From assembly GCF_014696385.1 (NCBI RefSeq), contig NZ_JACJQB010000003.1:62001-126000 (forward strand): a stretch of DNA of 64,000 nt, written 5' to 3'. The position numbers were made by a program, and so were the translations under genes. Shown here piece after piece: positions 1 to 64,000 of the stretch (the first letter of the stretch is position 1; every line of letters begins with the position of its first letter). Below the pieces are notes generated by a model. That model did no database searches. It saw only the letters and a program-made list of their open reading frames with translations, and had not been told where the DNA came from. Origin of the DNA: Pseudanabaena mucicola FACHB-723 (GTDB taxonomy: Bacteria > Cyanobacteriota > Cyanobacteriia > Pseudanabaenales > Pseudanabaenaceae).

Positions 1-532
1 CGATCTTGAAATCCACAAGGGTCAAGTTGCAGCGATCAAAAAATGCTTGCAGGTGTTGATTAATTTCTAGCGCCATCTGTTTTAGTTGAGCAACCTGATC
101 GATTGTTGCCAGCTCCAGCATGGCGATATGGTCATCGGTGATTAATGGGTCACCAAGATCATCATTTTTGTAAAAGAATTCAACGAGAGGCTGCTGAAGT
201 TGTTTGCCTTGCTCTAATCCCAGCCGTTTGCAAATACTACCTGCGGCGATGTTACGTACCACAACTTCGATCGGCAATATTTTGACGGCAGCAACTTGCA
301 TCTCGGTAGGTGAGACTTGCTTAATGAAGTGAGTTGGAATGCCTTTGGTTGCTAAATATTGAAAAATATGTGACGTAACCGCACAGTTCACTTCCCCTTT
401 TTTGGTGATTGTGCCTTTTTTGAGGGCGTTGAAGGCAGTGGCATCGTCTTTGTAGCGCGACAATAGAATATTGGGGTCATCTGTTGTAAATAGAATCTTG
501 GCTTTGCCTTCGTAGAGCTTAGTTCCACTCAT
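1..532 (-). CDS. purC: SAICAR synthetase (phosphoribosylaminoimidazole-succinocarboxamide synthase), 3' end cut by window
   Basis: PurC joins aspartate to CAIR with ATP in the cytosolic purine pathway. The reading frame starts at an ATG at 532 and reads MSGTKLYEGKAKILFTTDDP, the typical PurC N-terminus with the ATP-binding YEGKAK loop. Further on it reads VPIEVVVRN-like (LPIEVVVRNIAAGS) and then LVDFKI, the conserved beta-strand region, before it runs off the left edge. About 177 residues are visible, of roughly 240 expected. It lies downstream of coaBC on the same strand, separated by two strong hairpins, so it is probably transcribed on its own. Confidence 0.95.
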   Translation of the reverse strand, partial: MSGTKLYEGKAKILFTTDDPNILLSRYKDDATAFNALKKGTITKKGEVNCAVTSHIFQYLATKGIPTHFIKQVSPTEMQVAAVKILPIEVVVRNIAAGSICKRLGLEQGKQLQQPLVEFFYKNDDLGDPLITDDHIAMLELATIDQVAQLKQMALEINQHLQAFFDRCNLTLVDFKI

Positions 533-582
533 GGATATATTGCGATATTGGTTGTGGGGCTATTTTACCGCTTTTTGCAGGT

Positions 583-620
583 AAACAGGAAAGGCTTGGC
601 TTCGCAAGTCTTTCCTGTTT
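583..620 (-). terminator. Hairpin between coaBC and purC (inner copy)
   Basis: An 11-bp perfect stem, AAACAGGAAAG at 583-593 pairs with 610-620, and an inner CTTG/CAAG stem extends it. It lies in the 118-bp gap between coaBC and purC. It may act as a terminator for the upstream gene or be one of the dispersed palindromes of this genome. The T-run is not strong on either side. Confidence 0.5.
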
Positions 621-622
621 AG

Positions 623-655
623 AGTGAGATGTGGCAAGTCACACCACATCTCACT
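623..655 (-). terminator. Hairpin overlapping the coaBC stop codon
   Basis: AGTGAGATGTGG (623-634) pairs perfectly with 644-655. The right arm contains the TGA stop of coaBC (651-653), so the stem would form right at translation termination. With the adjacent hairpin at 583-620 it forms a double-hairpin module between coaBC and purC. Confidence 0.55.
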
Positions 656-1871
656 GCTTAGGGTTTGATTTGTTGTCAAGCAGAAAGTCAAATAGTCGAT
701 GACCTAGCTCTAGCTTGGAGCAGAGCGGCGTGGACTGGGTTCTACCATTTTTATCAATAAATGTGGCTTGATTGGTCTCTGTCCCAAATCCAGTTTGCAT
801 GGTATTTACAGTATTCGCAGCGATCGCATCTAGCCCTTTACGCTGCAATTTATCCTGTGCCGCCGCAAATACCTCCATCTTTGTGCCAGTCTGGGCGGCA
901 AAACCCACCACAATCTGATCTTTGCATTTACGAGTTGATAGATCCGCCACAATATCGGGGATATATTCCAATGCTAGATTCAGGGGCAGTTCAGATTTAG
1001 GTAATTTGGACGTACTTTGTAATTGCGATCGCACATCCCCCACTGCGGCGGCGGCGATTGTAATGTCTGCCAAGGGAAATACCTCTAACATTGCTGCGTG
1101 CATTTCTGCCGCAGTCTGCACTCTGATCACCTTGAGATTGCTATGAAATAACTGGGTATTAGCGGCCGTGACCAATGTTACTTTTGCCCCCCGATGGAGG
1201 GCAGCTTGCGCGATCGCAATTCCTTGTTTGCCAGTGGAGGGATTACCGATAAAGCGCACAGAATCGATAAATTCGCGCGTACCACCTGCATTGACCAGTA
1301 CCGTTTTACCTTGCAAATCTTGCTTGCCTTGGGTAAACAGAAAAGATTCTAAATATCCCAAAATCAATGCTGGCTCTGCCATCCGACCAGTACCCACCGC
1401 ATCGCAGGCAAGAATGCCATCGGCAGGTGCAATTGCCGTGTAGCGAGGATCTTGTAAAGTTCGATGCCAATTATCTTGGACAGATGGTTGTTGCCACATA
1501 GTCGTATTCATGGCAGGCGCGAGCAAAATTGGACAGCTAGATGCCAATACGGTATTGGTCAGCAAATTGTCTGCCATGCCATAGGCTAGTTTGGCTAACG
1601 TATTTGCAGTAACAGGCGCAAGCAAAAAAACATCCGCCCATTCTGCTAATTCAATATGCAATGGTCTACCATTGCTGGGTTGCCAAAAATCAGCATCGGT
1701 ATAGGCGGGCTGTCGCGATAGGGTGGCAAAGGTTAACGGAGTTACAAACTCTGCGGCACTCTTCGTCAAAATTACTTTGACGGCAATGCTAGATTTTGCC
1801 AAGCTCGAAACTACTTCGCAGACTTTATAAGCGGCAATACCACCAGATACGCCAATTAGTACATTATTCAT
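651..1871 (-). CDS. coaBC: Bifunctional phosphopantothenoylcysteine decarboxylase / phosphopantothenate-cysteine ligase
   Basis: CoaBC (Dfp) performs two steps of coenzyme A synthesis: it ligates cysteine to 4'-phosphopantothenate, then decarboxylates the product with FMN. The 406-residue length is normal. The N-terminal flavoprotein half shows GVSGGIAAYK (res 7-16), the likely active-site His72 in the LHIE motif, and the substrate-binding PAMNTTMW (119-126). The C-terminal ligase half begins near residue 188 with a Rossmann-like segment and contains AAAVGD and a lysine-bearing loop (SKLPKSE). Its ATG overlaps the stop of the upstream gene as ATGA (1868-1871), which implies translational coupling with that uncharacterised protein. 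Confidence 0.95.
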   Translation of the reverse strand: MNNVLIGVSGGIAAYKVCEVVSSLAKSSIAVKVILTKSAAEFVTPLTFATLSRQPAYTDADFWQPSNGRPLHIELAEWADVFLLAPVTANTLAKLAYGMADNLLTNTVLASSCPILLAPAMNTTMWQQPSVQDNWHRTLQDPRYTAIAPADGILACDAVGTGRMAEPALILGYLESFLFTQGKQDLQGKTVLVNAGGTREFIDSVRFIGNPSTGKQGIAIAQAALHRGAKVTLVTAANTQLFHSNLKVIRVQTAAEMHAAMLEVFPLADITIAAAAVGDVRSQLQSTSKLPKSELPLNLALEYIPDIVADLSTRKCKDQIVVGFAAQTGTKMEVFAAAQDKLQRKGLDAIAANTVNTMQTGFGTETNQATFIDKNGRTQSTPLCSKLELGHRLFDFLLDNKSNPKQ

Positions 1872-2584
1872 GGTTGAGGTCTTAACTCAGTGGTGTTCAG
1901 CACTATTTGCGATCGCAAATCTACTTCCGAAGCCTTTAGCTTTTGGTTGGAAATATAAAGTACAGAGATACGATCAGCTTGATCTTTAATGGCGGTAACA
2001 CCATTAAACCGATCCACCTGCTCAATCAGAACTTTAAACCGAGCGCCCGAAGAATCAGAAATGGCTATCTTTTTTTGATCATCCCGATCGATGCGTTGAT
2101 CATTATTCGTATCTTGCTCCGCTAGCAAATAGATATAGGCAGTGGTCGGGACTTTACCAGCCTCAAAGTTGCTATCACTCAATTCAGGAAAAGCAGTTGA
2201 TGATAATATTAAGCCTTTATTTTCAGGTCTTAGCCAAGTCGATGTTTTCTTGACGGCATCAAAAAAAACATAATTCTGAATCGAATTAGACTCCTTAGTA
2301 CCAGAGAGATATTCATATTCCTGTATGAGGTATAGGGGAGCTTTCACGAACTCTGTTCCCGAAACTCTGGCAAATGTGCCAACTTCGTTTTTTGCCTTAA
2401 CTTGATCCTTACTAGCAGGATTATTAGACACATTGACGATATCACTGACTTGCCTTGTCCTTGTGAACTGCCAAATTAGACCTACTGCCGTAGCCGCTAT
2501 GGCAGCGCTAGCAAGGAGTCCTGCCATCAGAATCACGATCGCATTAATTCGCCACACATAGATAAAAAATTGACGTGATTTCAT
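1868..2584 (-). CDS. Uncharacterised membrane-anchored protein with EF-hand-like loop
   Basis: I do not recognise a named family. The product is about 238 residues, with one N-terminal membrane segment (about res 10-38, rich in Ala/Ile/Leu) followed by a soluble, probably periplasmic region. Within it DTNNDQRIDRDD has acidic residues at positions 1, 5, 9 and 12 and an Ile at 8, the pattern of a calcium-binding EF-hand loop. It is followed by a beta-rich segment containing SDSSGARF. I chose the ATG at 2584 over the TTG at 2599 because neither has a strong ribosome site and ATG is the more usual codon. The stop overlaps the coaBC start, so the two are co-transcribed. The function is unknown. 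Confidence 0.7.
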   Translation of the reverse strand: MKSRQFFIYVWRINAIVILMAGLLASAAIAATAVGLIWQFTRTRQVSDIVNVSNNPASKDQVKAKNEVGTFARVSGTEFVKAPLYLIQEYEYLSGTKESNSIQNYVFFDAVKKTSTWLRPENKGLILSSTAFPELSDSNFEAGKVPTTAYIYLLAEQDTNNDQRIDRDDQKKIAISDSSGARFKVLIEQVDRFNGVTAIKDQADRISVLYISNQKLKASEVDLRSQIVLNTTELRPQP

Positions 2585-2648
2585 ATTTTGCTCTAGCAAT
2601 TTTCACGATGACTAAATTTAGGACGCAAATTATATTATTAGGACGCAA

Positions 2649-3152
2649 TTAGGGCGCAACGTATCCCTGAATGTTCTCTGGTCTTAAAGGACGCATGATT
2701 TGATTGGCGCGAACTACCTGCTGGTCAGATCCTTGAACAACAATTAAATATTTGCCTTCCTCAAGACGATTGCGTAATGGTACAGAGTCACTACTAGTCG
2801 CTACTCCAACACCACCGCCCACAAAGATACTGCCCATTGCGCCACCAAACCCACCTAAAATACCGCCAATTAGATGGTTACCAATAGTACCTGCCCAAGC
2901 AAAAGTATGGAGATCCGTGACTAGACTAAAGCCAATTCCTGCCAAAAAGCCAAAGGGAACTAGCCAATAGGACATGAAATAAGCTTGTTTGCGACCTTGA
3001 ACAATGGGATCAATAAATCCAAATTCTTCCGCACTCTTATAACCCTTACCCAAAATTGAGATCGCTTCCATCGGGAAATTTTCTGACTCTAAGCGTGTGT
3101 ACACTTCCTCCGCCTTCATGCGATCGCTCCAAACACTAACCAAATAATTCAT
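2649..3152 (-). CDS. Glycine-rich membrane protein, general-stress-17M-like N-terminus
   Basis: The product has 167 residues. The first 45 or so read like the alpha/beta fold of general stress protein 17M-type domains (short strand, helix, SILGKGY). Two hydrophobic stretches follow: one around res 58-80 and a very glycine-rich one around res 90-120 (GGILGGFGGAMGSIFVGGGVG), which looks like a glycine zipper. The C-terminus is a second short alpha/beta segment (KYLIVVQGSD). Such proteins are common in cyanobacteria, but the role is not established. Upstream DNA (3153-3279) separates it from the divergent pdxJ, so both promoters must lie in that gap. Confidence 0.7.
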   Translation of the reverse strand: MNYLVSVWSDRMKAEEVYTRLESENFPMEAISILGKGYKSAEEFGFIDPIVQGRKQAYFMSYWLVPFGFLAGIGFSLVTDLHTFAWAGTIGNHLIGGILGGFGGAMGSIFVGGGVGVATSSDSVPLRNRLEEGKYLIVVQGSDQQVVRANQIMRPLRPENIQGYVAP

Positions 3153-3279
3153 ATATTCCGCAATTTGCTAACTTCTATTAGTTCTAGTCTTAAACGATCA
3201 ATATCTCATCATGGCAATAGCGATACATATCGTAAAGTAAAGAGTAGAAATACTTTTTGAAATTTGTGAGGGGACTACT

Positions 3280-3996
3280 TTGCCTACGCTCGGAGTAAAT
3301 ATTGATCATATTGCGACTATTCGCCAAGCTCGCCGTGGTAGTGAACCAGACCCAGTGGCAGCAGCAGTAATTGCAGAATTGGCTGGAGCTGATGGCATTA
3401 CCGTACATTTACGTGAAGATCGTCGCCATATTCAAGAGCGTGATGTGCGCTTGCTGCGACAAACAATTGCCACTCGACTGAACTTAGAAATGGCCGCCAC
3501 TCCTGAAATGGTGGCGATCGCCCTTGATGTGAAACCCGACTACATCACCCTCGTACCAGAGCGTCGCGAAGAAATTACTACCGAAGGCGGATTAGATGTC
3601 AAGACCCAATGCGATCGCCTCGGTAAATTTGTGCATCAGTTACAGGGTGCAGGGATTCCTGTCAGTTTATTTGTTGATGCTGAGCTAGAGCAGATTCAAG
3701 CTTCAGCAAGGACTGGCGCAAAGTTTGTTGAATTGCACACGGGAACCTATGCCAATGCTAAAAATGAAGAACAGCTAAATCATGAATTAGATGTATTGAG
3801 CAAGGGGGGAGCATTAGCAATTGAGCTAGGGTTAAGACTTAATTCGGGACATGGGCTGACTTATCAAAATACCCGCGCCGTTGCTCAAATCGCAGGGATG
3901 GAAGAGCTGAATATTGGACATAGCATCATCAGTCGGTCTGTATTAGTGGGGCTAGACCGCGCAATTCGGGAAATGAAGGCGCTAATAACTGTGTAA
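3280..3996 (+). CDS. pdxJ: Pyridoxine 5'-phosphate synthase
   Basis: PdxJ condenses 1-deoxyxylulose 5-phosphate with 3-amino-2-oxopropyl phosphate to make pyridoxine 5'-phosphate in the DXP-dependent vitamin B6 route. The product has 238 residues, the usual size for this TIM barrel. Conserved elements are [15 protein letters not shown] near the start, [24 protein letters not shown] and the C-terminal LNIGHSII phosphate-binding segment. The start is a TTG at 3280, with GTGAGGGGA just upstream as the ribosome site. No in-frame ATG lies nearby, and the protein motif begins immediately after it. A strong hairpin follows the stop. Confidence 0.95.
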
Positions 3997-4043
3997 TCAA
4001 AAAAGGAGTGGCAGAGCTTCTCGCCGCCACTCCTTTTTTGATT
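3996..4043 (+). terminator. Rho-independent terminator after pdxJ
   Basis: AATCAAAAAAGGAGTGGC (3996-4013) pairs with 4026-4043 and the right arm supplies a T6 run. The arm sequence AAGGAGTGGC recurs in the hairpin at 9334-9370, so the two are related copies. Confidence 0.85.
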
Positions 4044-4210
4044 GATCCCAAATAAATTGCTAAAAGATTCCAAACAATCGCCCTGCATTTAGGAAATAGA
4101 TGCAATATAGACAGTATGTCAATCTGTCCTAGTTTAGAAAATGAGCTGCTAGTAAGCTGCAATTGACTCAGATCCACTCTATAGGAGCAGCACGATAGGG
4201 CAACCTAATC

Positions 4211-5191
4211 ATGAAAAAAAATAACTTAATTTCAGTGGTCGTCATCATTGGGCTAATTGTTGCAGCTAGTATTTGGTACGGGCGTAATAATGGCTTGTTA
4301 CCAGTTGCCGCAGGTGATGAAGCTATTTTGTATGATGGTCTCTTTAATACGATTTTAGCGATCGCATTTGGCTTTTTTCTAATTGTCGAGGGAGTCTTAA
4401 TCTACTCAATTATCAAGTTTCGTCGTCGCAAAGGTGATGATACTGACGGCCCCGCTATTCATGAAAATCTGAGCCTAGAAATTGTTTGGACAGCGATCCC
4501 CACGGTGATTGTGATGTGGGTCGCTATTTATAGTTTTGATGTCTATACGGCTATGCAAGGCTCTCAAAACCTTGATGGCATGGCTCATGGCGGAATGCAT
4601 CAAGTCGTTGCAAAGGCTGATCATCAAAGGGGTGGAATGCCAATGGCAAAAGCAACTATGGCATCCGTCAATAATGATGGCGTGATGATGGCTGGCACGT
4701 TGCCAACTGGCGGTGATGATACGGTGGCGATCGATGTTAGTGCGATGCAATTTGCATGGATTTTCAATTATCCCAATGAAATTGCGACTGCTGAACTGCA
4801 TGTGCCTTTAGGCAAAAAAGTGCGCTTGAACATGAATGCCGTTGATGTACTTCATGCGTTTTGGGTTCCTCAGTTACGCATCAAACAAGATGTGATCCCC
4901 GGTCGTGAAACCTATCTGGAATTTACCCCCCGCGTACTTGGTGAATATCCTGTAGTCTGTGCAGAGCTTTGTGGTTCTTACCATGGCGGTATGCGTACCA
5001 CCATGGTGATTGATACACCCGAAGACTATCAAGCATGGTTGAAGGAACAACAAGAAATCGCTAGTACCGATCCTGAAGCAATCGTGGCATCGCGTCCGAT
5101 GGTTTCTACTTCTCAAATGACTGAACAGGAATATCTATCTGGAAAAGTCTCACAAATGGGCGGCACAAATCATATGGCTATGCACCATTAG
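4211..5191 (+). CDS. ctaC: Cytochrome c oxidase subunit II
   Basis: This subunit accepts electrons from a soluble carrier (cytochrome c6 or plastocyanin in cyanobacteria) through the binuclear CuA centre. The 326-residue product has an N-terminal membrane segment (res 5-22), two further helices (about 45-70 and 88-110) and a cupredoxin domain. The CuA ligands are all present: His215 in VLHAFW, then Cys250, Glu252, Cys254, His258 and Met261 in CAELCGSYHGGM. Between the helices and the cupredoxin domain there is a Met/His-rich insertion (about res 121-150), and the C-terminus ends NHMAMHH. It is the first gene of the ctaCDE operon. The 167-bp region before it (4044-4210) should hold the promoter. 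Confidence 0.96.
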   Translation: MKKNNLISVVVIIGLIVAASIWYGRNNGLLPVAAGDEAILYDGLFNTILAIAFGFFLIVEGVLIYSIIKFRRRKGDDTDGPAIHENLSLEIVWTAIPTVIVMWVAIYSFDVYTAMQGSQNLDGMAHGGMHQVVAKADHQRGGMPMAKATMASVNNDGVMMAGTLPTGGDDTVAIDVSAMQFAWIFNYPNEIATAELHVPLGKKVRLNMNAVDVLHAFWVPQLRIKQDVIPGRETYLEFTPRVLGEYPVVCAELCGSYHGGMRTTMVIDTPEDYQAWLKEQQEIASTDPEAIVASRPMVSTSQMTEQEYLSGKVSQMGGTNHMAMHH

Positions 5192-5242
5192 TTGACATTA
5201 ATATCAATCAAAAAACAGCAATTATTTCAAAAATATTCTCCT

Positions 5243-6913
5243 ATGACCCAAACTCTTACACCAACGCAAAGTGCGGGCGCAATGGGATCAGAACCTCAAA
5301 AAACACCTTGGTGGGAGTTCTTTACCTTTAGCGTTGACCACAAAGTAATTGGTATTCAATATCTGGTTACTTCCTTTGTGTTTTATCTAGTTGGCGGTGC
5401 ATTAGCTTCGGCGGTGCGTGTGGAACTGGCGACTCCAGACTCGGATCTGGTTGATCCCGCTTTTTACAACAGCCTGTTTACCATGCATGGCACGGTGATG
5501 ATCTTTTTGTGGATCGTGCCTGCGGTTACGGGTGGCTTTGGAAATTACCTGATTCCTTTGATGATTGGGGCGCGAGATATGGCTTTCCCAAGATTGAATG
5601 CGATCGCATTTTGGCTGACGATTCCTGCGGGATTGTTGCTGATGAGTAGCTTCTTCTTTGGCCCAGCATCTACAGGTTGGACAGCCTATCCGCCTTTAAG
5701 CATTTTGACCAATGAACATCTTGGTCAAGCGGTGTGGATTCTCAGCATTATTTTGGTGGGAACATCGTCAATTTTGGCGGCGGTAAATTTCATTGTCACG
5801 ATTTGGGCAATGCGGATGCCAGAAATGGATCTGTTCAGTATGCCCCTATTTTGTTGGGCAATGATGGCGACTTCGGTACTCGCACTGTTAGCTACACCTG
5901 TCTTAGCAGGGGCAATGGTGCTATTAGGTTTTGATCTATTAATTGGGACAAACTTTTTTAACCCGACGGGTGGCGGTGATCCCGTTGTCTATCAGCACTT
6001 ATTTTGGTTTTATTCGCATCCTGCCGTATACGTGATGGTTCTGCCCGTATTTGGCATTATTTCTGAAGTATTACCTCCCCACAGCCGCAAACCAATTTTT
6101 GGATATAAAGCGATCGCTTATTCCAGCATGATGATTTGCGCTTTGGGTCTATTTGTATGGGCGCACCATATGTTTACCAGTGGTACACCCGACTGGTTAC
6201 GTATTTTCTTTATGGTGGCGACCCTATTGGTTGCCGTACCCACAGGCATCAAGGTGTTTAGTTGGGTCGCGACCCTCTGGGGCGGTAAATTACGTTTAGA
6301 AAGCCCTTTACTATTTGCGATGGGTTTCATCTCCACTTTCTTGATTGGTGGCTTGAGCGGTGTCATGCTTGGCTCAGCACCGATCGATATCCATGTGCAT
6401 GACACCTATTTCGTAGTTGCCCATTTCCATTACGTTCTCTTTGGGGGCAGTGTTTTTGGGATTTATGCAGGGCTGTACCATTGGTTTCCCAAAATGACAG
6501 GGCGGATGTTGAATGAGTTTTGGGGCAAAGTACATTTTGTACTTACCTTCATCGGAATGCATTTAACCTTTGGACCAATGCATATTCTTGGTTTACAGGG
6601 TATGCCTCGCCGCGTAGCTCAATACGATCCCCAATTTGCACCGATCAATGTGATCTGTACAATTGGCGCGTTTGTTTTGGCAATTTCCACAGTCCCCTTT
6701 GTGATCAATGCTGTTTATAGTTGGTTTAAGGGCGAACATGCTCCTGATAATCCTTGGAATGCTCTGACTCTGGAATGGACAACCTCTTCACCACCAATTC
6801 CCCATAATTGGGTTGGTGAACCTGTATTGACTACAGGTCCCTACGACTACGGTGAAGAATATCGCCTCGCTCGTCAAGATGCGATCGCAGATTCACAACA
6901 ACCCGCAACTTAA
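5243..6913 (+). CDS. ctaD: Cytochrome c oxidase subunit I (A2-type)
   Basis: This is the catalytic subunit of the aa3-type oxidase, holding heme a and the heme a3-CuB site. The 556-residue form starts at ATG 5243. A TTG directly abutting the ctaC stop (5192) would add 17 residues and is less likely. Visible ligands are His82 (MHGT, low-spin heme), His259 and the cross-linked Tyr263 (HPAVY), His308/His309 for CuB, and His394/His396 in VVAHFHYV. The motif reads YSHPAVY rather than GHPEVY, so the K/D-channel gating glutamate is replaced by the Tyr-Ser pair of type A2 heme-copper oxidases. About 12 hydrophobic helices are visible. It is followed by an 84-bp gap with a palindrome and then ctaE. 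Confidence 0.97.
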   Translation: MTQTLTPTQSAGAMGSEPQKTPWWEFFTFSVDHKVIGIQYLVTSFVFYLVGGALASAVRVELATPDSDLVDPAFYNSLFTMHGTVMIFLWIVPAVTGGFGNYLIPLMIGARDMAFPRLNAIAFWLTIPAGLLLMSSFFFGPASTGWTAYPPLSILTNEHLGQAVWILSIILVGTSSILAAVNFIVTIWAMRMPEMDLFSMPLFCWAMMATSVLALLATPVLAGAMVLLGFDLLIGTNFFNPTGGGDPVVYQHLFWFYSHPAVYVMVLPVFGIISEVLPPHSRKPIFGYKAIAYSSMMICALGLFVWAHHMFTSGTPDWLRIFFMVATLLVAVPTGIKVFSWVATLWGGKLRLESPLLFAMGFISTFLIGGLSGVMLGSAPIDIHVHDTYFVVAHFHYVLFGGSVFGIYAGLYHWFPKMTGRMLNEFWGKVHFVLTFIGMHLTFGPMHILGLQGMPRRVAQYDPQFAPINVICTIGAFVLAISTVPFVINAVYSWFKGEHAPDNPWNALTLEWTTSSPPIPHNWVGEPVLTTGPYDYGEEYRLARQDAIADSQQPAT

Positions 6914-6930
6914 TTTCCAAGTTTCCTAAA

Positions 6931-6950
6931 CAAGGGGCTTAAGCCCCTTG
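6931..6950. repeat. 20-bp perfect palindrome between ctaD and ctaE
   Basis: CAAGGGGCTTAAGCCCCTTG is a self-complementary 20-mer in the 84-bp ctaD-ctaE gap, with a short T-rich tail. It could cause partial termination, or protect the mRNA and so lower ctaE relative to ctaD. Confidence 0.6.
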
Positions 6951-6997
6951 TTGGCAATCCTATCCCTATACATTTATCCAAATCCAAACATTAATCT

Positions 6998-7621
6998 ATG
7001 CAAGGATCAATCGCTCCAGTCACTAGCACAGAACAAGCTAACGTTCTCGATCATGCCACTGAAGCAGGTCATGCTGAACATCCCGATTTACGGGTATTTG
7101 GTCTCATCGTCTTCCTGATTTCCGAAGGAATGCTTTTCTTTGGTCTGTTTGCCGCCTATTTAACTTTTCGCTCCGTAGCTACCGCTTGGCCCCCCGAAGG
7201 CACACCCGAACTGGAATTACTTTTACCAGGGATTAACACAATTATTCTGGTATCCAGTAGTTTTGTGATTCACCAAGCTGATCATGCGATCAAAGAAAAT
7301 AAAGTCAAAGCTGCTCAGCTATGGTTCCTCGCCACCTTTATCATGGGGGCAATTTTCATTGCAGGACAAATCTATGAATACCAACACCTCGAATTTGGAT
7401 TAACTACTAACCTATTTGCTAGCACTTTCTATGTGTTAACAGGTTTCCATGGCTTTCACGTAATTATTGGTTTGTCGCTGATTGCAGGAGTATTGGTGCG
7501 ATCGCTCAAAACTGGTCATTACAGCGATACGAGTCATTTCGGCATTGAAGCCGCCTCTGTATATTGGCACTTTGTCGATATTGTCTGGATCGTCTTATTT
7601 TTACTTCTATATATTCTGTAG
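6998..7621 (+). CDS. ctaE: Cytochrome c oxidase subunit III
   Basis: This is the non-catalytic core subunit that stabilises the oxidase and supports proton uptake. The product has 207 residues and five hydrophobic helices, the short bacterial form. It contains FLISEGMLFFGLFAAY, the conserved glutamate helix, then TGFHGFHVIIG and the terminal YWHFVDIVWIVLF signature, in which the WHFVD histidine is typical of the family. The start ATG at 6998 agrees with the family N-terminus, which has a variable, His-containing leader. It is the third gene of ctaCDE, followed by a terminator hairpin. Confidence 0.96.
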   Translation: MQGSIAPVTSTEQANVLDHATEAGHAEHPDLRVFGLIVFLISEGMLFFGLFAAYLTFRSVATAWPPEGTPELELLLPGINTIILVSSSFVIHQADHAIKENKVKAAQLWFLATFIMGAIFIAGQIYEYQHLEFGLTTNLFASTFYVLTGFHGFHVIIGLSLIAGVLVRSLKTGHYSDTSHFGIEAASVYWHFVDIVWIVLFLLLYIL

Positions 7622-7635
7622 AATTTTTTAGATAT

Positions 7636-7670
7636 AAAATAGAGGCGACGCACAGCGTCGTCTCTATTTT
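7636..7670 (+). terminator. Terminator of the ctaCDE operon
   Basis: AAAATAGAGGCGACG (7636-7650) pairs with 7656-7670 with a single G-T wobble, leaving a five-base loop and ending in T4. It lies between ctaE and the exosortase gene, so the latter probably needs its own promoter or read-through. Confidence 0.75.
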
Positions 7671-7682
7671 TATGGACTAGCC

Positions 7683-8570
7683 ATGCTTGACAATATTTTG
7701 CGCGGTGATTTTAGCGAGTTACAAAGCAAACTTCTCAACGCAACCAGTAAATTAGAATTTTGGTTACTCGCCACATGGGCAAGCCTAATTGCGATCAACA
7801 CCACACTTATTATTCGTCTTTCAAGTGATATTGACGAAATCGCCATTACTATATTGACTTGGGCGGTTGCCATTTTATTGGCTGTGCGTAATCGGTCAAG
7901 TTTTAAGTTTGAGAGTTCCCCAACTGCGATCGCAGTTGGGGTCTTGCTGATCGGCTGGGTTTTACTCAAAAGCCTCTTGACTCGGCGTATCTATGACATC
8001 TTGTTCATCCTAACCCCGATTATGGGAACGATTGGAGTTGCGTTGATTGCGTCCGGCTGGAAAGGGTTAAAGCCCTATTGGCAACCCATATTATTGGCGG
8101 CAACACTAGGTATTCCCATACCATTTTTATTTTCGGCCATTGAAAAAGTAATTCCCGTCAATGTCTTTACAGCGCAGTTTGCCAACTCAGCCCTGTGGTA
8201 TGGCGGTGTGGATGTTGCACAGAGAGGAATTACGATTGTTAGTCAATTTGGGGCAGTAGATGTGGCGAGAGGTTGTGCAGGCTTACCCCCCATTTTGATG
8301 TTATTGAGGATTACCCTAATGTTTGTGCTAGTCTTCCCCGTGACCAAATTTCATCAATGGGTTTTATTTTCTTCAGCGGTTGTGATTGCTTTTATCGTTA
8401 ACTCGTTGAGAGTTGCCCTATTGGTGATTGTATCTGCTCAAGACGATGCTTTTAAATATTGGCATACAGGCGATGGTGCTCAATTATTTTCAGTTGTATC
8501 TGTTTCGATTCTTTTAGGACTTTGCAATTGGCTGACTAGAGATGATGGCGATGAGTACGAAGAAATTTGA
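7683..8570 (+). CDS. Cyanoexosortase-type membrane transpeptidase
   Basis: Exosortases are multi-pass membrane cysteine proteases thought to cleave and process PEP-CTERM-type C-terminal sorting signals. The 295-residue product has about eight hydrophobic helices. The catalytic residues can be placed: Cys198 in VARGCAGL, Arg243 in IVNSLRVALL and His261 in YWHTGDGAQ, giving the Cys-Arg-His arrangement of the family. The spacing and the H-TG-GA-LF context resemble the cyanoexosortase A subgroup. No obvious PEP-CTERM substrate or accessory protein is adjacent. The gene lies just 12 bp after the ctaCDE terminator and ends at a bidirectional terminator facing a lipoprotein gene. Confidence 0.85.
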   Translation: MLDNILRGDFSELQSKLLNATSKLEFWLLATWASLIAINTTLIIRLSSDIDEIAITILTWAVAILLAVRNRSSFKFESSPTAIAVGVLLIGWVLLKSLLTRRIYDILFILTPIMGTIGVALIASGWKGLKPYWQPILLAATLGIPIPFLFSAIEKVIPVNVFTAQFANSALWYGGVDVAQRGITIVSQFGAVDVARGCAGLPPILMLLRITLMFVLVFPVTKFHQWVLFSSAVVIAFIVNSLRVALLVIVSAQDDAFKYWHTGDGAQLFSVVSVSILLGLCNWLTRDDGDEYEEI

Positions 8571-8571
8571 G

Positions 8572-8602
8572 CTAAAAAAGCGGGCAAAGCCCGCTTTTTT
8601 AG
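8572..8602. terminator. Bidirectional terminator between convergent genes
   Basis: CTAAAAAAGCGGGC (8572-8585) pairs perfectly with 8589-8602 around an AAA loop. T6 runs occur on both strands, so it serves the exosortase gene (plus) and the lipoprotein gene (minus). Confidence 0.9.
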
Positions 8603-8604
8603 TT

Positions 8605-9243
8605 CTACTTATCAACTTTAAAAGATGCAATAAAGCGATCAACATCAGCAATAACCATCTTCTCGGCTGAGCCAAGGGTAAATACCTGATACAAGCGCTT
8701 GCCAGACAGACAGAATCTACCTTTCATCAAAACATCTGTAGCCTGCACTTTACCGGCCGCTTCAAAGTCACGACAAGGAATATTCCCCAATAAAGATTCT
8801 TTCTCAGACTTAACTTCCCCTTTCAGATTAGAAACTGAGCCTTTGACCGACTCCGCTAACCCCTTTTGAATATCGACAGGATTGGAAATTTCGTTGGGGA
8901 AATCTGCATAGCCCACAAAATATCCTGAATCGTTAGCTTCTGCAATTACCATATTTAGTTTGATTGTACCGACATCAGTGGCTTGATCTTGGGATTGCTC
9001 CTGTGGCTTGCTAGGCACTTGCACACTAAATTTGCCAGTTGATGACTTGTAATCCTGCCAACCATCGGCATTAGCAGCAGTATCAGTTTTTTGATCTGCT
9101 TTTGGTGAACTAGTAGGTTGCTCAGTCTTAGTAGTTGTAGTTGTGGAGGTTGTAGTGGTTGTGTTCTCAGTTACGGGAGTTGTGGGAGTACAAGCACTGG
9201 CTAATAATACTAAGCCAGCAGCAAGGGAAATATACTTTTTCAT
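8605..9243 (-). CDS. Putative lipoprotein with Thr-rich linker
   Basis: The 212-residue product has a lipoprotein signal peptide (MKKYISLAAGLVLLASAC, lipobox LASAC, lipidated Cys18). A low-complexity Thr/Ser stretch follows (about res 27-45), which probably spans the periplasm or cell wall. The remaining 150 residues form one domain that begins WQDYKSSTGKFSVQVPSKP, a pattern seen in cyanobacterial secreted proteins of unknown role, with two cysteines (near 157 and 178) that could form a disulfide. It is an isolated gene between a terminator downstream and a 126-bp gap before rsgA. The function is unknown. Confidence 0.8.
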   Translation of the reverse strand: MKKYISLAAGLVLLASACTPTTPVTENTTTTTSTTTTTKTEQPTSSPKADQKTDTAANADGWQDYKSSTGKFSVQVPSKPQEQSQDQATDVGTIKLNMVIAEANDSGYFVGYADFPNEISNPVDIQKGLAESVKGSVSNLKGEVKSEKESLLGNIPCRDFEAAGKVQATDVLMKGRFCLSGKRLYQVFTLGSAEKMVIADVDRFIASFKVDK

Positions 9244-9333
9244 GGGTGATATAATATCCGACCTTCAAGTGAGGGAACAAGGGTGAAGCTGGTTAGATAC
9301 TATATCGTGTAATGCTAAAAATCAAATGTATAG

Positions 9334-9370
9334 AAAGGAGTGGCAGCGCTTTACATTGCCACTCCTCTTT
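9334..9370 (-). terminator. Terminator after rsgA
   Basis: AAAGGAGTGGCA (9334-9345) pairs with the segment ending at 9370, with a single bulged base in the right arm. It abuts the rsgA stop. The arm repeats that of the pdxJ terminator (AAGGAGTGGC). Confidence 0.7.
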
Positions 9371-10446
9371 TAGGTTTCATCGTCATCGGTTTCTAAATTC
9401 TGATGCTCACTACGTCGTGACTCGCGGCGGTAACGCTTTTTCAAAAGTCTTGGTTCCTGTTGTTGCTTACCATCACTAGTATCTTTGACTTTAATTGAAG
9501 CATCGGCATTAGCTGTATTCTTGAGTTTTTGCTGATAAATAACCGCTTCTTCTAAATAGGCTAGGTAATGCTCATAGCGTTCCCATTCGCCCCGCACTAC
9601 GCAGTCTGGCTCATCACGGCGATGGAGGCAATTATGAAAATGGCAAATGTTCTCCATCAGTTTTTGTCTTGCTTCTGGAAAACAATCGGCCAGATCGGGT
9701 GGCGTAACGGTCAGATTAGGCTGCATAAATCCGGGGGTATCAGCTAGATATCCCCCCGCAGGTAAGGCAAATAATTCAACATGACGGGTGGTATGTCTGC
9801 CATGTCCCAGTCGTTGCGACACTTCACCTACACGCACTTGGAGATTAGGAATTAGCAAATTAATGAGACTGGATTTGCCAACGCCTGACAAGCCTGCAAC
9901 CACCGTTACACCTGTTTGTAAATACTGAGCAAGTTGATTGATGCCTTGTTGGGTATAGGTACTAATTGTGATCGCATTATATCCCCACTCCTTTAAGCGC
10001 TCGTACCATTGTTCCCAAACTTGATCGCTGACTAAATCTCGTTTGTTTAAACATAGCAATACCTCAACCTGAGTGCTTTCAGCCTTGACGAGAAAACGAC
10101 TCAGTTGATGTGGATCAAGGCTGGGTTCAGCGAGGGAAAAAACTAATAAAATGCGATCAACATTGGCAACGGTGGGGCGATCGAGAAGGTTGCGACGTGC
10201 AGCAACCTCTGATATTGCGCCGCGTCCTCCCTGCCAGTCAGGTTCTTCAATCGTGACCCGATCGCCAACACAAATATTCTGCCCAATCTTTTTGAGCCGA
10301 GCGCGGCGAGTGCATAGTAGTTCGTTTACCATTTGGCTAAAGGGTTGCCCCGATTCATCAAGCAATTCTAAACAGAAAGCTTGATCGAGCATCACCCGAT
10401 AAAAGTTGGCTTGTACAGCCAAGACTGTACCCATTAGAGCCAACAT
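9370..10446 (-). CDS. rsgA: Ribosome small-subunit-dependent GTPase A
   Basis: RsgA is a circularly permuted GTPase that checks late 30S subunit maturation. The 358-residue product shows an N-terminal OB fold (to about res 90), then G4 NKRD (134-137), G1 GLSGVGKS (185-192) and G3 DTPG (236-239), the permuted order diagnostic of the family. The C-terminal zinc site uses Cys268, Cys273, His275 and Cys282. A Lys/Arg-rich, Asp/Glu-ended tail of about 50 residues extends beyond it. An in-frame ATG four codons in (10434) is an alternative start. It follows tusA by 13 bp and dnaJ before that, a gene order I associate with cyanobacteria. Confidence 0.95.
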   Translation of the reverse strand: MLALMGTVLAVQANFYRVMLDQAFCLELLDESGQPFSQMVNELLCTRRARLKKIGQNICVGDRVTIEEPDWQGGRGAISEVAARRNLLDRPTVANVDRILLVFSLAEPSLDPHQLSRFLVKAESTQVEVLLCLNKRDLVSDQVWEQWYERLKEWGYNAITISTYTQQGINQLAQYLQTGVTVVAGLSGVGKSSLINLLIPNLQVRVGEVSQRLGHGRHTTRHVELFALPAGGYLADTPGFMQPNLTVTPPDLADCFPEARQKLMENICHFHNCLHRRDEPDCVVRGEWERYEHYLAYLEEAVIYQQKLKNTANADASIKVKDTSDGKQQQEPRLLKKRYRRESRRSEHQNLETDDDET

Positions 10447-10459
10447 AGAACTACTTGCA

Positions 10460-10693
10460 TCATGCTTTTTGAACTATTAAGGCAAAACTGCGATCGCGTT
10501 CTTCAATGACCTTAATCTGATGACCATCGGACATCAAGCTATTGGGAACTTGCTCAATTGGTTCACCACCATCCAGCAAGACCTCTAGCAACTGTCCTGT
10601 CTCTAGCTTTTCGAGGTGCAACTTGGCACGCACAAAACTGAGCGGGCAGGGGACACCGCGTAAATCGATGGATTTGCTTACCTGAATGGTCAT
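10460..10693 (-). CDS. TusA/SirA-like sulfur-carrier protein
   Basis: The 77-residue protein has the TusA fold: a strand (IDLRGVPCPLSFVRAK), a helix, two strands and a helix. The sulfur-accepting cysteine is Cys16 in PCPLS. The usual CPxP motif is altered because the second proline is Ser. TusA-family proteins accept persulfide sulfur from cysteine desulfurase for tRNA thiolation and other uses. The C-terminal part reads DGGEPIEQVP and then a terminal FALIVQKA strand. It lies between dnaJ (49 bp upstream) and rsgA (13 bp downstream) on the same strand, so it is in an operon with them. Confidence 0.88.
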   Translation of the reverse strand: MTIQVSKSIDLRGVPCPLSFVRAKLHLEKLETGQLLEVLLDGGEPIEQVPNSLMSDGHQIKVIEERDRSFALIVQKA

Positions 10694-10742
10694 TTGTTTA
10701 CTCTAGTGAAACTATGGCGAGGATTGCGATCGCAATATTATG

Positions 10743-11867
10743 CTAGTGGTTGCCAAAGATACCACCAAGAATATCGCCGATACCACCTTTGCCAGCATTG
10801 CCAGTTTGTTTTTCCTTCAGTTTTTCAAGGACTTCACGCTCTTCATGACTGATCTTGGTGGGGATGTCAATTTTGATTTTAATTAAATGATCACCACGCG
10901 CCACAGGATTACCGAGTTTAGGTACACCCAATCCTTCGAGGGTCAAGACCGTATCTGGCTGCGTACCTGCGGGAATCGTCAGGGGCTTTTTACCATCAAC
11001 AGTATTAATGGCAATTTTGTCACCCAGAATCGCCTGTAGATAGCTGATTCTAATATCTGACAGGATATTGATACCTTCCCGCTCAAATTCATTATCAGCT
11101 TGGACAAATAGATACACATAGAGATCACCCGATGGACCTCCACGCTGTCCTGCATCACCTTCATGGGAGACGCGCAACCTCGTGCCGCTATCCACACCAG
11201 CAGGGATCGTAATTTTGAGTTTTTTGGTAACTTGATTCAGTCCTAAACCATTACAAGTCTCACACTTATCCTCAATGGTCTGACCTGTACCATTACAGGT
11301 AGGGCAGGTAGAAACCTGCGTAAAGCTACCAAAGGGGGTGCGAGTCGCTCGGCGTACCTGTCCAGTACCACTACAAGTACCACAGGTGCGTGGTCTAGTT
11401 CCGGGCTTTGCGCCTGAGCCACTACAAGTGCCACAGGTTTCTAGGTGGGAAATCTTGATTTGCTTCTCACCACCAAAGACGGCTTCGCGGAATTCCAGTT
11501 TGAGATCAAAGCGCAGATCTTCGCCACGGGTTGGACCACTGCGACGACGCGCTTGTTGCTGCCCAGTACCTGAAAACCCACTAAAGAAGCTTTCAAAGAT
11601 ATCAGCAAATCCACCCATATCACCCATATCAGGTGCACCACCGCCACCAGATACACCAGCTTCCCCGAAGCGATCGTATCTAGCACGGGTTTCTGGCTCC
11701 GATAAAACTTCGTAAGCACGGTTAATTTCTTTAAATCGCTCATCTGCCCCCGCTTCTTTATTCACATCGGGGTGATATTTGCGAGCTAAACGTCGATATG
11801 CTCGTTTGATTTCCTCTTTGTCTGTATTTCGATCAACGCCGAGGATTTCGTAATAATCACGCGCCAT
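10743..11867 (-). CDS. dnaJ: Type I co-chaperone DnaJ (Hsp40)
   Basis: DnaJ delivers unfolded clients to DnaK and stimulates its ATPase. The 374-residue product has the complete type I layout: a J domain with HPD at 32-34, a Gly/Phe/Met-rich linker (about 74-110), a zinc domain with four CxxCxGxG repeats ([32 protein letters not shown]) and the C-terminal client-binding domains. No dnaK or grpE is adjacent in the window. It is the first gene of the dnaJ-tusA-rsgA run. The C-terminus is Gly-rich and ends GGIFGNH. Confidence 0.97.
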
Positions 11868-11977
11868 AGGGGGTTTCTCTGTCGCCTAAAGGATTCATGG
11901 ACAATTGTTCTAGTTTAACCTAGCACTTATCATTTACGTATGGATATTCGTAGAGAGTACGTTTTACCGCACATCAT

Positions 11978-12006
11978 TTAGCTTTTAGCTGCTGGCTAAA
12001 AGCTAA
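11978..12006 (-). terminator. Perfect 12-bp hairpin downstream of the ferredoxin gene
   Basis: TTAGCTTTTAGC (11978-11989) pairs perfectly with 11995-12006 around a TGCTG loop. The TAGC-rich arms resemble the TTAGC repeats in the groES-groL spacer (17504-17585). It lies between the ferredoxin stop and the dnaJ promoter region. It has no long T-run, so its role as a terminator is uncertain. Confidence 0.5.
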
Positions 12007-12021
12007 TAAAACTTAAAAGCC

Positions 12022-12321
12022 CTAGGGCTTTGTCTTAACGCTGACATCACCTTGATTAATCAAGGTCTGACAAGCAAGACGGTAGTTAGCAGGTTTGTTT
12101 TTGAGCTTTTTTTCTTCAAACTCGGTTTTAGGAGAGAGGTTCTCAAGCCCTTCGACAATTTCGACTACACAGGTAGCACATTGTCCATAACCATTACAGT
12201 TAGTGAGCTTCGCAACAAATTTGTAGATGTCAATGTTGTTTTCGAGAGCTTTAGTGCGTAAGTTTGCGCCGTCCATGGCGATCGCTTCTTTGCCTTCATT
12301 CACAAACTTAATGTTTGCCAT
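12022..12321 (-). CDS. 2Fe-2S ferredoxin with C-x5-C-x2-C spacing
   Basis: This is a soluble one-electron carrier of 99 residues. The four cluster ligands are Cys42, Cys48, Cys51 and Cys84 ([10 protein letters not shown] and RLACQT). The first two are five residues apart, as in adrenodoxin-type proteins. Plant-type photosynthetic ferredoxins have four, so this is not PetF. The rest follows the ferredoxin beta-grasp fold. It is a single gene with its own hairpin downstream. The partner is unknown. Such minor ferredoxins in cyanobacteria are often linked to stress or biosynthetic redox steps. Confidence 0.9.
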
Positions 12322-12464
12322 AGCTGAGTATTGAGTTTTTTGTTAATTTTTATTGCACAACCATTATCTTACCTAAAGGTCTCAAGTCTCGAAAAAATTT
12401 CAAAACCTTGCTGTAGAACAAGGCGAAGGGCGATTGGGGACACAAAGGGCTGTAAAATACCAAT

Positions 12465-13535
12465 ATGGCTACAATTCCTTCAAGTTCCGACATTAAAGCT
12501 CTTGCCCAAGATTTATCTAAATTAGTTGAGAATCTCGAGTCAACTCAACATGGAGAGCTAATTTATAGTGCATTGCAGGCGATCAACCAATTGGCTCATC
12601 AAGATGCTGAGCGTCTGGATTGGAAGATTTTGACGGGTTCTTTGCACGATATGCAAAAGGCGATTGCCATGTTTTACCCGCATCGCTTTAAGCGCAAAGT
12701 GAGTATTTTTGGTTCGGCGCGAACCGATGAAGATGCTCCCGAATATAAACAGGCCTATGAGTTTGCTGAAAAAATTACCAAACAGGGATTTATGGTAATT
12801 ACGGGGGCTGGTGGCGGCATTATGGCGGCGGGAAATGAGGGTGCTGGCAATAATTCCTTTGGCTTAAATATCTCCTTACCCTTTGAGCAGACTAACAATG
12901 AGTTTGTATCTGAGGAATCGAGGTTGGTAAAGTTCCGTTACTTCTTTACCCGTAAGCTATATTTCGTGAAGGAAAGCGATGCGATCGCACTTTTTCCGGG
13001 GGGCTTTGGTACACAAGATGAATTTTTTGAATGCTTGACACTCTGTCAAACAGGAAGAACCACACCTCGTCCATTGGTATTAATGGATAAACAGGGGGGC
13101 GACTATTGGCGAGACTGGGATCAATTTGTGCAGACTAATTTGCGCGATCGCGGTTGGATTACCCCAGAAGACAGCAGTCTGTATCACATTACTAACGATG
13201 TGGACGAAGCCTGTCAATTTATTAGCTCTTTCTATAGCATTTACCATTCTTGCCGATGGGTGGGCGACTTGTTTGTGATTCGTTTACATGCAGATATAAC
13301 TGACGAGCATCTTGATCGCCTCAATGAGAACTTTAGCGATATTTTGATCAAGGGCAAAATTGAGCGCAGTCAGGCTTTGCCCAAAGAAGTCAATGAGCCA
13401 CATATTTTTGATTTGCCACGCTTAGTTATGTATTTCAATCAGCATGGTTTTGGGCGGCTGTACGAATTAATTGCAGCGATTAATGATACTTGTGATAGCG
13501 GTAATCCAATGGTTTGCCATCCTGAGCAGCGTTAA
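12465..13535 (+). CDS. LOG-family (lysine-decarboxylase-like fold) protein
   Basis: The 356-residue product has a LOG-type Rossmann domain: SIFGSARTDEDA, then GAGGGIMAAGNEGA, and the signature PGGFGTQDE that binds the phosphate and carries the catalytic Glu. Members of this family release cytokinin bases or other nucleobases from nucleoside 5'-monophosphates. Here the family domain is flanked by about 75 N-terminal residues and about 120 C-terminal residues, making it longer than plant LOG (about 200). It therefore belongs to the longer bacterial group of unassigned substrate. Start ATG 12465 fits the family start. It is a single gene. Confidence 0.85.
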   Translation: MATIPSSSDIKALAQDLSKLVENLESTQHGELIYSALQAINQLAHQDAERLDWKILTGSLHDMQKAIAMFYPHRFKRKVSIFGSARTDEDAPEYKQAYEFAEKITKQGFMVITGAGGGIMAAGNEGAGNNSFGLNISLPFEQTNNEFVSEESRLVKFRYFFTRKLYFVKESDAIALFPGGFGTQDEFFECLTLCQTGRTTPRPLVLMDKQGGDYWRDWDQFVQTNLRDRGWITPEDSSLYHITNDVDEACQFISSFYSIYHSCRWVGDLFVIRLHADITDEHLDRLNENFSDILIKGKIERSQALPKEVNEPHIFDLPRLVMYFNQHGFGRLYELIAAINDTCDSGNPMVCHPEQR

Positions 13536-13548
13536 TTTCCCATTATAC

Positions 13549-13607
13549 AAATTGGTTTTTTGAGATTGTCAGCATCTGCGACGCTGATAATCTCAAAATT
13601 GGTTTCA
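13549..13607. repeat. Palindromic element flanked by a 10-bp direct repeat
   Basis: The inner stem TTGAGATTGTCAGC (13560-13573) pairs with 13583-13596 with one mismatch. The same 10-mer, AAATTGGTTT, occurs in direct orientation on both sides of the stem (13549-13558 and about 13595-13604). It follows the LOG gene stop and could act as a terminator. The direct repeats also look like a target duplication around a small inserted element. Confidence 0.5.
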
Positions 13608-13692
13608 TAAATAGAATTACTAGAATGGCTTTACTGTCATGGCAAGAGGTTGTAACATGGTTAGCTGGACTAAAAAATAGGAGACTAGTACC

Positions 13693-13929
13693 ATGAGTCG
13701 CGTATGCCAACTAACAGGCAAAAAAGCCAATAATGCCGTATCGATTTCTTTCTCACACAAGCGTCACAAGCACTTACAACACGTAAACTTACAAGACAAA
13801 AGAATCTGGTGGGAAGAAGGAAAAAGATTTGTAAAATTACAAATCTCCACCAAAGCAATCAAGACTTTGCAAAAGAAAGGACTTGCTGCATTTGCTAAGG
13901 AAGCTGGTATTGACCTCCGCAAGTTTTAA
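13693..13929 (+). CDS. rpmB: 50S ribosomal protein L28
   Basis: L28 is a small basic protein of the large ribosomal subunit. The 78 residues start [20 protein letters not shown], the family signature with conserved Cys and TGK, and continue through [14 protein letters not shown] and the basic C-terminal half. The start has AGGAG (13680-13684) eight bases upstream of the ATG. It is a single gene with a clear terminator downstream. Confidence 0.97.
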
Positions 13930-13947
13930 TCGACTTAATCGAAAAAA

Positions 13948-13974
13948 ATAAAGAGGCGTAAAACGCCTCTTTAT
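13948..13974 (+). terminator. Terminator after rpmB
   Basis: ATAAAGAGGCGT (13948-13959) pairs with 13963-13974 around a three-base loop, followed by T5. A second short palindrome, AGCGCT-AC-AGCGCT, follows at 13982-13995. Confidence 0.85.
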
Positions 13975-14067
13975 TTTTGTGAGCGCTACAGCGCTTTGCG
14001 CTTAATAAAAATCCCGATGAATTTTTAAAAGTGCCATTTTTAAAAATTTCTTCAATAGGCTGTATTT

Positions 14068-14937
14068 ATGAAAATTGGCATCATTGGATTAGGGCTAATA
14101 GGTGGCTCGTTAGGATTAGATCTCCTCGCTACGCAACAGGAATCTACCTATGTGTGGGGCATTAGTCGCAATCCTGAAACCTGTAAACAAGCAGAAGCGA
14201 TCGCAGCCGTGAATGTTGCGAGTACAGATATCGCAAATATTCCTGATCACATTCTTGCCGCCACCGATATCGTGGTCATCTGCACACCTATTGCGGCGAT
14301 TTTGCCCACAATCACGGCGATCTCGCCCCAAATTCCTGCCAATGTTATTTTTACCGACGTAGGTTCTGTAAAAGCGGCGATCGTCGCACCTGCTACACAG
14401 CTTTGTCAAAAATTTAATCAGCGATTTGTTGGCGGTCATCCCATGGCTGGTACTGCTTTTCAAGGAATTCTGGCGGCGGAACGTAATTTATTTTGCGATC
14501 GCGCCTGTGTGGTTACACCCAGCGATGATCTCGATGCAGTCAATAAAGTGCGATCGCTCTGGCAATCGGTGGGTATGCGTATCTACGAATGTAGTCCTGA
14601 AGATCATGATCGCGCAGTGGCGATGATTAGTCATGCTCCTGTGATCATTAGTGCGAGTTTGATTGCTGCTTGTCAGTCAGAACCCGATCAAGTTGTTTTA
14701 GAATTGGCGCAAAATCTTGCTAGTTCAGGCTTTCGAGATACTAGCCGTGTTGGTGGTGGCAATCCTGAATTGGGGCGACTAATGGCTGAATATAATCAGT
14801 CGGCAATATTGCGATCGCTAGAAAATTATCAACAGTCTTTACAAACTGCGATTAACTTCATCAAGCAACAACAATGGCAAGAGCTAGAAGCATTTCTAGG
14901 AAATACACAACGCGCTCGTCCGCTGTACCTAGAATAA
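14068..14937 (+). CDS. tyrA: Prephenate/arogenate dehydrogenase
   Basis: TyrA oxidatively decarboxylates arogenate (in cyanobacteria usually NADP-dependent) or prephenate on the way to tyrosine. The 289-residue product has the dinucleotide-binding GLGLIGGSLG at res 6-15, the conserved VGGHPMAGT loop with its catalytic-site His, and HDRAVAMISHAP in the helical C-terminal domain. There is no ACT or chorismate mutase fusion, which is the common cyanobacterial form. The cofactor specificity cannot be read safely from the sequence. It faces the DUF1995 gene across a shared terminator. Confidence 0.93.
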   Translation: MKIGIIGLGLIGGSLGLDLLATQQESTYVWGISRNPETCKQAEAIAAVNVASTDIANIPDHILAATDIVVICTPIAAILPTITAISPQIPANVIFTDVGSVKAAIVAPATQLCQKFNQRFVGGHPMAGTAFQGILAAERNLFCDRACVVTPSDDLDAVNKVRSLWQSVGMRIYECSPEDHDRAVAMISHAPVIISASLIAACQSEPDQVVLELAQNLASSGFRDTSRVGGGNPELGRLMAEYNQSAILRSLENYQQSLQTAINFIKQQQWQELEAFLGNTQRARPLYLE

Positions 14938-14963
14938 ACCTGTTGCTAATTTTTCTGAAAATC

Positions 14964-15000
14964 CAAAAAGAGAGAGGTGCAAAGCGCCTCTCTCTTTTTG
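14964..15000. terminator. Bidirectional terminator between tyrA and DUF1995 gene
   Basis: CAAAAAGAGAGAGGTGC (14964-14980) pairs with 14984-15000 with one G-T wobble and an AAA loop, with A5/T5 on both sides, between convergent genes. Confidence 0.88.
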
Positions 15001-15004
15001 GGAA

Positions 15005-15709
15005 CTATCTTGCGAGAGCATTAAAGAACTGTTGCAAACGTCCTAAAAATGATCCCGATTGTTTACCAGTTTTTTGTCGGAATAGTCGATCAATATCATC
15101 GCTAGATGGGCGCTGAGCAACTTCTGCCATCTGTTCCATTCCTGATTCGGTTTGTTGCCACACTTGCCATGTTTGCGGATAACAACGCCACAACGCACCT
15201 AGCTCTAAAGGCTTGATGTAATAAGCAGTTTCAAAGGTACTAAGAAACCGATCGCGCATTTGTCTTGCTGCCAGCCCTAAACCAACTTCACTATTTTCAA
15301 GTCGAGGATTGAGCATCACAAAGGGACGATCGCCAGCTAACTGTACTAGTTTCTCCACTTGTTCCACTTCAACGGAAGTTGGTTCGATTAAGAGAAATGC
15401 TTGATCCTCTTCTCGAATTGCGCGACGACCTTCATTCACACCACGCACTGATACATCAAGATCAGCCCATTCCCGCTTAGCGAGAGCCGCCGCCCCCGCA
15501 TCGGCAAAAATTGCTTGCCACGCCTTGCCATAGCGTTGATTAAAACTTGCAGCAAATTCATAGGCAATTGGCATGGCTTTTAGTTCAGGAAACCGTAGAT
15601 CGGCAATGACACGATTCGCCCCATCGGCAATTGCTTGATGTGTCGCGACGATCGCCTGTTCCGTGGCATCTTCTAAATTATTAGGCAGTAAGATCGGCTC
15701 TTGAGTCAT
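15005..15709 (-). CDS. DUF1995-family protein
   Basis: The 234-residue product matches the pattern of DUF1995 proteins, found in cyanobacteria and plastids (plant LPA3, linked to photosystem II assembly). Visible features are the opening LPNNLEDATEQAIVATHQAIADG, VIADLRFPELKAMPIAYEF, the central FLLIEPT strand and FVMLNPRLENSEVGLG, where NPRL is the most typical motif. No membrane segment or signal is seen, so it is probably cytosolic or peripherally bound. The assignment is from remembered family patterns only. It lies between the groEL terminator and the tyrA terminator as a single gene. Confidence 0.75.
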   Translation of the reverse strand: MTQEPILLPNNLEDATEQAIVATHQAIADGANRVIADLRFPELKAMPIAYEFAASFNQRYGKAWQAIFADAGAAALAKREWADLDVSVRGVNEGRRAIREEDQAFLLIEPTSVEVEQVEKLVQLAGDRPFVMLNPRLENSEVGLGLAARQMRDRFLSTFETAYYIKPLELGALWRCYPQTWQVWQQTESGMEQMAEVAQRPSSDDIDRLFRQKTGKQSGSFLGRLQQFFNALAR

Positions 15710-15746
15710 AAAGAGAATTATTTTTAAAATTATTTGAGTTTAACGT

Positions 15747-15787
15747 AAAAAAGGCGAGGTTACGCTTAGCGTAACCTCGCCTTTTTT
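15747..15787 (-). terminator. Terminator after groL
   Basis: AAAAAAGGCGAGGTTACGC (15747-15765) pairs perfectly with 15769-15787 around a TTA loop. The 19-bp stem ends in a T6 run on either strand. It lies just past the groL stop. Confidence 0.9.
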
Positions 15788-15806
15788 ATGAATGTATGGA
15801 CGATGA

Positions 15807-17471
<1,665 letters not shown>

Positions 17472-17589
17472 TTAATTTGGTAATTGGTTATGGGGATTTT
17501 GGCTGTTAGCTGTTAGCGATTAGCTTTTGACTCTTTTGAATTGCTTCTTTCTAAAGGAGCTAATAGCTAAAGGCTAATTGCTATAAGCT

Positions 17590-17901
17590 TTATTCAACGA
17601 TCGCGAGAATATCTCTTTCTGCTAGGAGCAAATAGTCCACGCCGTCAATTTTGACTTCAGTGCCTGCGTACTTGGAGTAAAGAACCTTATCGCCTGCTTT
17701 TACTTCGAGAGCCACACGAGCGCCTTTGTCGTTGCGTGTGCCAGGTCCAACGGCAGTTACTTCGCCAACTTGGGGCTTTTCCTGTGCTGTGTCAGGCAAG
17801 AAAATACCGCCGACAGTTTTTTCTTCTTTTGTTGCTACCTTAACCAATAGACGATCGCCTAGGGGTTGTAATGAACCAGTATTTAGGGTTAACGATGCCA
17901 C
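17590..17901 (-). CDS. groES: Co-chaperonin GroES (10 kDa)
   Basis: GroES caps the GroEL chamber. The 103-residue product contains [19 protein letters not shown], the mobile loop [17 protein letters not shown] that docks to GroEL, and the terminal [14 protein letters not shown]. The start ATG at 17901 is preceded by AAGGAGGTATGGCATAGTGG on the minus strand, a strong ribosome site. The promoter and CIRCE lie 79-105 bp upstream of the start. Confidence 0.98.
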
Positions 17902-17979
17902 TATGCCATACCTCCTTAAAAATCTAATCAGAGTGGACTCGGCAATTGGGGACTTAATTTGTAGTCACAATTGCGTGCT

Positions 17980-18006
17980 TTAGCACTCTGTCTCACTGAG
18001 TGCTAA
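17980..18006 (-). promoter_or_regulatory. CIRCE operator (HrcA site) of groES-groL
   Basis: TTAGCACTC (17980-17988), nine bases, then GAGTGCTAA (17998-18006) is an exact match to the CIRCE inverted repeat. HrcA binds this site to repress groE at normal temperature. A TATATT-like -10 element on the minus strand overlaps its upstream edge, as expected for repression by occlusion. Confidence 0.97.
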
Positions 18007-18084
18007 TATACTGCCAAATGAGTAGGGAACTAGATCGGCTTACCGTACAAGTATTGCTTGTGTGGCTGTACCCATGGCGATGCG

Positions 18085-18684
18085 TCAAGAAATCAGGAGT
18101 CGGACATTGGTGATGATTGCATCTAAGGGAACATCCCAAATATCGTTCGGAATTTGATCAGTATAAAATTCATCAAAAATAATTCCTGCTTTAATTCCTA
18201 TGGACTTGGGCAACCAACGATCATAGAATCCGCCGCCGTAGCCCAGTCGGTAGCCTTGACGATCGCACGCTAGGGCAGGTATCAAAATCAAGTCTATGTT
18301 TGTCAAGTCCATAGGCGGTAAGTTGTGAAGTGGCTCAAGAATATCAAAAGATCCCAACTGCATCTGGTTTGAGAAATTTGCGATCGCAACTTGATGCCAA
18401 ATTAAGTCCTGACCAATACAACGCGGAAATCCCCAATTTTTAGCGGGGAATTGTTGCCATAGCGAGCTTAAATCTGGTTCTTGGCGAAAACTAGTGAAGG
18501 CAAGGATATTTTGTGATTTCTGGAAAACTTGCCAGTTAGAAATGCGATCGCAAAGGGCTTGACTTTTTTGTTGCCAAATCTCTAAAGGGATATGGCGACG
18601 TTGATGGAGTAATTCTTTCCTGAGTTGTTTTTTGGCTTGTTGTTTGATTTGTTGTTTGTTCTCCAGAAAATCTGTCATCACCAA
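18085..18684 (-). CDS. 5-formyltetrahydrofolate cyclo-ligase
   Basis: The enzyme returns 5-formyl-THF to 5,10-methenyl-THF using ATP. The 199-residue product has the family layout: a basic N-terminal helix (KQLRKELLHQRRHIP), DLILIPALACDRQGYRLGYGGGFYDRWL, whose GYGGGFYDR loop is diagnostic, and the terminal DVPLDAIIT. An in-frame ATG two codons downstream (18678) is an equally good start. It follows ddl by only six bases, so it is translated from the same message. Confidence 0.94.
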   Translation of the reverse strand: MVMTDFLENKQQIKQQAKKQLRKELLHQRRHIPLEIWQQKSQALCDRISNWQVFQKSQNILAFTSFRQEPDLSSLWQQFPAKNWGFPRCIGQDLIWHQVAIANFSNQMQLGSFDILEPLHNLPPMDLTNIDLILIPALACDRQGYRLGYGGGFYDRWLPKSIGIKAGIIFDEFYTDQIPNDIWDVPLDAIITNVRLLIS

Positions 18685-18690
18685 TTGCCA

Positions 18691-19755
18691 TTACTTTCTT
18701 TCTAGGGCTAAATCGATCAAGCGATCGCAAAGCTCCGTAAAAGGAATCCCTGAATATTCCCATAGCTTGGGGTACATGCTTAACGATGTGAAGCCGGGGA
18801 AAGTATTGATTTCATTGATCAGCACTGTCCCCGTGGCTTCGACATAGAAAAAATCAACCCTCGCTAAGCCAGAACCAGCAACGGTTTGAAATGCTTTAAC
18901 CGCCATGGACTGCACTGCTTGAGCCACATGGTCGGGCAGTTGGCTAGGAATGATCAGATCCGCCATGCCTGCGGTGTATTTGGTTTCGTAATCGTAGAAG
19001 TCACTGGTAAAGGTGATTTCGCCGATCGCTGAGGCTTGGGGTTGCTCATTGCCTAGCACCGCGCATTCGACTTCACGGGCAGTCACACCTTGCTCAATGA
19101 TGATGCGTGGGTCATAGCTGGTGGCACTAGCAATTGCTTCTTGCAACTGTTTGCGATCGCGAACTTTAGAAATACCCACCGAAGAGCCAAGGTTAGATGG
19201 TTTGACAAAACAGGGATAACCAAGAGTGGCTTCAATATGCTCACTCCAGCCTTGCTGATCCTGTTGCCATTGCCAACGATTGAGCGCCACATACTTCACC
19301 TGCGGCAAACCAGCATTGGCAAAAATTGCTTTCATGGCGATCTTGTCCATACCTACTGATGAGGCAAGAACACCGTTCCCCACATAGGGCTTGTGCATCA
19401 GTTGCAACAGTCCTTGCACCGTGCCATCTTCACCATTTGGTCCATGCAGCACAGGAAACCAGAGATCAATTTGTTGCACTTCCGTGGGCAAGAAGAACGC
19501 CGCATTGGTTAATAATTCGGATTCCTCTAAGCCTTTGCCATTGTCTAAAACTTGTTGAGACACATCGGGGCTACGCCATGTGCCATCACGTTGAATGTAA
19601 AAGGGCTTGACCTGATAGCGAGGATTGTGACTGAGGGCGGAGGCGATCGCTTTGGCGGAGATAATGGACACATCATGCTCGCCCGACTGTCCACCAAATA
19701 ACAAGCCGATACAGAGAGGGGACTTGGTTTCCATATCCATCGATCTACCTGTCAT
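18691..19755 (-). CDS. ddl: D-alanine--D-alanine ligase
   Basis: Ddl makes the D-Ala-D-Ala dipeptide of peptidoglycan. The 354-residue ATP-grasp enzyme shows [16 protein letters not shown] near the N-terminus, [12 protein letters not shown] (substrate loop), [16 protein letters not shown] (ATP-binding) and the metal-binding [20 protein letters not shown]. The long form, close to vancomycin-type VanA/Ddl in length, is usual for cyanobacteria. The start at 19755 is supported by GAGGA nine bases upstream, and ATGs six and eight codons in are alternatives. It is co-transcribed with the folate ligase gene. Confidence 0.95.
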
Positions 19756-19838
19756 CTGTAAACATCCTCACCGTTGATAAATAAGACTTACGGAACTTTT
19801 TGTATTGAATACTGTAGCGCAAAGTTTCCCTTACAGCT

Positions 19839-19898
19839 ATGAAACTGATTTTGGAATTTTCAGCGCCGAAGGTGCTGAAAATTCCAAAATCAGTTCAT
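19839..19898. repeat. Long palindrome upstream of the gyrase A-like gene
   Basis: A left arm of about 24 nt (TGAAACTGATTTTGGAATTT and on to 19864) pairs with 19874-19897 around a GCCGAAGGT-type loop. The arms match except for small offsets near the outer ends. It lies in the 230-bp divergent region between ddl and the gyrase A-like gene, so it is not at a gene end. This is hard to explain as a terminator and fits a dispersed repeat or regulatory element. Confidence 0.6.
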
Positions 19899-19985
19899 TG
19901 AAAGCCCGCCGTTAGATTGCCAACGTTTTGCTGTTACATTGTTTTCAAGTATCGTGATTATCTTGTAACAGCGTTCGTAGATTTT

Positions 19986-22703
19986 ATGGCAAAGCAAGGG
20001 CAGCAACAGCTAGATTTTGGGTTGGAGTCGAATGGGGGAAATATCATTCCGACTTCATTGCACTCAGAAATGCAGCGATCGTACCTAGAGTACGCAATGA
20101 GCGTGATCGTTGGTCGTGCCTTGCCCGATGCCCGTGATGGTCTCAAACCTGTGCATCGCCGCATTATTTACGCTATGCATGAGTTAGGACTAGTGCCAGA
20201 GCGTCCCTTTCGCAAATGCGCCCGTGTCGTTGGCGATGTATTGGGTAAATATCATCCCCATGGTGATCAATCGGTTTATGACGCTTTGGTGCGTTTAGTC
20301 CAAGATTTTTCGAGTCGTTACCCTTTATTGGCGGGGCATGGCAACTTTGGCTCAGTGGATAACGACCCTGCGGCGGCAATGCGTTATACCGAATGTCGAT
20401 TAGCGGCGATTGGTAATGAAACGCTACTCGGCGAAATTGAAGAAGATGTTGTTGATTTTGTCGATAACTTTGATGGCTCTGAGCAAGAACCTGCCGTACT
20501 GCCCGCTCAGTTGCCGATGTTGTTGCTCAATGGCTCGACAGGGATTGCCGTGGGCATGGCGACTAATATTCCTCCCCATAATTTAAGTGAGGTCGTGGAT
20601 GGTGCGATCGCACTAATTGATAATCCTGATCTGCCCGATGAGCAGTTATTAAGTTTGATCCCTGCTCCAGACTTTCCCACGGGCGGAATCATTATGAATC
20701 AAGAGGGCGTACATGAGGCATACCTAACAGGTCGTGGCATTGTTACCATTCGCGGCGTGGCGGCAGTCGAGCAGTTTGGTGGCAAAGGCACAGGAAAGCG
20801 CCAAAAACTTGCCATTATTGTCACGGAATTACCCTATCAGGTTAATAAATCCGCATGGATTGAGAAAATTGCCGAGTTGGTAAACAATGGCAAAATTGAG
20901 GGAATTTCGGATATCCGTGATGAAAGCGATCGCACAGGGATGCGGGTCGTGATTGAGCTAAAAAAAGATGTTGTACCTGAAGTGATCATCGATCAGCTCT
21001 ATCGTCAGACAGCGCTGCAATCTAATTTTGGAGTCATCCTTTTAGCTCTCAAGGGTTCTCAGCCCAAGCAAATGAGTTTGCGAGAACTTTTGCAGGAGTT
21101 TCTTTCCTTCCGTGAAGAAACACTGGCGAAGCGATTCCGTTATGAACTAAAAAAAGCACAGGAAAAATCGCACCTACTGGAAGGATTAGTATTAGTTCTA
21201 CAAGATATTGATCGATTGATTCGGATTTTAAGATTTGCCAATAATAGCGCCCTTGCTAAGACGGATTTACAAACAGAATTTGACCTTTCCGAAACCCAAG
21301 CCGAAGCAATTCTCTCGATGCCTTTGCGACGCATTACCGCCATTGAGCAACAGAAGATTCGTGAGGAACTAGAAACTTTACAAGCACAGGTTACAAGATT
21401 AGAAAAGCTGCTTAGCGATCGGCGAGAGTTGATGAAGTTCCTTAAGAAAGAATTGCGCGACCATAAAAAACGCCATAGTGACGCACGGAGAACGCATTTA
21501 GCATGGGAGTTACTAAGCAATCGTCAAGAGACTAATGTTACTGATAGTGTTCCTACGGAATCATTAAAAGCATCATTATCAAAAGTAAAATCCAATCAGA
21601 GCGATCGCAATATTCCGCAAACTCAGCAAATTTTAGTAACTGAGTCAGCCAATAGTGATAGCAAGCGAGACAAAAAATCGCGCACTGTTGCCAATAAACC
21701 ACCTCAACCCGTAGAAGTTCCTTTACTTTCTCTCACCACTGAGCTAAATATTCCTACCGTCGAGCCGCAGGATGTTCAGGTGCAGATTACCCACAAAGGC
21801 TATATCAAATCCTTTGAGGCAAATTTGAGAGCTTCGCAATCGATGGACTTAGGTGATGATGTGGTGATTGCCGCCTACGACACCCGCAGCGATCGCGAAA
21901 TGGTGGTGCTAACCGCTTCAGGACGGGCTTTGCCCCTAGCCCTTGCCCATGTACCGATTTTGAAAGGAAAAGGCCGTGGCACTCCTTTGATGACGCTATT
22001 GGGTGACAGTGCCGAGCAATTTGTTTCGCAATTTGTATGGGAAAAGAATCCTGAATCAAAGGAAGGACTAGTATTGCTATCGAGTCAGGGCAAAATCAAA
22101 CGTTCGCCATTGGCAGAATTTGCTGATATGACCGCAAGAGGACTAATTGCGGCAAAGTTTAAAGAAGATGATTCGCTATTCTGGGCAGATGTTGTTGATC
22201 TGGAAAAAGAACTTGCGATCGCAACTTCGGCAGGTAGAATTTTGCGTCTCCGCGCCGATGAAATGCAAATCCCCACGGTGGGACGCACTGCCGCAGGTAA
22301 TATTGCTTTACGTCTCGGTAGCTCCGAAACTCAGATCGGTGTATCGGTTCTCGATTTGCAAAATAATCCTAATTCAGAATTGATTTTAATCACCACCGAA
22401 GGGTTTGCCAAACGCATATCCGCAAGCTATATTCGCTCGGCAGTTAGAGGGGCAATCGGTTCACAATGCTTCAAGTTCCAATCAAGGGCTGACAGGTTAG
22501 TAAGCATGACTGCGATCGCAAATCCTCGTCCTGATTTACCCGTGACTTTCTTAATTGGTCAAGCCAATGACATGGGGTTACGAACTGTCCAAATGCCTTT
22601 AGGTGCAATTCCGCTAGAAGTCCCTAATAGTCAAGGACGTTCGATTTTTGCGGGGGAAAGTGACCTATTGCGATCGGAAAAAGTGATTCGCGTAGTGGCT
22701 TGA
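19986..22703 (+). CDS. Type IIA topoisomerase subunit A (gyrase A / ParC-like)
   Basis: This is the DNA-cutting subunit of gyrase or topoisomerase IV. The 905-residue product starts at ATG 19986. The TTG start 69 bp upstream lacks family support. The catalytic Arg133-Tyr134 pair is in [10 protein letters not shown]. The quinolone-binding segment reads [10 protein letters not shown], so the position of E. coli Ser83 is Gln95 while the Asp87 equivalent (Asp99) is kept. After the coiled coil, a Ser/Lys-rich insertion of about 100 residues (about 505-605) precedes the beta-pinwheel domain. I cannot find the GyrA-box (QRRGGRG/KG type). The nearest segment is KGKGRGTPL, so it may be a ParC-like paralogue. 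Which partner B subunit it uses is unknown. Confidence 0.9.
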
Positions 22704-22708
22704 ATACA

Positions 22709-22753
22709 ATAAAACCATATGCTGCCCGCTATGCGGGCAGCATATGGTTTTAT
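22709..22753. terminator. 21-bp perfect-stem hairpin after the gyrase A-like gene
   Basis: ATAAAACCATATGCTGCCCG (from 22709) and the next base pair perfectly with 22733-22753 around a TAT loop. The 21-bp stem with T4 on the far side lies 6 bp after the stop and just before cobH. It probably terminates the upstream transcript. Confidence 0.85.
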
Positions 22754-22780
22754 ACTAAAAATCGTTTCTCAAATCTTTCC

Positions 22781-23410
22781 ATGCTTGACTATATCCGTGA
22801 TGGCAATGAAATTTATCAAAAATCCTTTGCCACAATCCGAGCTGAAGCTAACCTGTCGATCTTGCCAAAAGACCTAGAGGTGGTCGCAGTTAGACTCATT
22901 CATGCCTGTGGGATGACGGATATTGTCAGTGATCTTGCTTATTCTGAAGATGTCGTAAAAATTGGGCGAAAAGCATTAAAAAATGGTGCAAAGATTTTCT
23001 GTGACGCGCAAATGGTAGCGAATGGAGTCACGCGCAAACGTCTGCCTGCAAACAACTCTGTGATTTGCACTTTGAATGAGCCTGAAGTGTCAGCCCTAGC
23101 TCAACAAATTGGCAATACGCGCTCGGCAGCAGCAATGGAGCTATGGCGATCGCAAATTGAGGGATCGATTGTGGCAATCGGTAACGCCCCCACCGCCCTA
23201 TTTCGATTATTAGAAATGCTTGATCAAGGTTTGCCTAAGCCAGCCGTTATACTAGGATTCCCTGTTGGTTTTGTCGGCGCGATTGAATCAAAAGCAGCCT
23301 TAGCAGAAAACAGTCGTGGCGTGCCTTTTTTGACCATTCACGGTCGTCGAGGTGGTAGCGCGATGGCAGCCGCAGCCTTGAATGCATTAGCGATGGAAAG
23401 TGAACTATGA
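22781..23410 (+). CDS. cobH: Precorrin-8X methylmutase
   Basis: CobH/CbiC moves the C-11 methyl to C-12 to give hydrogenobyrinate (or the cobalt form) in corrin synthesis. The 209-residue product starts at ATG 22781, because the longer open frame would run through the hairpin. The family features are IRAEANLSILP, the active-site His in RLIHACGMTDIV, DAQMVANGV, GNAPTALFRLLEML and the terminal GRRGGSAMAAAALNAL. The stop overlaps the cobI start (ATGA at 23407-23410), so the two are translationally coupled. Confidence 0.95.
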   Translation: MLDYIRDGNEIYQKSFATIRAEANLSILPKDLEVVAVRLIHACGMTDIVSDLAYSEDVVKIGRKALKNGAKIFCDAQMVANGVTRKRLPANNSVICTLNEPEVSALAQQIGNTRSAAAMELWRSQIEGSIVAIGNAPTALFRLLEMLDQGLPKPAVILGFPVGFVGAIESKAALAENSRGVPFLTIHGRRGGSAMAAAALNALAMESEL

Positions 23411-24159
23411 ATCCTATTGACGAGATCAATAAAAGTATAAATGTGCCAGAAGATTCAACGCCCAAGGGTAGCCTCTATGGTTTGGGCATCGGGCCTGGTG
23501 ATCCAGAACTATTAACGATTAAAGCGCACCGCATTTTGACATCGGTTCCTGTAATTGCCTATCCAACCATGGAAAACGGCAAGGTTTTGGCAAGGGCAAT
23601 TGTGGCTGATTTTATCCGCCCTGAGCAAATTGAAATCCCCATGCCCCTACCCTTTAGTGTGGAACGTTCCTCGCAGCCCTATTACGATCTTGGCGCAGAA
23701 AAGATTGCCGAGCATTTAGCGGCTGGTCGTGATGTTGCGGTACTATGCGAGGGCGATCCGATGTTGTACGGCTCTTTTATGTACATTTTCAATCGTCTTG
23801 CCGATCGCTTTCACACGGAAGTAATTCCCGGCATATCTTCGACATTCGCCAGTGCCGCGATGTTGGGCGCACCCCTCACCTATCGCAATGATGTGTTGAG
23901 CATCATGCCCGCAACCTTAGATGCAGATACTTTGCGCGATCGCTTGGCGGTTGCCGATGCGGCGATCATCATCAAGTTGGGTAGACATTTTGCCAAAGTG
24001 AAATCGGTGTTAGAAGAGTTAGGACTCTTTGATCGCGCTCTATATATTGAGCGGGCAACTTTACCCAATCAAACAATTAAGCCGATCGCATCGGTAGAAC
24101 CCGATCAAGTTCCCTATTGGGCAATTGTGATGATTCCTAGTGAAACCAAGCCAAGCTAG
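23407..24159 (+). CDS. cobI: Precorrin-2 C20-methyltransferase
   Basis: CobI/CbiL transfers a methyl from S-adenosylmethionine to C-20 of precorrin-2 or its cobalt form. The 250-residue product has GLGIGPGDPELLTIKA at res 26-41, the SAM-binding loop of the tetrapyrrole methylase family. It then shows LCEGDPMLYGSFMYIF, VIPGISSTFASAAMLGAPL and the C-terminal IIKLGRHFAKVKSVLEELG. It overlaps cobH by four bases. Only these two corrin genes are present, so the pathway is scattered. That is common in cyanobacteria. Confidence 0.95.
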   Translation: MNPIDEINKSINVPEDSTPKGSLYGLGIGPGDPELLTIKAHRILTSVPVIAYPTMENGKVLARAIVADFIRPEQIEIPMPLPFSVERSSQPYYDLGAEKIAEHLAAGRDVAVLCEGDPMLYGSFMYIFNRLADRFHTEVIPGISSTFASAAMLGAPLTYRNDVLSIMPATLDADTLRDRLAVADAAIIIKLGRHFAKVKSVLEELGLFDRALYIERATLPNQTIKPIASVEPDQVPYWAIVMIPSETKPS

Positions 24160-24191
24160 TATCTTTTAGAAATATTCCTGAAAATATCCCT

Positions 24192-25433
24192 ATGGATCTG
24201 GGCAAATCTCGCACCTATAACGATCCTATTCACGGCGCAATTACCCTTGATAGTGGCGATTGCACGGAGGCGTTATTAATTCAACTAATTGATACACCTG
24301 AATTCCAGCGTCTTAGGCGGATTAGTCAACTCGATATTGCCTACTTTACCTTCCACGGTGCAGAGGGTTCGCGGTTTACGCATTCCTTGGGGGTGATGCA
24401 TTTAACCCGTCGCGCCTTTGATGCGATCGCCATTAAATATCCTTATTTGTCAGTACATCGGACGGTGGTGCTAGTGGCAGCTCTGCTCCATGACCTTGGT
24501 CACGGCCCCTATAGCCATGCCTCAGAAGAAGTTTTTGGCAGCAATCATGAAGTTTGGACGCTGCGACTGCTCCAGTCTGGCAATATTGCAGATATTTTAA
24601 AGAGATTTTCGCCAGATTTAATTACTGATTTAGAAAAGATATTTACCAAAAAATATCCTGTGCCATTAATTTATCAATTAGTTTCTAGTCAAATTGATTG
24701 CGATCGCCTTGATTACCTCGAAAGGGACAGCTATTTTACGGGGGCAAAGTATGGACAGATCGATCTTGATCGCATTTTATTGGCGCTCAGGTTTGACCCG
24801 ATTTCTCAAAATCTAGTGATTGGGCGCAAAGGGATGGTGGCAATCGAGCATTATTTGACGGTGCGCTACTTTATGTATGTACAGGTCTATAACCATCCTA
24901 AAAATTTGGCGGCAAGGTTTTTATTAGAGAGTATTTTTCGACGGGCAAAGTTTTTAGTCAATGCTGATGCTGCCCAGATTTCGGAGCCAATATTTTGCGA
25001 TCGCACTATGACAGCGTGGCTAACGAAAGATCCGCATTTACTGACCTGTGCCGAATATTTCAACTCCGATGATGTGGTATTTGCTTACCATATCCATCAA
25101 TGGCGCAATAGTTGCGATCGCCATCTTGCCGAACTCTGCCGCCGTTTTCTCGATCGCGATTTATTTCATGCCACGGATATCTCTAACTTAGATGATTGCC
25201 AACAACAGGAAAGCCTCAATAGATGTTACGAAAAGTTAATCTCACAGGGGCTAGATTCGCGAGATCTTAAATATTATTGCGGCATCAGAGTATCTCGCAC
25301 CAAGGGCTACAGTACCTATCGTCAAGGAATTAATGTGCAGACAGAGCAAGGCTTACAGGATATTGCGAGATTGTCTCCTCTTGTGCAAGCAATCGTGCAG
25401 CCAGTACAAAGGGCATGGCTCTTACATCCATAG
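24192..25433 (+). CDS. HD-domain phosphohydrolase (dNTPase-like)
   Basis: The 413-residue product carries the metal-binding HD signature. The first His lies in FTHSLGVMHL, then LLHDLGHGPYSHASE gives the HD pair, and SQIDCDRLDYLERDSYFTGA supplies the distant Asp. The pattern is close to YdhJ/dGTPase-like HD proteins (GSRFTHSLGV and DLGHGPYSHA), which hydrolyse nucleotide triphosphates or similar phosphoesters. The exact substrate is not readable. The start ATG 24192 reads MDLGKSRTYNDPIHGAI, the family N-terminus. It follows cobI by 32 bp and may share its transcript. Confidence 0.88.
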   Translation: MDLGKSRTYNDPIHGAITLDSGDCTEALLIQLIDTPEFQRLRRISQLDIAYFTFHGAEGSRFTHSLGVMHLTRRAFDAIAIKYPYLSVHRTVVLVAALLHDLGHGPYSHASEEVFGSNHEVWTLRLLQSGNIADILKRFSPDLITDLEKIFTKKYPVPLIYQLVSSQIDCDRLDYLERDSYFTGAKYGQIDLDRILLALRFDPISQNLVIGRKGMVAIEHYLTVRYFMYVQVYNHPKNLAARFLLESIFRRAKFLVNADAAQISEPIFCDRTMTAWLTKDPHLLTCAEYFNSDDVVFAYHIHQWRNSCDRHLAELCRRFLDRDLFHATDISNLDDCQQQESLNRCYEKLISQGLDSRDLKYYCGIRVSRTKGYSTYRQGINVQTEQGLQDIARLSPLVQAIVQPVQRAWLLHP

Positions 25434-25578
25434 GAGACAAGGCTTTGCGGTTCTTGGATAAATCAAAAATGTAAACATAGGGTATTTAAAATGAGTATTG
25501 TGGCAAACATGATTTTGAGAAATTTCATGATTATAATCATCTAGTAAAGCAATTCCCCCTCTCCACAGAGTAAATAAA

Positions 25579-25827
25579 ATGAGCGAAGAACAAAAATCAG
25601 GTCTTGGTGGATTTGTCAGCGACTTACAGGAAAAAGCAGGTGAAGTTGCTGAAAATGTTAAGGGCAAAGTTGAAGATGTCGTTGGCAAAGAGAATGTCCA
25701 AAAAGTAAGTGATGTCCTCAATACCGATGTTGGTGCGATCGCAAAAGATTCAGCAAGTAAGGCAGTTCATGGTCTAGAAAATCTAACTGGTCGTGATATT
25801 GATGGCGATGGTAAGGTTGGCAGCTAA
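25579..25827 (+). CDS. Small acidic protein with calcium-loop-like C-terminus
   Basis: The 82-residue product is Lys/Glu/Val-rich and helical in the first 50 residues (DLQEKAGEVAENVKGKVEDV repeats). That resembles amphipathic, LEA- or CsbD-like stress proteins. It ends in DIDGDGKVG, which matches the first nine positions of an EF-hand or dockerin-type calcium loop. It starts at ATG 25579 and stands alone, with a strong bidirectional terminator after it. It is probably soluble. The function is unknown. Confidence 0.7.
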   Translation: MSEEQKSGLGGFVSDLQEKAGEVAENVKGKVEDVVGKENVQKVSDVLNTDVGAIAKDSASKAVHGLENLTGRDIDGDGKVGS

Positions 25828-25839
25828 AGCTATCCCGCC

Positions 25840-25883
25840 CCAAATTAAAAAAGACTGGCAAAAGCCAGTCTTTTTTAATTTGG
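25840..25883. terminator. 20-bp bidirectional terminator
   Basis: CCAAATTAAAAAAGACTGGC (25840-25859) pairs perfectly with 25864-25883 around a four-base loop, with A6/T6 in both arms. It ends both the small acidic protein gene and the convergent pentapeptide-repeat gene. Confidence 0.93.
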
Positions 25884-25886
25884 AGG

Positions 25887-26954
25887 CTAAGCTTCAACAT
25901 TGCTTAGTTCTAGAGCCTGACCTACCGCAGCCATGGGCTTCTTTCTCTCTTTGTAATTACTAACAGAGCCATCAGGCATAATCGTGCCAAACATTGTCGT
26001 TTCCATTAGACTCACGCCATTAAGACTAGCCAATCTGAGATTTGCTTTAACCAAGTTAGTCCCAATCAAGAAGGCAGCATCTAACTTGGCGGCAACTAGC
26101 TGCGCTCCTGTTAAGACCGCTCCATTTAAGATGGCATTGCTTAATACGGCATCACTAAAAATCGTATCTTCTAAATTGCTATTACTTAAATCTGCATTGC
26201 TAAGAATGGCATTGCTTAACACCGCACCCTTTAAGATGGCATTGCTCAAGTTAGCATTACTCAAATTAGCATTACTGATAATTGAGTCAGTTAGATTCGC
26301 ATGGCTGAAATTGACCTGATTAAGCGCCGCATTACTCAAATCACATTCCTGTAAGTTGGCATTGCTCAGATTTGCACTAGATAGCTTTGTATCTGACAAA
26401 TTGCTATTGCTCAGATCGGCAAACTCTAAATTGGCACCACTCAAATCACTCCGACGTAAATCCACATTAGTAAGATTAGTGTTTGTGAGAACCGCATTGC
26501 TCATGTTGGTCTCACTCAAGTTGGCATTACTGAGATCACTTTCATTGAGATCTGCACCGCTCAAGTTTGCGCCATTAAAGTAGGCTTTGGTCAGGTCAGT
26601 CCCATTCAAATTTGCCAAACTTAGATCGCATCTCTCCAAGCAGGCTTCGCGCAAGTGAGCTTTACTCAGATAAGCGCCACTGACTTCGGCATCTTTGAGG
26701 TTGGCTTTGTATAGATCAGCCTCTCGCAAATTGGCTTTGACGAGATCAGAGCCGCTCAAGTTTGCGCCCAATAGATTGGCATTGCTCAGATTTGACCAGC
26801 GTAGATTGACACCACTTAAATCTGCTTCACGGAGATTGGCTCGTCTCAAGTTCGTGCCACTCAAGTTGGGAATAATCTCAGGATTTTCTACCCGCCATCT
26901 ATTCCAACTAGCTACTCCTTGATTGAGTATTGCAAGATGTTCTGAGTTGCCCAT
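25887..26954 (-). CDS. Pentapeptide-repeat protein
   Basis: The 355-residue product is almost entirely tandem A(N/D)LSx pentapeptides from about residue 30 to 330, for example LSGANLSNANLSETNLS-type units. These predict a quadrilateral beta-helix. The short N-terminus (MGNSEHLAILNQGVASWNRW) and a non-repeat C-terminal tail (DGSVSNYKERKK...) cap it. There is no signal or membrane segment. Proteins of this class are abundant in cyanobacteria and mostly of unknown function. DNA-mimic gyrase inhibitors are one known subclass, but nothing here shows that role. The repeats also create long spurious frames on the other strand. Confidence 0.95.
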   Translation of the reverse strand: MGNSEHLAILNQGVASWNRWRVENPEIIPNLSGTNLRRANLREADLSGVNLRWSNLSNANLLGANLSGSDLVKANLREADLYKANLKDAEVSGAYLSKAHLREACLERCDLSLANLNGTDLTKAYFNGANLSGADLNESDLSNANLSETNMSNAVLTNTNLTNVDLRRSDLSGANLEFADLSNSNLSDTKLSSANLSNANLQECDLSNAALNQVNFSHANLTDSIISNANLSNANLSNAILKGAVLSNAILSNADLSNSNLEDTIFSDAVLSNAILNGAVLTGAQLVAAKLDAAFLIGTNLVKANLRLASLNGVSLMETTMFGTIMPDGSVSNYKERKKPMAAVGQALELSNVEA

Positions 26955-27156
26955 AGTCCTTATCCCTATCGGATCATAATCACTTTAAGTGTAGTAATTA
27001 TAAAAAAGTTGTGAATGCCATATAATCTCACCAAGCTATCTTTGGTGAAACAAGAAAAAGTCAGTAATTATGTCAACATAATTCGGCATAAGTATTTATG
27101 CTTGGGCAACCCAAACATAGTTGTCAATCAAATTAATCATGGGGCGGTTAAGATTT

Positions 27157-29325
27157 ATGTCTGCTAATTATTCCGAAACTTCTGTCGAATGGATGCAAAT
27201 GCGATCGCAGATTTTGCAACCCTACCTCGTTACCAAGGCAGAACGGGGAATTATTGGTAAAAGCCGCTATGCCACACGTTTACGCCAACAAATCAAGCAA
27301 GCCAGTGAAGACCATCAATCGGTGCTGATTTTGGGTGAACCGGGATTAGATAAAGATAATATTGCCGCCCTGATTCATTTCAACTCTGCTAATCGGCGGG
27401 AATCGATCGCCAAAATCAATTGCAGTCTGATTCAAGCAAATGGCGCTGAGCTATTTGGGCGGACAGGGATGAATCAAGGTCTATTGGCATATTTGGGTAA
27501 GGGAACTTTAGTTTTAAATAATGTGCAGGAGTTGCCCAAGGAGCTAATTCCGCAAATCGAACAACTGCTAGAAAAGGGAACATTTAAGCCTGTTGGTAGT
27601 GATGAGTTGGCGAGCTGTGAAGCAAGGATCATCATGGTTTCAGAGAAACAAAAGTCCTTACGCAATTCATTGATTCACCATTCCATTAAAGTGCCATCAT
27701 TAAGGGTGCGAAAAGTTGATATTCAACCCCATGTGGAGTATTACATTAGTTTATTCTGTCGCGATCGCGGGATTCCTAAACCCACCATCACCGCCGAAGC
27801 CCTTCGCAGTCTCCAAAGTTATGACTTTATCGGTAATTTACAAGAGCTACAACTTTTAGTCGAACGAGCGATCTTACAAGCACAGGGATCACAATCGCTA
27901 GACGAATCAGTATTTTGGGCAACTCAACCCAAGGGTAAAAAGTTTCGCTTCAATCTGCTCAATGCCTATCCCAATCTTCGCAATTTCTTACGCAGTGATT
28001 GGTTTCCTACCCGTATCAACTATGGATTTACCTTAGGTTTTTTCGCGATTGTGGTCGCCACCCTATTTCTGGCACCCCAAACTCGCGATCGCAATATTGC
28101 TTTAAACATGTTTTGGGCATGGTGGTGGCCCATAATTTTAATTGCTTTTCCCTTTGTCGGGAGGCTCTGGTGTTCTATCTGTCCATTCATGATTTATGGG
28201 GAGGTCGTGCAGAAATTATCCCTATGGCTATTTCCCCGTCAACTGCAACCATGGAACCGAGATCTGTCTGAGCGATGGGGTGGCTGGTTTCTATTTGGTC
28301 TATTTGTAATCATTTATCTATGGGAAGAGCTATGGGATTTACAAAATACTGCCTATCTGTCTGCCTATCTATTGTTACTAATTACCGCAGGTGCAGTGAT
28401 TTGCTCACTCATTTTTGAGCGTCGATACTGGTGTCGCTACCTCTGTCCAATTGGTGGCATGAATGGATTATTTGCCAAGCTCTCGATGACCGAACTCCGC
28501 GCCCAGCAAGGAACTTGTTCGGCGGAATGTACCACCTATCAATGCTATAAAGGGGGCGCACAAAAAGGAGAAGGATTAGAAACCAATGGATGTCCGCTCT
28601 ATTCTCATCCTGCCCAACTGCAAGAAAATCGCGACTGCGTGCTGTGTATGACCTGTCTCAAGGCATGTCCCCATCGATCGGTCGAGTTCAATCTTCGCCC
28701 TCCCGCGATTGAATTGTGGACTACCCATATTCCCCGCACCTATGAAGTTGCGCTATTGCTATTACTGCTTGGTGGTGCATTTTTGCACCGATTGCCAGAG
28801 ATTTCCCTCACATTGGGTTTATCTACTAGCTTTACACCATTCTTTCCCCATTTAGGTCTATCCATCACAATCTTGCTCATGACTGCGGCAATCCCTTTAG
28901 CGGCTCACCAAATAATGCGATCGCTATATTGGTTCACTATCATTTTGAAAAAGAACTGTGAATCTTGGCAAATGCCGATCCCCCTCAATGTCTACAAGCC
29001 GAAACCCTTTATCCAAGTTGCCTACGGATATTTACCCCTCGCCTTAGGCGCAAATCTTGCCCATTATCTGCGTCTCTTTTTAGAAGAATCTGGTCGATTA
29101 CTGCCCGTCACTTGGGCAACTATTGGTCTTGATGGTGCAACATTACCAGTGGTCGTCGCACATCCTGCTGTCATTGCATTCTTACAGGCAGTCACCTTAA
29201 TTTTTGCAGTATTGCTCACATGGATACTCACTCAAAAGATTGCCCGCCAACCTTGGCAATCACTGTTACCTCACCATGTCAGCACATTGCTTTTTGCGAT
29301 CGCATTATGGACAATTGTTATTTAA
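27157..29325 (+). CDS. Degenerate sigma-54-activator AAA+ domain fused to NapH/NosR-like membrane polyferredoxin
   Basis: The 722-residue product has two parts. Residues 25-250 align by pattern with the central AAA+ domain of NtrC-type activators, but the key residues are damaged. Walker A reads GEPGLDKD (60-67) instead of GESGTGKE, Walker B ends LVLNN (118-122) instead of LDE, and the GAFTGA loop is missing. It still has ELFGRTG at 98-104 and FIGNLQELQ at 224-232. Residues 285-720 hold about nine membrane helices and ferredoxin-like cysteines: C339/C342, C426/C430, C454/C458/C463/C479, and C494-x2-C-x2-C-x3-C504-P. The start at 27157 is preferred. ATG 27139 or TTG 27121 are alternatives. The protein probably passes electrons at the membrane. 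Confidence 0.85.
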   Translation: MSANYSETSVEWMQMRSQILQPYLVTKAERGIIGKSRYATRLRQQIKQASEDHQSVLILGEPGLDKDNIAALIHFNSANRRESIAKINCSLIQANGAELFGRTGMNQGLLAYLGKGTLVLNNVQELPKELIPQIEQLLEKGTFKPVGSDELASCEARIIMVSEKQKSLRNSLIHHSIKVPSLRVRKVDIQPHVEYYISLFCRDRGIPKPTITAEALRSLQSYDFIGNLQELQLLVERAILQAQGSQSLDESVFWATQPKGKKFRFNLLNAYPNLRNFLRSDWFPTRINYGFTLGFFAIVVATLFLAPQTRDRNIALNMFWAWWWPIILIAFPFVGRLWCSICPFMIYGEVVQKLSLWLFPRQLQPWNRDLSERWGGWFLFGLFVIIYLWEELWDLQNTAYLSAYLLLLITAGAVICSLIFERRYWCRYLCPIGGMNGLFAKLSMTELRAQQGTCSAECTTYQCYKGGAQKGEGLETNGCPLYSHPAQLQENRDCVLCMTCLKACPHRSVEFNLRPPAIELWTTHIPRTYEVALLLLLLGGAFLHRLPEISLTLGLSTSFTPFFPHLGLSITILLMTAAIPLAAHQIMRSLYWFTIILKKNCESWQMPIPLNVYKPKPFIQVAYGYLPLALGANLAHYLRLFLEESGRLLPVTWATIGLDGATLPVVVAHPAVIAFLQAVTLIFAVLLTWILTQKIARQPWQSLLPHHVSTLLFAIALWTIVI

Positions 29326-29391
29326 AAATCATCCATATTTTTTATTTTTATAAGAATCTATAGAAACATCAGCACAATAAAAAAGTAAGAT

Positions 29392-29432
29392 CAAAAGAGA
29401 TTTGCGGCGCGAAGCGCCGCAAATCTCTTTTG
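29392..29432. repeat. 19-bp perfect palindrome between the AAA+/polyferredoxin and BMP genes
   Basis: CAAAAGAGATTTGCGGCGC (29392-29410) pairs perfectly with 29414-29432 around GAA. The core TTGCGGCGC-GAA-GCGCCGCAA is identical to that of the hairpin after trpE (44018-44052). It lies 67 bp after the upstream stop and may terminate it. The rest of the 247-bp gap is AT-rich. Confidence 0.8.
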
Positions 29433-29572
29433 GTTTACACCTTAAAAATCTAATTAATATTAAATCTCAAACTATAACAACTTTAATTTTCAATAACTTT
29501 CAGGCATATTTGCCAATCCTGTAATATAGTGTCGATCAATACAAAACATGACAATAAAACTTAAATTAATCC

Positions 29573-30817
29573 ATGGGGCTAATCACTAATAGACTTACAT
29601 CTTTAGTTTCCATCAAGCAATTATGGCTACCAGCGCTGGTGGGAATACTCGCTGGAGCATGTAACAACACTTCTTCAAATACTTCGTCAATAGATGCATC
29701 TAAGGCTAATAAATTTGATGTGGCAATGATTTTAGTTGGACGTAGAAATGATTCGGGATGGAATCAAGCGCATTATGAAGCTACACAATATGTAGTTGAA
29801 AAACAACCAGATATTCAGTTTAAGTATGTTGATCAAGTCAATCCTGGCGATCGTCCTAACCTCAAAGCTTCTGAAGTTGCTGATGATCTGATCGCCAAAG
29901 GTGCAAAGCTAGTAATTTTTAATTCCGATGACTTTAAAGACGACGCACTAGCCACTGCAAAAAAACATCCTAACGTTTCTATAATTCATTCCAGTGGCGA
30001 CTACGCTTGGAAAGAAGGAAAGAACTTTAAAAATCAACCCAATCTGGGCAATGTCATGCCTCAAATCGAGTATGGCAAAATGATCGCAGGTTGTTCTGCC
30101 GCGCTTAGCTCCGAAACAGGCAAGATCGGTTATGTTGGCCCTGTAATTAATGATGAAACTCGTAGATTAGCATCGGCTAGCTATTTAGGTGCGCGATATT
30201 GCTGGCAAAACTATCGCAAAAAGAATCCCAATGATTTAACCTTTAAAGTCGTCTGGATTGGGTTTTGGTTCAATATTCCAGGCAAGACTCTTGACCCAAG
30301 TAAAGTAACTAGCGATTTTTACAACAGTGGTTTTGACGTAGTGTTAAGTGGTATTGATACCCCAGAAGTATCAATTCAAACCAAGAAAGCTGTAGAAGCT
30401 GGCAAAAAAGTTAAGTTCCTACACTATGACATCAAAACTGGTTGCAACCTCGCACCAGAGCTTTGTATCGGAGTTCCCTATTACAACTGGGGGCCTGCTT
30501 ACCTTGAGCAAATCACTAAAGCTAAAGATGGGAAATTTACAGGCGAATTTATTTCAGGTGCGCCAGATTGGAAAGATTTAAACAATGTTGATACTTCAGC
30601 AGTTGGCTTTGTAAAAGGAAAAGCCCTAACCCCTGAAAATGACAAGTTATTAACAGGATTTATCACTGGTTTAGGCAATGGCAGCATCAATCTTTACAAG
30701 GGGCCTCTCAACTATCAAGATGGCAGCCCTTTTCTCAAAGAGGGGGAGACTGCTACACCACAGCAAATTTGGTATTTCGGCAAACTATTGCAAGGTATTC
30801 AGGGAGCTAGCAAATAA
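29573..30817 (+). CDS. BMP-family substrate-binding lipoprotein
   Basis: The 414-residue product has a lipoprotein signal (LPALVGILAGAC, lipidated Cys30) followed by a BMP/PnrA/Med-type periplasmic-binding domain. Family elements are VAMILVGRRNDSGWNQAHY, the GWNQ substrate segment, the VSIIHSSGDY strand, GKMIAGCSAALSSETGKIGYVGPV and the C-terminal PLNYQDGSPFLKEGE. BMP proteins bind nucleosides or related ligands for ABC uptake, and some act as sensors. No ABC permease or ATPase genes lie next to it. The start ATG at 29573 is the only one close to the signal peptide. Confidence 0.9.
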   Translation: MGLITNRLTSLVSIKQLWLPALVGILAGACNNTSSNTSSIDASKANKFDVAMILVGRRNDSGWNQAHYEATQYVVEKQPDIQFKYVDQVNPGDRPNLKASEVADDLIAKGAKLVIFNSDDFKDDALATAKKHPNVSIIHSSGDYAWKEGKNFKNQPNLGNVMPQIEYGKMIAGCSAALSSETGKIGYVGPVINDETRRLASASYLGARYCWQNYRKKNPNDLTFKVVWIGFWFNIPGKTLDPSKVTSDFYNSGFDVVLSGIDTPEVSIQTKKAVEAGKKVKFLHYDIKTGCNLAPELCIGVPYYNWGPAYLEQITKAKDGKFTGEFISGAPDWKDLNNVDTSAVGFVKGKALTPENDKLLTGFITGLGNGSINLYKGPLNYQDGSPFLKEGETATPQQIWYFGKLLQGIQGASK

Positions 30818-31042
30818 TCATAATAATTAAAACGATTAACTTTTTTATGATTAATTTGTCTATAAATCATCTCATAAATATAATTTATAGGATGGTTTAT
30901 AGGTGGACTCTAGATTAATCTTGCAATCAGGCTTGTATAGTGAATACTTTTCATAATTATATGGGTATGATCTTATTCTAAATCTACAAATTAGATTTAT
31001 ACCCTTTAAAATCTATACTAAACATTTACCATAACCGTTTAA
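30818..31042 (+). other. 225-bp AT-rich gap before the taxis locus
   Basis: This gap separates the BMP gene from the first taxis gene. It contains an imperfect inverted repeat, CTATAAATCATC (30860-30871) with 30891-30902 (one mismatch). It also has a weak promoter-like pair, TTGTAT (30933-30938) and TTATAT (30957-30962), with 18-bp spacing. The promoter of the taxis operon should be here, but the elements are too weak to assign. Confidence 0.35.
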
Positions 31043-32230
31043 GTGGACACATCAACTAACACTCAACTTACGTTTATTCAAGATTTGAAACATCTCCATA
31101 CGATGTTTCAAAAAGATACTGGTGAAGTGGTGGTGACTGTAGCGGGCGAAGAACTACTTATTTGGAATATATATTTTTATCTTGGACGTTTGGTGTATGC
31201 CACAGGGGGGAATCATCGCGTTCGCAGATTGGTAAGAGCATTGCGTCAGCATTCTGAGAATGTGAATATTCAGGAGCTGCTTGATGCTGCTGACCCTAAT
31301 ATTGATGCGTGGGAAATTTCGGTGATTGAACACGCAATTCAATCTCAACAAATAACTACCGATCAAGCTCGATCAATTATCCAAACGAGTATTCATGAAG
31401 TCTTTTACAGCCTAAGTGACCAAAAGAAAACTAAGGCAGCATGGAATTCCTTAGAATCTCTCAGTTTTAAGCCGATTGTGGCTTTGTCTACTGTCCAAAC
31501 ACTAGATAATGTTGCTGCGGCTCAGTTGCGATGGCAACAGGCTGGGTTATCCCATGTCCAGAATATGATTCAGGGATTTTCATTTGAACTGGCTCCCTAC
31601 ATTGCGAATCCAGATCAGCTAGATGTGATGGTTAAGGCTGAAGCAATTACCGAAAAAACCTACAAAACCCTCAAGAAGATCCTCAACGGCAAAAATACGC
31701 TGTGGGATTTGGCGATTTTGATGCACTGTTCAATGATTGCCGTCATGCGATCGCTATTACCCCTAGTGGTCGATGGAATTGTTGCTTTTAAGGAGGTTTC
31801 GGACTGGTCATCACTTAATAAAAAAACACGTACTAGCGCAAAACCTGAAAGTAGCCGAGGACTAATTGCTTGTATTGATGATAGTCCACAGGTGGCTCTG
31901 GAAATGCGTAGTATTCTGGAGCCAATGGGCTATGAGGTTCTAGGAATTACTGATCCTTTACAAAGCGTAAGTACCCTATTACAAAGAAAACCAGATTTGA
32001 TTTTTCTGGATTTAGTGATGCCAAATACCAATGGTTATGAGTTGTGTACTTTCTTAAGAAAAACGACAACTTTCCAAGACATTCCCATTGTCATTCTCAC
32101 AGGTCGGGATGGCATGATTGACCGAGTAAGGGCAAAAATGGCGGGATCTTCAGATTTCTTAAGTAAACCGCCAGACCCTACCAAGGTTTTGCAGATTCTC
32201 GGTAAGTTTCTACCAGTGGAAACAAAATAG
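31043..32230 (+). CDS. PATAN-domain response regulator (PixG/PilG-type)
   Basis: The 395-residue protein has an N-terminal PATAN (PatA N-terminus) region and a C-terminal receiver domain. The receiver shows IACIDDSPQVALEM (acidic pocket), the phosphoacceptor Asp323 in IFLDLVMPNTNGYEL, the switch Thr in VILTGRDG and Lys in LSKPPDP. PATAN-REC proteins set the activity or polarity of type IV pili in cyanobacterial phototaxis. The start is a GTG at 31043 without a clear ribosome site. A later ATG at codon 20 is possible but would cut the domain. It is the first gene of a seven-gene taxis locus that runs to 42380. Confidence 0.9.
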   Translation: MDTSTNTQLTFIQDLKHLHTMFQKDTGEVVVTVAGEELLIWNIYFYLGRLVYATGGNHRVRRLVRALRQHSENVNIQELLDAADPNIDAWEISVIEHAIQSQQITTDQARSIIQTSIHEVFYSLSDQKKTKAAWNSLESLSFKPIVALSTVQTLDNVAAAQLRWQQAGLSHVQNMIQGFSFELAPYIANPDQLDVMVKAEAITEKTYKTLKKILNGKNTLWDLAILMHCSMIAVMRSLLPLVVDGIVAFKEVSDWSSLNKKTRTSAKPESSRGLIACIDDSPQVALEMRSILEPMGYEVLGITDPLQSVSTLLQRKPDLIFLDLVMPNTNGYELCTFLRKTTTFQDIPIVILTGRDGMIDRVRAKMAGSSDFLSKPPDPTKVLQILGKFLPVETK

Positions 32231-32288
32231 TTTGCTTAATAACACTTGATTCAAAAACGATTAAAAAACATAAGGAAATAGCTTAGAT

Positions 32289-32654
32289 ATGAGTATGATC
32301 TTGGTCGTCGAAGACACAATGACTCAAGCAGAAATTATTACAGGTGGCTTGAAGAATGCTGGCTTTATTACGGTTTTAGCGATGAGTGGTGATGAAGCTA
32401 GGGCAAAAATTAGCCAACAGAAACCCAGTGCGATTATTTTGGATGTAGTTTTGCCAAATGAGAGTGGATTTGAGTTGTGTCGAGATTTGAAGGATAAGCC
32501 TGAAACTAAAGATATTCCCGTTATTCTTTGCTCAACCAAGAGTGGTGAGATGGATAAATTTTGGGGTATGAAGCAGGGAGCTTCGGCTTATCTGACTAAG
32601 CCCGTTGATGTGGCGGAATTGGTTCGCACAATTAAATTACTAGTGAAAGATTAG
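32289..32654 (+). CDS. Single-domain response regulator (PixH/PilH, CheY-like)
   Basis: The 121-residue protein is a bare receiver domain with Asp9 and Glu8 in VVEDTMTQ, phosphoacceptor Asp52 in IILDVVLPNESG, the Thr/Ser switch in LCSTKSGE and Lys104 in LTKPVDV. Such proteins act with the PATAN regulator as phosphate sinks or output proteins for pilus motors. It lies 58 bp after the PATAN gene and 13 bp before the CheW gene. Confidence 0.93.
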   Translation: MSMILVVEDTMTQAEIITGGLKNAGFITVLAMSGDEARAKISQQKPSAIILDVVLPNESGFELCRDLKDKPETKDIPVILCSTKSGEMDKFWGMKQGASAYLTKPVDVAELVRTIKLLVKD

Positions 32655-32667
32655 GATTGCGATCGCT

Positions 32668-33204
32668 ATGGCTAATCAGATCGTTGAAAGTCAAACAAAA
32701 TCGACGGGGCTTGTTGGTGCTCGACCGCAAAACTCTAGGGAGAATGACCAGTTTTTGACGTTTACGCTTGCTTCAGATCAGCAGGGTTTGTTGCCCACAA
32801 GTCAATTATTAGAAATTGTCAGAGTTGATTTGTCAGAGATAACTGCGATCGCAGGTTTGTCGCCTAGTGTGATGGGTATATATAACTGGCGTGGCGATGT
32901 GACTTGGGTTGTTGATTTAGCTAGCCTATTGGGATATGCACCTCTGTATACCCAAGCATACAGACTCAAAAAATTTCAAGATAAGTGCCACGTTCTATTT
33001 TTGAAGAGTCAGGACATGGTGATTGGAATAGCTGTACAGCAAGTTGGTCAAGTGATGAAATGCGACAGCTCAAAACTGCAAAAGTCAGGGATTTCATTTA
33101 GTAATCCCATCTTGGCAGATGTTTGCCATGGTTACTGGCTCAACCCTGACAACGAAGCGCTGTTGGTGCTAGATGGTCATGCAATTATGCGAAATGTGCA
33201 ATAA
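32668..33204 (+). CDS. CheW-type adaptor (PixI/PilI)
   Basis: The 178-residue protein has the CheW fold, starting with a flexible 30-residue leader and then FLTFTLASDQQGLLPTSQLLEIVRV and GLSPSVMGIYNWRGDVTWVVDLASLLGY, the region that contacts CheA. CheW links receptors to the kinase in the array. The start ATG is 32668. It sits between the two receivers and the receptors, as in pixGHIJL loci. A 110-bp AT-rich gap then precedes the first receptor gene. Confidence 0.93.
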   Translation: MANQIVESQTKSTGLVGARPQNSRENDQFLTFTLASDQQGLLPTSQLLEIVRVDLSEITAIAGLSPSVMGIYNWRGDVTWVVDLASLLGYAPLYTQAYRLKKFQDKCHVLFLKSQDMVIGIAVQQVGQVMKCDSSKLQKSGISFSNPILADVCHGYWLNPDNEALLVLDGHAIMRNVQ

Positions 33205-33314
33205 CTCTGTTTGCCCAATATTTTTAATGGAGTTTGTAGTTTTTATATAAGTTTTTATATTTTCCGTGTTTCTAGATTTTTTAAGAAATTTGAATAACTT
33301 GAGGAGACAAACCA

Positions 33315-35639
33315 ATGCTAACCCAAAACAACGCGTCCGCCAATGAAGAAGCCAGTGGGTCAATTTCAATTGGAGATTTAGGAACGGAACTAGAGGAGGT
33401 TCTAATTGATGACGATAGCTTATTTCAGTCTGAGCCAAAACCGAGGAAAATCAAATGGCGATCGCTGACCTTACGCACTAAAGCCACATTACTAGCAATT
33501 GCGATTAGTACAGTGCCTGTGGTTCTCATTGGTGGTGTGGCGGCTTATCTATCTAGTGTGTCCCTAGAAGAAAGAATTCGGGCAACACAACTACAGAAAA
33601 CTAATGCGATCGTCGATAAAATTAATCGCTTTGTGTATGAGCGGTATGGTGACATTCAAGTGTTAGCAGCTCATCCCATTATCACGAATTCTAAGGTACA
33701 GGCAGTTTTGCCCCAGACAGAAAGAGAAGCTGTACTCAATGACTATACTGCAACTTACGGAGTCTATGACCTAGTTGCTTTTGCAAATCTAAATGGGATC
33801 ACCACAATTCGCTCCACGTCTACCCAAGACCCCAACGCTAGCATTAAAGATAGTGACTTCTTTAAAAATGTAATTGCCAAAGGAACTCCATTTATTACGC
33901 AGCCAGTGCAGTCTTCCACTGACAAAAGTGTCAGTTTAATCATAGCTGCGCCAGTAAAAGAAAATGGCACAGATAAGTTGATTGGGGTAATGCGATCGCA
34001 AATTCCTGTTGATCGTCTGAGTGAAATTGTCGAAGGAAGTATCACTGAGCAGGATGAGTACCATATTCTTGATGGTAATGGCAAAATCATTCTCGCTAAG
34101 GAAAAATCTCAAGAGAACCGCCAAGCTCAAGATGACTTTCCTAAACTCGCTGCCGCAATCAATGCTAAAACCACCACAACCGAGCAACTAGTCGATCAAT
34201 TTAATGGTAAAGAGCAAGTCGTAACCTATGTACCATTATCCACCTATCGCAATATGCCTAATCTCAATCTGGGGATTTTAATTGCGCTCGATGTTGACTT
34301 TGCATTTAGATCTAACAGAGATATCATCATCGCTTTTGCCACAGGTACAGGCTTAACCGCTCTAGTCGTCGGTTTCCTTGCGACCTTATTGGTTAATCGG
34401 GGCTTGAAGCCAATTCAGAACGCTGCGGATGTGGTTACCAAAATTGGTCAGGGTGATCTAGATACGCGCATGGAAGTAGCCAGTGAAGATGAGCTAGGCA
34501 TCTTGTCTATCAACATCAACGCGATGGCAGAGCAGCTCAAATACCTCAGTGACATCCAACAGCAGGAAGCGGAAAGGTTGGAAAATGCACGTCAAGAAGC
34601 TAGGGCAGAAGCCGATGAACGGGCGGAGCAACAAAGACAGGAAAAAGAATTCTTGCAGCGTCGAGCTTTGGAATTGTTGATGGAAGTAGACCCCGTTAGT
34701 CGTGGTGACTTGACGATTCGGGCAAACGTAACTGCTGACGAAGTTGGCACGATCGCCGACTCCTATAATGCGATTATCCGTAACCTTCGTAAACTGGTAA
34801 TGGAAGTACAAGACGCTTCTACCTCTGTAAGCCAAACTGCAACCAGTAAAGAAATGTCAGTGCGATCGGTATCTAATGAAGCGCTGAAGCAGTCAGAATC
34901 GATTAACTCGGCACTTCAAGAAGTTAAGTTAATGGCAGAATCGAGCCGAGGCGTGGAAAACAAAGCAAAACAAGCAGAACAGGAAATGCAAGTGACTGTG
35001 ACCTTCCTACAAGAGGGGAATGAAGCCATGAACCGCACAGTGGAAGGGATTTCCGAAATTCGCGAAACTGTGTCAGAAACAGCGAAGAAGGTAAAACGTT
35101 TAGGTGAAACCTCTCAAAAGATTTCGCGGATTGTCAACTTGATTAGTAACTTTGCTGCCCAAACCAACCTGTTGGCACTGAATGCCGCGATTGAGGCAGC
35201 TCGTGCTGGTGAAGAGGGTCGCGGTTTTAGTGTCGTTGCCGAAGAAGTCCGAGACCTAGCTGAACAATCAGCCGCATCGACAGCGGAAATCGAACAACTT
35301 GTGGAAGAAATTCAAGCCCAAACCAATGAAGTCGTATCGGCAATGGAAACAGGTACAGAACAAGTTGTGATGGGTACAAAACTAGTCCAAAATGCCCGTG
35401 AGAAATTGAATCAAATTGCGACGGTTAGTAGACAAGTTAACTCGATTGTGCGCGAAATTGCGATCGCAGCAGATATGCAAACCCAAACCTCGGATCGGAT
35501 GGGCGAAACCATGCAGGGTATCGCGGCAATTGCTGAAGATACATCGAAACAATCAGAGGATGTAGCAAAGTCCTTCGCAGAATTGCTGCAAGTTGCTCAA
35601 GACTTACAGGTGAGCGTTGCTCAGTTCAAGGTCGCCTAA
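33315..35639 (+). CDS. Methyl-accepting taxis receptor with Cache-like sensor and double HAMP
   Basis: The 774-residue receptor has a 55-residue cytoplasmic N-tail, TM1 (57-80), an extracytoplasmic region (about 82-336), TM2 (337-360), HAMP1 (361-410) and a second HAMP-like unit (about 457-505, [20 protein letters not shown]). The signalling hairpin follows, with the conserved tip [20 protein letters not shown]. The sensor region contains [19 protein letters not shown] and FQLIGVMR-type ([10 protein letters not shown]) segments, which match the Cache superfamily. No GAF or phytochrome-type cysteine is visible, unlike the cyanobacteriochrome receptor PixJ. It is the fourth gene of the locus and is followed 135 bp later by a paralogue. 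Confidence 0.92.
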
Positions 35640-35774
35640 TCTCCTCAATCCGATAGATTCTCCATTCATTTTTGAGAACTCAAGGAGATTTATAAAAGTA
35701 AGTTCTCTTGATTAAATATGGAATTTAGGGAATCTAAACTTATCCAATATTGAATATCTGTCATAGAGCGCATT

Positions 35775-38378
35775 ATGTTAATTCAAGACAAGCCAGAGAT
35801 TCCAGCCTCAGACAATCTAGAAAACAAGGACAAAGTAGCCAATAAATCCGCAACTCGAATTTTATCCACGCCGCCAAAAACGACAGTCATTCCCAAACTC
35901 CCATTCTGGAAAGCACCAGCCCAAGCTTGGAATAACTTGAGTGTACGCTGGAAACTATCGGCAGTCATGCTACTCGTTGCTGGTTTACCTGTAGTTGTTG
36001 TCACCCAGACCCTAGTTAAATCCTCGGAGCAGTCCGCCCTCAAGGAATTAAGAACTTCTGTGAAGGAAAAGGGTTCTTTCTTTGTGTCGGAATATGTGTT
36101 GTGGACAAATGCCGAAGCAAAGCAGGATGCTGAGGAAATTGTCACTCAGCTTGAAAGCGCAAATTTTAATCTGAGTGATCCTGCGGAAATAGCATCAAAA
36201 CGTGCCACCTTACAGCCATTATTGCAACTAACTGGCGAAGGTCGAGATCCTGAATCCATCAAGAATGTCAAACTAGTCACCGATGCCAATGGGCGCAGCA
36301 TTGAAGGCAATAGCTTGATTCTTGATGATGACTTGACAAAACAGCCTACCCTTGCGCCCAAGGATCAACAGGACTTTAGCCAAAAATATATCCAGAAAAC
36401 TATTCCCGCAGGTAATGACCTCTCAAGTTTGCCGATTTTGAAAACTGCGATCGCAACGGGCAAACCGATGTATGGCATTGAATTTTTGCGATCGACAGAT
36501 TTACAAAAACTAGGATTGCAAAAGCAGGCAGCAATTGGCACTCGTCCGCAAGCAATACAGGGACTCAGTGCTGCAAAGCAACCTGCGCCAGAGGGAACCT
36601 ATGATATTGAACAGGGGAAATCTGGTCTGGTGAGCATGGCAGTATATCCCATTAAAGTAAATGGTCGCATCGTCGGAACTGCGGTAGTGGGCGCATTACT
36701 CAATCGTAACTACGGCATTGTCGATAAATACTCTAAGCAATACAACATGCCCACCGCCACGATCTTCGCGCAAGACTGGCGCGTTACCACCAACGTTCCC
36801 TATGTTGATCCGAACACCAAAAAGCCTGATAACACCAGAGCCGTCGGTACTCGCGCCTCCAATGAAGTATCGGAGGCAGTTCTCCAACAAGGGCAAGAAT
36901 ATGTTGGAGAAGCGAATATTACAGGGATCAACTACCTAACATTCTATGCGCCGCTCTATGACCATCGACAACTACTTGATCCTCAAGTTAAACCTGTTGG
37001 CATCGCCTATGTCGGCCGCCCACTCTCCGAAATTCAAGAGCTACTGTCAGTATTATCCAACTCTGGCTATGCGATCGCAGGTATTTCAATTGTGGTTGCA
37101 GGCGCAATTGGTTTACTTATTGCTACATCTTTTGCTAGTCCCTTGCTCCGTTTATCTGCTTTCACCAAAAAAATTGGACGTGGTGAAACTGGTGAAAGAT
37201 TAGCAGGTATCGACCGTCGCGATGAAATTGGCACATTATCGCAAGAGCTAAACAGCATGGCAGAACAGCTAGAGGTGCTGATTGTCGAGAAACAATTAGA
37301 AGCGGAACGGATTGCCGAGGCACGACAGGAGGCATCACAAATAGAGGCTAACTTGCGTACTCAAGAACAACGCCAAGCGAAGGAATTTCTGCAAAAGCGA
37401 GCCTTGGAATTGCTGATTGAAGTTGATCCGATTAGTCGCGGTGATTTAACCGTTCGTGCGCAAGTTACAGAGGATGAAATTGGCACAATTGCCGACTCTT
37501 ACAATGCCACAATTAGAAACCTCCGTAAGCTGGTATTAGAAGTGCAGACAGCTTCCCAATCTGTATCCGAGACCGTTCTCGAAAACCAAACCACTATGCA
37601 GAACGTATCAATAGGTACATCAGAACAGGTACGAGCCATCTCGGAAACCCTTAACAAAATTCACACCCTCACCGAGTTAATTGCAGGGGTAGAAACCCGC
37701 GCCATCGAAGCTGAAGCACAGGTAGACTCAGCCAACCAAGCATTGCTCGAAGGGGATGCGGCCATGAACGTGACCGTTGAAGGGTTTACCGCCATTCGTG
37801 AAACCGTTGCCGAAACCTCTGCGAAGGTACAACAATTAGGTGAAGCTTCCCAAAAAATCTCGAAGGTCGTCAAACTGATTAATGGTTTTGCAGCGCAAAC
37901 CAACATGCTCGCGTTAAATGCTTCCATTGAAGCCGCCAGAGCTGGCGAAGAAGGACAGGGTTTTGGTGTGGTTGCCAATGAGGTACGAGCTTTGGCTCAG
38001 CGTTCGGCAAAAGCAACCACAGAAATTCGTCAATTAATTGAAGAAATTCAGGCACAGGTTAATGATCTGATCAAGGTAATGGCAATTGGGACAAAACAGG
38101 TCGACAGTGGTTCACGTCTAGTCGAAGAAACTCGCAAGCGTCTCACTGACATTTCTGTATCCAGTCAACAGGTCAACCAACTTGTAAAGGAAATCGCCCA
38201 GTCGGCTTCGTTGCAATCAGAGACATCAAACCAAGCAAGTCAAACAATTCAAAACGTAGCAACCATCGCTAGCTCTAACTCTAGCTATGCCCAAAGTCTC
38301 AATGAGGCTTTTAATGAGTTGCTACAGGTTGCTCAAGAATTGCGAGTCAGCGTAGCGCAGTTTAAAGTCAGCGATTAA
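35775..38378 (+). CDS. Second methyl-accepting taxis receptor, Cache-like sensor and double HAMP
   Basis: The 867-residue receptor has TM1 (60-81), a long extracytoplasmic sensor (82-430), TM2 (432-453), HAMP1 (about 455-505), HAMP2 (about 548-600) and the signalling hairpin (tip [20 protein letters not shown]). The sensor is about 95 residues longer than that of its neighbour and ends [10 protein letters not shown]-like, with GVLVGA-type [10 protein letters not shown] motifs and [13 protein letters not shown], as in Cache_3/Cache_2 sensors. The two hairpins are closely alike, whereas the sensors differ, so the pair looks like duplication with new input. A bare 33-bp gap precedes the CheA gene. 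Confidence 0.92.
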
Positions 38379-38410
38379 GAGAGTCAGGATAGCAATTTAG
38401 GATAGCAACC

Positions 38411-41400
38411 ATGTACAGTACAGAAACAGAAATTCGCGATCAAGCCTATCAATTTTTTAAGCAAGAAGCACCTGAATTTTTGCAGACCATTGAGACTGGC
38501 TTGCTATCTCTAAGGGAAGATCGCAGCACTGCGAATGTGCACGCAATTATGCGAGCCGCACACTCGATCAAAGGTGGCTCCGCTAGCCTCAATCTTGAGG
38601 GCATCAAGACAATCGCTCACCAATTAGAAGATGTCTTCCGATCGCTCTATCGTTTTGAAGGGGAGATCGATGGCGATGTGGAAGGTCTATTATTACAAGC
38701 CTATGACTGTTTGCGTTTGCCATTGATGGAGCAATTGCAAACGGGAAGTTATGATTCTGAAGCAGCAATCGCTGCCGCCGAGCCAATCTTTGAAGTGTTA
38801 AAGCTCTATCTTGGTGATATCGACGAAGATGTCGAATTGCCAACCTCAGCAGAGCTTGGAGTAGACATTGTTCAGATTGTGTTTGATGGTGATGTGCAGC
38901 AGGGCATTACCCGCTTGCAAGGTGTCCTTGCTGACCCTGTGGGTATTCCTGTGGCAGGTGAAATTCGCGCACAAGTCGAGGTGTTTTGCGGCATTGGTGA
39001 GTTATTAAATTTATCGGGATTTAGTGCGATCGCAAATACAACTCTGCAAGCCCTTAACCATCATCCTGACGCTCCCATTTTAGTAGGACAGGTTGCCGTA
39101 GCCAACTTTGTTGCCGCCCGTGAGGCAGTATTGGCAGGCGATCGCACTCAAGGGGGGCAGCCCAGCCCAGAGCTAATTGCTCTTGCTAGCGAAAATGAAC
39201 AGCCTCAAAACGAAAGCTCCTTAGCAGTGGCTACAACAGAACCGTCTGATCACAATTCTCCCTTTGAACAAGAACTGATAGAATCTGAAGCTTGGTTTCA
39301 ATCCTTAGAACAGGAAATTGATGACATTAGTTTCTCCAATCCGCAAACAGAAGCATCCATAGGCTTCAGTTTAGAGGCAGTATCAGCACAAATTTCAGAA
39401 GAATTAGCAGATGACAGTATTTTACCGTCGAATGATTGGGATGATGATCTAGACATAAATTTAGATCAACTAGAAATCGCTCAAGACGATGCTGATTTTT
39501 ATTTTGATGATCTAGATATAGAAAATATAGATGAAATTGATCAAGAATTTAATGTTGTGCAGATAGATGCTAATGATGAGATTTCTATACAGAGTTCTGC
39601 ACAAAAGGAAGTTGTAAACACAAATGCTTTTGATGGATTTCATCAAGATGATGAAATGGCGGACATATCGGAATTATCACATTTCTTTGAACCTGCAGAA
39701 TCAGCATTAGCTAAGCCTTATCAAGTAGAAAAGTCACTGCCTGAAACAGTACAGACTGATCAAGTAACAGATGCAAAAACTATTAACTTAGATAAATATG
39801 TTGTTAAAGAGTCAAGCAATGCCCCTAAAAATGCGACTCCCTATATTGCGGAAACAATTCGCGTTGATCTGCCAAGATTAGATCGATTAAATAACTTTTC
39901 TAGCGAATTAGTTACCCAAGAAAATGCTTCTATTCTCCAAAATCAACAACTGCAAGCAAAAATCCAACGTATTCAAAAACAATTCAAAAACTTTGATCAA
40001 CTCTCTAGAAATCTCCAGACTTGGCTCGATCAAGCTCAGAAATCACAAGTTAGAACCCAATCCCTAAGCACAGGTAGTCAGAAATCAGGTAGCAACAATA
40101 ATGAGGCAGGAGATTTTGCGATCGCAAATACTCCTACATCCAATGAAATTGATCTCCTCGCCGACTTCGATCCATTACAAATGGATTCCTATAGTAATCT
40201 CCATGTATTCATTCAAGAAGCGCTAGAAGATATTGCTCAAATGGATGAAGGGATGCGCGACATGACCGTGTTGATGCAGCAAACACAGCAAACTCAACGG
40301 CGTAAGCAACAGATTCTCAAACAATTGCGCTATGACTTACTATGGGCGCGGATGTTACCCTTGGGCGATATTCTCACGAGTCTACCCCGCATGGTGCGGG
40401 AGATGTCGAATAAATATAACAAACAGGTCAGTCTCAAACTATTTGGAACGGGAACATTAGTTGATAAATCAGTATTAGAGAAGCTGTACGACCCCTTTGT
40501 ACATTTAGTCCGCAACGCCTTTGATCATGGTACAGAATCAGCTCAAGAACGTGCCGCCAAAGGTAAAGCGCCGATTGCTTCCATTGAAATTCGTGCTTAC
40601 TATCGCGGCAACCAAACCTATATCGAAATCAAAGATGATGGTCGGGGAATTAATCTTGACAATATTAAAGCCAAAGCAATCGCAGTCGGTTTATTAGATC
40701 CTAGTCAAGCCGATCAAATTAAAGATGAAGAAGCGTATCAACTGCTATTTGCACCGAGTTTTTCGACTGCCGATGTCGTTTCCGAAATTTCTGGTCGCGG
40801 CATGGGGCTATCCACAGTACAAGAGCAAGTCCGTAGCCTTAAAGGCTCAATTGAAATTAAATCAGAACTAGGGCAAGGAACAACTTTCATTATCAAATTG
40901 CCCCTGACCCTCAGTATTGCCAAGCTGATGATTTTCAGCATCCAAGAGCGACTAATCGCCATTGCCATTGACAGTCTCATCGGCATTGTGCCTGTTGAGG
41001 CTCAAGACATCCAAATTATCCAAGGCAAAGAATTTTATCGTTTTGAAGATCGCCTAATTCCTCTATATCCCATCTCTATATTTGCCGATGGTTATCCGCT
41101 ACCCAAACAATCTATCGATATATTTAGCACCGAGTCTTTTATTGATGAAGAAAATCAGACAACATTATTATTATTTGCCAATGGTAATGACGTAATGGCG
41201 TTGCCCATCGATCGGGTACTGAGTGAGCAGGAACTAGCCATTAAACCCTTTGGTAAAGCGATCGCACCACCACCCTATTTCTATGGCTGTACTGTTTTAG
41301 GGAATGGAACGCTTGTGCCTGTTATCGATAGTGCGGCATTATTCTCAACCAATTTTGCTGTTCCGAAACAAACCCTCAAAGCATCTGTCACGACATCTAT

Positions 41401-41815
41401 TACACCGTCAACATTAGAGCCTAAACCGAAATCAATTACCAGAAAGACAATTCTGGTGGTCGATGACTCACTCACTGCCCGTCAAGCCCTCTATTTGACC
41501 TTAGAGAAATTTGGCTATCAAGTGATTCAAGCAAGCGATGGACGTGATGCCCTTGAGCAACTGGCGAGATCTCCCGAGATTCAAGCAGTGATGTGTGATG
41601 TGGAAATGCCAAATATGAACGGATTTGAGTTTTTAGCCGCCTGCCGTAAGGATAGCCGCTATCTCAACATCCCCATTGTAATGATCACCTCACGCGGTGG
41701 GGCAAAACATCGTGGTATCGCGCAGATGCTCGGTGCATCAGGATATCTCACCAAACCCTATCTCGAACAGGAACTATTTAAAACTATTCAAGGACTTTTG
41801 AGTAGTTCTAGTTAA
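38411..41815 (+). CDS. CheA-type hybrid histidine kinase (PixL/PilL-like)
   Basis: The 1134-residue kinase has an HPt domain with phosphoacceptor His51 (AAHSIKGGSASL), then a second degenerate HPt-like unit (about 150-250). A very acidic, repeat-free linker (about 280-470, rich in Asp/Glu/Ile) follows, then a dimerisation helix region. The ATPase has the N-box HLVRNAFDHGTE, G1 DDGRGIN and G2 SGRGMGLSTV. A CheW-like domain (about 830-980) and a C-terminal receiver with Asp1063 in VMCDVEMPNMNG complete it. It is the sixth gene and a hairpin terminator follows it. There is no CheB or CheR gene in the window. Confidence 0.95.
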   Translation: MYSTETEIRDQAYQFFKQEAPEFLQTIETGLLSLREDRSTANVHAIMRAAHSIKGGSASLNLEGIKTIAHQLEDVFRSLYRFEGEIDGDVEGLLLQAYDCLRLPLMEQLQTGSYDSEAAIAAAEPIFEVLKLYLGDIDEDVELPTSAELGVDIVQIVFDGDVQQGITRLQGVLADPVGIPVAGEIRAQVEVFCGIGELLNLSGFSAIANTTLQALNHHPDAPILVGQVAVANFVAAREAVLAGDRTQGGQPSPELIALASENEQPQNESSLAVATTEPSDHNSPFEQELIESEAWFQSLEQEIDDISFSNPQTEASIGFSLEAVSAQISEELADDSILPSNDWDDDLDINLDQLEIAQDDADFYFDDLDIENIDEIDQEFNVVQIDANDEISIQSSAQKEVVNTNAFDGFHQDDEMADISELSHFFEPAESALAKPYQVEKSLPETVQTDQVTDAKTINLDKYVVKESSNAPKNATPYIAETIRVDLPRLDRLNNFSSELVTQENASILQNQQLQAKIQRIQKQFKNFDQLSRNLQTWLDQAQKSQVRTQSLSTGSQKSGSNNNEAGDFAIANTPTSNEIDLLADFDPLQMDSYSNLHVFIQEALEDIAQMDEGMRDMTVLMQQTQQTQRRKQQILKQLRYDLLWARMLPLGDILTSLPRMVREMSNKYNKQVSLKLFGTGTLVDKSVLEKLYDPFVHLVRNAFDHGTESAQERAAKGKAPIASIEIRAYYRGNQTYIEIKDDGRGINLDNIKAKAIAVGLLDPSQADQIKDEEAYQLLFAPSFSTADVVSEISGRGMGLSTVQEQVRSLKGSIEIKSELGQGTTFIIKLPLTLSIAKLMIFSIQERLIAIAIDSLIGIVPVEAQDIQIIQGKEFYRFEDRLIPLYPISIFADGYPLPKQSIDIFSTESFIDEENQTTLLLFANGNDVMALPIDRVLSEQELAIKPFGKAIAPPPYFYGCTVLGNGTLVPVIDSAALFSTNFAVPKQTLKASVTTSITPSTLEPKPKSITRKTILVVDDSLTARQALYLTLEKFGYQVIQASDGRDALEQLARSPEIQAVMCDVEMPNMNGFEFLAACRKDSRYLNIPIVMITSRGGAKHRGIAQMLGASGYLTKPYLEQELFKTIQGLLSSSS

Positions 41816-41820
41816 ATCCA

Positions 41821-41869
41821 AAAATAGAGTTTGTGTCGCCCGCTAAGCAGGCGACACAAACTCTATTTT
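41821..41869 (+). terminator. 20-bp perfect hairpin after the CheA gene
   Basis: AAAATAGAGTTTGTGTCGCC (41821-41840) pairs perfectly with 41850-41869, and the loop is nine bases, CGCTAAGCA. It lies 6 bp after the CheA stop, so the CheW gene after it (41910) may be expressed at a different level. Confidence 0.88.
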
Positions 41870-41909
41870 AATGAGGCAGTCATAAATTTATTCATTCACC
41901 TAAACCAAT

Positions 41910-42380
41910 ATGCTGAGCAACAAAAAAAAAGAAGAAACTCGTAAATTTATGATCTTCACGATGGGGAATCTCAATTTTGCATTGGCAATTGACAACGTGG
42001 TGAGGATTATTCCGATACCACAGATTCATCGCAGTGGTGACAAATTATTGGGCATCGCTACCTACGAAAATCAAGAGGTGCTAGTAATTGATCTTTACAA
42101 ACATATCTATGGTCAAGAAATTGATCAGAAAATAAGTATTACTAATAAAGGCTTTTTAGTGATTTTTTCTAAACAAACAGGCCTATACGGCATTACGATC
42201 GCAACTTTGCCCAACGTTGAAGATGTGCCAGTCCAAAGCGTGCAACCCCTCCCCGCCGAATATCGCGATCGCGACAGTTTGGGCATTGCTAGCCACATGA
42301 TGCAGGCATCAATTAAGAAGTCTGAACCTCAAACTGTATTTTTATTAGATACAGAATTATTGCTGCAACTAGCTGCATGA
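41910..42380 (+). CDS. Second CheW-like adaptor of the taxis locus
   Basis: The 156-residue protein has the CheW pattern: KFMIFTMGNLNFALAIDNVVRIIPIPQ, GDKLLGIATYENQEVLVIDLYKHIYG, and a KGFLVIFSKQTGLYGITI strand. It is shorter and more divergent than the CheW at 32668, and the starting MLSNKKKEETRK is very basic. It lies after the CheA terminator hairpin. It could make an alternative adaptor, or couple another receptor set to the same kinase. Confidence 0.85.
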   Translation: MLSNKKKEETRKFMIFTMGNLNFALAIDNVVRIIPIPQIHRSGDKLLGIATYENQEVLVIDLYKHIYGQEIDQKISITNKGFLVIFSKQTGLYGITIATLPNVEDVPVQSVQPLPAEYRDRDSLGIASHMMQASIKKSEPQTVFLLDTELLLQLAA

Positions 42381-42495
42381 TCCAAACTCACCGCACTGTT
42401 ACTACCAATTTTGATAGGGCTTTTTGTTTAGCATGGCTGAAAACCAAGATAAAATCTTAGCTAGTTGATGCAATTTATTGAGAAGTCCCGATCGC

Positions 42496-44019
42496 ATGAT
42501 TTTCCCTGAGTATTCTGACTTTATAAAGCTGGCTGGACATGGCACTGGCGATGATACTAGCAAGGGCAACTTTATACCTGTGTACATGGAGCTAGTTGCG
42601 GATCTCGATACGCCTGTGTCAGCTTGGTATCGCGTATGTCAAGGTCAACCCTATAGCTTTTTATTAGAGTCAGTCGAGGGTGGCGAAAGGCTAGGGCGCT
42701 ATAGCCTGTTAGGTTGCGATCCGCTCTGGGTATTAGAGGCAAGAGGCGATCGCACGACCCAAACTTTTCGAGATGGCACAGTCAAAGAATTTACTGGCAA
42801 TCCTTTTCAGCATTTGAACAATTGCCTTGCGCCGATCCATCCTGTGCATTTACCAGAGTTACCGCCGAGCTTGGGTGGGCTGTTTGGCTATTGGGGCTAT
42901 GAGTTAATTAATTGGATTGAGCCAAAAGTGCCTGTGTATCCTTGCCAAGAAGGTGATACGCCCGATGGTGTGTGGATGCAGGTGGATAGCCTCTTGGTAT
43001 TTGATCAGGTCAAGCGCAAGGTTTGGGCGATCGCCTATGCTGACCTCAGCAATGGTCATGACCTAGAAACTGCCTATAAATCTGCTTGCGATCGCTTGAC
43101 GGTATTGGTAGACAAATTGCGATCGCCATTGGATCGCCAGAAAACCGCGATTACTTGGACAAATCCTCGTCTCCAGCCACCTGTAAGCTATACGAGTAAT
43201 GTTACCCGTGAAAAGTTCTGCAAAGCCGTAGAACTGGGTAAGGAGCATATCAAGGCTGGGGATGTGTTCCAAGTCGTTCTTTCCCAACGCTTGACCGCCG
43301 AATTTAAAGGCGAGCCTTTTAGCCTCTATCGCTCTTTGCGTGTGGTTAACCCTTCGCCCTATATGGCATTCTTTAATTTCAAAGATTGGCAACTAATCGG
43401 CTCTAGTCCTGAAATCATGGTCAAAGCCGAAAGTATCAATGGTGTATCGCGCACAGTCCTCCGCCCAATCGCAGGTACGCGACCCCGCGGCACAAATCCT
43501 GCGGAAGACGTGGCACTGGCTAAGGATTTGCTCGCTGATCCGAAAGAAGTTGCCGAGCATGTGATGTTGGTGGATTTGGGTAGAAATGATCTGGGGCGCG
43601 TCTGCAAAAGTGGCACGGTGAAAGTCGATGAGTTAATGTCGATTGAACTCTATTCCCATGTAATGCATATTGTCAGCAATGTTGTTGGCGAGATTCGTCC
43701 AGAAAAGACGGCTTGGGATTTGCTTCAGGCTTGCTTCCCTGCGGGAACGGTGAGCGGTGCGCCAAAGATTCGGGCTATGGATATCATTCACAACCTCGAA
43801 GGCGATCGTCGTGGTACTTATGCAGGAGCCTATGGCTATTATGACTTTGAAGGTCAGCTCAATACGGCGATCACAATTCGTACGATGGTGACCAAGAATG
43901 GAACGGCGAGTGTGCAAGCTGGCGCTGGTGTGGTTGCCGATTCTGACCCTGAGAAGGAGTATCAAGAAACTCTAAATAAAGCGAAGGGAATGCTGGAATC
44001 CTTACGTTGTTTAGGCTAA
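42496..44019 (+). CDS. trpE: Anthranilate synthase component I
   Basis: TrpE converts chorismate plus ammonia (from TrpG) to anthranilate, the first step of tryptophan synthesis. The 507-residue product starts at ATG 42496. A TTG six codons upstream is the alternative. The Trp-feedback motif LLESVEGGERLGRYSLLG is near res 56, followed by LIGSSPEIMVK, GTRPRGTNPAEDVALA, LVDLGRNDLG and SGAPKIRAMDII, all of the chorismate-utilising fold. There is no fused TrpG. The gene is single and ends in a hairpin that overlaps its stop codon. Confidence 0.95.
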   Translation: MIFPEYSDFIKLAGHGTGDDTSKGNFIPVYMELVADLDTPVSAWYRVCQGQPYSFLLESVEGGERLGRYSLLGCDPLWVLEARGDRTTQTFRDGTVKEFTGNPFQHLNNCLAPIHPVHLPELPPSLGGLFGYWGYELINWIEPKVPVYPCQEGDTPDGVWMQVDSLLVFDQVKRKVWAIAYADLSNGHDLETAYKSACDRLTVLVDKLRSPLDRQKTAITWTNPRLQPPVSYTSNVTREKFCKAVELGKEHIKAGDVFQVVLSQRLTAEFKGEPFSLYRSLRVVNPSPYMAFFNFKDWQLIGSSPEIMVKAESINGVSRTVLRPIAGTRPRGTNPAEDVALAKDLLADPKEVAEHVMLVDLGRNDLGRVCKSGTVKVDELMSIELYSHVMHIVSNVVGEIRPEKTAWDLLQACFPAGTVSGAPKIRAMDIIHNLEGDRRGTYAGAYGYYDFEGQLNTAITIRTMVTKNGTASVQAGAGVVADSDPEKEYQETLNKAKGMLESLRCLG

Positions 44020-44052
44020 GTGAATTGCGGCGCGAAGCGCCGCAATTCACTT
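44018..44052. terminator. Hairpin overlapping the trpE stop codon
   Basis: AAGTGAATTGCGGCGC (44018-44033) pairs perfectly with 44037-44052 around GAA. The trpE TAA stop (44017-44019) overlaps the left arm. Its central core is identical to that at 29392-29432. It is also 5 bp from the end of the convergent ABC gene, so it may stop both. Confidence 0.85.
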
Positions 44053-44057
44053 ATTTA

Positions 44058-45836
44058 TTAGATATCGTGGGTTTGCCCCGTTTGTAAATTCCAAAGACTC
44101 GTATAAATGCCATTTGCCGTCACTAACTGATCATGAGTCCCGACCTCGGCAATCTTGCCATGATCCATCACATAAATGCGATCGGCATTGCGAATGGTCG
44201 AAAGGCGATGGGCGATCGCAATCGTAGTGCGATTTTTGGTAATACGGTCTAAGGACTTTTGAATTGCCGCCTCTGTCTCGTTATCAACTGCCGAAGTTGC
44301 TTCATCGAGAATCAAAATTGGTGGATTGCGTAACACTGCCCTTGCGATCGCAATTCTCTGGCGTTGACCACCTGAAAGCTTTTGACCCCGCTCACCAACG
44401 ATGGTGTCATAGCCCTTGGGCAGCGCTTGAATAAACTCATGGGCTTCCGCAATCTTGGCAGCTTCAACAATTTGCTCAACGGTTGCCTCAAAGGAGCCAT
44501 AGGCAATATTTTCTAAAACTGAGCCATGGAATAGAAATACATCTTGACTGACCCAGCCCATACAGGAGCGTAGCGATCGCAATTCTAAGTCACGAATATC
44601 AATGCGATCGAGAAATATATGACCTGACTGCACTTCATAGAGTCTTAACAATAATTTGACTAAGGTGCTTTTGCCTGAACCCGTTGCGCCAACTATGGCT
44701 GTAGTTTTATTCGCCGCAATTTCTAAGGATAGATTTTCGATAATGGGGAAGTTAGGGGCATAGCCAAAAGTGACATCTTTTAATTGAATCTCACCCTGTA
44801 CGGGATGCTGTGTAGATAAAGTTTTCGAGCCTGAGTGAATCGTGATCGGCGTATCTAATAAATCTAGAATCCGATTTGTAGAAGCCATGGCACGTTGATA
44901 TTGATCAAGGGTTTCACCGAGGCGAGTTAATGGCCATAGTAAACGCTGAATCAGATAAATCATCACGGAGTAATTGCCAACCGACAGCCGATTTGCCTGT
45001 ACTTCTAGTCCGCCGTAATACAGAATCGCAATAAATCCGCCAAAGATGAGAATTCTAATTAAAGGTACAAAGGCAGCGCTATAGGAAATCGCACTGCGAT
45101 TACTTTGGCGATAGCGGTTACTTTCAATCTCAATGCGCCGACGTTCATAGTCTTCGGTCACAAAGGCTTTGATCGTGGTAATGCCACCAATATTATTCGA
45201 GAGTTGTCCATTCAATAAACCAACCTTATCGCGGACATCGGCATAGCGTGGCGCAAGAAATTTCTGAAACCAAATCGACCCCCAAAGAATAAATGGCATC
45301 GGTGATAGCGCTAACCAAGCAACATTAGGGGTAATTACAAAAAATGCGCCCCCAATCAACAGCACGGTTGCCGACACCTGAATCACTTCATTTGCGCCAC
45401 CATCCAAAAAACGCTCCAATTGATTGACATCATCACTCAAGATCGACATCAGCCCCCCCGAACTGCGCTCTTCAAAAAAAGAAAGCTCCAAGTCCTGCAA
45501 ATGTTGATAGGTATCTAGACGCAGATCATGCTGGACTGTCTGTGCCAAATTTCGCCATTGCAGCGCATAGGCATACTCAAAGATTGATTCCAATCCCCAA
45601 ATTACAGCACTGATCGCTGATAGAACAAACAATTGCGCTCCCAATCCCTCCACGCCCAAGGGATTCGCCCAAAAATTTTCCTTTTGCAATACCAAATCGA
45701 TCGCTGCCCCAATTAAAACGGGTGGTGCTAAATCAAAAAACTTGTTGAGGATCGAGCAAATTGTTGCTGTCCAAATTTGCGATCGATAGTTACGGGCATA
45801 GCGAGTCAGACGGATAAACGGGTGGACATTAGACAT
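44058..45836 (-). CDS. ABC exporter (fused permease and ATPase)
   Basis: The 592-residue protein combines six membrane helices (about res 15-320) with an ATPase domain. The nucleotide site shows Walker A GATGSGKSTL, a Q-loop, the signature LSGGQRQRIA, Walker B ILILDEATSAVD and the H-loop IAHRLST. It belongs to the half-size homodimeric exporters (MsbA/lipid and drug type). The substrate is not readable. The start ATG at 45836 is followed by VHPFIRLTRYARNYRSQIW. It is a single gene facing trpE and divergent from the phytol kinase-like gene. Confidence 0.93.
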   Translation of the reverse strand: MSNVHPFIRLTRYARNYRSQIWTATICSILNKFFDLAPPVLIGAAIDLVLQKENFWANPLGVEGLGAQLFVLSAISAVIWGLESIFEYAYALQWRNLAQTVQHDLRLDTYQHLQDLELSFFEERSSGGLMSILSDDVNQLERFLDGGANEVIQVSATVLLIGGAFFVITPNVAWLALSPMPFILWGSIWFQKFLAPRYADVRDKVGLLNGQLSNNIGGITTIKAFVTEDYERRRIEIESNRYRQSNRSAISYSAAFVPLIRILIFGGFIAILYYGGLEVQANRLSVGNYSVMIYLIQRLLWPLTRLGETLDQYQRAMASTNRILDLLDTPITIHSGSKTLSTQHPVQGEIQLKDVTFGYAPNFPIIENLSLEIAANKTTAIVGATGSGKSTLVKLLLRLYEVQSGHIFLDRIDIRDLELRSLRSCMGWVSQDVFLFHGSVLENIAYGSFEATVEQIVEAAKIAEAHEFIQALPKGYDTIVGERGQKLSGGQRQRIAIARAVLRNPPILILDEATSAVDNETEAAIQKSLDRITKNRTTIAIAHRLSTIRNADRIYVMDHGKIAEVGTHDQLVTANGIYTSLWNLQTGQTHDI

Positions 45837-45946
45837 TGCAAAATGCTGTATAGCGGTTGCTATAGTATATCAATATTTAAAATTCACCAAATTAGCGCCA
45901 ATCATGAGCATTTCCATTTGCCTATGTAGCCCCAAGGGTTGTGCCA

Positions 45947-46633
45947 ATGCCTAATAACGATGTTTCTGCAATCAATCCGCTGGCAATTCAGATTAGTGCG
46001 GTTGCTATTTGGCTCGGACTAGTATTTTTAGCATCAGAAGTTTTGCATCGCCTCGATCAAGATCCTGAACTGGTTCGCAAAGTTGTGCATATTGGCACGG
46101 GAAATGTATTGCTGATCGCATGGTGGTTACATATACCGACATGGATCTGTGTGAGTGCTGGCATATTATTTACTGCGATCGCATTCGCGTCTCACTATAC
46201 AAATATTTTGCCAATGCTTAATGATGTGGGGCGAAAAACCTACGGTGTATTTTACTATGCTCTCAGCATTACGATTTTAGTCGCATTTCTATGGGAGCAA
46301 TATCCCGAATATGCCGTGATTGGTGTAATGGTGATGTCATGGGGCGATGGCATGGCAGCCCTAATCGGTAAGCGCTTTGGGAAGCATACCTTTATTCATT
46401 TAGGCAATAGGCGTAGTTATGAAGGTTCTTTTGCCATGTTTGCCACAAGCTTGTTAGTAATGCTTGGTATTTTTGGGATTACTCATGGTATTCAGCCCCG
46501 TGACATTGGTGTTGCGATACCTGTAGCAGCGATCGCAGCATTACTAGAAGCCTATTCCCCCGGAGGCACAGATAATCTCTCAGTCCCACTAGCCAGTGCT
46601 TTTCTAAGTTTAGCGATGCAAACGAACCTTTAA
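45947..46633 (+). CDS. Phytol kinase-like / CTP-dependent lipid kinase family membrane protein
   Basis: The roughly 228-residue membrane protein has about seven helices and the family signature RKVVHIGTGNVLL near res 40-52 and SWGDGMAALIGKRFGKH near 130-146. SYEGSFAMF and SPGGTDNLSVPLA near the C-terminus complete it. It belongs to the VTE5/SEC59/DGK1 group. VTE5-like members phosphorylate phytol with CTP to salvage phytol for tocopherol or chlorophyll. The start ATG at 45947 has AAGGG eight bases upstream. GTG at 45941 is the alternative. Confidence 0.88.
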   Translation: MPNNDVSAINPLAIQISAVAIWLGLVFLASEVLHRLDQDPELVRKVVHIGTGNVLLIAWWLHIPTWICVSAGILFTAIAFASHYTNILPMLNDVGRKTYGVFYYALSITILVAFLWEQYPEYAVIGVMVMSWGDGMAALIGKRFGKHTFIHLGNRRSYEGSFAMFATSLLVMLGIFGITHGIQPRDIGVAIPVAAIAALLEAYSPGGTDNLSVPLASAFLSLAMQTNL

Positions 46634-46669
46634 AAAATAAGGGTCGCGCTAAGCGCGACCCTTATTTTT
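46633..46669. terminator. 17-bp hairpin between phytol kinase-like gene and ndhE
   Basis: AAAAATAAGGGTCGCGC (46633-46649) pairs perfectly with 46653-46669 around TAA, with T5 after it. It serves the plus-strand gene, and because it is symmetric it can also end the minus-strand ndh transcript, which finishes at 46692. Confidence 0.9.
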
Positions 46670-46691
46670 AACCCAGTGCTTTGCGCTGCAA

Positions 46692-46997
46692 TTACCAACG
46701 TAGTAAGTTGAACTGCTCCATATCGACAGTATCGCGACTGCGATAGATCGATAAAACAATCGCAAGACCCACAGCCGCTTCCGCTGCTGCGATCGAAATT
46801 ACAAAAATTGTAAATACCTGTCCGCGAATACTAGCAGAATCTAAGAAGTTAGAGAATGCCATCAAATTTAAATTAACAGCATTGAGCATTAACTCCACGG
46901 ACATTAATACCCGCACCGCATTACGGCTAGTGATTAATCCATAGATGCCAATACAAAACAATGCGGCGGCAATAATCAAAAAAGGTTCTAAAGACAT
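46692..46997 (-). CDS. ndhE: NDH-1 subunit 4L (NuoK-like)
   Basis: This small membrane subunit belongs to the proton-pumping arm of NDH-1. The 101 residues form three helices, with the conserved glutamates in [24 protein letters not shown] and in [15 protein letters not shown]. It is the last gene of ndhH-A-I-G-E, 60 bp after ndhG. Confidence 0.97.
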
Positions 46998-47057
46998 ATC
47001 TGTTTACTATTATTTTTCTATTACCCTTTTCTATGGGAAAGGAGAGAACGGATTAAT

Positions 47058-47669
47058 CTATTTAGACGAGACAAGTTGTTCTTTTGGCTTTTCCAATAGT
47101 TCAAGGGATTCTTCATCATCACCTTGAGCAACATTGACCACATCAGGCACAAGTTCCCGACGGGCAAGTACAATCGCCCCAATCAGTGAAACCAATAGCA
47201 AAATTGATGCCAACTCAAAGGGTAGTAAATAATCACTAAAGAAATGCTGACCAATTACCACCATTGTCGAAGGTAATTTTGCGATCGCAGGACTAATTGC
47301 CCAACTAGTTGAAGTTACCGTCACGCCCAGTAATGCAAACAATCCCAGACAAACAACCCCTGTGACCACACTACGCAAAGCGCCATATTTAACATCTTGA
47401 TAGTCTTGACGCTTATTGACTAGCATGATCGCGAATAGGATCAAGATATTGACTGCGCCAACATAGATTAAGACCTGCGCCGCCGCCACAAAATCAGCAT
47501 TGAGCAACAGATATAGTCCCGCAATACTAATAAAAGTTGCCCCGAGCAAAAATGCTGCATAGACGATATTTTGCAATAGCACCACACCCATAGCCGAAGC
47601 AATCAGCATTGCTGTCAAAACAACTAGGGATACGGTTTGTGAACCATCACCTAGACCAATATTGTTCAT
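47058..47669 (-). CDS. ndhG: NDH-1 subunit 6 (NuoJ-like)
   Basis: This membrane subunit of the proton-pumping arm carries out coupling at the NuoJ helix. The 203-residue product has about five helices, with VYAAFLLGATFISIAGLYLLLNADFVAAAQVLIYVGAVNILILFAIML as the conserved block. It is extended by a soluble Asp/Glu-rich tail after residue 165. It lies 65 bp after ndhI, and a strong hairpin lies between the two. Confidence 0.96.
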   Translation of the reverse strand: MNNIGLGDGSQTVSLVVLTAMLIASAMGVVLLQNIVYAAFLLGATFISIAGLYLLLNADFVAAAQVLIYVGAVNILILFAIMLVNKRQDYQDVKYGALRSVVTGVVCLGLFALLGVTVTSTSWAISPAIAKLPSTMVVIGQHFFSDYLLPFELASILLLVSLIGAIVLARRELVPDVVNVAQGDDEESLELLEKPKEQLVSSK

Positions 47670-47699
47670 TCCAATCTCCTTTAATAGTCTTACTCAAAC

Positions 47700-47734
47700 C
47701 TAATTTAGATGATGACTAACATCATCTAAATTAG
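47700..47734 (-). other. 15-bp hairpin inside the ndh operon between ndhI and ndhG
   Basis: CTAATTTAGATGATG (47700-47714) pairs perfectly with 47720-47734 around a five-base loop. It directly abuts the ndhI stop codon. It may be a partial terminator or an mRNA-stability element that sets ndhG-ndhE levels below those of ndhH-A-I. Confidence 0.65.
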
Positions 47735-48325
47735 TTATTCCTTTGGTGCGGCAGCTTCAGCAATTTCTTCAGGAAGTCGCCCTGCCCGTTTAGCTGTATG
47801 AGGTACTTCATGCCCTTCGATAACACCTTTGGGTAAGTAGGCAAGCTCACGAATTGGTGTAACTAATGGATCTTCAGTCACCTTAGTGGGCATCCGTCCG
47901 AGGGCAACGCTATCAAAATTCAATTCATGGCGATCAAAGGTGGAGAGGTCGTATTCTTCGGTCATGGATAGAGCATTGGTGGGGCAGTATTCCACACAGT
48001 TACCGCAGAAGATACATACTCCAAAGTCAATGCTATAACTCTTGAGTTCCTTCTTTTTCATCTCTGTGTTGAACTTCCAATCAACTACAGGCAAGTTAAT
48101 CGGACATACACGCACACAGACTTCACAGGAGATGCATTTGTCAAATTCAAAGTGAATTCGTCCACGGAAACGCTCAGAGGGAATCAACTTTTCGTAAGGA
48201 TATTGCACCGTGATCGGACGACGACGCATGTGATCAAAGGTGACGGACATACCCTGTCCGATATACTTTGCTGCTTGGACAGCATCTTTGGTGTATTCAC
48301 CAACTTTATTGAGAAATTTCAGCAT
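47735..48325 (-). CDS. ndhI: NDH-1 subunit I (two 4Fe-4S clusters)
   Basis: NdhI carries electrons in the peripheral arm of NDH-1. The 196-residue product has two complete cluster motifs, [12 protein letters not shown] and [12 protein letters not shown], plus an N-terminal amphipathic segment that sits on the membrane. The C-terminus is Ala/Glu-rich. It lies 82 bp after ndhA in the operon. Confidence 0.98.
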
Positions 48326-48407
48326 TTTGGTAATTGGGGTTTAAGTTTCTGCTTTAAATTCAAAAATCTTGTCCCTCTCTCCTTATGAGAAAGGGGCTAG
48401 TGAAGGC

Positions 48408-49526
48408 TTATCCACCAAAAGCAAAGGGAAAAGCGAGTTTCAATGCTGCCGTAATCAGTAAGTTCGCTAAGCCAATCGGTAACAAGAACTTCCAACCTAG
48501 ATCTAGCAATTGGTCAATCCGCACACGGGGGACTGTCCAACGTAACAGAATTGCAAAGAAGATAAAGGCGTAGGTTTTGACAAGGGTTGCAGTTAGTCCA
48601 ATAAAAGCCGCCAGAACTTGCCACCATGCCGTATTTGCTTCAATACCCAGAGCATCACTAATTTTGTCGATAGGGAAAGGTAATTCCCAGCCGCCGAGGT
48701 ACAAAATCGATGCTAGTAGTCCAGCGAGTAAGAGGTTAGCGTAGGAGCCACCATAGAAGAAGGCAAATCTGATCCCTGAATATTCAGTTTGATAACCCGC
48801 AACCAGTTCTTCTTCGGCTTCGGGTAAGTCAAAGGGCAAACGCTCGCATTCAGCAAGGGCAGCAATGATGAAAATGACAAAACCAATCGGTTGCCGCCAA
48901 ATATTCCACGACAAAATTCCATACTCGGCTTGCTGATTGACGATATCAATGGTACTTAGTCCATTGGTCATGAGTGCGATCGCAAGTACAGCTAATGCTA
49001 GAGGAATTTCATAACTAATAGACTGTGCGGCAGCCCGTAAACCACCCAACAATGAGTATTTGTTGTTAGAGGAGTAGCCCGCCATTAGTAAACCAATGGG
49101 CGCAATACTCGAAATGGCAATAATGAAGAACACACCCGTGCCAATATCGGAAATGATCAAGTTCTGACCAAAGGGGATGACAAGATAACAGATAAATACT
49201 GATGTAAATACGAGGGCAGGTCCAATGGTGTAGAGCAAAGCATCGGCTTTGGCAGGAACTGTACCTTGCTTAATCAGTAACTTGCCCACGTCCGCAAGGG
49301 GAATTAGCAAACCAAATGGCCCCGCATACTCAGGACCAATCCGTTGTTGGGCAGCCGCCGAAATCTTCCGTTCTAGCCATGTGCAGACCAATGCGCCCAC
49401 GGTCACGCCCAAAATCATCACTGCCATGGGCAGTACCATCCAAATTAATTTGGCAACATCCGTCGGTAGCCCAAGCCCCGACAAGATTTCGATTAAAGAT
49501 CTTTGTAAATCAATTCCACCGTACAT
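48408..49526 (-). CDS. ndhA: NDH-1 subunit A (NuoH-like)
   Basis: NdhA forms the membrane end of the quinone tunnel. The 372-residue product has eight or so helices, with [20 protein letters not shown], the loop [22 protein letters not shown], and the charged [26 protein letters not shown]. These are the most conserved complex I elements. Its ATG overlaps the ndhH stop (TAATG at 49524-49528), so translation is coupled. Confidence 0.98.
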
Positions 49527-50707
49527 TAGCGATCGACCTCACCCATAATAATGTCCACACTGCCAAGGATTGCCATGATGTCAGCGAGCTTCATGCCCCG
49601 CACTAACTCTGGCAAAATTTGTAAATTGATAAATCCAGGTGGACGAATCTTGAAACGCCAAGGGAAGACGCTATCTTCGCCGATGATATAGACACCGAGT
49701 TCACCCTTGGGCGCTTCGACGCGAACATAATGCTCACCAGCAGCAACTTTGAAGGTGGGAGATGGTTTTTTGCTGATGAACTGATAGTCCATTGAGTTCC
49801 ATTCACTCTTCGGCCCTGCAAGGACTCTCTGGGCTTCGAGGTTTTCGTAAGATCCCCCCGGAATTTGCTTGAGACATTGCAGGATCATTTTCGTGGATTC
49901 ACGCATTTCGCGGACGCGCACCAAGTAACGCGCTAAGCAGTCGCCACCATTGTCCCACTGCACATCCCAATCGAGTTCATCGTAGAGTTCATAATGATCA
50001 ACCTTACGTAAATCAAGCTTTACACCTGAACCACGCAACATTGGGCCTGATAAACCCCAGTTAATTGCTTCGTCACGGGTAATTGTGCCAAGTCCTTCAA
50101 TTCGCTTACGGAAGATGGGGTTATTGGTAATTAATTTTTCGTATTCGTCGATGACAGGAGTGAAGTAGTTGCAAAAGTCTTCACATTTCTCGATCCAGCC
50201 GTAGGGGAGATCGGCAGCAACTCCCCCAATGCGGAAATAGTTGTGCATCATTCGCATCCCTGTTGCTGCCTCGAACAGGTCATAGATCATTTCCCGTTCA
50301 CGGAAGACGTAGAAAAATGGGGTTTGTGCGCCGATGTCTGCGACGAATGTGCCGAGCCACAGTAGGTGAGAGGCGATGCGGCTAAGTTCTAGCATGATCA
50401 TGCGAATGTAACTGGCGCGTCTCGGCACTGGTACATTCGCTAATTTTTCGGGGGCATTGACGGTGATTGCCTCGGTGAACATAGTTGCGAGGTAATCCCA
50501 TCGGGTCACGTAGGGCAAATATTGGATAATCGTGCGATTTTCGGCAATTTTTTCCATGGAGCGATGCAAATAACCTAAGACAGGTTCGCAATCGACTACA
50601 TTTTCGCCGTCTAGCGTGACGATAAGTCTAAGAACGCCGTGCATGGATGGGTGGTGAGGTCCCATATTTATGACCATGCGTTCGGCTTTGGTTTCAATCA
50701 TCACCAT
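49526..50707 (-). CDS. ndhH: NDH-1 subunit H (NuoD-like, 49 kDa)
   Basis: NdhH forms the quinone-binding site at the membrane interface. The 393-residue product shows [21 protein letters not shown], the conserved [13 protein letters not shown] and the terminal [12 protein letters not shown]. Another landmark is [15 protein letters not shown]. It heads the ndhH-A-I-G-E run, the same order as in plastid genomes. The start at 50707 agrees with the family N-terminus after three extra residues. Confidence 0.98.
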
Positions 50708-51152
50708 GATTTGCGATCGCCTCTTTACTCTGTAAACTGTTGCTCTGGATTATTAGTGCTAGTTTTGCTAGGTTTGAAGATGTACTGTGCAGAACACGGC
50801 ACATTCCAAATCTTTGTTATTTTAAGTCACAGCCTGAGCGATTGCTTCAGCAAATGACTCTATTGGTTATGTTATTTAAGTAGATATGCCTTGATGTTTA
50901 TCAGTATATCGTCATGTTGGGGCGGGAATATGTGTTAAAAAGTGTCTAATTGCTGGTTTTGGGTTCAGGTTATCCTATCAAAATCATATACAAATATCTA
51001 TGCTTTCCTGATCAATCATTATCTTTCAACTATATATGTGTAGCGATGTATGTCTTAAATTGCTTGGCTATAGATATAACTTAGAGTAGATGGTAGCCAA
51101 AAACCTCTTTATTACGGTGAGATCAAAGTCTTAAAAGCTACAGGTGAGTATC
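50708..51152. other. 445-bp intergenic region between ndhH and a small gene (divergent)
   Basis: This divergent region should carry the ndhH promoter on the minus strand and the promoter of the small gene at 51153 on the plus strand. It is AT-rich with no perfect hairpin, no tRNA and no open frame that I can support. Near its right end, TATAACTTAGAGTAGATG is a weak promoter-like stretch. I could not place a clear -10/-35 pair. Confidence 0.4.
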
Positions 51153-51410
51153 ATGCAATCCCTCGTACCAGCCCTCGAAAAACAGGCTAAGACTTGGAAA
51201 TTTATCGAACTTTGGGTTGATCCCATCCCTTTTCCGCCGAAAATTTTGATGCTTGTAGTTGATCACAATGACAAGTGTAATGTTTTCAATCCTGCGGCAG
51301 ATTACAAATTGGTTGTCTCTCACTCAAATTATCAAACCGCCGAAGAGTGGTTTCTTGAAGATGAATATGAACGAGTCAAGGGCAAGCTTTTAGCTGAAGA
51401 AATTATGTAA
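51153..51410 (+). CDS. Small uncharacterised protein (conserved-looking)
   Basis: The 85-residue product starts at ATG 51153, with AGGTGAG five to eleven bases upstream as a good ribosome site. A GTG three codons earlier is the alternative. It has no signal or membrane segment and reads as a compact alpha/beta domain: WKFIELWVDPIPFPPKILMLVVDHNDKCNVFNP, then YKLVVSHSNYQTAEEWFLEDEYERVKG. The function is unknown. The run of proline and aromatic residues is typical of a folded domain and not of random sequence. Confidence 0.65.
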   Translation: MQSLVPALEKQAKTWKFIELWVDPIPFPPKILMLVVDHNDKCNVFNPAADYKLVVSHSNYQTAEEWFLEDEYERVKGKLLAEEIM

Positions 51411-51455
51411 GACTATGCGATCGCCTATTCATGAGAAATTAAACAAGGAGATCGC

Positions 51456-51800
51456 CTAAGTTTCGCCTAATTCTGGAGCTTCCCCAATTGTTTGCTGGTA
51501 TGCGTGGCGAATATGAAGAATGCGGACTGTGGAGATTTCTGGTCTTTCCAAAATAGTGAAAATCACTCGATATGAATTACGCCCCCTACCATAGAGCAAT
51601 TGACGGAGTTCTTGGCTAAAATGCTCATTCTCTCTTGCTAATGGACAACGCTTAGGCATTTGAGATAAAGATGCAATCGCTTCTAGCAAACCTGAATACC
51701 ATTGACTAGCATTTACGGAAGATGAGATTTGAGACAGTCGTAAAAATGCACTATCTGCTTCAGATCCGGCAATACTTGAGATTTCGATGCGGTAGTTCAT
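51456..51800 (-). CDS. ParE/RelE-type toxin
   Basis: The 114-residue product has the ParE/RelE pattern: an N-terminal strand-helix (YRIEISSIAGSEADSAFLRLSQ), a helix ending in LSQMPKRCPLARENEHF, then LRQLLYGRGRNSYRVIFTI and a final VRILHIRHAYQ strand. The RxxYRVIF and HIRHAYQ elements are the usual hallmarks. It overlaps the upstream antitoxin gene by four bases (51797-51800), the normal arrangement of a type II module. Whether it acts on gyrase or ribosome-bound mRNA cannot be told. Confidence 0.85.
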   Translation of the reverse strand: MNYRIEISSIAGSEADSAFLRLSQISSSVNASQWYSGLLEAIASLSQMPKRCPLARENEHFSQELRQLLYGRGRNSYRVIFTILERPEISTVRILHIRHAYQQTIGEAPELGET

Positions 51801-52051
51801 GAATTGGCTGGCAGATTGTACTTATAGCGTTGTTCTTCAGCAAAATCTTGAAAAGACCGATATCGTCCTGCCTCAAAGTCATCTAATCCTTTTTGAATGC
51901 CCTTAATAGCTTCCTCAGAATCTTTTTCTTCCCAATCTAAAATACTCGCTAATAATTCGGATGCAATAGAATTAATATCTTGACCTTGTTTTGCGGCTCT
52001 GCTGTGGAGCAATGCTTCTAATTTGGGATTAAGGGTAACAACTATTGACAT
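51797..52051 (-). CDS. Antitoxin of the ParE/RelE module
   Basis: The 84-residue protein begins MSIVVTLNPKLEALLHSRAAKQGQDINSIASELL, a ribbon-helix-helix DNA-binding start of the ParD/CopG type. It continues with an acidic, flexible C-terminus (IQKGLDDFEAGRYRSFQDFAEE) that would wrap the toxin. It precedes the toxin gene and overlaps it. The first gene of such pairs usually represses the operon. Confidence 0.85.
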   Translation of the reverse strand: MSIVVTLNPKLEALLHSRAAKQGQDINSIASELLASILDWEEKDSEEAIKGIQKGLDDFEAGRYRSFQDFAEEQRYKYNLPANS

Positions 52052-52213
52052 AGAAAGCCTCTTCTAGCGCAAAGTTTCAAGGTGATTATAGCCTGAATCA
52101 ATTACTCTCAGCGATCGTCTATTCACCAAAAATCAGTCATTGGTCAGTTAATCGGGTATTGGTGCTGAAACGCCATATTTAGAATTAGCGACCTCATTTA
52201 GATTTCAGTATGA

Positions 52214-53557
52214 TTATGTCCAAATCAAAAATCGTAGGGTTATATAAATCGCAGCTACGACTAGTTGGATAATCATCACGGGGATACCATAGCGCAGGAA
52301 TGTCTTAAACGAAATTCTGCGTCCATGCTGCTCGGCAACCCCTGCGGCAACAATGTTTGCTGAAGCGCCTACTAAAGTTCCATTACCGCCAAGGGTTGCG
52401 CCATACATCATTGCGTAAAACAGAGGCAGTACAATTTCAGGAAACTGTCCAGTAAAATCATTAGCAAGAACCGACGGATCTGCTAAGCCGACGTTTACTA
52501 CATATTGCTTGAGTAAAGGAACCATTGCTACGACAAGGGGAATATTGGGGACAACGCTAGAAATTAACCCTACAAAGAAAACCACAATAATTGAGGCGAG
52601 GGCGATATTCTTTCCTAATACCACTGCCAAAATTCCTGACATACTCGCGATTACACCTGTTTTCTCTAGTCCACCAATCAGCACAAAAATGCACATAAAG
52701 AAGATCAATGTACTCCAATCCACATCGCTTAAAATGTGCTGGACAGTATCAATTTTGCTGTGGTGAGCTAGCATTAATGCGAGTCCTGCTCCTAGTAGCG
52801 CGACTGTGGCTGGCGATACTGGGATAGGCAATGATTCTCCGATCACGAAAAATGTAAGAACAAAAGCAGTGATTACTGCTCCAATAATCAGGGTACGCGG
52901 GTGATTAATTTTGGGGTGGGGAAGGCGTTCAAGATTCTCTAGTTTTGTCCGCCAGATTTTGCGGAATAAAAATGGCAGCAGTGCCACAATGACACCAACA
53001 GCAAGCGCCCCGCCAAGGCTTAGTTTGCCTAAATAATCGACAAAGCTCATATTGATAGAGTCCCCGACAATATAAGTTGCGGGATCGCCCACAATGGTTA
53101 ACAAACCTGAGCTGTTAGCAACAAATACCATCAAGATTAGTAATGGCACAAAGTCCACACCGATTTCCTGAGCCATCGGAGGAATTAAGGGAGCTAGCAG
53201 CATCACAGTTGTGGCGTTAGGTAAAACTGCACATATGGGAGTGGTAATGCCGACTATTCCTAGGAGCAGTCGATCTCCTCTACCTCTTGCAAAGATCACC
53301 ATTTTTGTCGCGAGATATTCAAAGACTTTAGTTGGCTCAAAGGCTCGTACCATCACCATTACCCCAAAAAACAGCCCTAGCGTGCCATGGCTTTTGCCGA
53401 TATAGGCAAGGGCTTCGGGCATAGTCATTATGTTGGCGATGATCAGAAATAATGCGCCCAAAAAAGCCGCGATCGTAAAATGTATCCACTCAGTAATCAG
53501 TAAAAAAATCACACTGAGAAAGGTAACTAGTGTTACGGTTGCTTGCCAAGTTGCCAT
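52214..53557 (-). CDS. ArsB/NhaD-type ion transporter (SLC13/IT superfamily)
   Basis: The 447-residue membrane protein has about eleven helices and the repeated helix-hairpin pattern of the IT superfamily. Landmarks are ICAVLPNATTVMLLAPLIPP in the first half and SVVPNIPLVVAMVPLL in the second. The VPNxxLVVAM and NATTVMLLAP motifs are typical of the ArsB/NhaD and P-protein group. The transported ion (arsenite, Na+/H+ or an organic acid) cannot be read from sequence. No arsR or arsC is adjacent. It is a single gene. Confidence 0.82.
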   Translation of the reverse strand: MATWQATVTLVTFLSVIFLLITEWIHFTIAAFLGALFLIIANIMTMPEALAYIGKSHGTLGLFFGVMVMVRAFEPTKVFEYLATKMVIFARGRGDRLLLGIVGITTPICAVLPNATTVMLLAPLIPPMAQEIGVDFVPLLILMVFVANSSGLLTIVGDPATYIVGDSINMSFVDYLGKLSLGGALAVGVIVALLPFLFRKIWRTKLENLERLPHPKINHPRTLIIGAVITAFVLTFFVIGESLPIPVSPATVALLGAGLALMLAHHSKIDTVQHILSDVDWSTLIFFMCIFVLIGGLEKTGVIASMSGILAVVLGKNIALASIIVVFFVGLISSVVPNIPLVVAMVPLLKQYVVNVGLADPSVLANDFTGQFPEIVLPLFYAMMYGATLGGNGTLVGASANIVAAGVAEQHGRRISFKTFLRYGIPVMIIQLVVAAIYITLRFLIWT

Positions 53558-53668
53558 TAAGTTTCAATTTGGTGAGATGTTTTCAGGTTGAGTGTGTTTG
53601 CACAATAGCAACATAGTTTGTAATCAGAAAGATTAGGCAATAAATCTCAAACAACAAGGTATTGGTCG

Positions 53669-54580
53669 CTACTTAGATATGGCGTATTCTTGTTGGAGGA
53701 ATTTTATAAAATCGCCTTGAGCAAAGATAGCTTTAGGGTTAAAGGGTCTGCGATCGCAATATTTTCTAAGCAGATAATCGGGTAGAGTTTTCAGGATATG
53801 TTTCAAATAGATAGAATCGCAAATAACATCATCAAATTGAGTATTGCTATTGATTTGCCATGACTCGATACAAGCATCGGTCAGGATGGCTCTACTGAAG
53901 TTGGTATCTAGGGCTGTAATCCGAAATAGATCGGCACTGTGGAGATTCGCGCCATCACAATTTGCTCTATTGAGATTAGCGGCAAATAACTTGGCTTTAC
54001 TAAGATTAGCCGATTTAAGATTGGCAGCACAGAGATTCGCAAAATCAAGATTAGCTTCGCTGAGGTCGGCATTACTGAGATCGACTTCTTGCAAATTAGT
54101 TTGATTAACAGCCACAAATGGAATAGAACTGCCAATGGAAAGTGTTTGCATATTTTTTACCTTCACAAATTCGGGAATACCCAAACTGAGATTGGCTTTG
54201 TGTAAATTTGCCCCTGTCAGATTTGCCCCCGTCAGATTTGCTTCACATAACACTGCTTCCTGCAAAATAGCATCGACTAAGATTGCTCCTTGTAGTTCTA
54301 CTCCGCTTAATAATGCAATACTCAGATTTGCTCTTTTCAATTTTGCTCCCTTTAGGGTCGCACCAAACAAAGTGGCTTCGCTAAGATTTGCCTCATTCAG
54401 GTTGGCAGCGCTGAGATTTGCGCCACTGAGGTTTGCCTTGCTGAGATTAACTCCACTCAAATCAACCTTCTCAAAGTTTGCCCCTGCCGCACTAAATCTT
54501 TGCCCCTGAGCGCCGTGGCTATCCAGCCATAGTTGATGTTTGCCTAATTTATCCTTGAGTGGAGATCGAAAAAATGCCAT
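53669..54580 (-). CDS. Second pentapeptide-repeat protein
   Basis: The 303-residue product has A(N/D)LSx-type repeats from about residue 40 to 145 and 165 to 240, separated by a 20-residue non-repeat insert (about 146-165, SLGIPEFVKVKNM...). The C-terminus (about 245-303) is a small non-repeat domain ending in QEYAISK. It has no signal or membrane segment. It lies 14 bp after the HhH membrane-protein gene and may be in the same transcript. The function is unknown. Confidence 0.92.
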   Translation of the reverse strand: MAFFRSPLKDKLGKHQLWLDSHGAQGQRFSAAGANFEKVDLSGVNLSKANLSGANLSAANLNEANLSEATLFGATLKGAKLKRANLSIALLSGVELQGAILVDAILQEAVLCEANLTGANLTGANLHKANLSLGIPEFVKVKNMQTLSIGSSIPFVAVNQTNLQEVDLSNADLSEANLDFANLCAANLKSANLSKAKLFAANLNRANCDGANLHSADLFRITALDTNFSRAILTDACIESWQINSNTQFDDVICDSIYLKHILKTLPDYLLRKYCDRRPFNPKAIFAQGDFIKFLQQEYAISK

Positions 54581-54594
54581 AGATTTATTTCTAA

Positions 54595-55299
54595 TTAAGT
54601 GATTTGGCGATATGCGCTAAAGGGAATTCCTGTTCGTTTTTTGATATCCATGATTGATTTAAAGTCGCCGCGCCGTTGTCGCTCGTCAAAGATTGCGATC
54701 GCAACTTTGGCATCAATACCCATGATCATCAAATCTTCAACGGACATAGAATTAACTCGCTTCCACGAATACTCAACTTCTTGACGATAGTCATAGCTAA
54801 AAGTCACCATTGGCTCAATTTTTTTGAGGGTGGCGTTGGGAATTTCCAGAATATCGTGTAGTTCTTCTAAGCTTGTGAAAATATGTCCCTCATCCCGTAA
54901 AGACTCAATATCATTGGCATAAACAATGGGCAACCCTAAAACATTGACCAAATCATTTTTTGAGCAGCTATTAATCTCGATTTTGGTACGACTAGCGGCG
55001 ATTGCCTTAAATAATTTAGGGTCTTCTGGCAAGGGTAAATTCTTGGGATAGGTTTTAGCCAAGTATTCCTGCTTCAGGGCAAATGCGGTAATCACTTGGG
55101 CAAGCCAAATCACAACGGAGGCAGTTTCTGACATTGGCGCAAGAATGATCGCCCCAGCGACAAAAACAGCACCAACGCCTATCCAAATATTTGAGCCTGC
55201 CTTTACGCCAGCGTAGGCAATTGCGCCACCGCCTAATGCTGGGAAAAAAGACCACCAAACCCATGCTGGTGTTTGATCAAACCATGAAGGTTGAGACAT
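54595..55299 (-). CDS. Membrane protein with helix-hairpin-helix repeats (ComEA-like soluble part)
   Basis: The 234-residue product has three or four N-terminal helices (about 10-70), including the Gly-rich FPALGGGAIAYAGVKAGS, then a soluble region with HhH-type repeats. The segments INSCSKNDLVNVLGLPIVYANDI and VNSMSVEDLMIMGIDAKVAIAIFDERQRRGDF match the pattern of ComEA and related helix-hairpin-helix domains, which bind DNA non-specifically or mediate protein contact. It is not full-length ComEA. It lies 14 bp from the pentapeptide gene and 21 bp from the TM2 gene. Confidence 0.75.
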   Translation of the reverse strand: MSQPSWFDQTPAWVWWSFFPALGGGAIAYAGVKAGSNIWIGVGAVFVAGAIILAPMSETASVVIWLAQVITAFALKQEYLAKTYPKNLPLPEDPKLFKAIAASRTKIEINSCSKNDLVNVLGLPIVYANDIESLRDEGHIFTSLEELHDILEIPNATLKKIEPMVTFSYDYRQEVEYSWKRVNSMSVEDLMIMGIDAKVAIAIFDERQRRGDFKSIMDIKKRTGIPFSAYRQIT

Positions 55300-55320
55300 A
55301 AGTCTAAATTTTCTATAGGA

Positions 55321-55659
55321 CTAGATGTTTTTGAGGAGTTTTTTGCGCTTCTCTTCATACTCTTCAGCCGTGATGATGCCTTCATCGTAGAGCCTTTTGA
55401 GATCACTAAGGGCAGCAGTAGATTCGCGAATTGAGACGGCTGGTTGCGGTGCAGATGCGTTAAATTTGCGATCAAATTCCGTATCTGACATGACTAATAA
55501 CATGATGAACTCAATGAAAGCCACCAGCGATGGAATAAATGTCCACCAGAAAAAAAGATAAAGGATTCCTAACCCAGCCTGTCCTAAATAAAATTTATGC
55601 GCTCCTAACCATCCAAAAAAGAAACACCAAAGAATTGCCGCAGTCCGACTTTTTTTCAT
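55321..55659 (-). CDS. TM2-domain protein with C-terminal SHOCT
   Basis: The 112-residue product has the TM2 motif: two helices with KSRTAAILWCFFFGWLGAHKFYLG and GLGILYLFFWW, the G-x2-HKFYLG core being diagnostic. The C-terminus is LSDLKRLYDEGIITAEEYEEKRKKLL, a SHOCT-type short helix pair. It heads a same-strand run of three small genes (TM2, HhH, pentapeptide). The role is unknown. Confidence 0.88.
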   Translation of the reverse strand: MKKSRTAAILWCFFFGWLGAHKFYLGQAGLGILYLFFWWTFIPSLVAFIEFIMLLVMSDTEFDRKFNASAPQPAVSIRESTAALSDLKRLYDEGIITAEEYEEKRKKLLKNI

Positions 55660-55768
55660 TACCTAATGTCCTCGTTCATGTTCTTAAATATAGTGTTTTC
55701 GATTGGGGTTTAGAGTTGTCGATCAATTCTGAGCGTCTATAACAAAGGTGTTTATTTATTTATATTTT

Positions 55769-55984
55769 TCATTTTTTACTTAGTAATTTACTGAGTAAAT
55801 ATACTAAAACGATGCCAAGTTTAACTTCTAGTAAGGTGACATAGACCTGTAAATAGAGATGGGAAACGGAGTCAGAATTAAGGATAAATAATGCCATACC
55901 CACGATTGCATAGGGTAGAAATTTTAGTTTCTTGGCTATGGCTAGATTAATCCAATTCGGCAAAAGATCAGCTTTGGTGGTCAT
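55769..55984 (-). CDS. Small membrane protein of unknown function
   Basis: The 71-residue frame has two hydrophobic helices (about 24-40 and 45-65) and basic ends, and ends LLSKLLSKK. It starts at ATG 55984. I know no family. It is supported by the helix pattern and by its place in a run of minus-strand membrane-protein genes, but the small size keeps confidence low. Confidence 0.4.
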   Translation of the reverse strand: MTTKADLLPNWINLAIAKKLKFLPYAIVGMALFILNSDSVSHLYLQVYVTLLEVKLGIVLVYLLSKLLSKK

Positions 55985-56188
55985 TGATGATTTGGCTCAG
56001 CTTTACAAAAATATGGCGATGGAATTATGTTTAGCTCTGGTATGCAGCAGTTCCGTGCTGAACTAGTTACATGGTATTGCGATCGCAAAGTTTTAGGGTG
56101 CTTTTTTGAGTATTCGTAACTTGAGCTTGGGACGGCTATATCTAGGGATAGAATAGTCTCTAGCTGAATATTTTCTTAGGAGTTGGTT

Positions 56189-57454
56189 TTGGTTTCTTCA
56201 GCAGCATTTTCCAATAGTTCAGATTCTGACAGTCTAGATTGCGATCACGAACGGGATTTAGACGCGCATCGGTCACATTTTCCTGCTTTAGAAATTCAGA
56301 ACCGCACTTATTTTAATTACGGTGGACAGGGGGTAATGTGTGAGGCTGCCCTCGATGCGATCGCCAATAACTTTAGGCATATTGAGTCGATAGGCAGTTT
56401 TTCCAATGCCGCAGGTGAGTGGATGATGTCAGAATATGACGCAACCAAAACGGTAATTGCACAAGAATTGCAAGTTAGCCCTAGCACCATCTCTCTGACG
56501 GAAAATACAACTGTGGGTTGCAATATTGCCCTGTGGGCAGTGGATTGGCAAAGGGGGGATCGCTTACTAATTTCGGATTGTGAACACCCTGGCATTATTG
56601 CCATTGCCGTCCAAATCCAGAAACGCTTTGGTATCGAAATTGATTATTTCCCCTTGAGCAATACCTGTAACGCTATCGCTGAAGACGAAAGCAGCTCTGA
56701 AGTTGTGGAATTAATCGTGCAGCATTTGCAACCGACAACGCGAATGGTCATGCTTAGCCACATTTGCTGGAATACAGGACAGGTAATTCCCTTAAAGGCG
56801 ATCGCCAAAGCTTGTCATGAGCGCCATGTTTTTGTTGCAGTGGATGCCGCACAGTCGGCGGGCGTACTGCCCCTCAATCTTGCTGATAGTGAGGTGGATT
56901 TTTATGCTTTTACAACCCATAAATGGTTTTGTGCGCCATTAGGTTTAGGAGCTTTATATATTCGTACTGAAATTTTTGACGATATCGAGCCTGTATTTGT
57001 GGGGTGGCGAGGATTGACTTATAAACCACCAATTCCCCAATGGCGACATGATGGCGCAAAGTTTGAGGTGGCTAGCTCCACCTATGCACTCTATGGGGCA
57101 ATGCGAATTGCGATCGCAAATGCTAATAGTTGGGGTAATCAACAACAGCGCTATGAAAGGATTTGTCATCTCAGTAAAACGCTCTGGGAAAAGCTGAATG
57201 CAATGCCACATATTGACTGTATCCGCCAACTGCCGCCAGAATCGGGACTAATTTCCTTTAAAGTGAATAGGGAAATTGCTAAAAGTGCGATCGCTCAAAA
57301 ATCCCATGCTTTAATCTCCAAACAATTAGAAACAGAAAACCAAATCTTAATTCGCGCCCTTGCCGATCCTGATTGCTTGAGAGCTTCGGTGCATTACCTC
57401 ACTTCCATGGCAGATATTGATCGCCTTGTCTCAATTTTAGAAACTATGAATTAA
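56189..57454 (+). CDS. Class V aminotransferase-fold PLP enzyme (possible cystine/cysteine C-S lyase)
   Basis: The 421-residue enzyme has the NifS-like fold. It reads NRTYFNYGGQGVM, the conserved start of the group, then TENTTVGCNIALW (cofactor phosphate), VAVDAAQSAG (the cofactor Asp) and the PLP lysine Lys245 in FTTHKWFCAPLG. The catalytic cysteine loop of true cysteine desulfurases is not apparent. The FNYGGQG start and THKW context resemble the cyanobacterial cystine lyase C-DES, so a C-S lyase role is plausible but not shown. The start TTG 56189 has TAGGAG six bases upstream. TTG 56183 directly abuts that site and is unlikely. Confidence 0.8.
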   Translation: MVSSAAFSNSSDSDSLDCDHERDLDAHRSHFPALEIQNRTYFNYGGQGVMCEAALDAIANNFRHIESIGSFSNAAGEWMMSEYDATKTVIAQELQVSPSTISLTENTTVGCNIALWAVDWQRGDRLLISDCEHPGIIAIAVQIQKRFGIEIDYFPLSNTCNAIAEDESSSEVVELIVQHLQPTTRMVMLSHICWNTGQVIPLKAIAKACHERHVFVAVDAAQSAGVLPLNLADSEVDFYAFTTHKWFCAPLGLGALYIRTEIFDDIEPVFVGWRGLTYKPPIPQWRHDGAKFEVASSTYALYGAMRIAIANANSWGNQQQRYERICHLSKTLWEKLNAMPHIDCIRQLPPESGLISFKVNREIAKSAIAQKSHALISKQLETENQILIRALADPDCLRASVHYLTSMADIDRLVSILETMN

Positions 57455-57529
57455 TCAATATCTATATCTTTTTGTATTCCTATTTCTCCGCAGCTAAGCA
57501 CCTAATTCAATTCAAGATTCACAGCCGCT

Positions 57530-58135
57530 ATGTCCCTATTTTCCCAGACTCCTAAACCAACCCCAGACCAAAATGACCAATCGCTATCGCGATCGCAGGT
57601 ACTCATTGCCATGGCGGTTACTGCCATTATCTTTTTGGGCATTTCCAAGGCTTGGGTGTATCTAGGAGGTATCTCCATGATTCCCCTATATTGGCAACCC
57701 GAACAAGCTTTGATTGGGGTGGGAATTGGTATCGGTGTGGCACTACTTAGCAGTGTCATCTATGAATTATGGGAAAGTTATCGTATTGCCGCCCAAGAAT
57801 ATTTACAAATGGTACTGAAACCATTGGAGCCGATCGATCTGATTTGGTTAGGTCTATTACCGGGATTAAGCGAAGAAATGCTATTTCGGGGAGTGGCTTT
57901 ACCTGCTTTGGGCATGAATGGGGTAGCTTTGATCATTACCAGTGTAATTTTTGGTGCATTACATATGGCAAGCGCCAAGCACCTTTCCTATACAGTCTGG
58001 GCGATCGCCGTGGGGATGATGCTCGGTGCGGTGACTATGTACACGGGCAATCTGTTATCAGCAATCGTCGCTCACATTCTCACAAATGCTCTGTCGGGGG
58101 TGATCTGGAAATATAAGCAATCACAAGCAATCTAA
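57530..58135 (+). CDS. CPBP-family intramembrane metalloprotease (CAAX-like)
   Basis: The 201-residue membrane protein carries the Abi/CPBP signature: EEMLFR with Glu115, Glu116 and Arg120, then FGALHM with His145, and AHILTN with His182 and Asn186. These residues form the metal or proton site of intramembrane proteases related to CAAX prenyl peptidases. About five helices are seen. The substrate is unknown. Its stop overlaps that of the convergent aroE by four bases (58132-58135). Confidence 0.9.
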   Translation: MSLFSQTPKPTPDQNDQSLSRSQVLIAMAVTAIIFLGISKAWVYLGGISMIPLYWQPEQALIGVGIGIGVALLSSVIYELWESYRIAAQEYLQMVLKPLEPIDLIWLGLLPGLSEEMLFRGVALPALGMNGVALIITSVIFGALHMASAKHLSYTVWAIAVGMMLGAVTMYTGNLLSAIVAHILTNALSGVIWKYKQSQAI

Positions 58136-58995
58136 AGTTGCTTGAGCAGGGCTTGGCGCATAATTTCAATGGGGACTGGTTGATCTAGCCAAAATTCAAG
58201 GGCAATTGCACCTTGATTGATCAGCATTTCTAAGCCGTCAATTGCCGTTAGTCCCCTTGCTGCGGCAATTTTTAAAAATTTGGTCGGGCGTGGTGTGTAA
58301 ATGAGGTCATAGACGATGGCATTGTTTGGCAAGAGCGCCATTTCTGCGGTTGAGATTGGTGTGTTTGGATCGCTTGCCATGCCGACGGGAGTGGCATTGA
58401 TTAAAATCCCTGTAACTTCTAGCAAATGGGGCAGTGATGCCCAAGGATGAACTCGCAAATTGTAATCCCGCAACTGGCTGGTCATTTCCCCATAAAACTT
58501 TTTCATCTTTTTGCGATCGCGACCCACGACATGGATCATCGGGCAGCCTAGCTCTAAACAAGCGGCAACCACTGCCTTGGCAGCACCACCACTGCCAAGG
58601 ATAACGGCAGGCATCTTTGTCCAGTCACAATCCATCTGCCGAAGTGGTGCAATAAAGCCTTCCACATCGGTATTTGTCCCAACCCAGCGCTCCTCAATCC
58701 GCTTGACTGTGTTCACTGCCCCCACCGATTTTGCGATCGGTAACACTTCATCAAGCAGGGGGATAACTTCAACTTTGTGGGGAATCGTTAAGTTAAAACC
58801 TTGAACTGATTGCACTGCTTTTAAACCTGCGATCGCCGCCACCAGATCTGCCACAGGTATCGGCAATGGCACATATACATAGTCCAGTCCCATCGCGGCG
58901 ATCGCGGCATTGTGCATTACGGGCGAAAGACTATGAATAACGGGAAAACCCATTACTCCAAAAATTTTAGTTTTTCCTGAGATGTTCATGCTCAT
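58132..58995 (-). CDS. aroE: Shikimate dehydrogenase
   Basis: AroE reduces 3-dehydroshikimate to shikimate with NADPH. The 287-residue product shows GVMGFPVIHSLSPVMHNAAI (substrate site), FNLTIPHKVEVIPLLD with the catalytic Lys, and the NADP loop ILGSGGAAKAVVAACLE. DLIYTPRPTKFL and the terminal GLEMLINQGAIALEFW follow. It starts 2 bp after the lepB stop, the last gene of the lysC-lepB-lepB-aroE run. Confidence 0.97.
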   Translation of the reverse strand: MSMNISGKTKIFGVMGFPVIHSLSPVMHNAAIAAMGLDYVYVPLPIPVADLVAAIAGLKAVQSVQGFNLTIPHKVEVIPLLDEVLPIAKSVGAVNTVKRIEERWVGTNTDVEGFIAPLRQMDCDWTKMPAVILGSGGAAKAVVAACLELGCPMIHVVGRDRKKMKKFYGEMTSQLRDYNLRVHPWASLPHLLEVTGILINATPVGMASDPNTPISTAEMALLPNNAIVYDLIYTPRPTKFLKIAAARGLTAIDGLEMLINQGAIALEFWLDQPVPIEIMRQALLKQL

Positions 58996-58997
58996 GG

Positions 58998-59576
58998 TTA
59001 TTTAATATTCGTAATCGCGCCTAATCGATCGTCAAACGGAAAGAATCTAATCGTTGCTGTACCGATGACATTTTCTTTGGGCAGAAATCCCCAAATATGT
59101 GAATCATTACTATGATTGCGATTGTCACCCATCATCCAATAATGACCTTTTGGTACGGTCACAGTCCGCATCATATATTTAGGAGATTCGGCAATATATG
59201 GCTCATCGAGAGCTTCTCCATTGCGATAGACTTTACCGCCGCGCACGGCAATCTGATCACCTTCGATACCAATTAAGCGCTTAATATAGGCTTTAGTGTT
59301 GTCCTCGATCGCAGGAGATTTTGGTGGATAAAAAATCAAAATATCACCGCGTTGAGGTTCTTGCCATTGCATCGAAATCTTATCGACTAAAATGCGATCG
59401 CCAACTTGCAAAGTTGGCTCCATTGAGCCAGAGGGAATGAAACGCGGCTCAACAATGAAAGCACGTAAAAATAATGCGATCGCAAGCGCAATCACAAAAA
59501 TTCGCACGGTTTCCCCATGTTCTTGCCACCAAGGCTTGGCTGCGGTCTGCGGTTCGAGTTTACTTTCTGTGGACAT
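58998..59576 (-). CDS. lepB: Signal peptidase I (short paralogue)
   Basis: LepB removes signal peptides at the outer face of the cytoplasmic or thylakoid membrane. The 192-residue product has one N-terminal helix (about 22-41) and the catalytic Ser51 in FIPSGSMEPTL and Lys99 in AYIKRLIGIEGD. The conserved MMGDNRNHSNDSHIWGF box follows. It is the second of two tandem copies and closely follows aroE. Confidence 0.97.
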   Translation of the reverse strand: MSTESKLEPQTAAKPWWQEHGETVRIFVIALAIALFLRAFIVEPRFIPSGSMEPTLQVGDRILVDKISMQWQEPQRGDILIFYPPKSPAIEDNTKAYIKRLIGIEGDQIAVRGGKVYRNGEALDEPYIAESPKYMMRTVTVPKGHYWMMGDNRNHSNDSHIWGFLPKENVIGTATIRFFPFDDRLGAITNIK

Positions 59577-59653
59577 GACGAAGATGACAAGATAATTGAT
59601 TGGTTTGAAATGAATATAGGCTCATCTCAAACCTTGTATGGGGAAGCGACTAA

Positions 59654-60340
59654 TTAATACTTAGGAATGCTCAAATTCCCTGTGCGGTTATCAAGGGGCC
59701 AATAGCGAAACATGGCTCGTCCCACCAGATTTTCTGCGGGCATAAAGCCCCATGCATGGGAATCCAAACTGTTATTACGGTTGTCACCCATCACCCAATA
59801 ACTCCCTTCTGGCACAGTAAAAAATGGATGTTTTTTACCAACTTCAACCTTTTCAGGGCGGAAGCAATTGGGACATAAAGCCGCATCTTGGGTGGGTAAA
59901 GTGTAATTAATCGGAGCCGCAATATATGGCTCGTTTAGAGGTTCATCATTGATAAATACTTTACCGTCGTAAATACTAATGCGATCCCCCGGTAAACCAA
60001 TTACACGTTTGATATAAACCTTAGAGGCATCAGGAACAACGGGATTAATCGGCGGATTAAAGACAATAATTTCACCACGTTCAGGTTTACGCCAACGAAT
60101 GGATAGCTTATCGATAATTAATCGATCATCAATTAATAAGGTTGGCTCCATTGAGCTAGAAGGAATATATCGTGGCTCGGCAACAAATACTCTTACACCA
60201 ACCGCCAACAGCACAGCCACGGCAACGGTGGGCAAGTTGTCTGTCAAAAAATTTTTAAAGGAGCTTTCTTGAACAGGGGGAGCTTGCTTGGGATCGGAGG
60301 GAGGATTGTTTGGGCGATCGCTAGGATTATCAGAGGACAT
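59654..60340 (-). CDS. lepB: Signal peptidase I (longer paralogue with CxxC insert)
   Basis: The 228-residue product has a Pro/Ser-rich N-terminal tail (res 1-30), one helix (about 37-55), Ser63 in YIPSSSMEPTL, Lys111 in VYIKRVIGLPGD and the WVMGDNRNNSLDSHAWGF box. Between the Lys box and the terminal box it has a roughly 20-residue insert containing Cys156-P-N-Cys159, absent from the other copy. The two enzymes probably divide substrates or membranes. It lies 70 bp after lysC. Confidence 0.97.
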   Translation of the reverse strand: MSSDNPSDRPNNPPSDPKQAPPVQESSFKNFLTDNLPTVAVAVLLAVGVRVFVAEPRYIPSSSMEPTLLIDDRLIIDKLSIRWRKPERGEIIVFNPPINPVVPDASKVYIKRVIGLPGDRISIYDGKVFINDEPLNEPYIAAPINYTLPTQDAALCPNCFRPEKVEVGKKHPFFTVPEGSYWVMGDNRNNSLDSHAWGFMPAENLVGRAMFRYWPLDNRTGNLSIPKY

Positions 60341-60410
60341 AAAAATGCTCGCAGGAGATGTACTTATCTTAAAGCCTGTTTCGTAAGGATGTCGCTTAGC
60401 AACCTTCTTA

Positions 60411-62240
60411 CTACTTTTTCAAGGCACTGGGAACTTCGATCGCATGATCGCCAGCCAGATTAAATGTTTGATGAATAACCTTGAGTGCTTGTTCCGCTTG
60501 ATGGTCACGCACCACGCAACTAACTTTAATTTCGGAGGTGGCAATCATCTCAATATTAATGTTGGCATCGGCAAGAGCGCTAAACATTTGGGCGGCAATC
60601 CCTGATTGATGGATCATATTTGCACCAACAATACTGACCTTACTAATTTCCGCGTCACAGCTTACTTCACCATAGCCCAACACGGAGGCATACTGCTTGA
60701 GAGCCGTTTCGGCTTTGGCAAGATCTGCGATCGCAACGGTAAAGGCAATTTCATTAACATCCCGATCTGACTGGGATTGCACAATCATATCGAGACTAAT
60801 ATTTTGCTCAACAAGCTGTTCTAAAATTTTCGCTGCCATCCCAGGACGATCGGGTACTTTCTGCACAGCAATACGGGCGCGATTGCGGTCTAGAGCCACA
60901 CCACGGACAGGCAAGCTATCTGCAATTGATGCTGTAGTTTCCATTTCGCAAGCTTGATGACTGCTGACTGGGACATCAAAGGCTTTTTGGATCGCTGCAA
61001 TTGCTGCACTACCATCCGAGGCAGCGATGACACAACTAATCTTGATTTCAGAAGTGGAGATCATCTGAATATTAATTCCTGCCTCCGCTAATGCTGTAAA
61101 CATTTGCGCAGCAACTCCTGGTCTGCCAATCATGCCCACACCCATGATGCTGATTTTGGCAACATTGGCATCGACGGTGATTAAACTTGCACCGAGTTCA
61201 AGACCACGGGTAACAACTTCCGCTAGTTTGAGCTGATTTTGAGGAATCGTAAAAGCTATATCATTTACTCCTTCGGTTTCCTGCACAGCTTGAATAATCA
61301 AGTCAACATTGATCCCCTGAGCGGCGAGGGATTGAAACAACTGAGAAGCGATCCCTGGATGATCGGGTATTTGTAGCAGAGCAATTTTGACTTGATCGTA
61401 GTCAATCGAAACATTTTCCACAAACCGACTGACTTCTAAGGATTGCAGATTGCCAGTACCAATACGTGGTGAGGTGATCACTGTACCTGCATCATCGAGC
61501 CAACTCGATCGCACACACATTTTCACACCAAAGTTACGGGCAATCTCAACCGAGCGCGGATGCAAAACCTTTGCACCTAAACTCGCTAACTCCAACATTT
61601 CATCACAAGTAATTTCCGCCAACATCTGAGCCTTGGGGACAATGCGGGGATCGGTAGTCAAAATGCCGGGAACGTCGGTATAAATTTCACAAATATCGGC
61701 TTCAATTGCCGCCGCGATCGCCACGGCAGAGGTATCCGAACCACCGCGCCCCAAAGTTGTGATTTCCGTACTTGGTAAACCAGTAGCAGGATCAATTGCC
61801 ACACCCTGAAATCCTGCAATTACAACAACCTTACCCAGCCCTAGCTCAGTTTTAATGCGTTCAGGCTCAACATATAAAATTCTGGCACGAGTATGGTTCG
61901 GCTCGGTCACGACCCTAACCTGTGAGCCGTTCATTGCGATCGCAGGTTGCCCAGCCGCCTGCAATGCCATACTCAGTGTGGCGATCGTCACCTGCTCACC
62001 TGTGGCTAAGAGCAGGTCCATTTCACGCTCTTTTGCGGCAATTTCGCTGAGAGTTTGAGCAGTCGTTGATACTGATTCAGCGAGAGCAACTAAGCCATCG
62101 GTGGTTTTACCCATTGCCGAAACAACTACGACAACTTGATTACCTAAATCAACTGTCCGCTTAATCCGATCGCGTACTGCTTTAATGCGATCGGCATCGG
62201 CTACGGATGAGCCACCATATTTTTGAACTATTAACGCCAT
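60411..62240 (-). CDS. lysC: Aspartate kinase with four ACT domains
   Basis: LysC phosphorylates aspartate, the first step to lysine, threonine and methionine. The 609-residue product has the kinase domain (about 1-240: LIVQKYGGSSVADADRI, GRGGSDTSAVAIAAA) and then four ACT-type units in two pairs (about 265-420 and 440-595). That doubling is common in cyanobacteria, whose LysC is feedback-regulated by lysine and threonine. The start ATG is 62240, with a 333-bp gap upstream. It heads the lysC-lepB-lepB-aroE run on the minus strand. Confidence 0.96.
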   Translation of the reverse strand: MALIVQKYGGSSVADADRIKAVRDRIKRTVDLGNQVVVVVSAMGKTTDGLVALAESVSTTAQTLSEIAAKEREMDLLLATGEQVTIATLSMALQAAGQPAIAMNGSQVRVVTEPNHTRARILYVEPERIKTELGLGKVVVIAGFQGVAIDPATGLPSTEITTLGRGGSDTSAVAIAAAIEADICEIYTDVPGILTTDPRIVPKAQMLAEITCDEMLELASLGAKVLHPRSVEIARNFGVKMCVRSSWLDDAGTVITSPRIGTGNLQSLEVSRFVENVSIDYDQVKIALLQIPDHPGIASQLFQSLAAQGINVDLIIQAVQETEGVNDIAFTIPQNQLKLAEVVTRGLELGASLITVDANVAKISIMGVGMIGRPGVAAQMFTALAEAGINIQMISTSEIKISCVIAASDGSAAIAAIQKAFDVPVSSHQACEMETTASIADSLPVRGVALDRNRARIAVQKVPDRPGMAAKILEQLVEQNISLDMIVQSQSDRDVNEIAFTVAIADLAKAETALKQYASVLGYGEVSCDAEISKVSIVGANMIHQSGIAAQMFSALADANINIEMIATSEIKVSCVVRDHQAEQALKVIHQTFNLAGDHAIEVPSALKK

Positions 62241-62573
62241 TCGTGGGAAAAATTTTTAAAGCGAAGAAAGGATTATTAGAGACTTCTGTAATGTTTTGCT
62301 TACGAAATTTAGTTGAATTAAGTCGCGGTAAAGCACTACAAGAATAATCATCATACATTTGTTAGCGATCATCAAATCCCAAAAAGATGACCGATAGATA
62401 GGCATCTATGCATCGCAACAACCATTTTTAGACTTCGGTGACTCATAAAAGTTTTCTGCGATACATTGCGATCGTGTTAAATGCCAAGTATTGTTAAGAT
62501 AATCCGTAATTTACTCCAATGGTATGATTGCCTAGTCAGGAGTGAACATGTACTTAACAAGGAACTGTCTTTT
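62241..62573. other. 333-bp divergent region between lysC and gpmI
   Basis: The region must hold the promoters of lysC (minus) and gpmI (plus). It contains no perfect hairpin, no tRNA and no supportable frame. Close to gpmI, TTAAATGCC...TAAGATAAT at about 62477-62504 is a weak promoter-like stretch. A GAT-rich short repeat around 62380-62400 is the only other pattern I noticed. Confidence 0.35.
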
Positions 62574-64000
62574 ATGCAAACGGGGTCTGTTTCTCCACTG
62601 GTTCTGATCATTTTGGACGGCTGGGGTCATAGGGAAGAAACCGAGGGCAATGCAATCGCCGCAGCGCACACTCCCATCATGGATAGTCTGTGGAACACGT
62701 ACCCCAAAACCCTGCTCCAAGCGTCTGGCAAAGATGTTGGTTTACCAAAAGGTCAAATGGGCAACTCAGAGGTTGGTCATCTGAACATTGGTGCTGGTCG
62801 GGTTGTCCCCCAAGAATTAGTCAGAATCTCTGATGCTGTCGATGATGGCTCATTGTTAGCCAATCCTGTACTGGTCGAAGTTTGTAGCAAGGTTAAAGCT
62901 AACCAGAGCAAATTGCACCTGATTGGTCTTTGCTCCGATGGTGGTGTACATTCCCATATTGATCACCTCATGGGACTACTGGACCTCGCCAAATATCAAG
63001 GTATTAAGGATGTTTGTATCCATGTCATCACCGATGGTCGCGATACCTTGCCGCAGTCAGGCATCCAATTTATTAAGCTTTTGCAAGCCCACATCGACAA
63101 GATTGGTGTTGGTCGTATCGTGACCGTCAGTGGTCGCTATTTTGCCATGGATCGCGATAAACGCTGGGATCGGGTGCAAAAAGCCTATGAAGTTTTGACT
63201 AATGACCAGATTACCACGGAGCTAACCTCTGCTGTTGAGCTATTAGAATCCGCTTACAAGGAAAAAATTACAGACGAATTTTTGCCGCCCACGCGGATTG
63301 CCCATGGCGCGATCGCAGCAGGTGACGGTGTAATTTGCTTTAATTTCCGTCCTGACCGTTCCCGCGAAATCACACAGGCTTTAGTTGCCAAAAACTTTAC
63401 GGGATTTGAACGTGAGTTACTTGAAAATCTCACCTATGCTACTTTTACACAATACGATAGCTCTTTACCTGTTCCCGTTGCTTTCTTGCCACAAAACCTC
63501 ACTAATTTACTGGGGCCAGTTGTGGCATCCCATGGACTAAAGCAGTTACGTCTTGCCGAAACCGAGAAGTATGCTCATGTTACCTATTTTTTTGATGGTG
63601 GCATGGAAGAGGCTAGCGAAGGGGATGATCGAGTCTTGGTAAATAGCCCAAGGGTATCTACCTATGATCAAGAACCAGCGATGTCGGCATCAGAGGTGAC
63701 TCGTATTGCTTCTAAGGCAATTGCCAAACGCACCTATTCGCTGATCGTGATCAACTATGCGAACCCTGACATGGTAGGACATACAGGTAATTTTGAAGCG
63801 ACAGTCAAAGCCCTTGAGCATGTCGATCATTGCTTAGGCAAGCTATTGTCGAGCATTGCCAATGCAGGCGGTACGGCTCTCATTACCGCAGACCATGGTA
63901 ATGCCGAGTACATGTGGGATGAGCATGGTAATCCTTGGACTGCCCACTCGAATAATCCTGTGCCATTTATTTTGATCGAGGGTGAAGGTTGCAAAATTTA
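62574..64000 (+). CDS. gpmI: 2,3-bisphosphoglycerate-independent phosphoglycerate mutase, 3' end cut by window
   Basis: GpmI interconverts 2- and 3-phosphoglycerate with Mn2+, in glycolysis and carbon fixation. The frame starts at ATG 62574 (AAGGA ten bases upstream) and reads PLVLIILDGWGHREETEGNAI, which holds the metal-binding Asp. KGQMGNSEVGHLNIGAGRVV follows, with the catalytic Ser. The later HVTYFFDGG and TADHGNAEYMWDE complete the metal site. About 475 residues are visible, of roughly 530 expected. The upstream ATG at 62548 is in another frame. Confidence 0.96.
   Translation, partial: MQTGSVSPLVLIILDGWGHREETEGNAIAAAHTPIMDSLWNTYPKTLLQASGKDVGLPKGQMGNSEVGHLNIGAGRVVPQELVRISDAVDDGSLLANPVLVEVCSKVKANQSKLHLIGLCSDGGVHSHIDHLMGLLDLAKYQGIKDVCIHVITDGRDTLPQSGIQFIKLLQAHIDKIGVGRIVTVSGRYFAMDRDKRWDRVQKAYEVLTNDQITTELTSAVELLESAYKEKITDEFLPPTRIAHGAIAAGDGVICFNFRPDRSREITQALVAKNFTGFERELLENLTYATFTQYDSSLPVPVAFLPQNLTNLLGPVVASHGLKQLRLAETEKYAHVTYFFDGGMEEASEGDDRVLVNSPRVSTYDQEPAMSASEVTRIASKAIAKRTYSLIVINYANPDMVGHTGNFEATVKALEHVDHCLGKLLSSIANAGGTALITADHGNAEYMWDEHGNPWTAHSNNPVPFILIEGEGCKI

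Follow-up and report, generated by a model that had tools for sequence, protein, structure and literature searches.

Published work describes cyanobacteria as devoid of both sigma-54 and its activators (PMC3162934), and the absence of sigma-54 from cyanobacteria also appears in another survey (PMC12282138). What, then, could a sigma-54-activator-type AAA+ domain do in a cyanobacterium, and on a membrane iron-sulfur protein? We analyzed such a gene from Pseudanabaena mucicola, located within a 64,000-nt stretch of DNA (hereafter, the window). An earlier note on this DNA had read the product as an NtrC-like domain stripped of its catalytic features and joined to a NapH/NosR-like membrane protein, on which the fold may have been reused as a sensor or assembly module.

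The gene is a single open frame, without a stop or frameshift in the ORF translation, and is present in one copy in the genome:

27157..29325, plus strand: fusion-protein coding sequence, 722 aa, ATG start; the N-termini of orthologues in L031-L034 align from this Met

An alternative in-frame TTG start at 27121 would give 734 aa. Residues 30-255 have a predicted NtrC-type AAA+ fold and residues 257-722 correspond to a NapH-like membrane protein. A search across cyanobacteria, as the earlier note had proposed, covered 292 genomes of the phylum, of which 73, from 46 of 115 genera, gave a match; every one of these belongs to the photosynthetic class. A further 393 relatives came from the species collection, both genome sets being samples rather than exhaustive. 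Both halves were full-length and in one open frame in most of the 73 matching genomes, so neither a frameshift nor faulty assembly can account for the fusion; the two halves are thus genuinely joined and are not separate genes. Our literature search found no paper on the fusion family. The earlier note had called it the best candidate in the window for an undescribed system; it belongs, however, in shortened form, to a widespread family and is not a system specific to the window.

The N-terminal half contains the following features:

27250..27651, plus strand: sigma-54-activator-type AAA+ core, residues 32-165 (PF00158; fold match NtrC1 3m0e, rmsd 2.1)
27334..27357, plus strand: degenerate Walker A, GEPGLDKD, residues 60-67 (from the sequence)
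27454..27504, plus strand: shortened L1 region, the GAFTGA site in activators, 17 aa against 25 in the three true activators compared
27505..27522, plus strand: Walker B remnant TLVLNN, with Asp and Glu both replaced by Asn (from the sequence)
27640..27693, plus strand: shortened sensor I/arginine-finger region, 18 aa against 29 in the same three activators
27703..27891, plus strand: AAA lid, residues 183-245 (Pfam PF25601, AAA_lid_14)

The resemblance of this half to NtrC activators was confirmed by three kinds of comparison. Sigma54_activat (PF00158) matched residues 32-165 with 65.6 bits against a cut-off of 20.2, NCBIfam matched an NtrX/NorR/PspF-type AAA domain, and in an AlphaFold2 model built from 63 sequences (mean pLDDT 85.7) the AAA part matched NtrC1, PspF, FleQ and VpsR by Foldseek, the match to 3m0e extending over 244 columns. 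Within the genome, the fusion protein was the strongest sigma-54-activator-type match by a wide margin (69.5 bits, followed by a runner-up at 31); the rest probably represent generic AAA proteins.

The catalytic motifs of the domain are largely degraded across the family. The earlier note considered Walker A lost, which is correct in that the motif is degenerate; however, the third Gly is the sole change in the window protein, where K66 is kept together with the acid that follows it. Sigma-54 activators read GKE at this site, so an acid after the Lys is common to both, and GEPGLGKD is present in some close homologues. Out of 131 homologues, 123 had a Walker A of the GEPG/GEQG/GEPS type, with the third Gly replaced by Asp or Glu in 114 and retained in 9, while the remaining 8, all belonging to a sister family, had GxxGxGKT. 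The NN ending of Walker B was as the note had described, and none of the 131 homologues had DE at this position, so that no close relative with an intact ATPase domain came to light. Most sequences of the window's family, including its Cyanobiaceae branch, have lost the Walker B Asp. All 8 sister-family sequences have Asn in place of the catalytic Glu, and 5 of them retain the Asp. GAFTGA, likewise noted as missing, was absent from the window protein and from all family members and present in the three true activators, and no homologue had an arginine-finger helix. ATP hydrolysis by the AAA domain is predicted to be absent, whereas nucleotide binding was probably its ancestral state, as the intact P-loop of the sister family indicates, and may persist in the window protein with its retained K66.

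These motifs bear directly on the idea of an energy-charge sensor, in which the AAA domain would bind nucleotide without hydrolysis and gate the Fe-S half. The sister family combines a full P-loop with the Glu-to-Asn change, as in ATP-trapping Walker B mutants (e.g., 3m0e), and K66 and the acidic residue persist in the window's family. Nevertheless, we regard this sensor as unlikely, given the acidic replacement of the third Gly in so many sequences and the loss of the Walker B Asp from most members of the window's family and of the Cyanobiaceae branch within it.

Could the domain still act on transcription? No Sigma54_DBD match was found in the Pseudanabaena mucicola genome, and a search for rpoN in 116 genomes of the class gave no credible gene and only two short partial matches. 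Together with the lack of a catalytic Walker B and GAFTGA in the family, this excludes classical activation, as far as can be judged from sequence, in agreement with the earlier note. The AAA+ core and lid resemble those of NtrC/NorR/PspF-type sigma-54 activators by sequence and predicted fold, but the fusion protein lacks the Walker B DE, GAFTGA, the arginine-finger segment and the DNA-binding domain that these activators have, and, unlike them, it is joined to a membrane protein in a genome without sigma-54.

A non-classical role is conceivable, since VpsR is understood to act without sigma-54. The protein could be a membrane redox-sensing transcription regulator, with the Fe-S half as the sensor of redox state and sigma-70 RNA polymerase or DNA as the target of the AAA domain. 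VpsR was the nearest PDB sequence to the AAA part, its entry title reports c-di-GMP binding, and one relative is automatically annotated as a "nitrogen assimilation regulatory protein". However, VpsR is a soluble regulator, whereas the lid of the fusion protein leads directly into the membrane half, Pfam detected no DNA-binding domain, and the GAFTGA and arginine-finger segments are deleted, making such a regulator quite unlikely.

The membrane half is defined by its cysteines:

27925..29322, plus strand: NapH-like membrane Fe-S half, residues 257-722, about nine predicted membrane helices
28171..28182, plus strand: first Cys pair, C339/C342 (CxxCP), invariant in 131 homologues
28432..28446, plus strand: second Cys pair, C426/C430 (CxxxCP), invariant in 131 homologues
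28516..28668, plus strand: ferredoxin-like stretch with C454, C458, C463, C479, C494, C497, C500 and C504, conserved in 130-131 of 131 homologues

Pfam identified two Fer4_5 stretches in this half, and the NapH model TIGR02163 aligned at residues 332-512 with 46.8 bits, below its cut-off of 213 (NCBIfam). As in the NapH/MauN family (TIGR02163), membrane helices carrying CxxCP and CxxxCP precede a ferredoxin-like stretch; the fusion protein differs in having about five extra C-terminal helices and no adjoining NapG/NapC genes. Of the "NapH/NosR-like" label, the NapH likeness therefore stands, whereas no NosR model matched the Fe-S half. The "at least four Cys clusters" of the earlier note are better described as 12 conserved cysteines, namely two pairs and a two-cluster ferredoxin-like stretch (454-504), each found in 130-131 of the 131 homologues. 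They would suffice for three predicted [4Fe-4S] clusters. Nine helices would agree with the hydropathy and the loop charges, which also allow the prediction that both the AAA domain and the Fe-S loops are cytoplasmic. The membrane half modelled alone reached a pLDDT of 85.7 and a pTM of 0.85; a PDB fold search returned no solved-structure match to it at an E value of 0.001 or better, and VIA-align gave weak helical-bundle matches only.

Outside cyanobacteria, the entire membrane half, including the extra helices, aligned with 4Fe-4S proteins of Deinococcus and haloarchaeal plasmids at 26-31% identity, and, unlike in the fusion protein, no AAA or cNMP domain was found in these. We infer that the membrane half arose first and that the AAA domain joined it later. 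In L139, a His-rich 308-aa protein without a Pfam match (7105-8031) overlaps the start of the Deinococcus relative. In the phylogenetic tree, which was midpoint-rooted for drawing only, the window clade (support 98/97) was separate from the sister family (100/100; about 42% identity to the window's family), and the true activators joined the path between them.

Most relatives are longer than the window protein, at 830-900 aa, and the difference lies at the N-terminus:

27196..27216, plus strand: site of the cNMP-type domain (about 130-150 aa in relatives), missing in the window protein

An N-terminal extension was present in 108 of 132 relatives compared, and Pfam identified it as a cNMP_binding domain (PF00027) in the one longer relative scanned. 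The Glu-Arg pair of the phosphate-binding cassette, as taken from a PKA regulatory subunit, was complete in none of the 108 extended relatives. Pseudanabaena is among the few lineages that have lost the domain. Because the domain-less Pseudanabaena sequences start like the longer proteins, the first ~13 residues of the window protein (SETSxEWxQxRS) included, its removal by internal deletion is suggested. Within its family, the window protein is therefore a reduced form.

Such losses invite the view that the AAA domain, too, is a functionless, decaying relic carried by the Fe-S half, as its catalytic motifs are gone and the cNMP-type domain has disappeared completely from Pseudanabaena and those few lineages. 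However, the AAA core and lid are under purifying selection between distant species (pN/pS of 0.15-0.27 in the AAA core versus 0.04-0.12 in the Fe-S core), so that the domain is on paper a dead ATPase, yet one under selection. The frames also stay open across most genera holding the gene, and the existence of AAA-less relatives of the Fe-S half outside cyanobacteria implies that loss of the domain should be tolerable. We therefore consider a relic highly improbable; the selection on the domain fits its proposed reuse as a regulatory or assembly module.

Gene neighborhoods differ between the two families. By simple ORF calling, no recurrent neighbor or operon was found for the window's family in up to 81 loci, and no partner, operon or conserved neighbor points to a particular redox process for it. 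The window itself contained no periplasmic Fe-S or cytochrome partner gene. In the sister family, cysK lay directly downstream of the gene in 7 of 10 loci. Sister-family copies in L143, L144, L160 and L123, on plasmids or chromosomes, were located in gene islands related to sulfide or sulfur. Extra psbA and PetC (Rieske) genes accompanied two plasmid copies, and one of these had DsrE and rhodanese nearby as well; L160 contained an SQR-like fragment, a BigR-like regulator, a Blh-like MBL-rhodanese and CydA, and L123 contained Hdr-like genes and a rhodanese. These sulfide islands with variant psbA and Rieske genes suggest a place for the protein in membrane electron transport, either photosynthetic or respiratory. 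The sulfide link itself is that of the sister family; for the window protein it is only a hint.

In some Cyanobiaceae, genes for a Fur-family regulator and an MBL-fold-like protein come after the gene (L128, L129, L130 and L133), or ZnuABC-like genes lie on its flanks (L131 and L132). A membrane reductase for zinc or iron homeostasis would be in line with the Fur-family gene lying directly downstream at four loci of one genus, with the ZnuABC-like genes beside two loci of another, and with a haloarchaeal relative that adjoins a metal cation transporter and P-type ATPases. However, the Fur and Znu neighbors were absent from 12 further Cyanobiaceae loci (leaving out a thirteenth, a sister-family copy), and none was recurrent for the window's family; a metal-homeostasis role is thus very unlikely. 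A link to nitrogen fixation was rejected: by a hand count from two lists, 33 of 45 nifH-positive genomes have the family, but so do 40 without nifH above the cut-off, and the window protein's own genome has no nifH above the cut-off.

Noncoding sequence around the gene was also inspected. No upstream motif common to the Pseudanabaena loci, including the window, was seen by eye, and a palindrome near 27080 was not common to the other Pseudanabaena loci. Separately, perfect hairpins at 29392-29432 and near 44034, with stems of 19 and 17 bp, have the core GGCGCGAAGCGCC, which occurred 71 times in the genome versus 0 for a reversed-pattern control. The outer arms of the two hairpins are unlike each other and each is still self-complementary. 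Similar hairpins occur upstream of orthologues in L031, L034, L035 and L036.

The reading we prefer, to which we assign a probability of roughly one half, is that of a membrane polyferredoxin whose sigma-54-activator-derived, non-hydrolysing AAA+ domain serves as a regulatory or assembly module. All Fe-S clusters would face the cytoplasm, and the protein would carry electrons between ferredoxin, as the probable carrier on the cytoplasmic side, and either the quinone pool, for which contact is predicted, or an extracytoplasmic acceptor. The AAA domain might gate this passage by binding nucleotide or a partner, or might hold subunits together.

The gene thus places an activator-derived AAA domain, widespread in cyanobacteria, on a membrane Fe-S protein despite the reported lack of sigma-54 activators. 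Should the module prove to gate electron flow, an ATPase of transcription activators would have become, as has rarely been seen, a controller of an oxidoreductase that works without hydrolysis; cyanobacterial membrane electron transport would also gain a hitherto unrecognized component, possibly one relevant to sulfide tolerance. More tentatively, the proteins may form an undescribed cyanobacterial membrane electron-transfer family under two degenerate signalling domains, of the cNMP and sigma-54-activator folds, with housekeeping and sulfide-island forms that link energy or redox state to photosynthetic electron flow.
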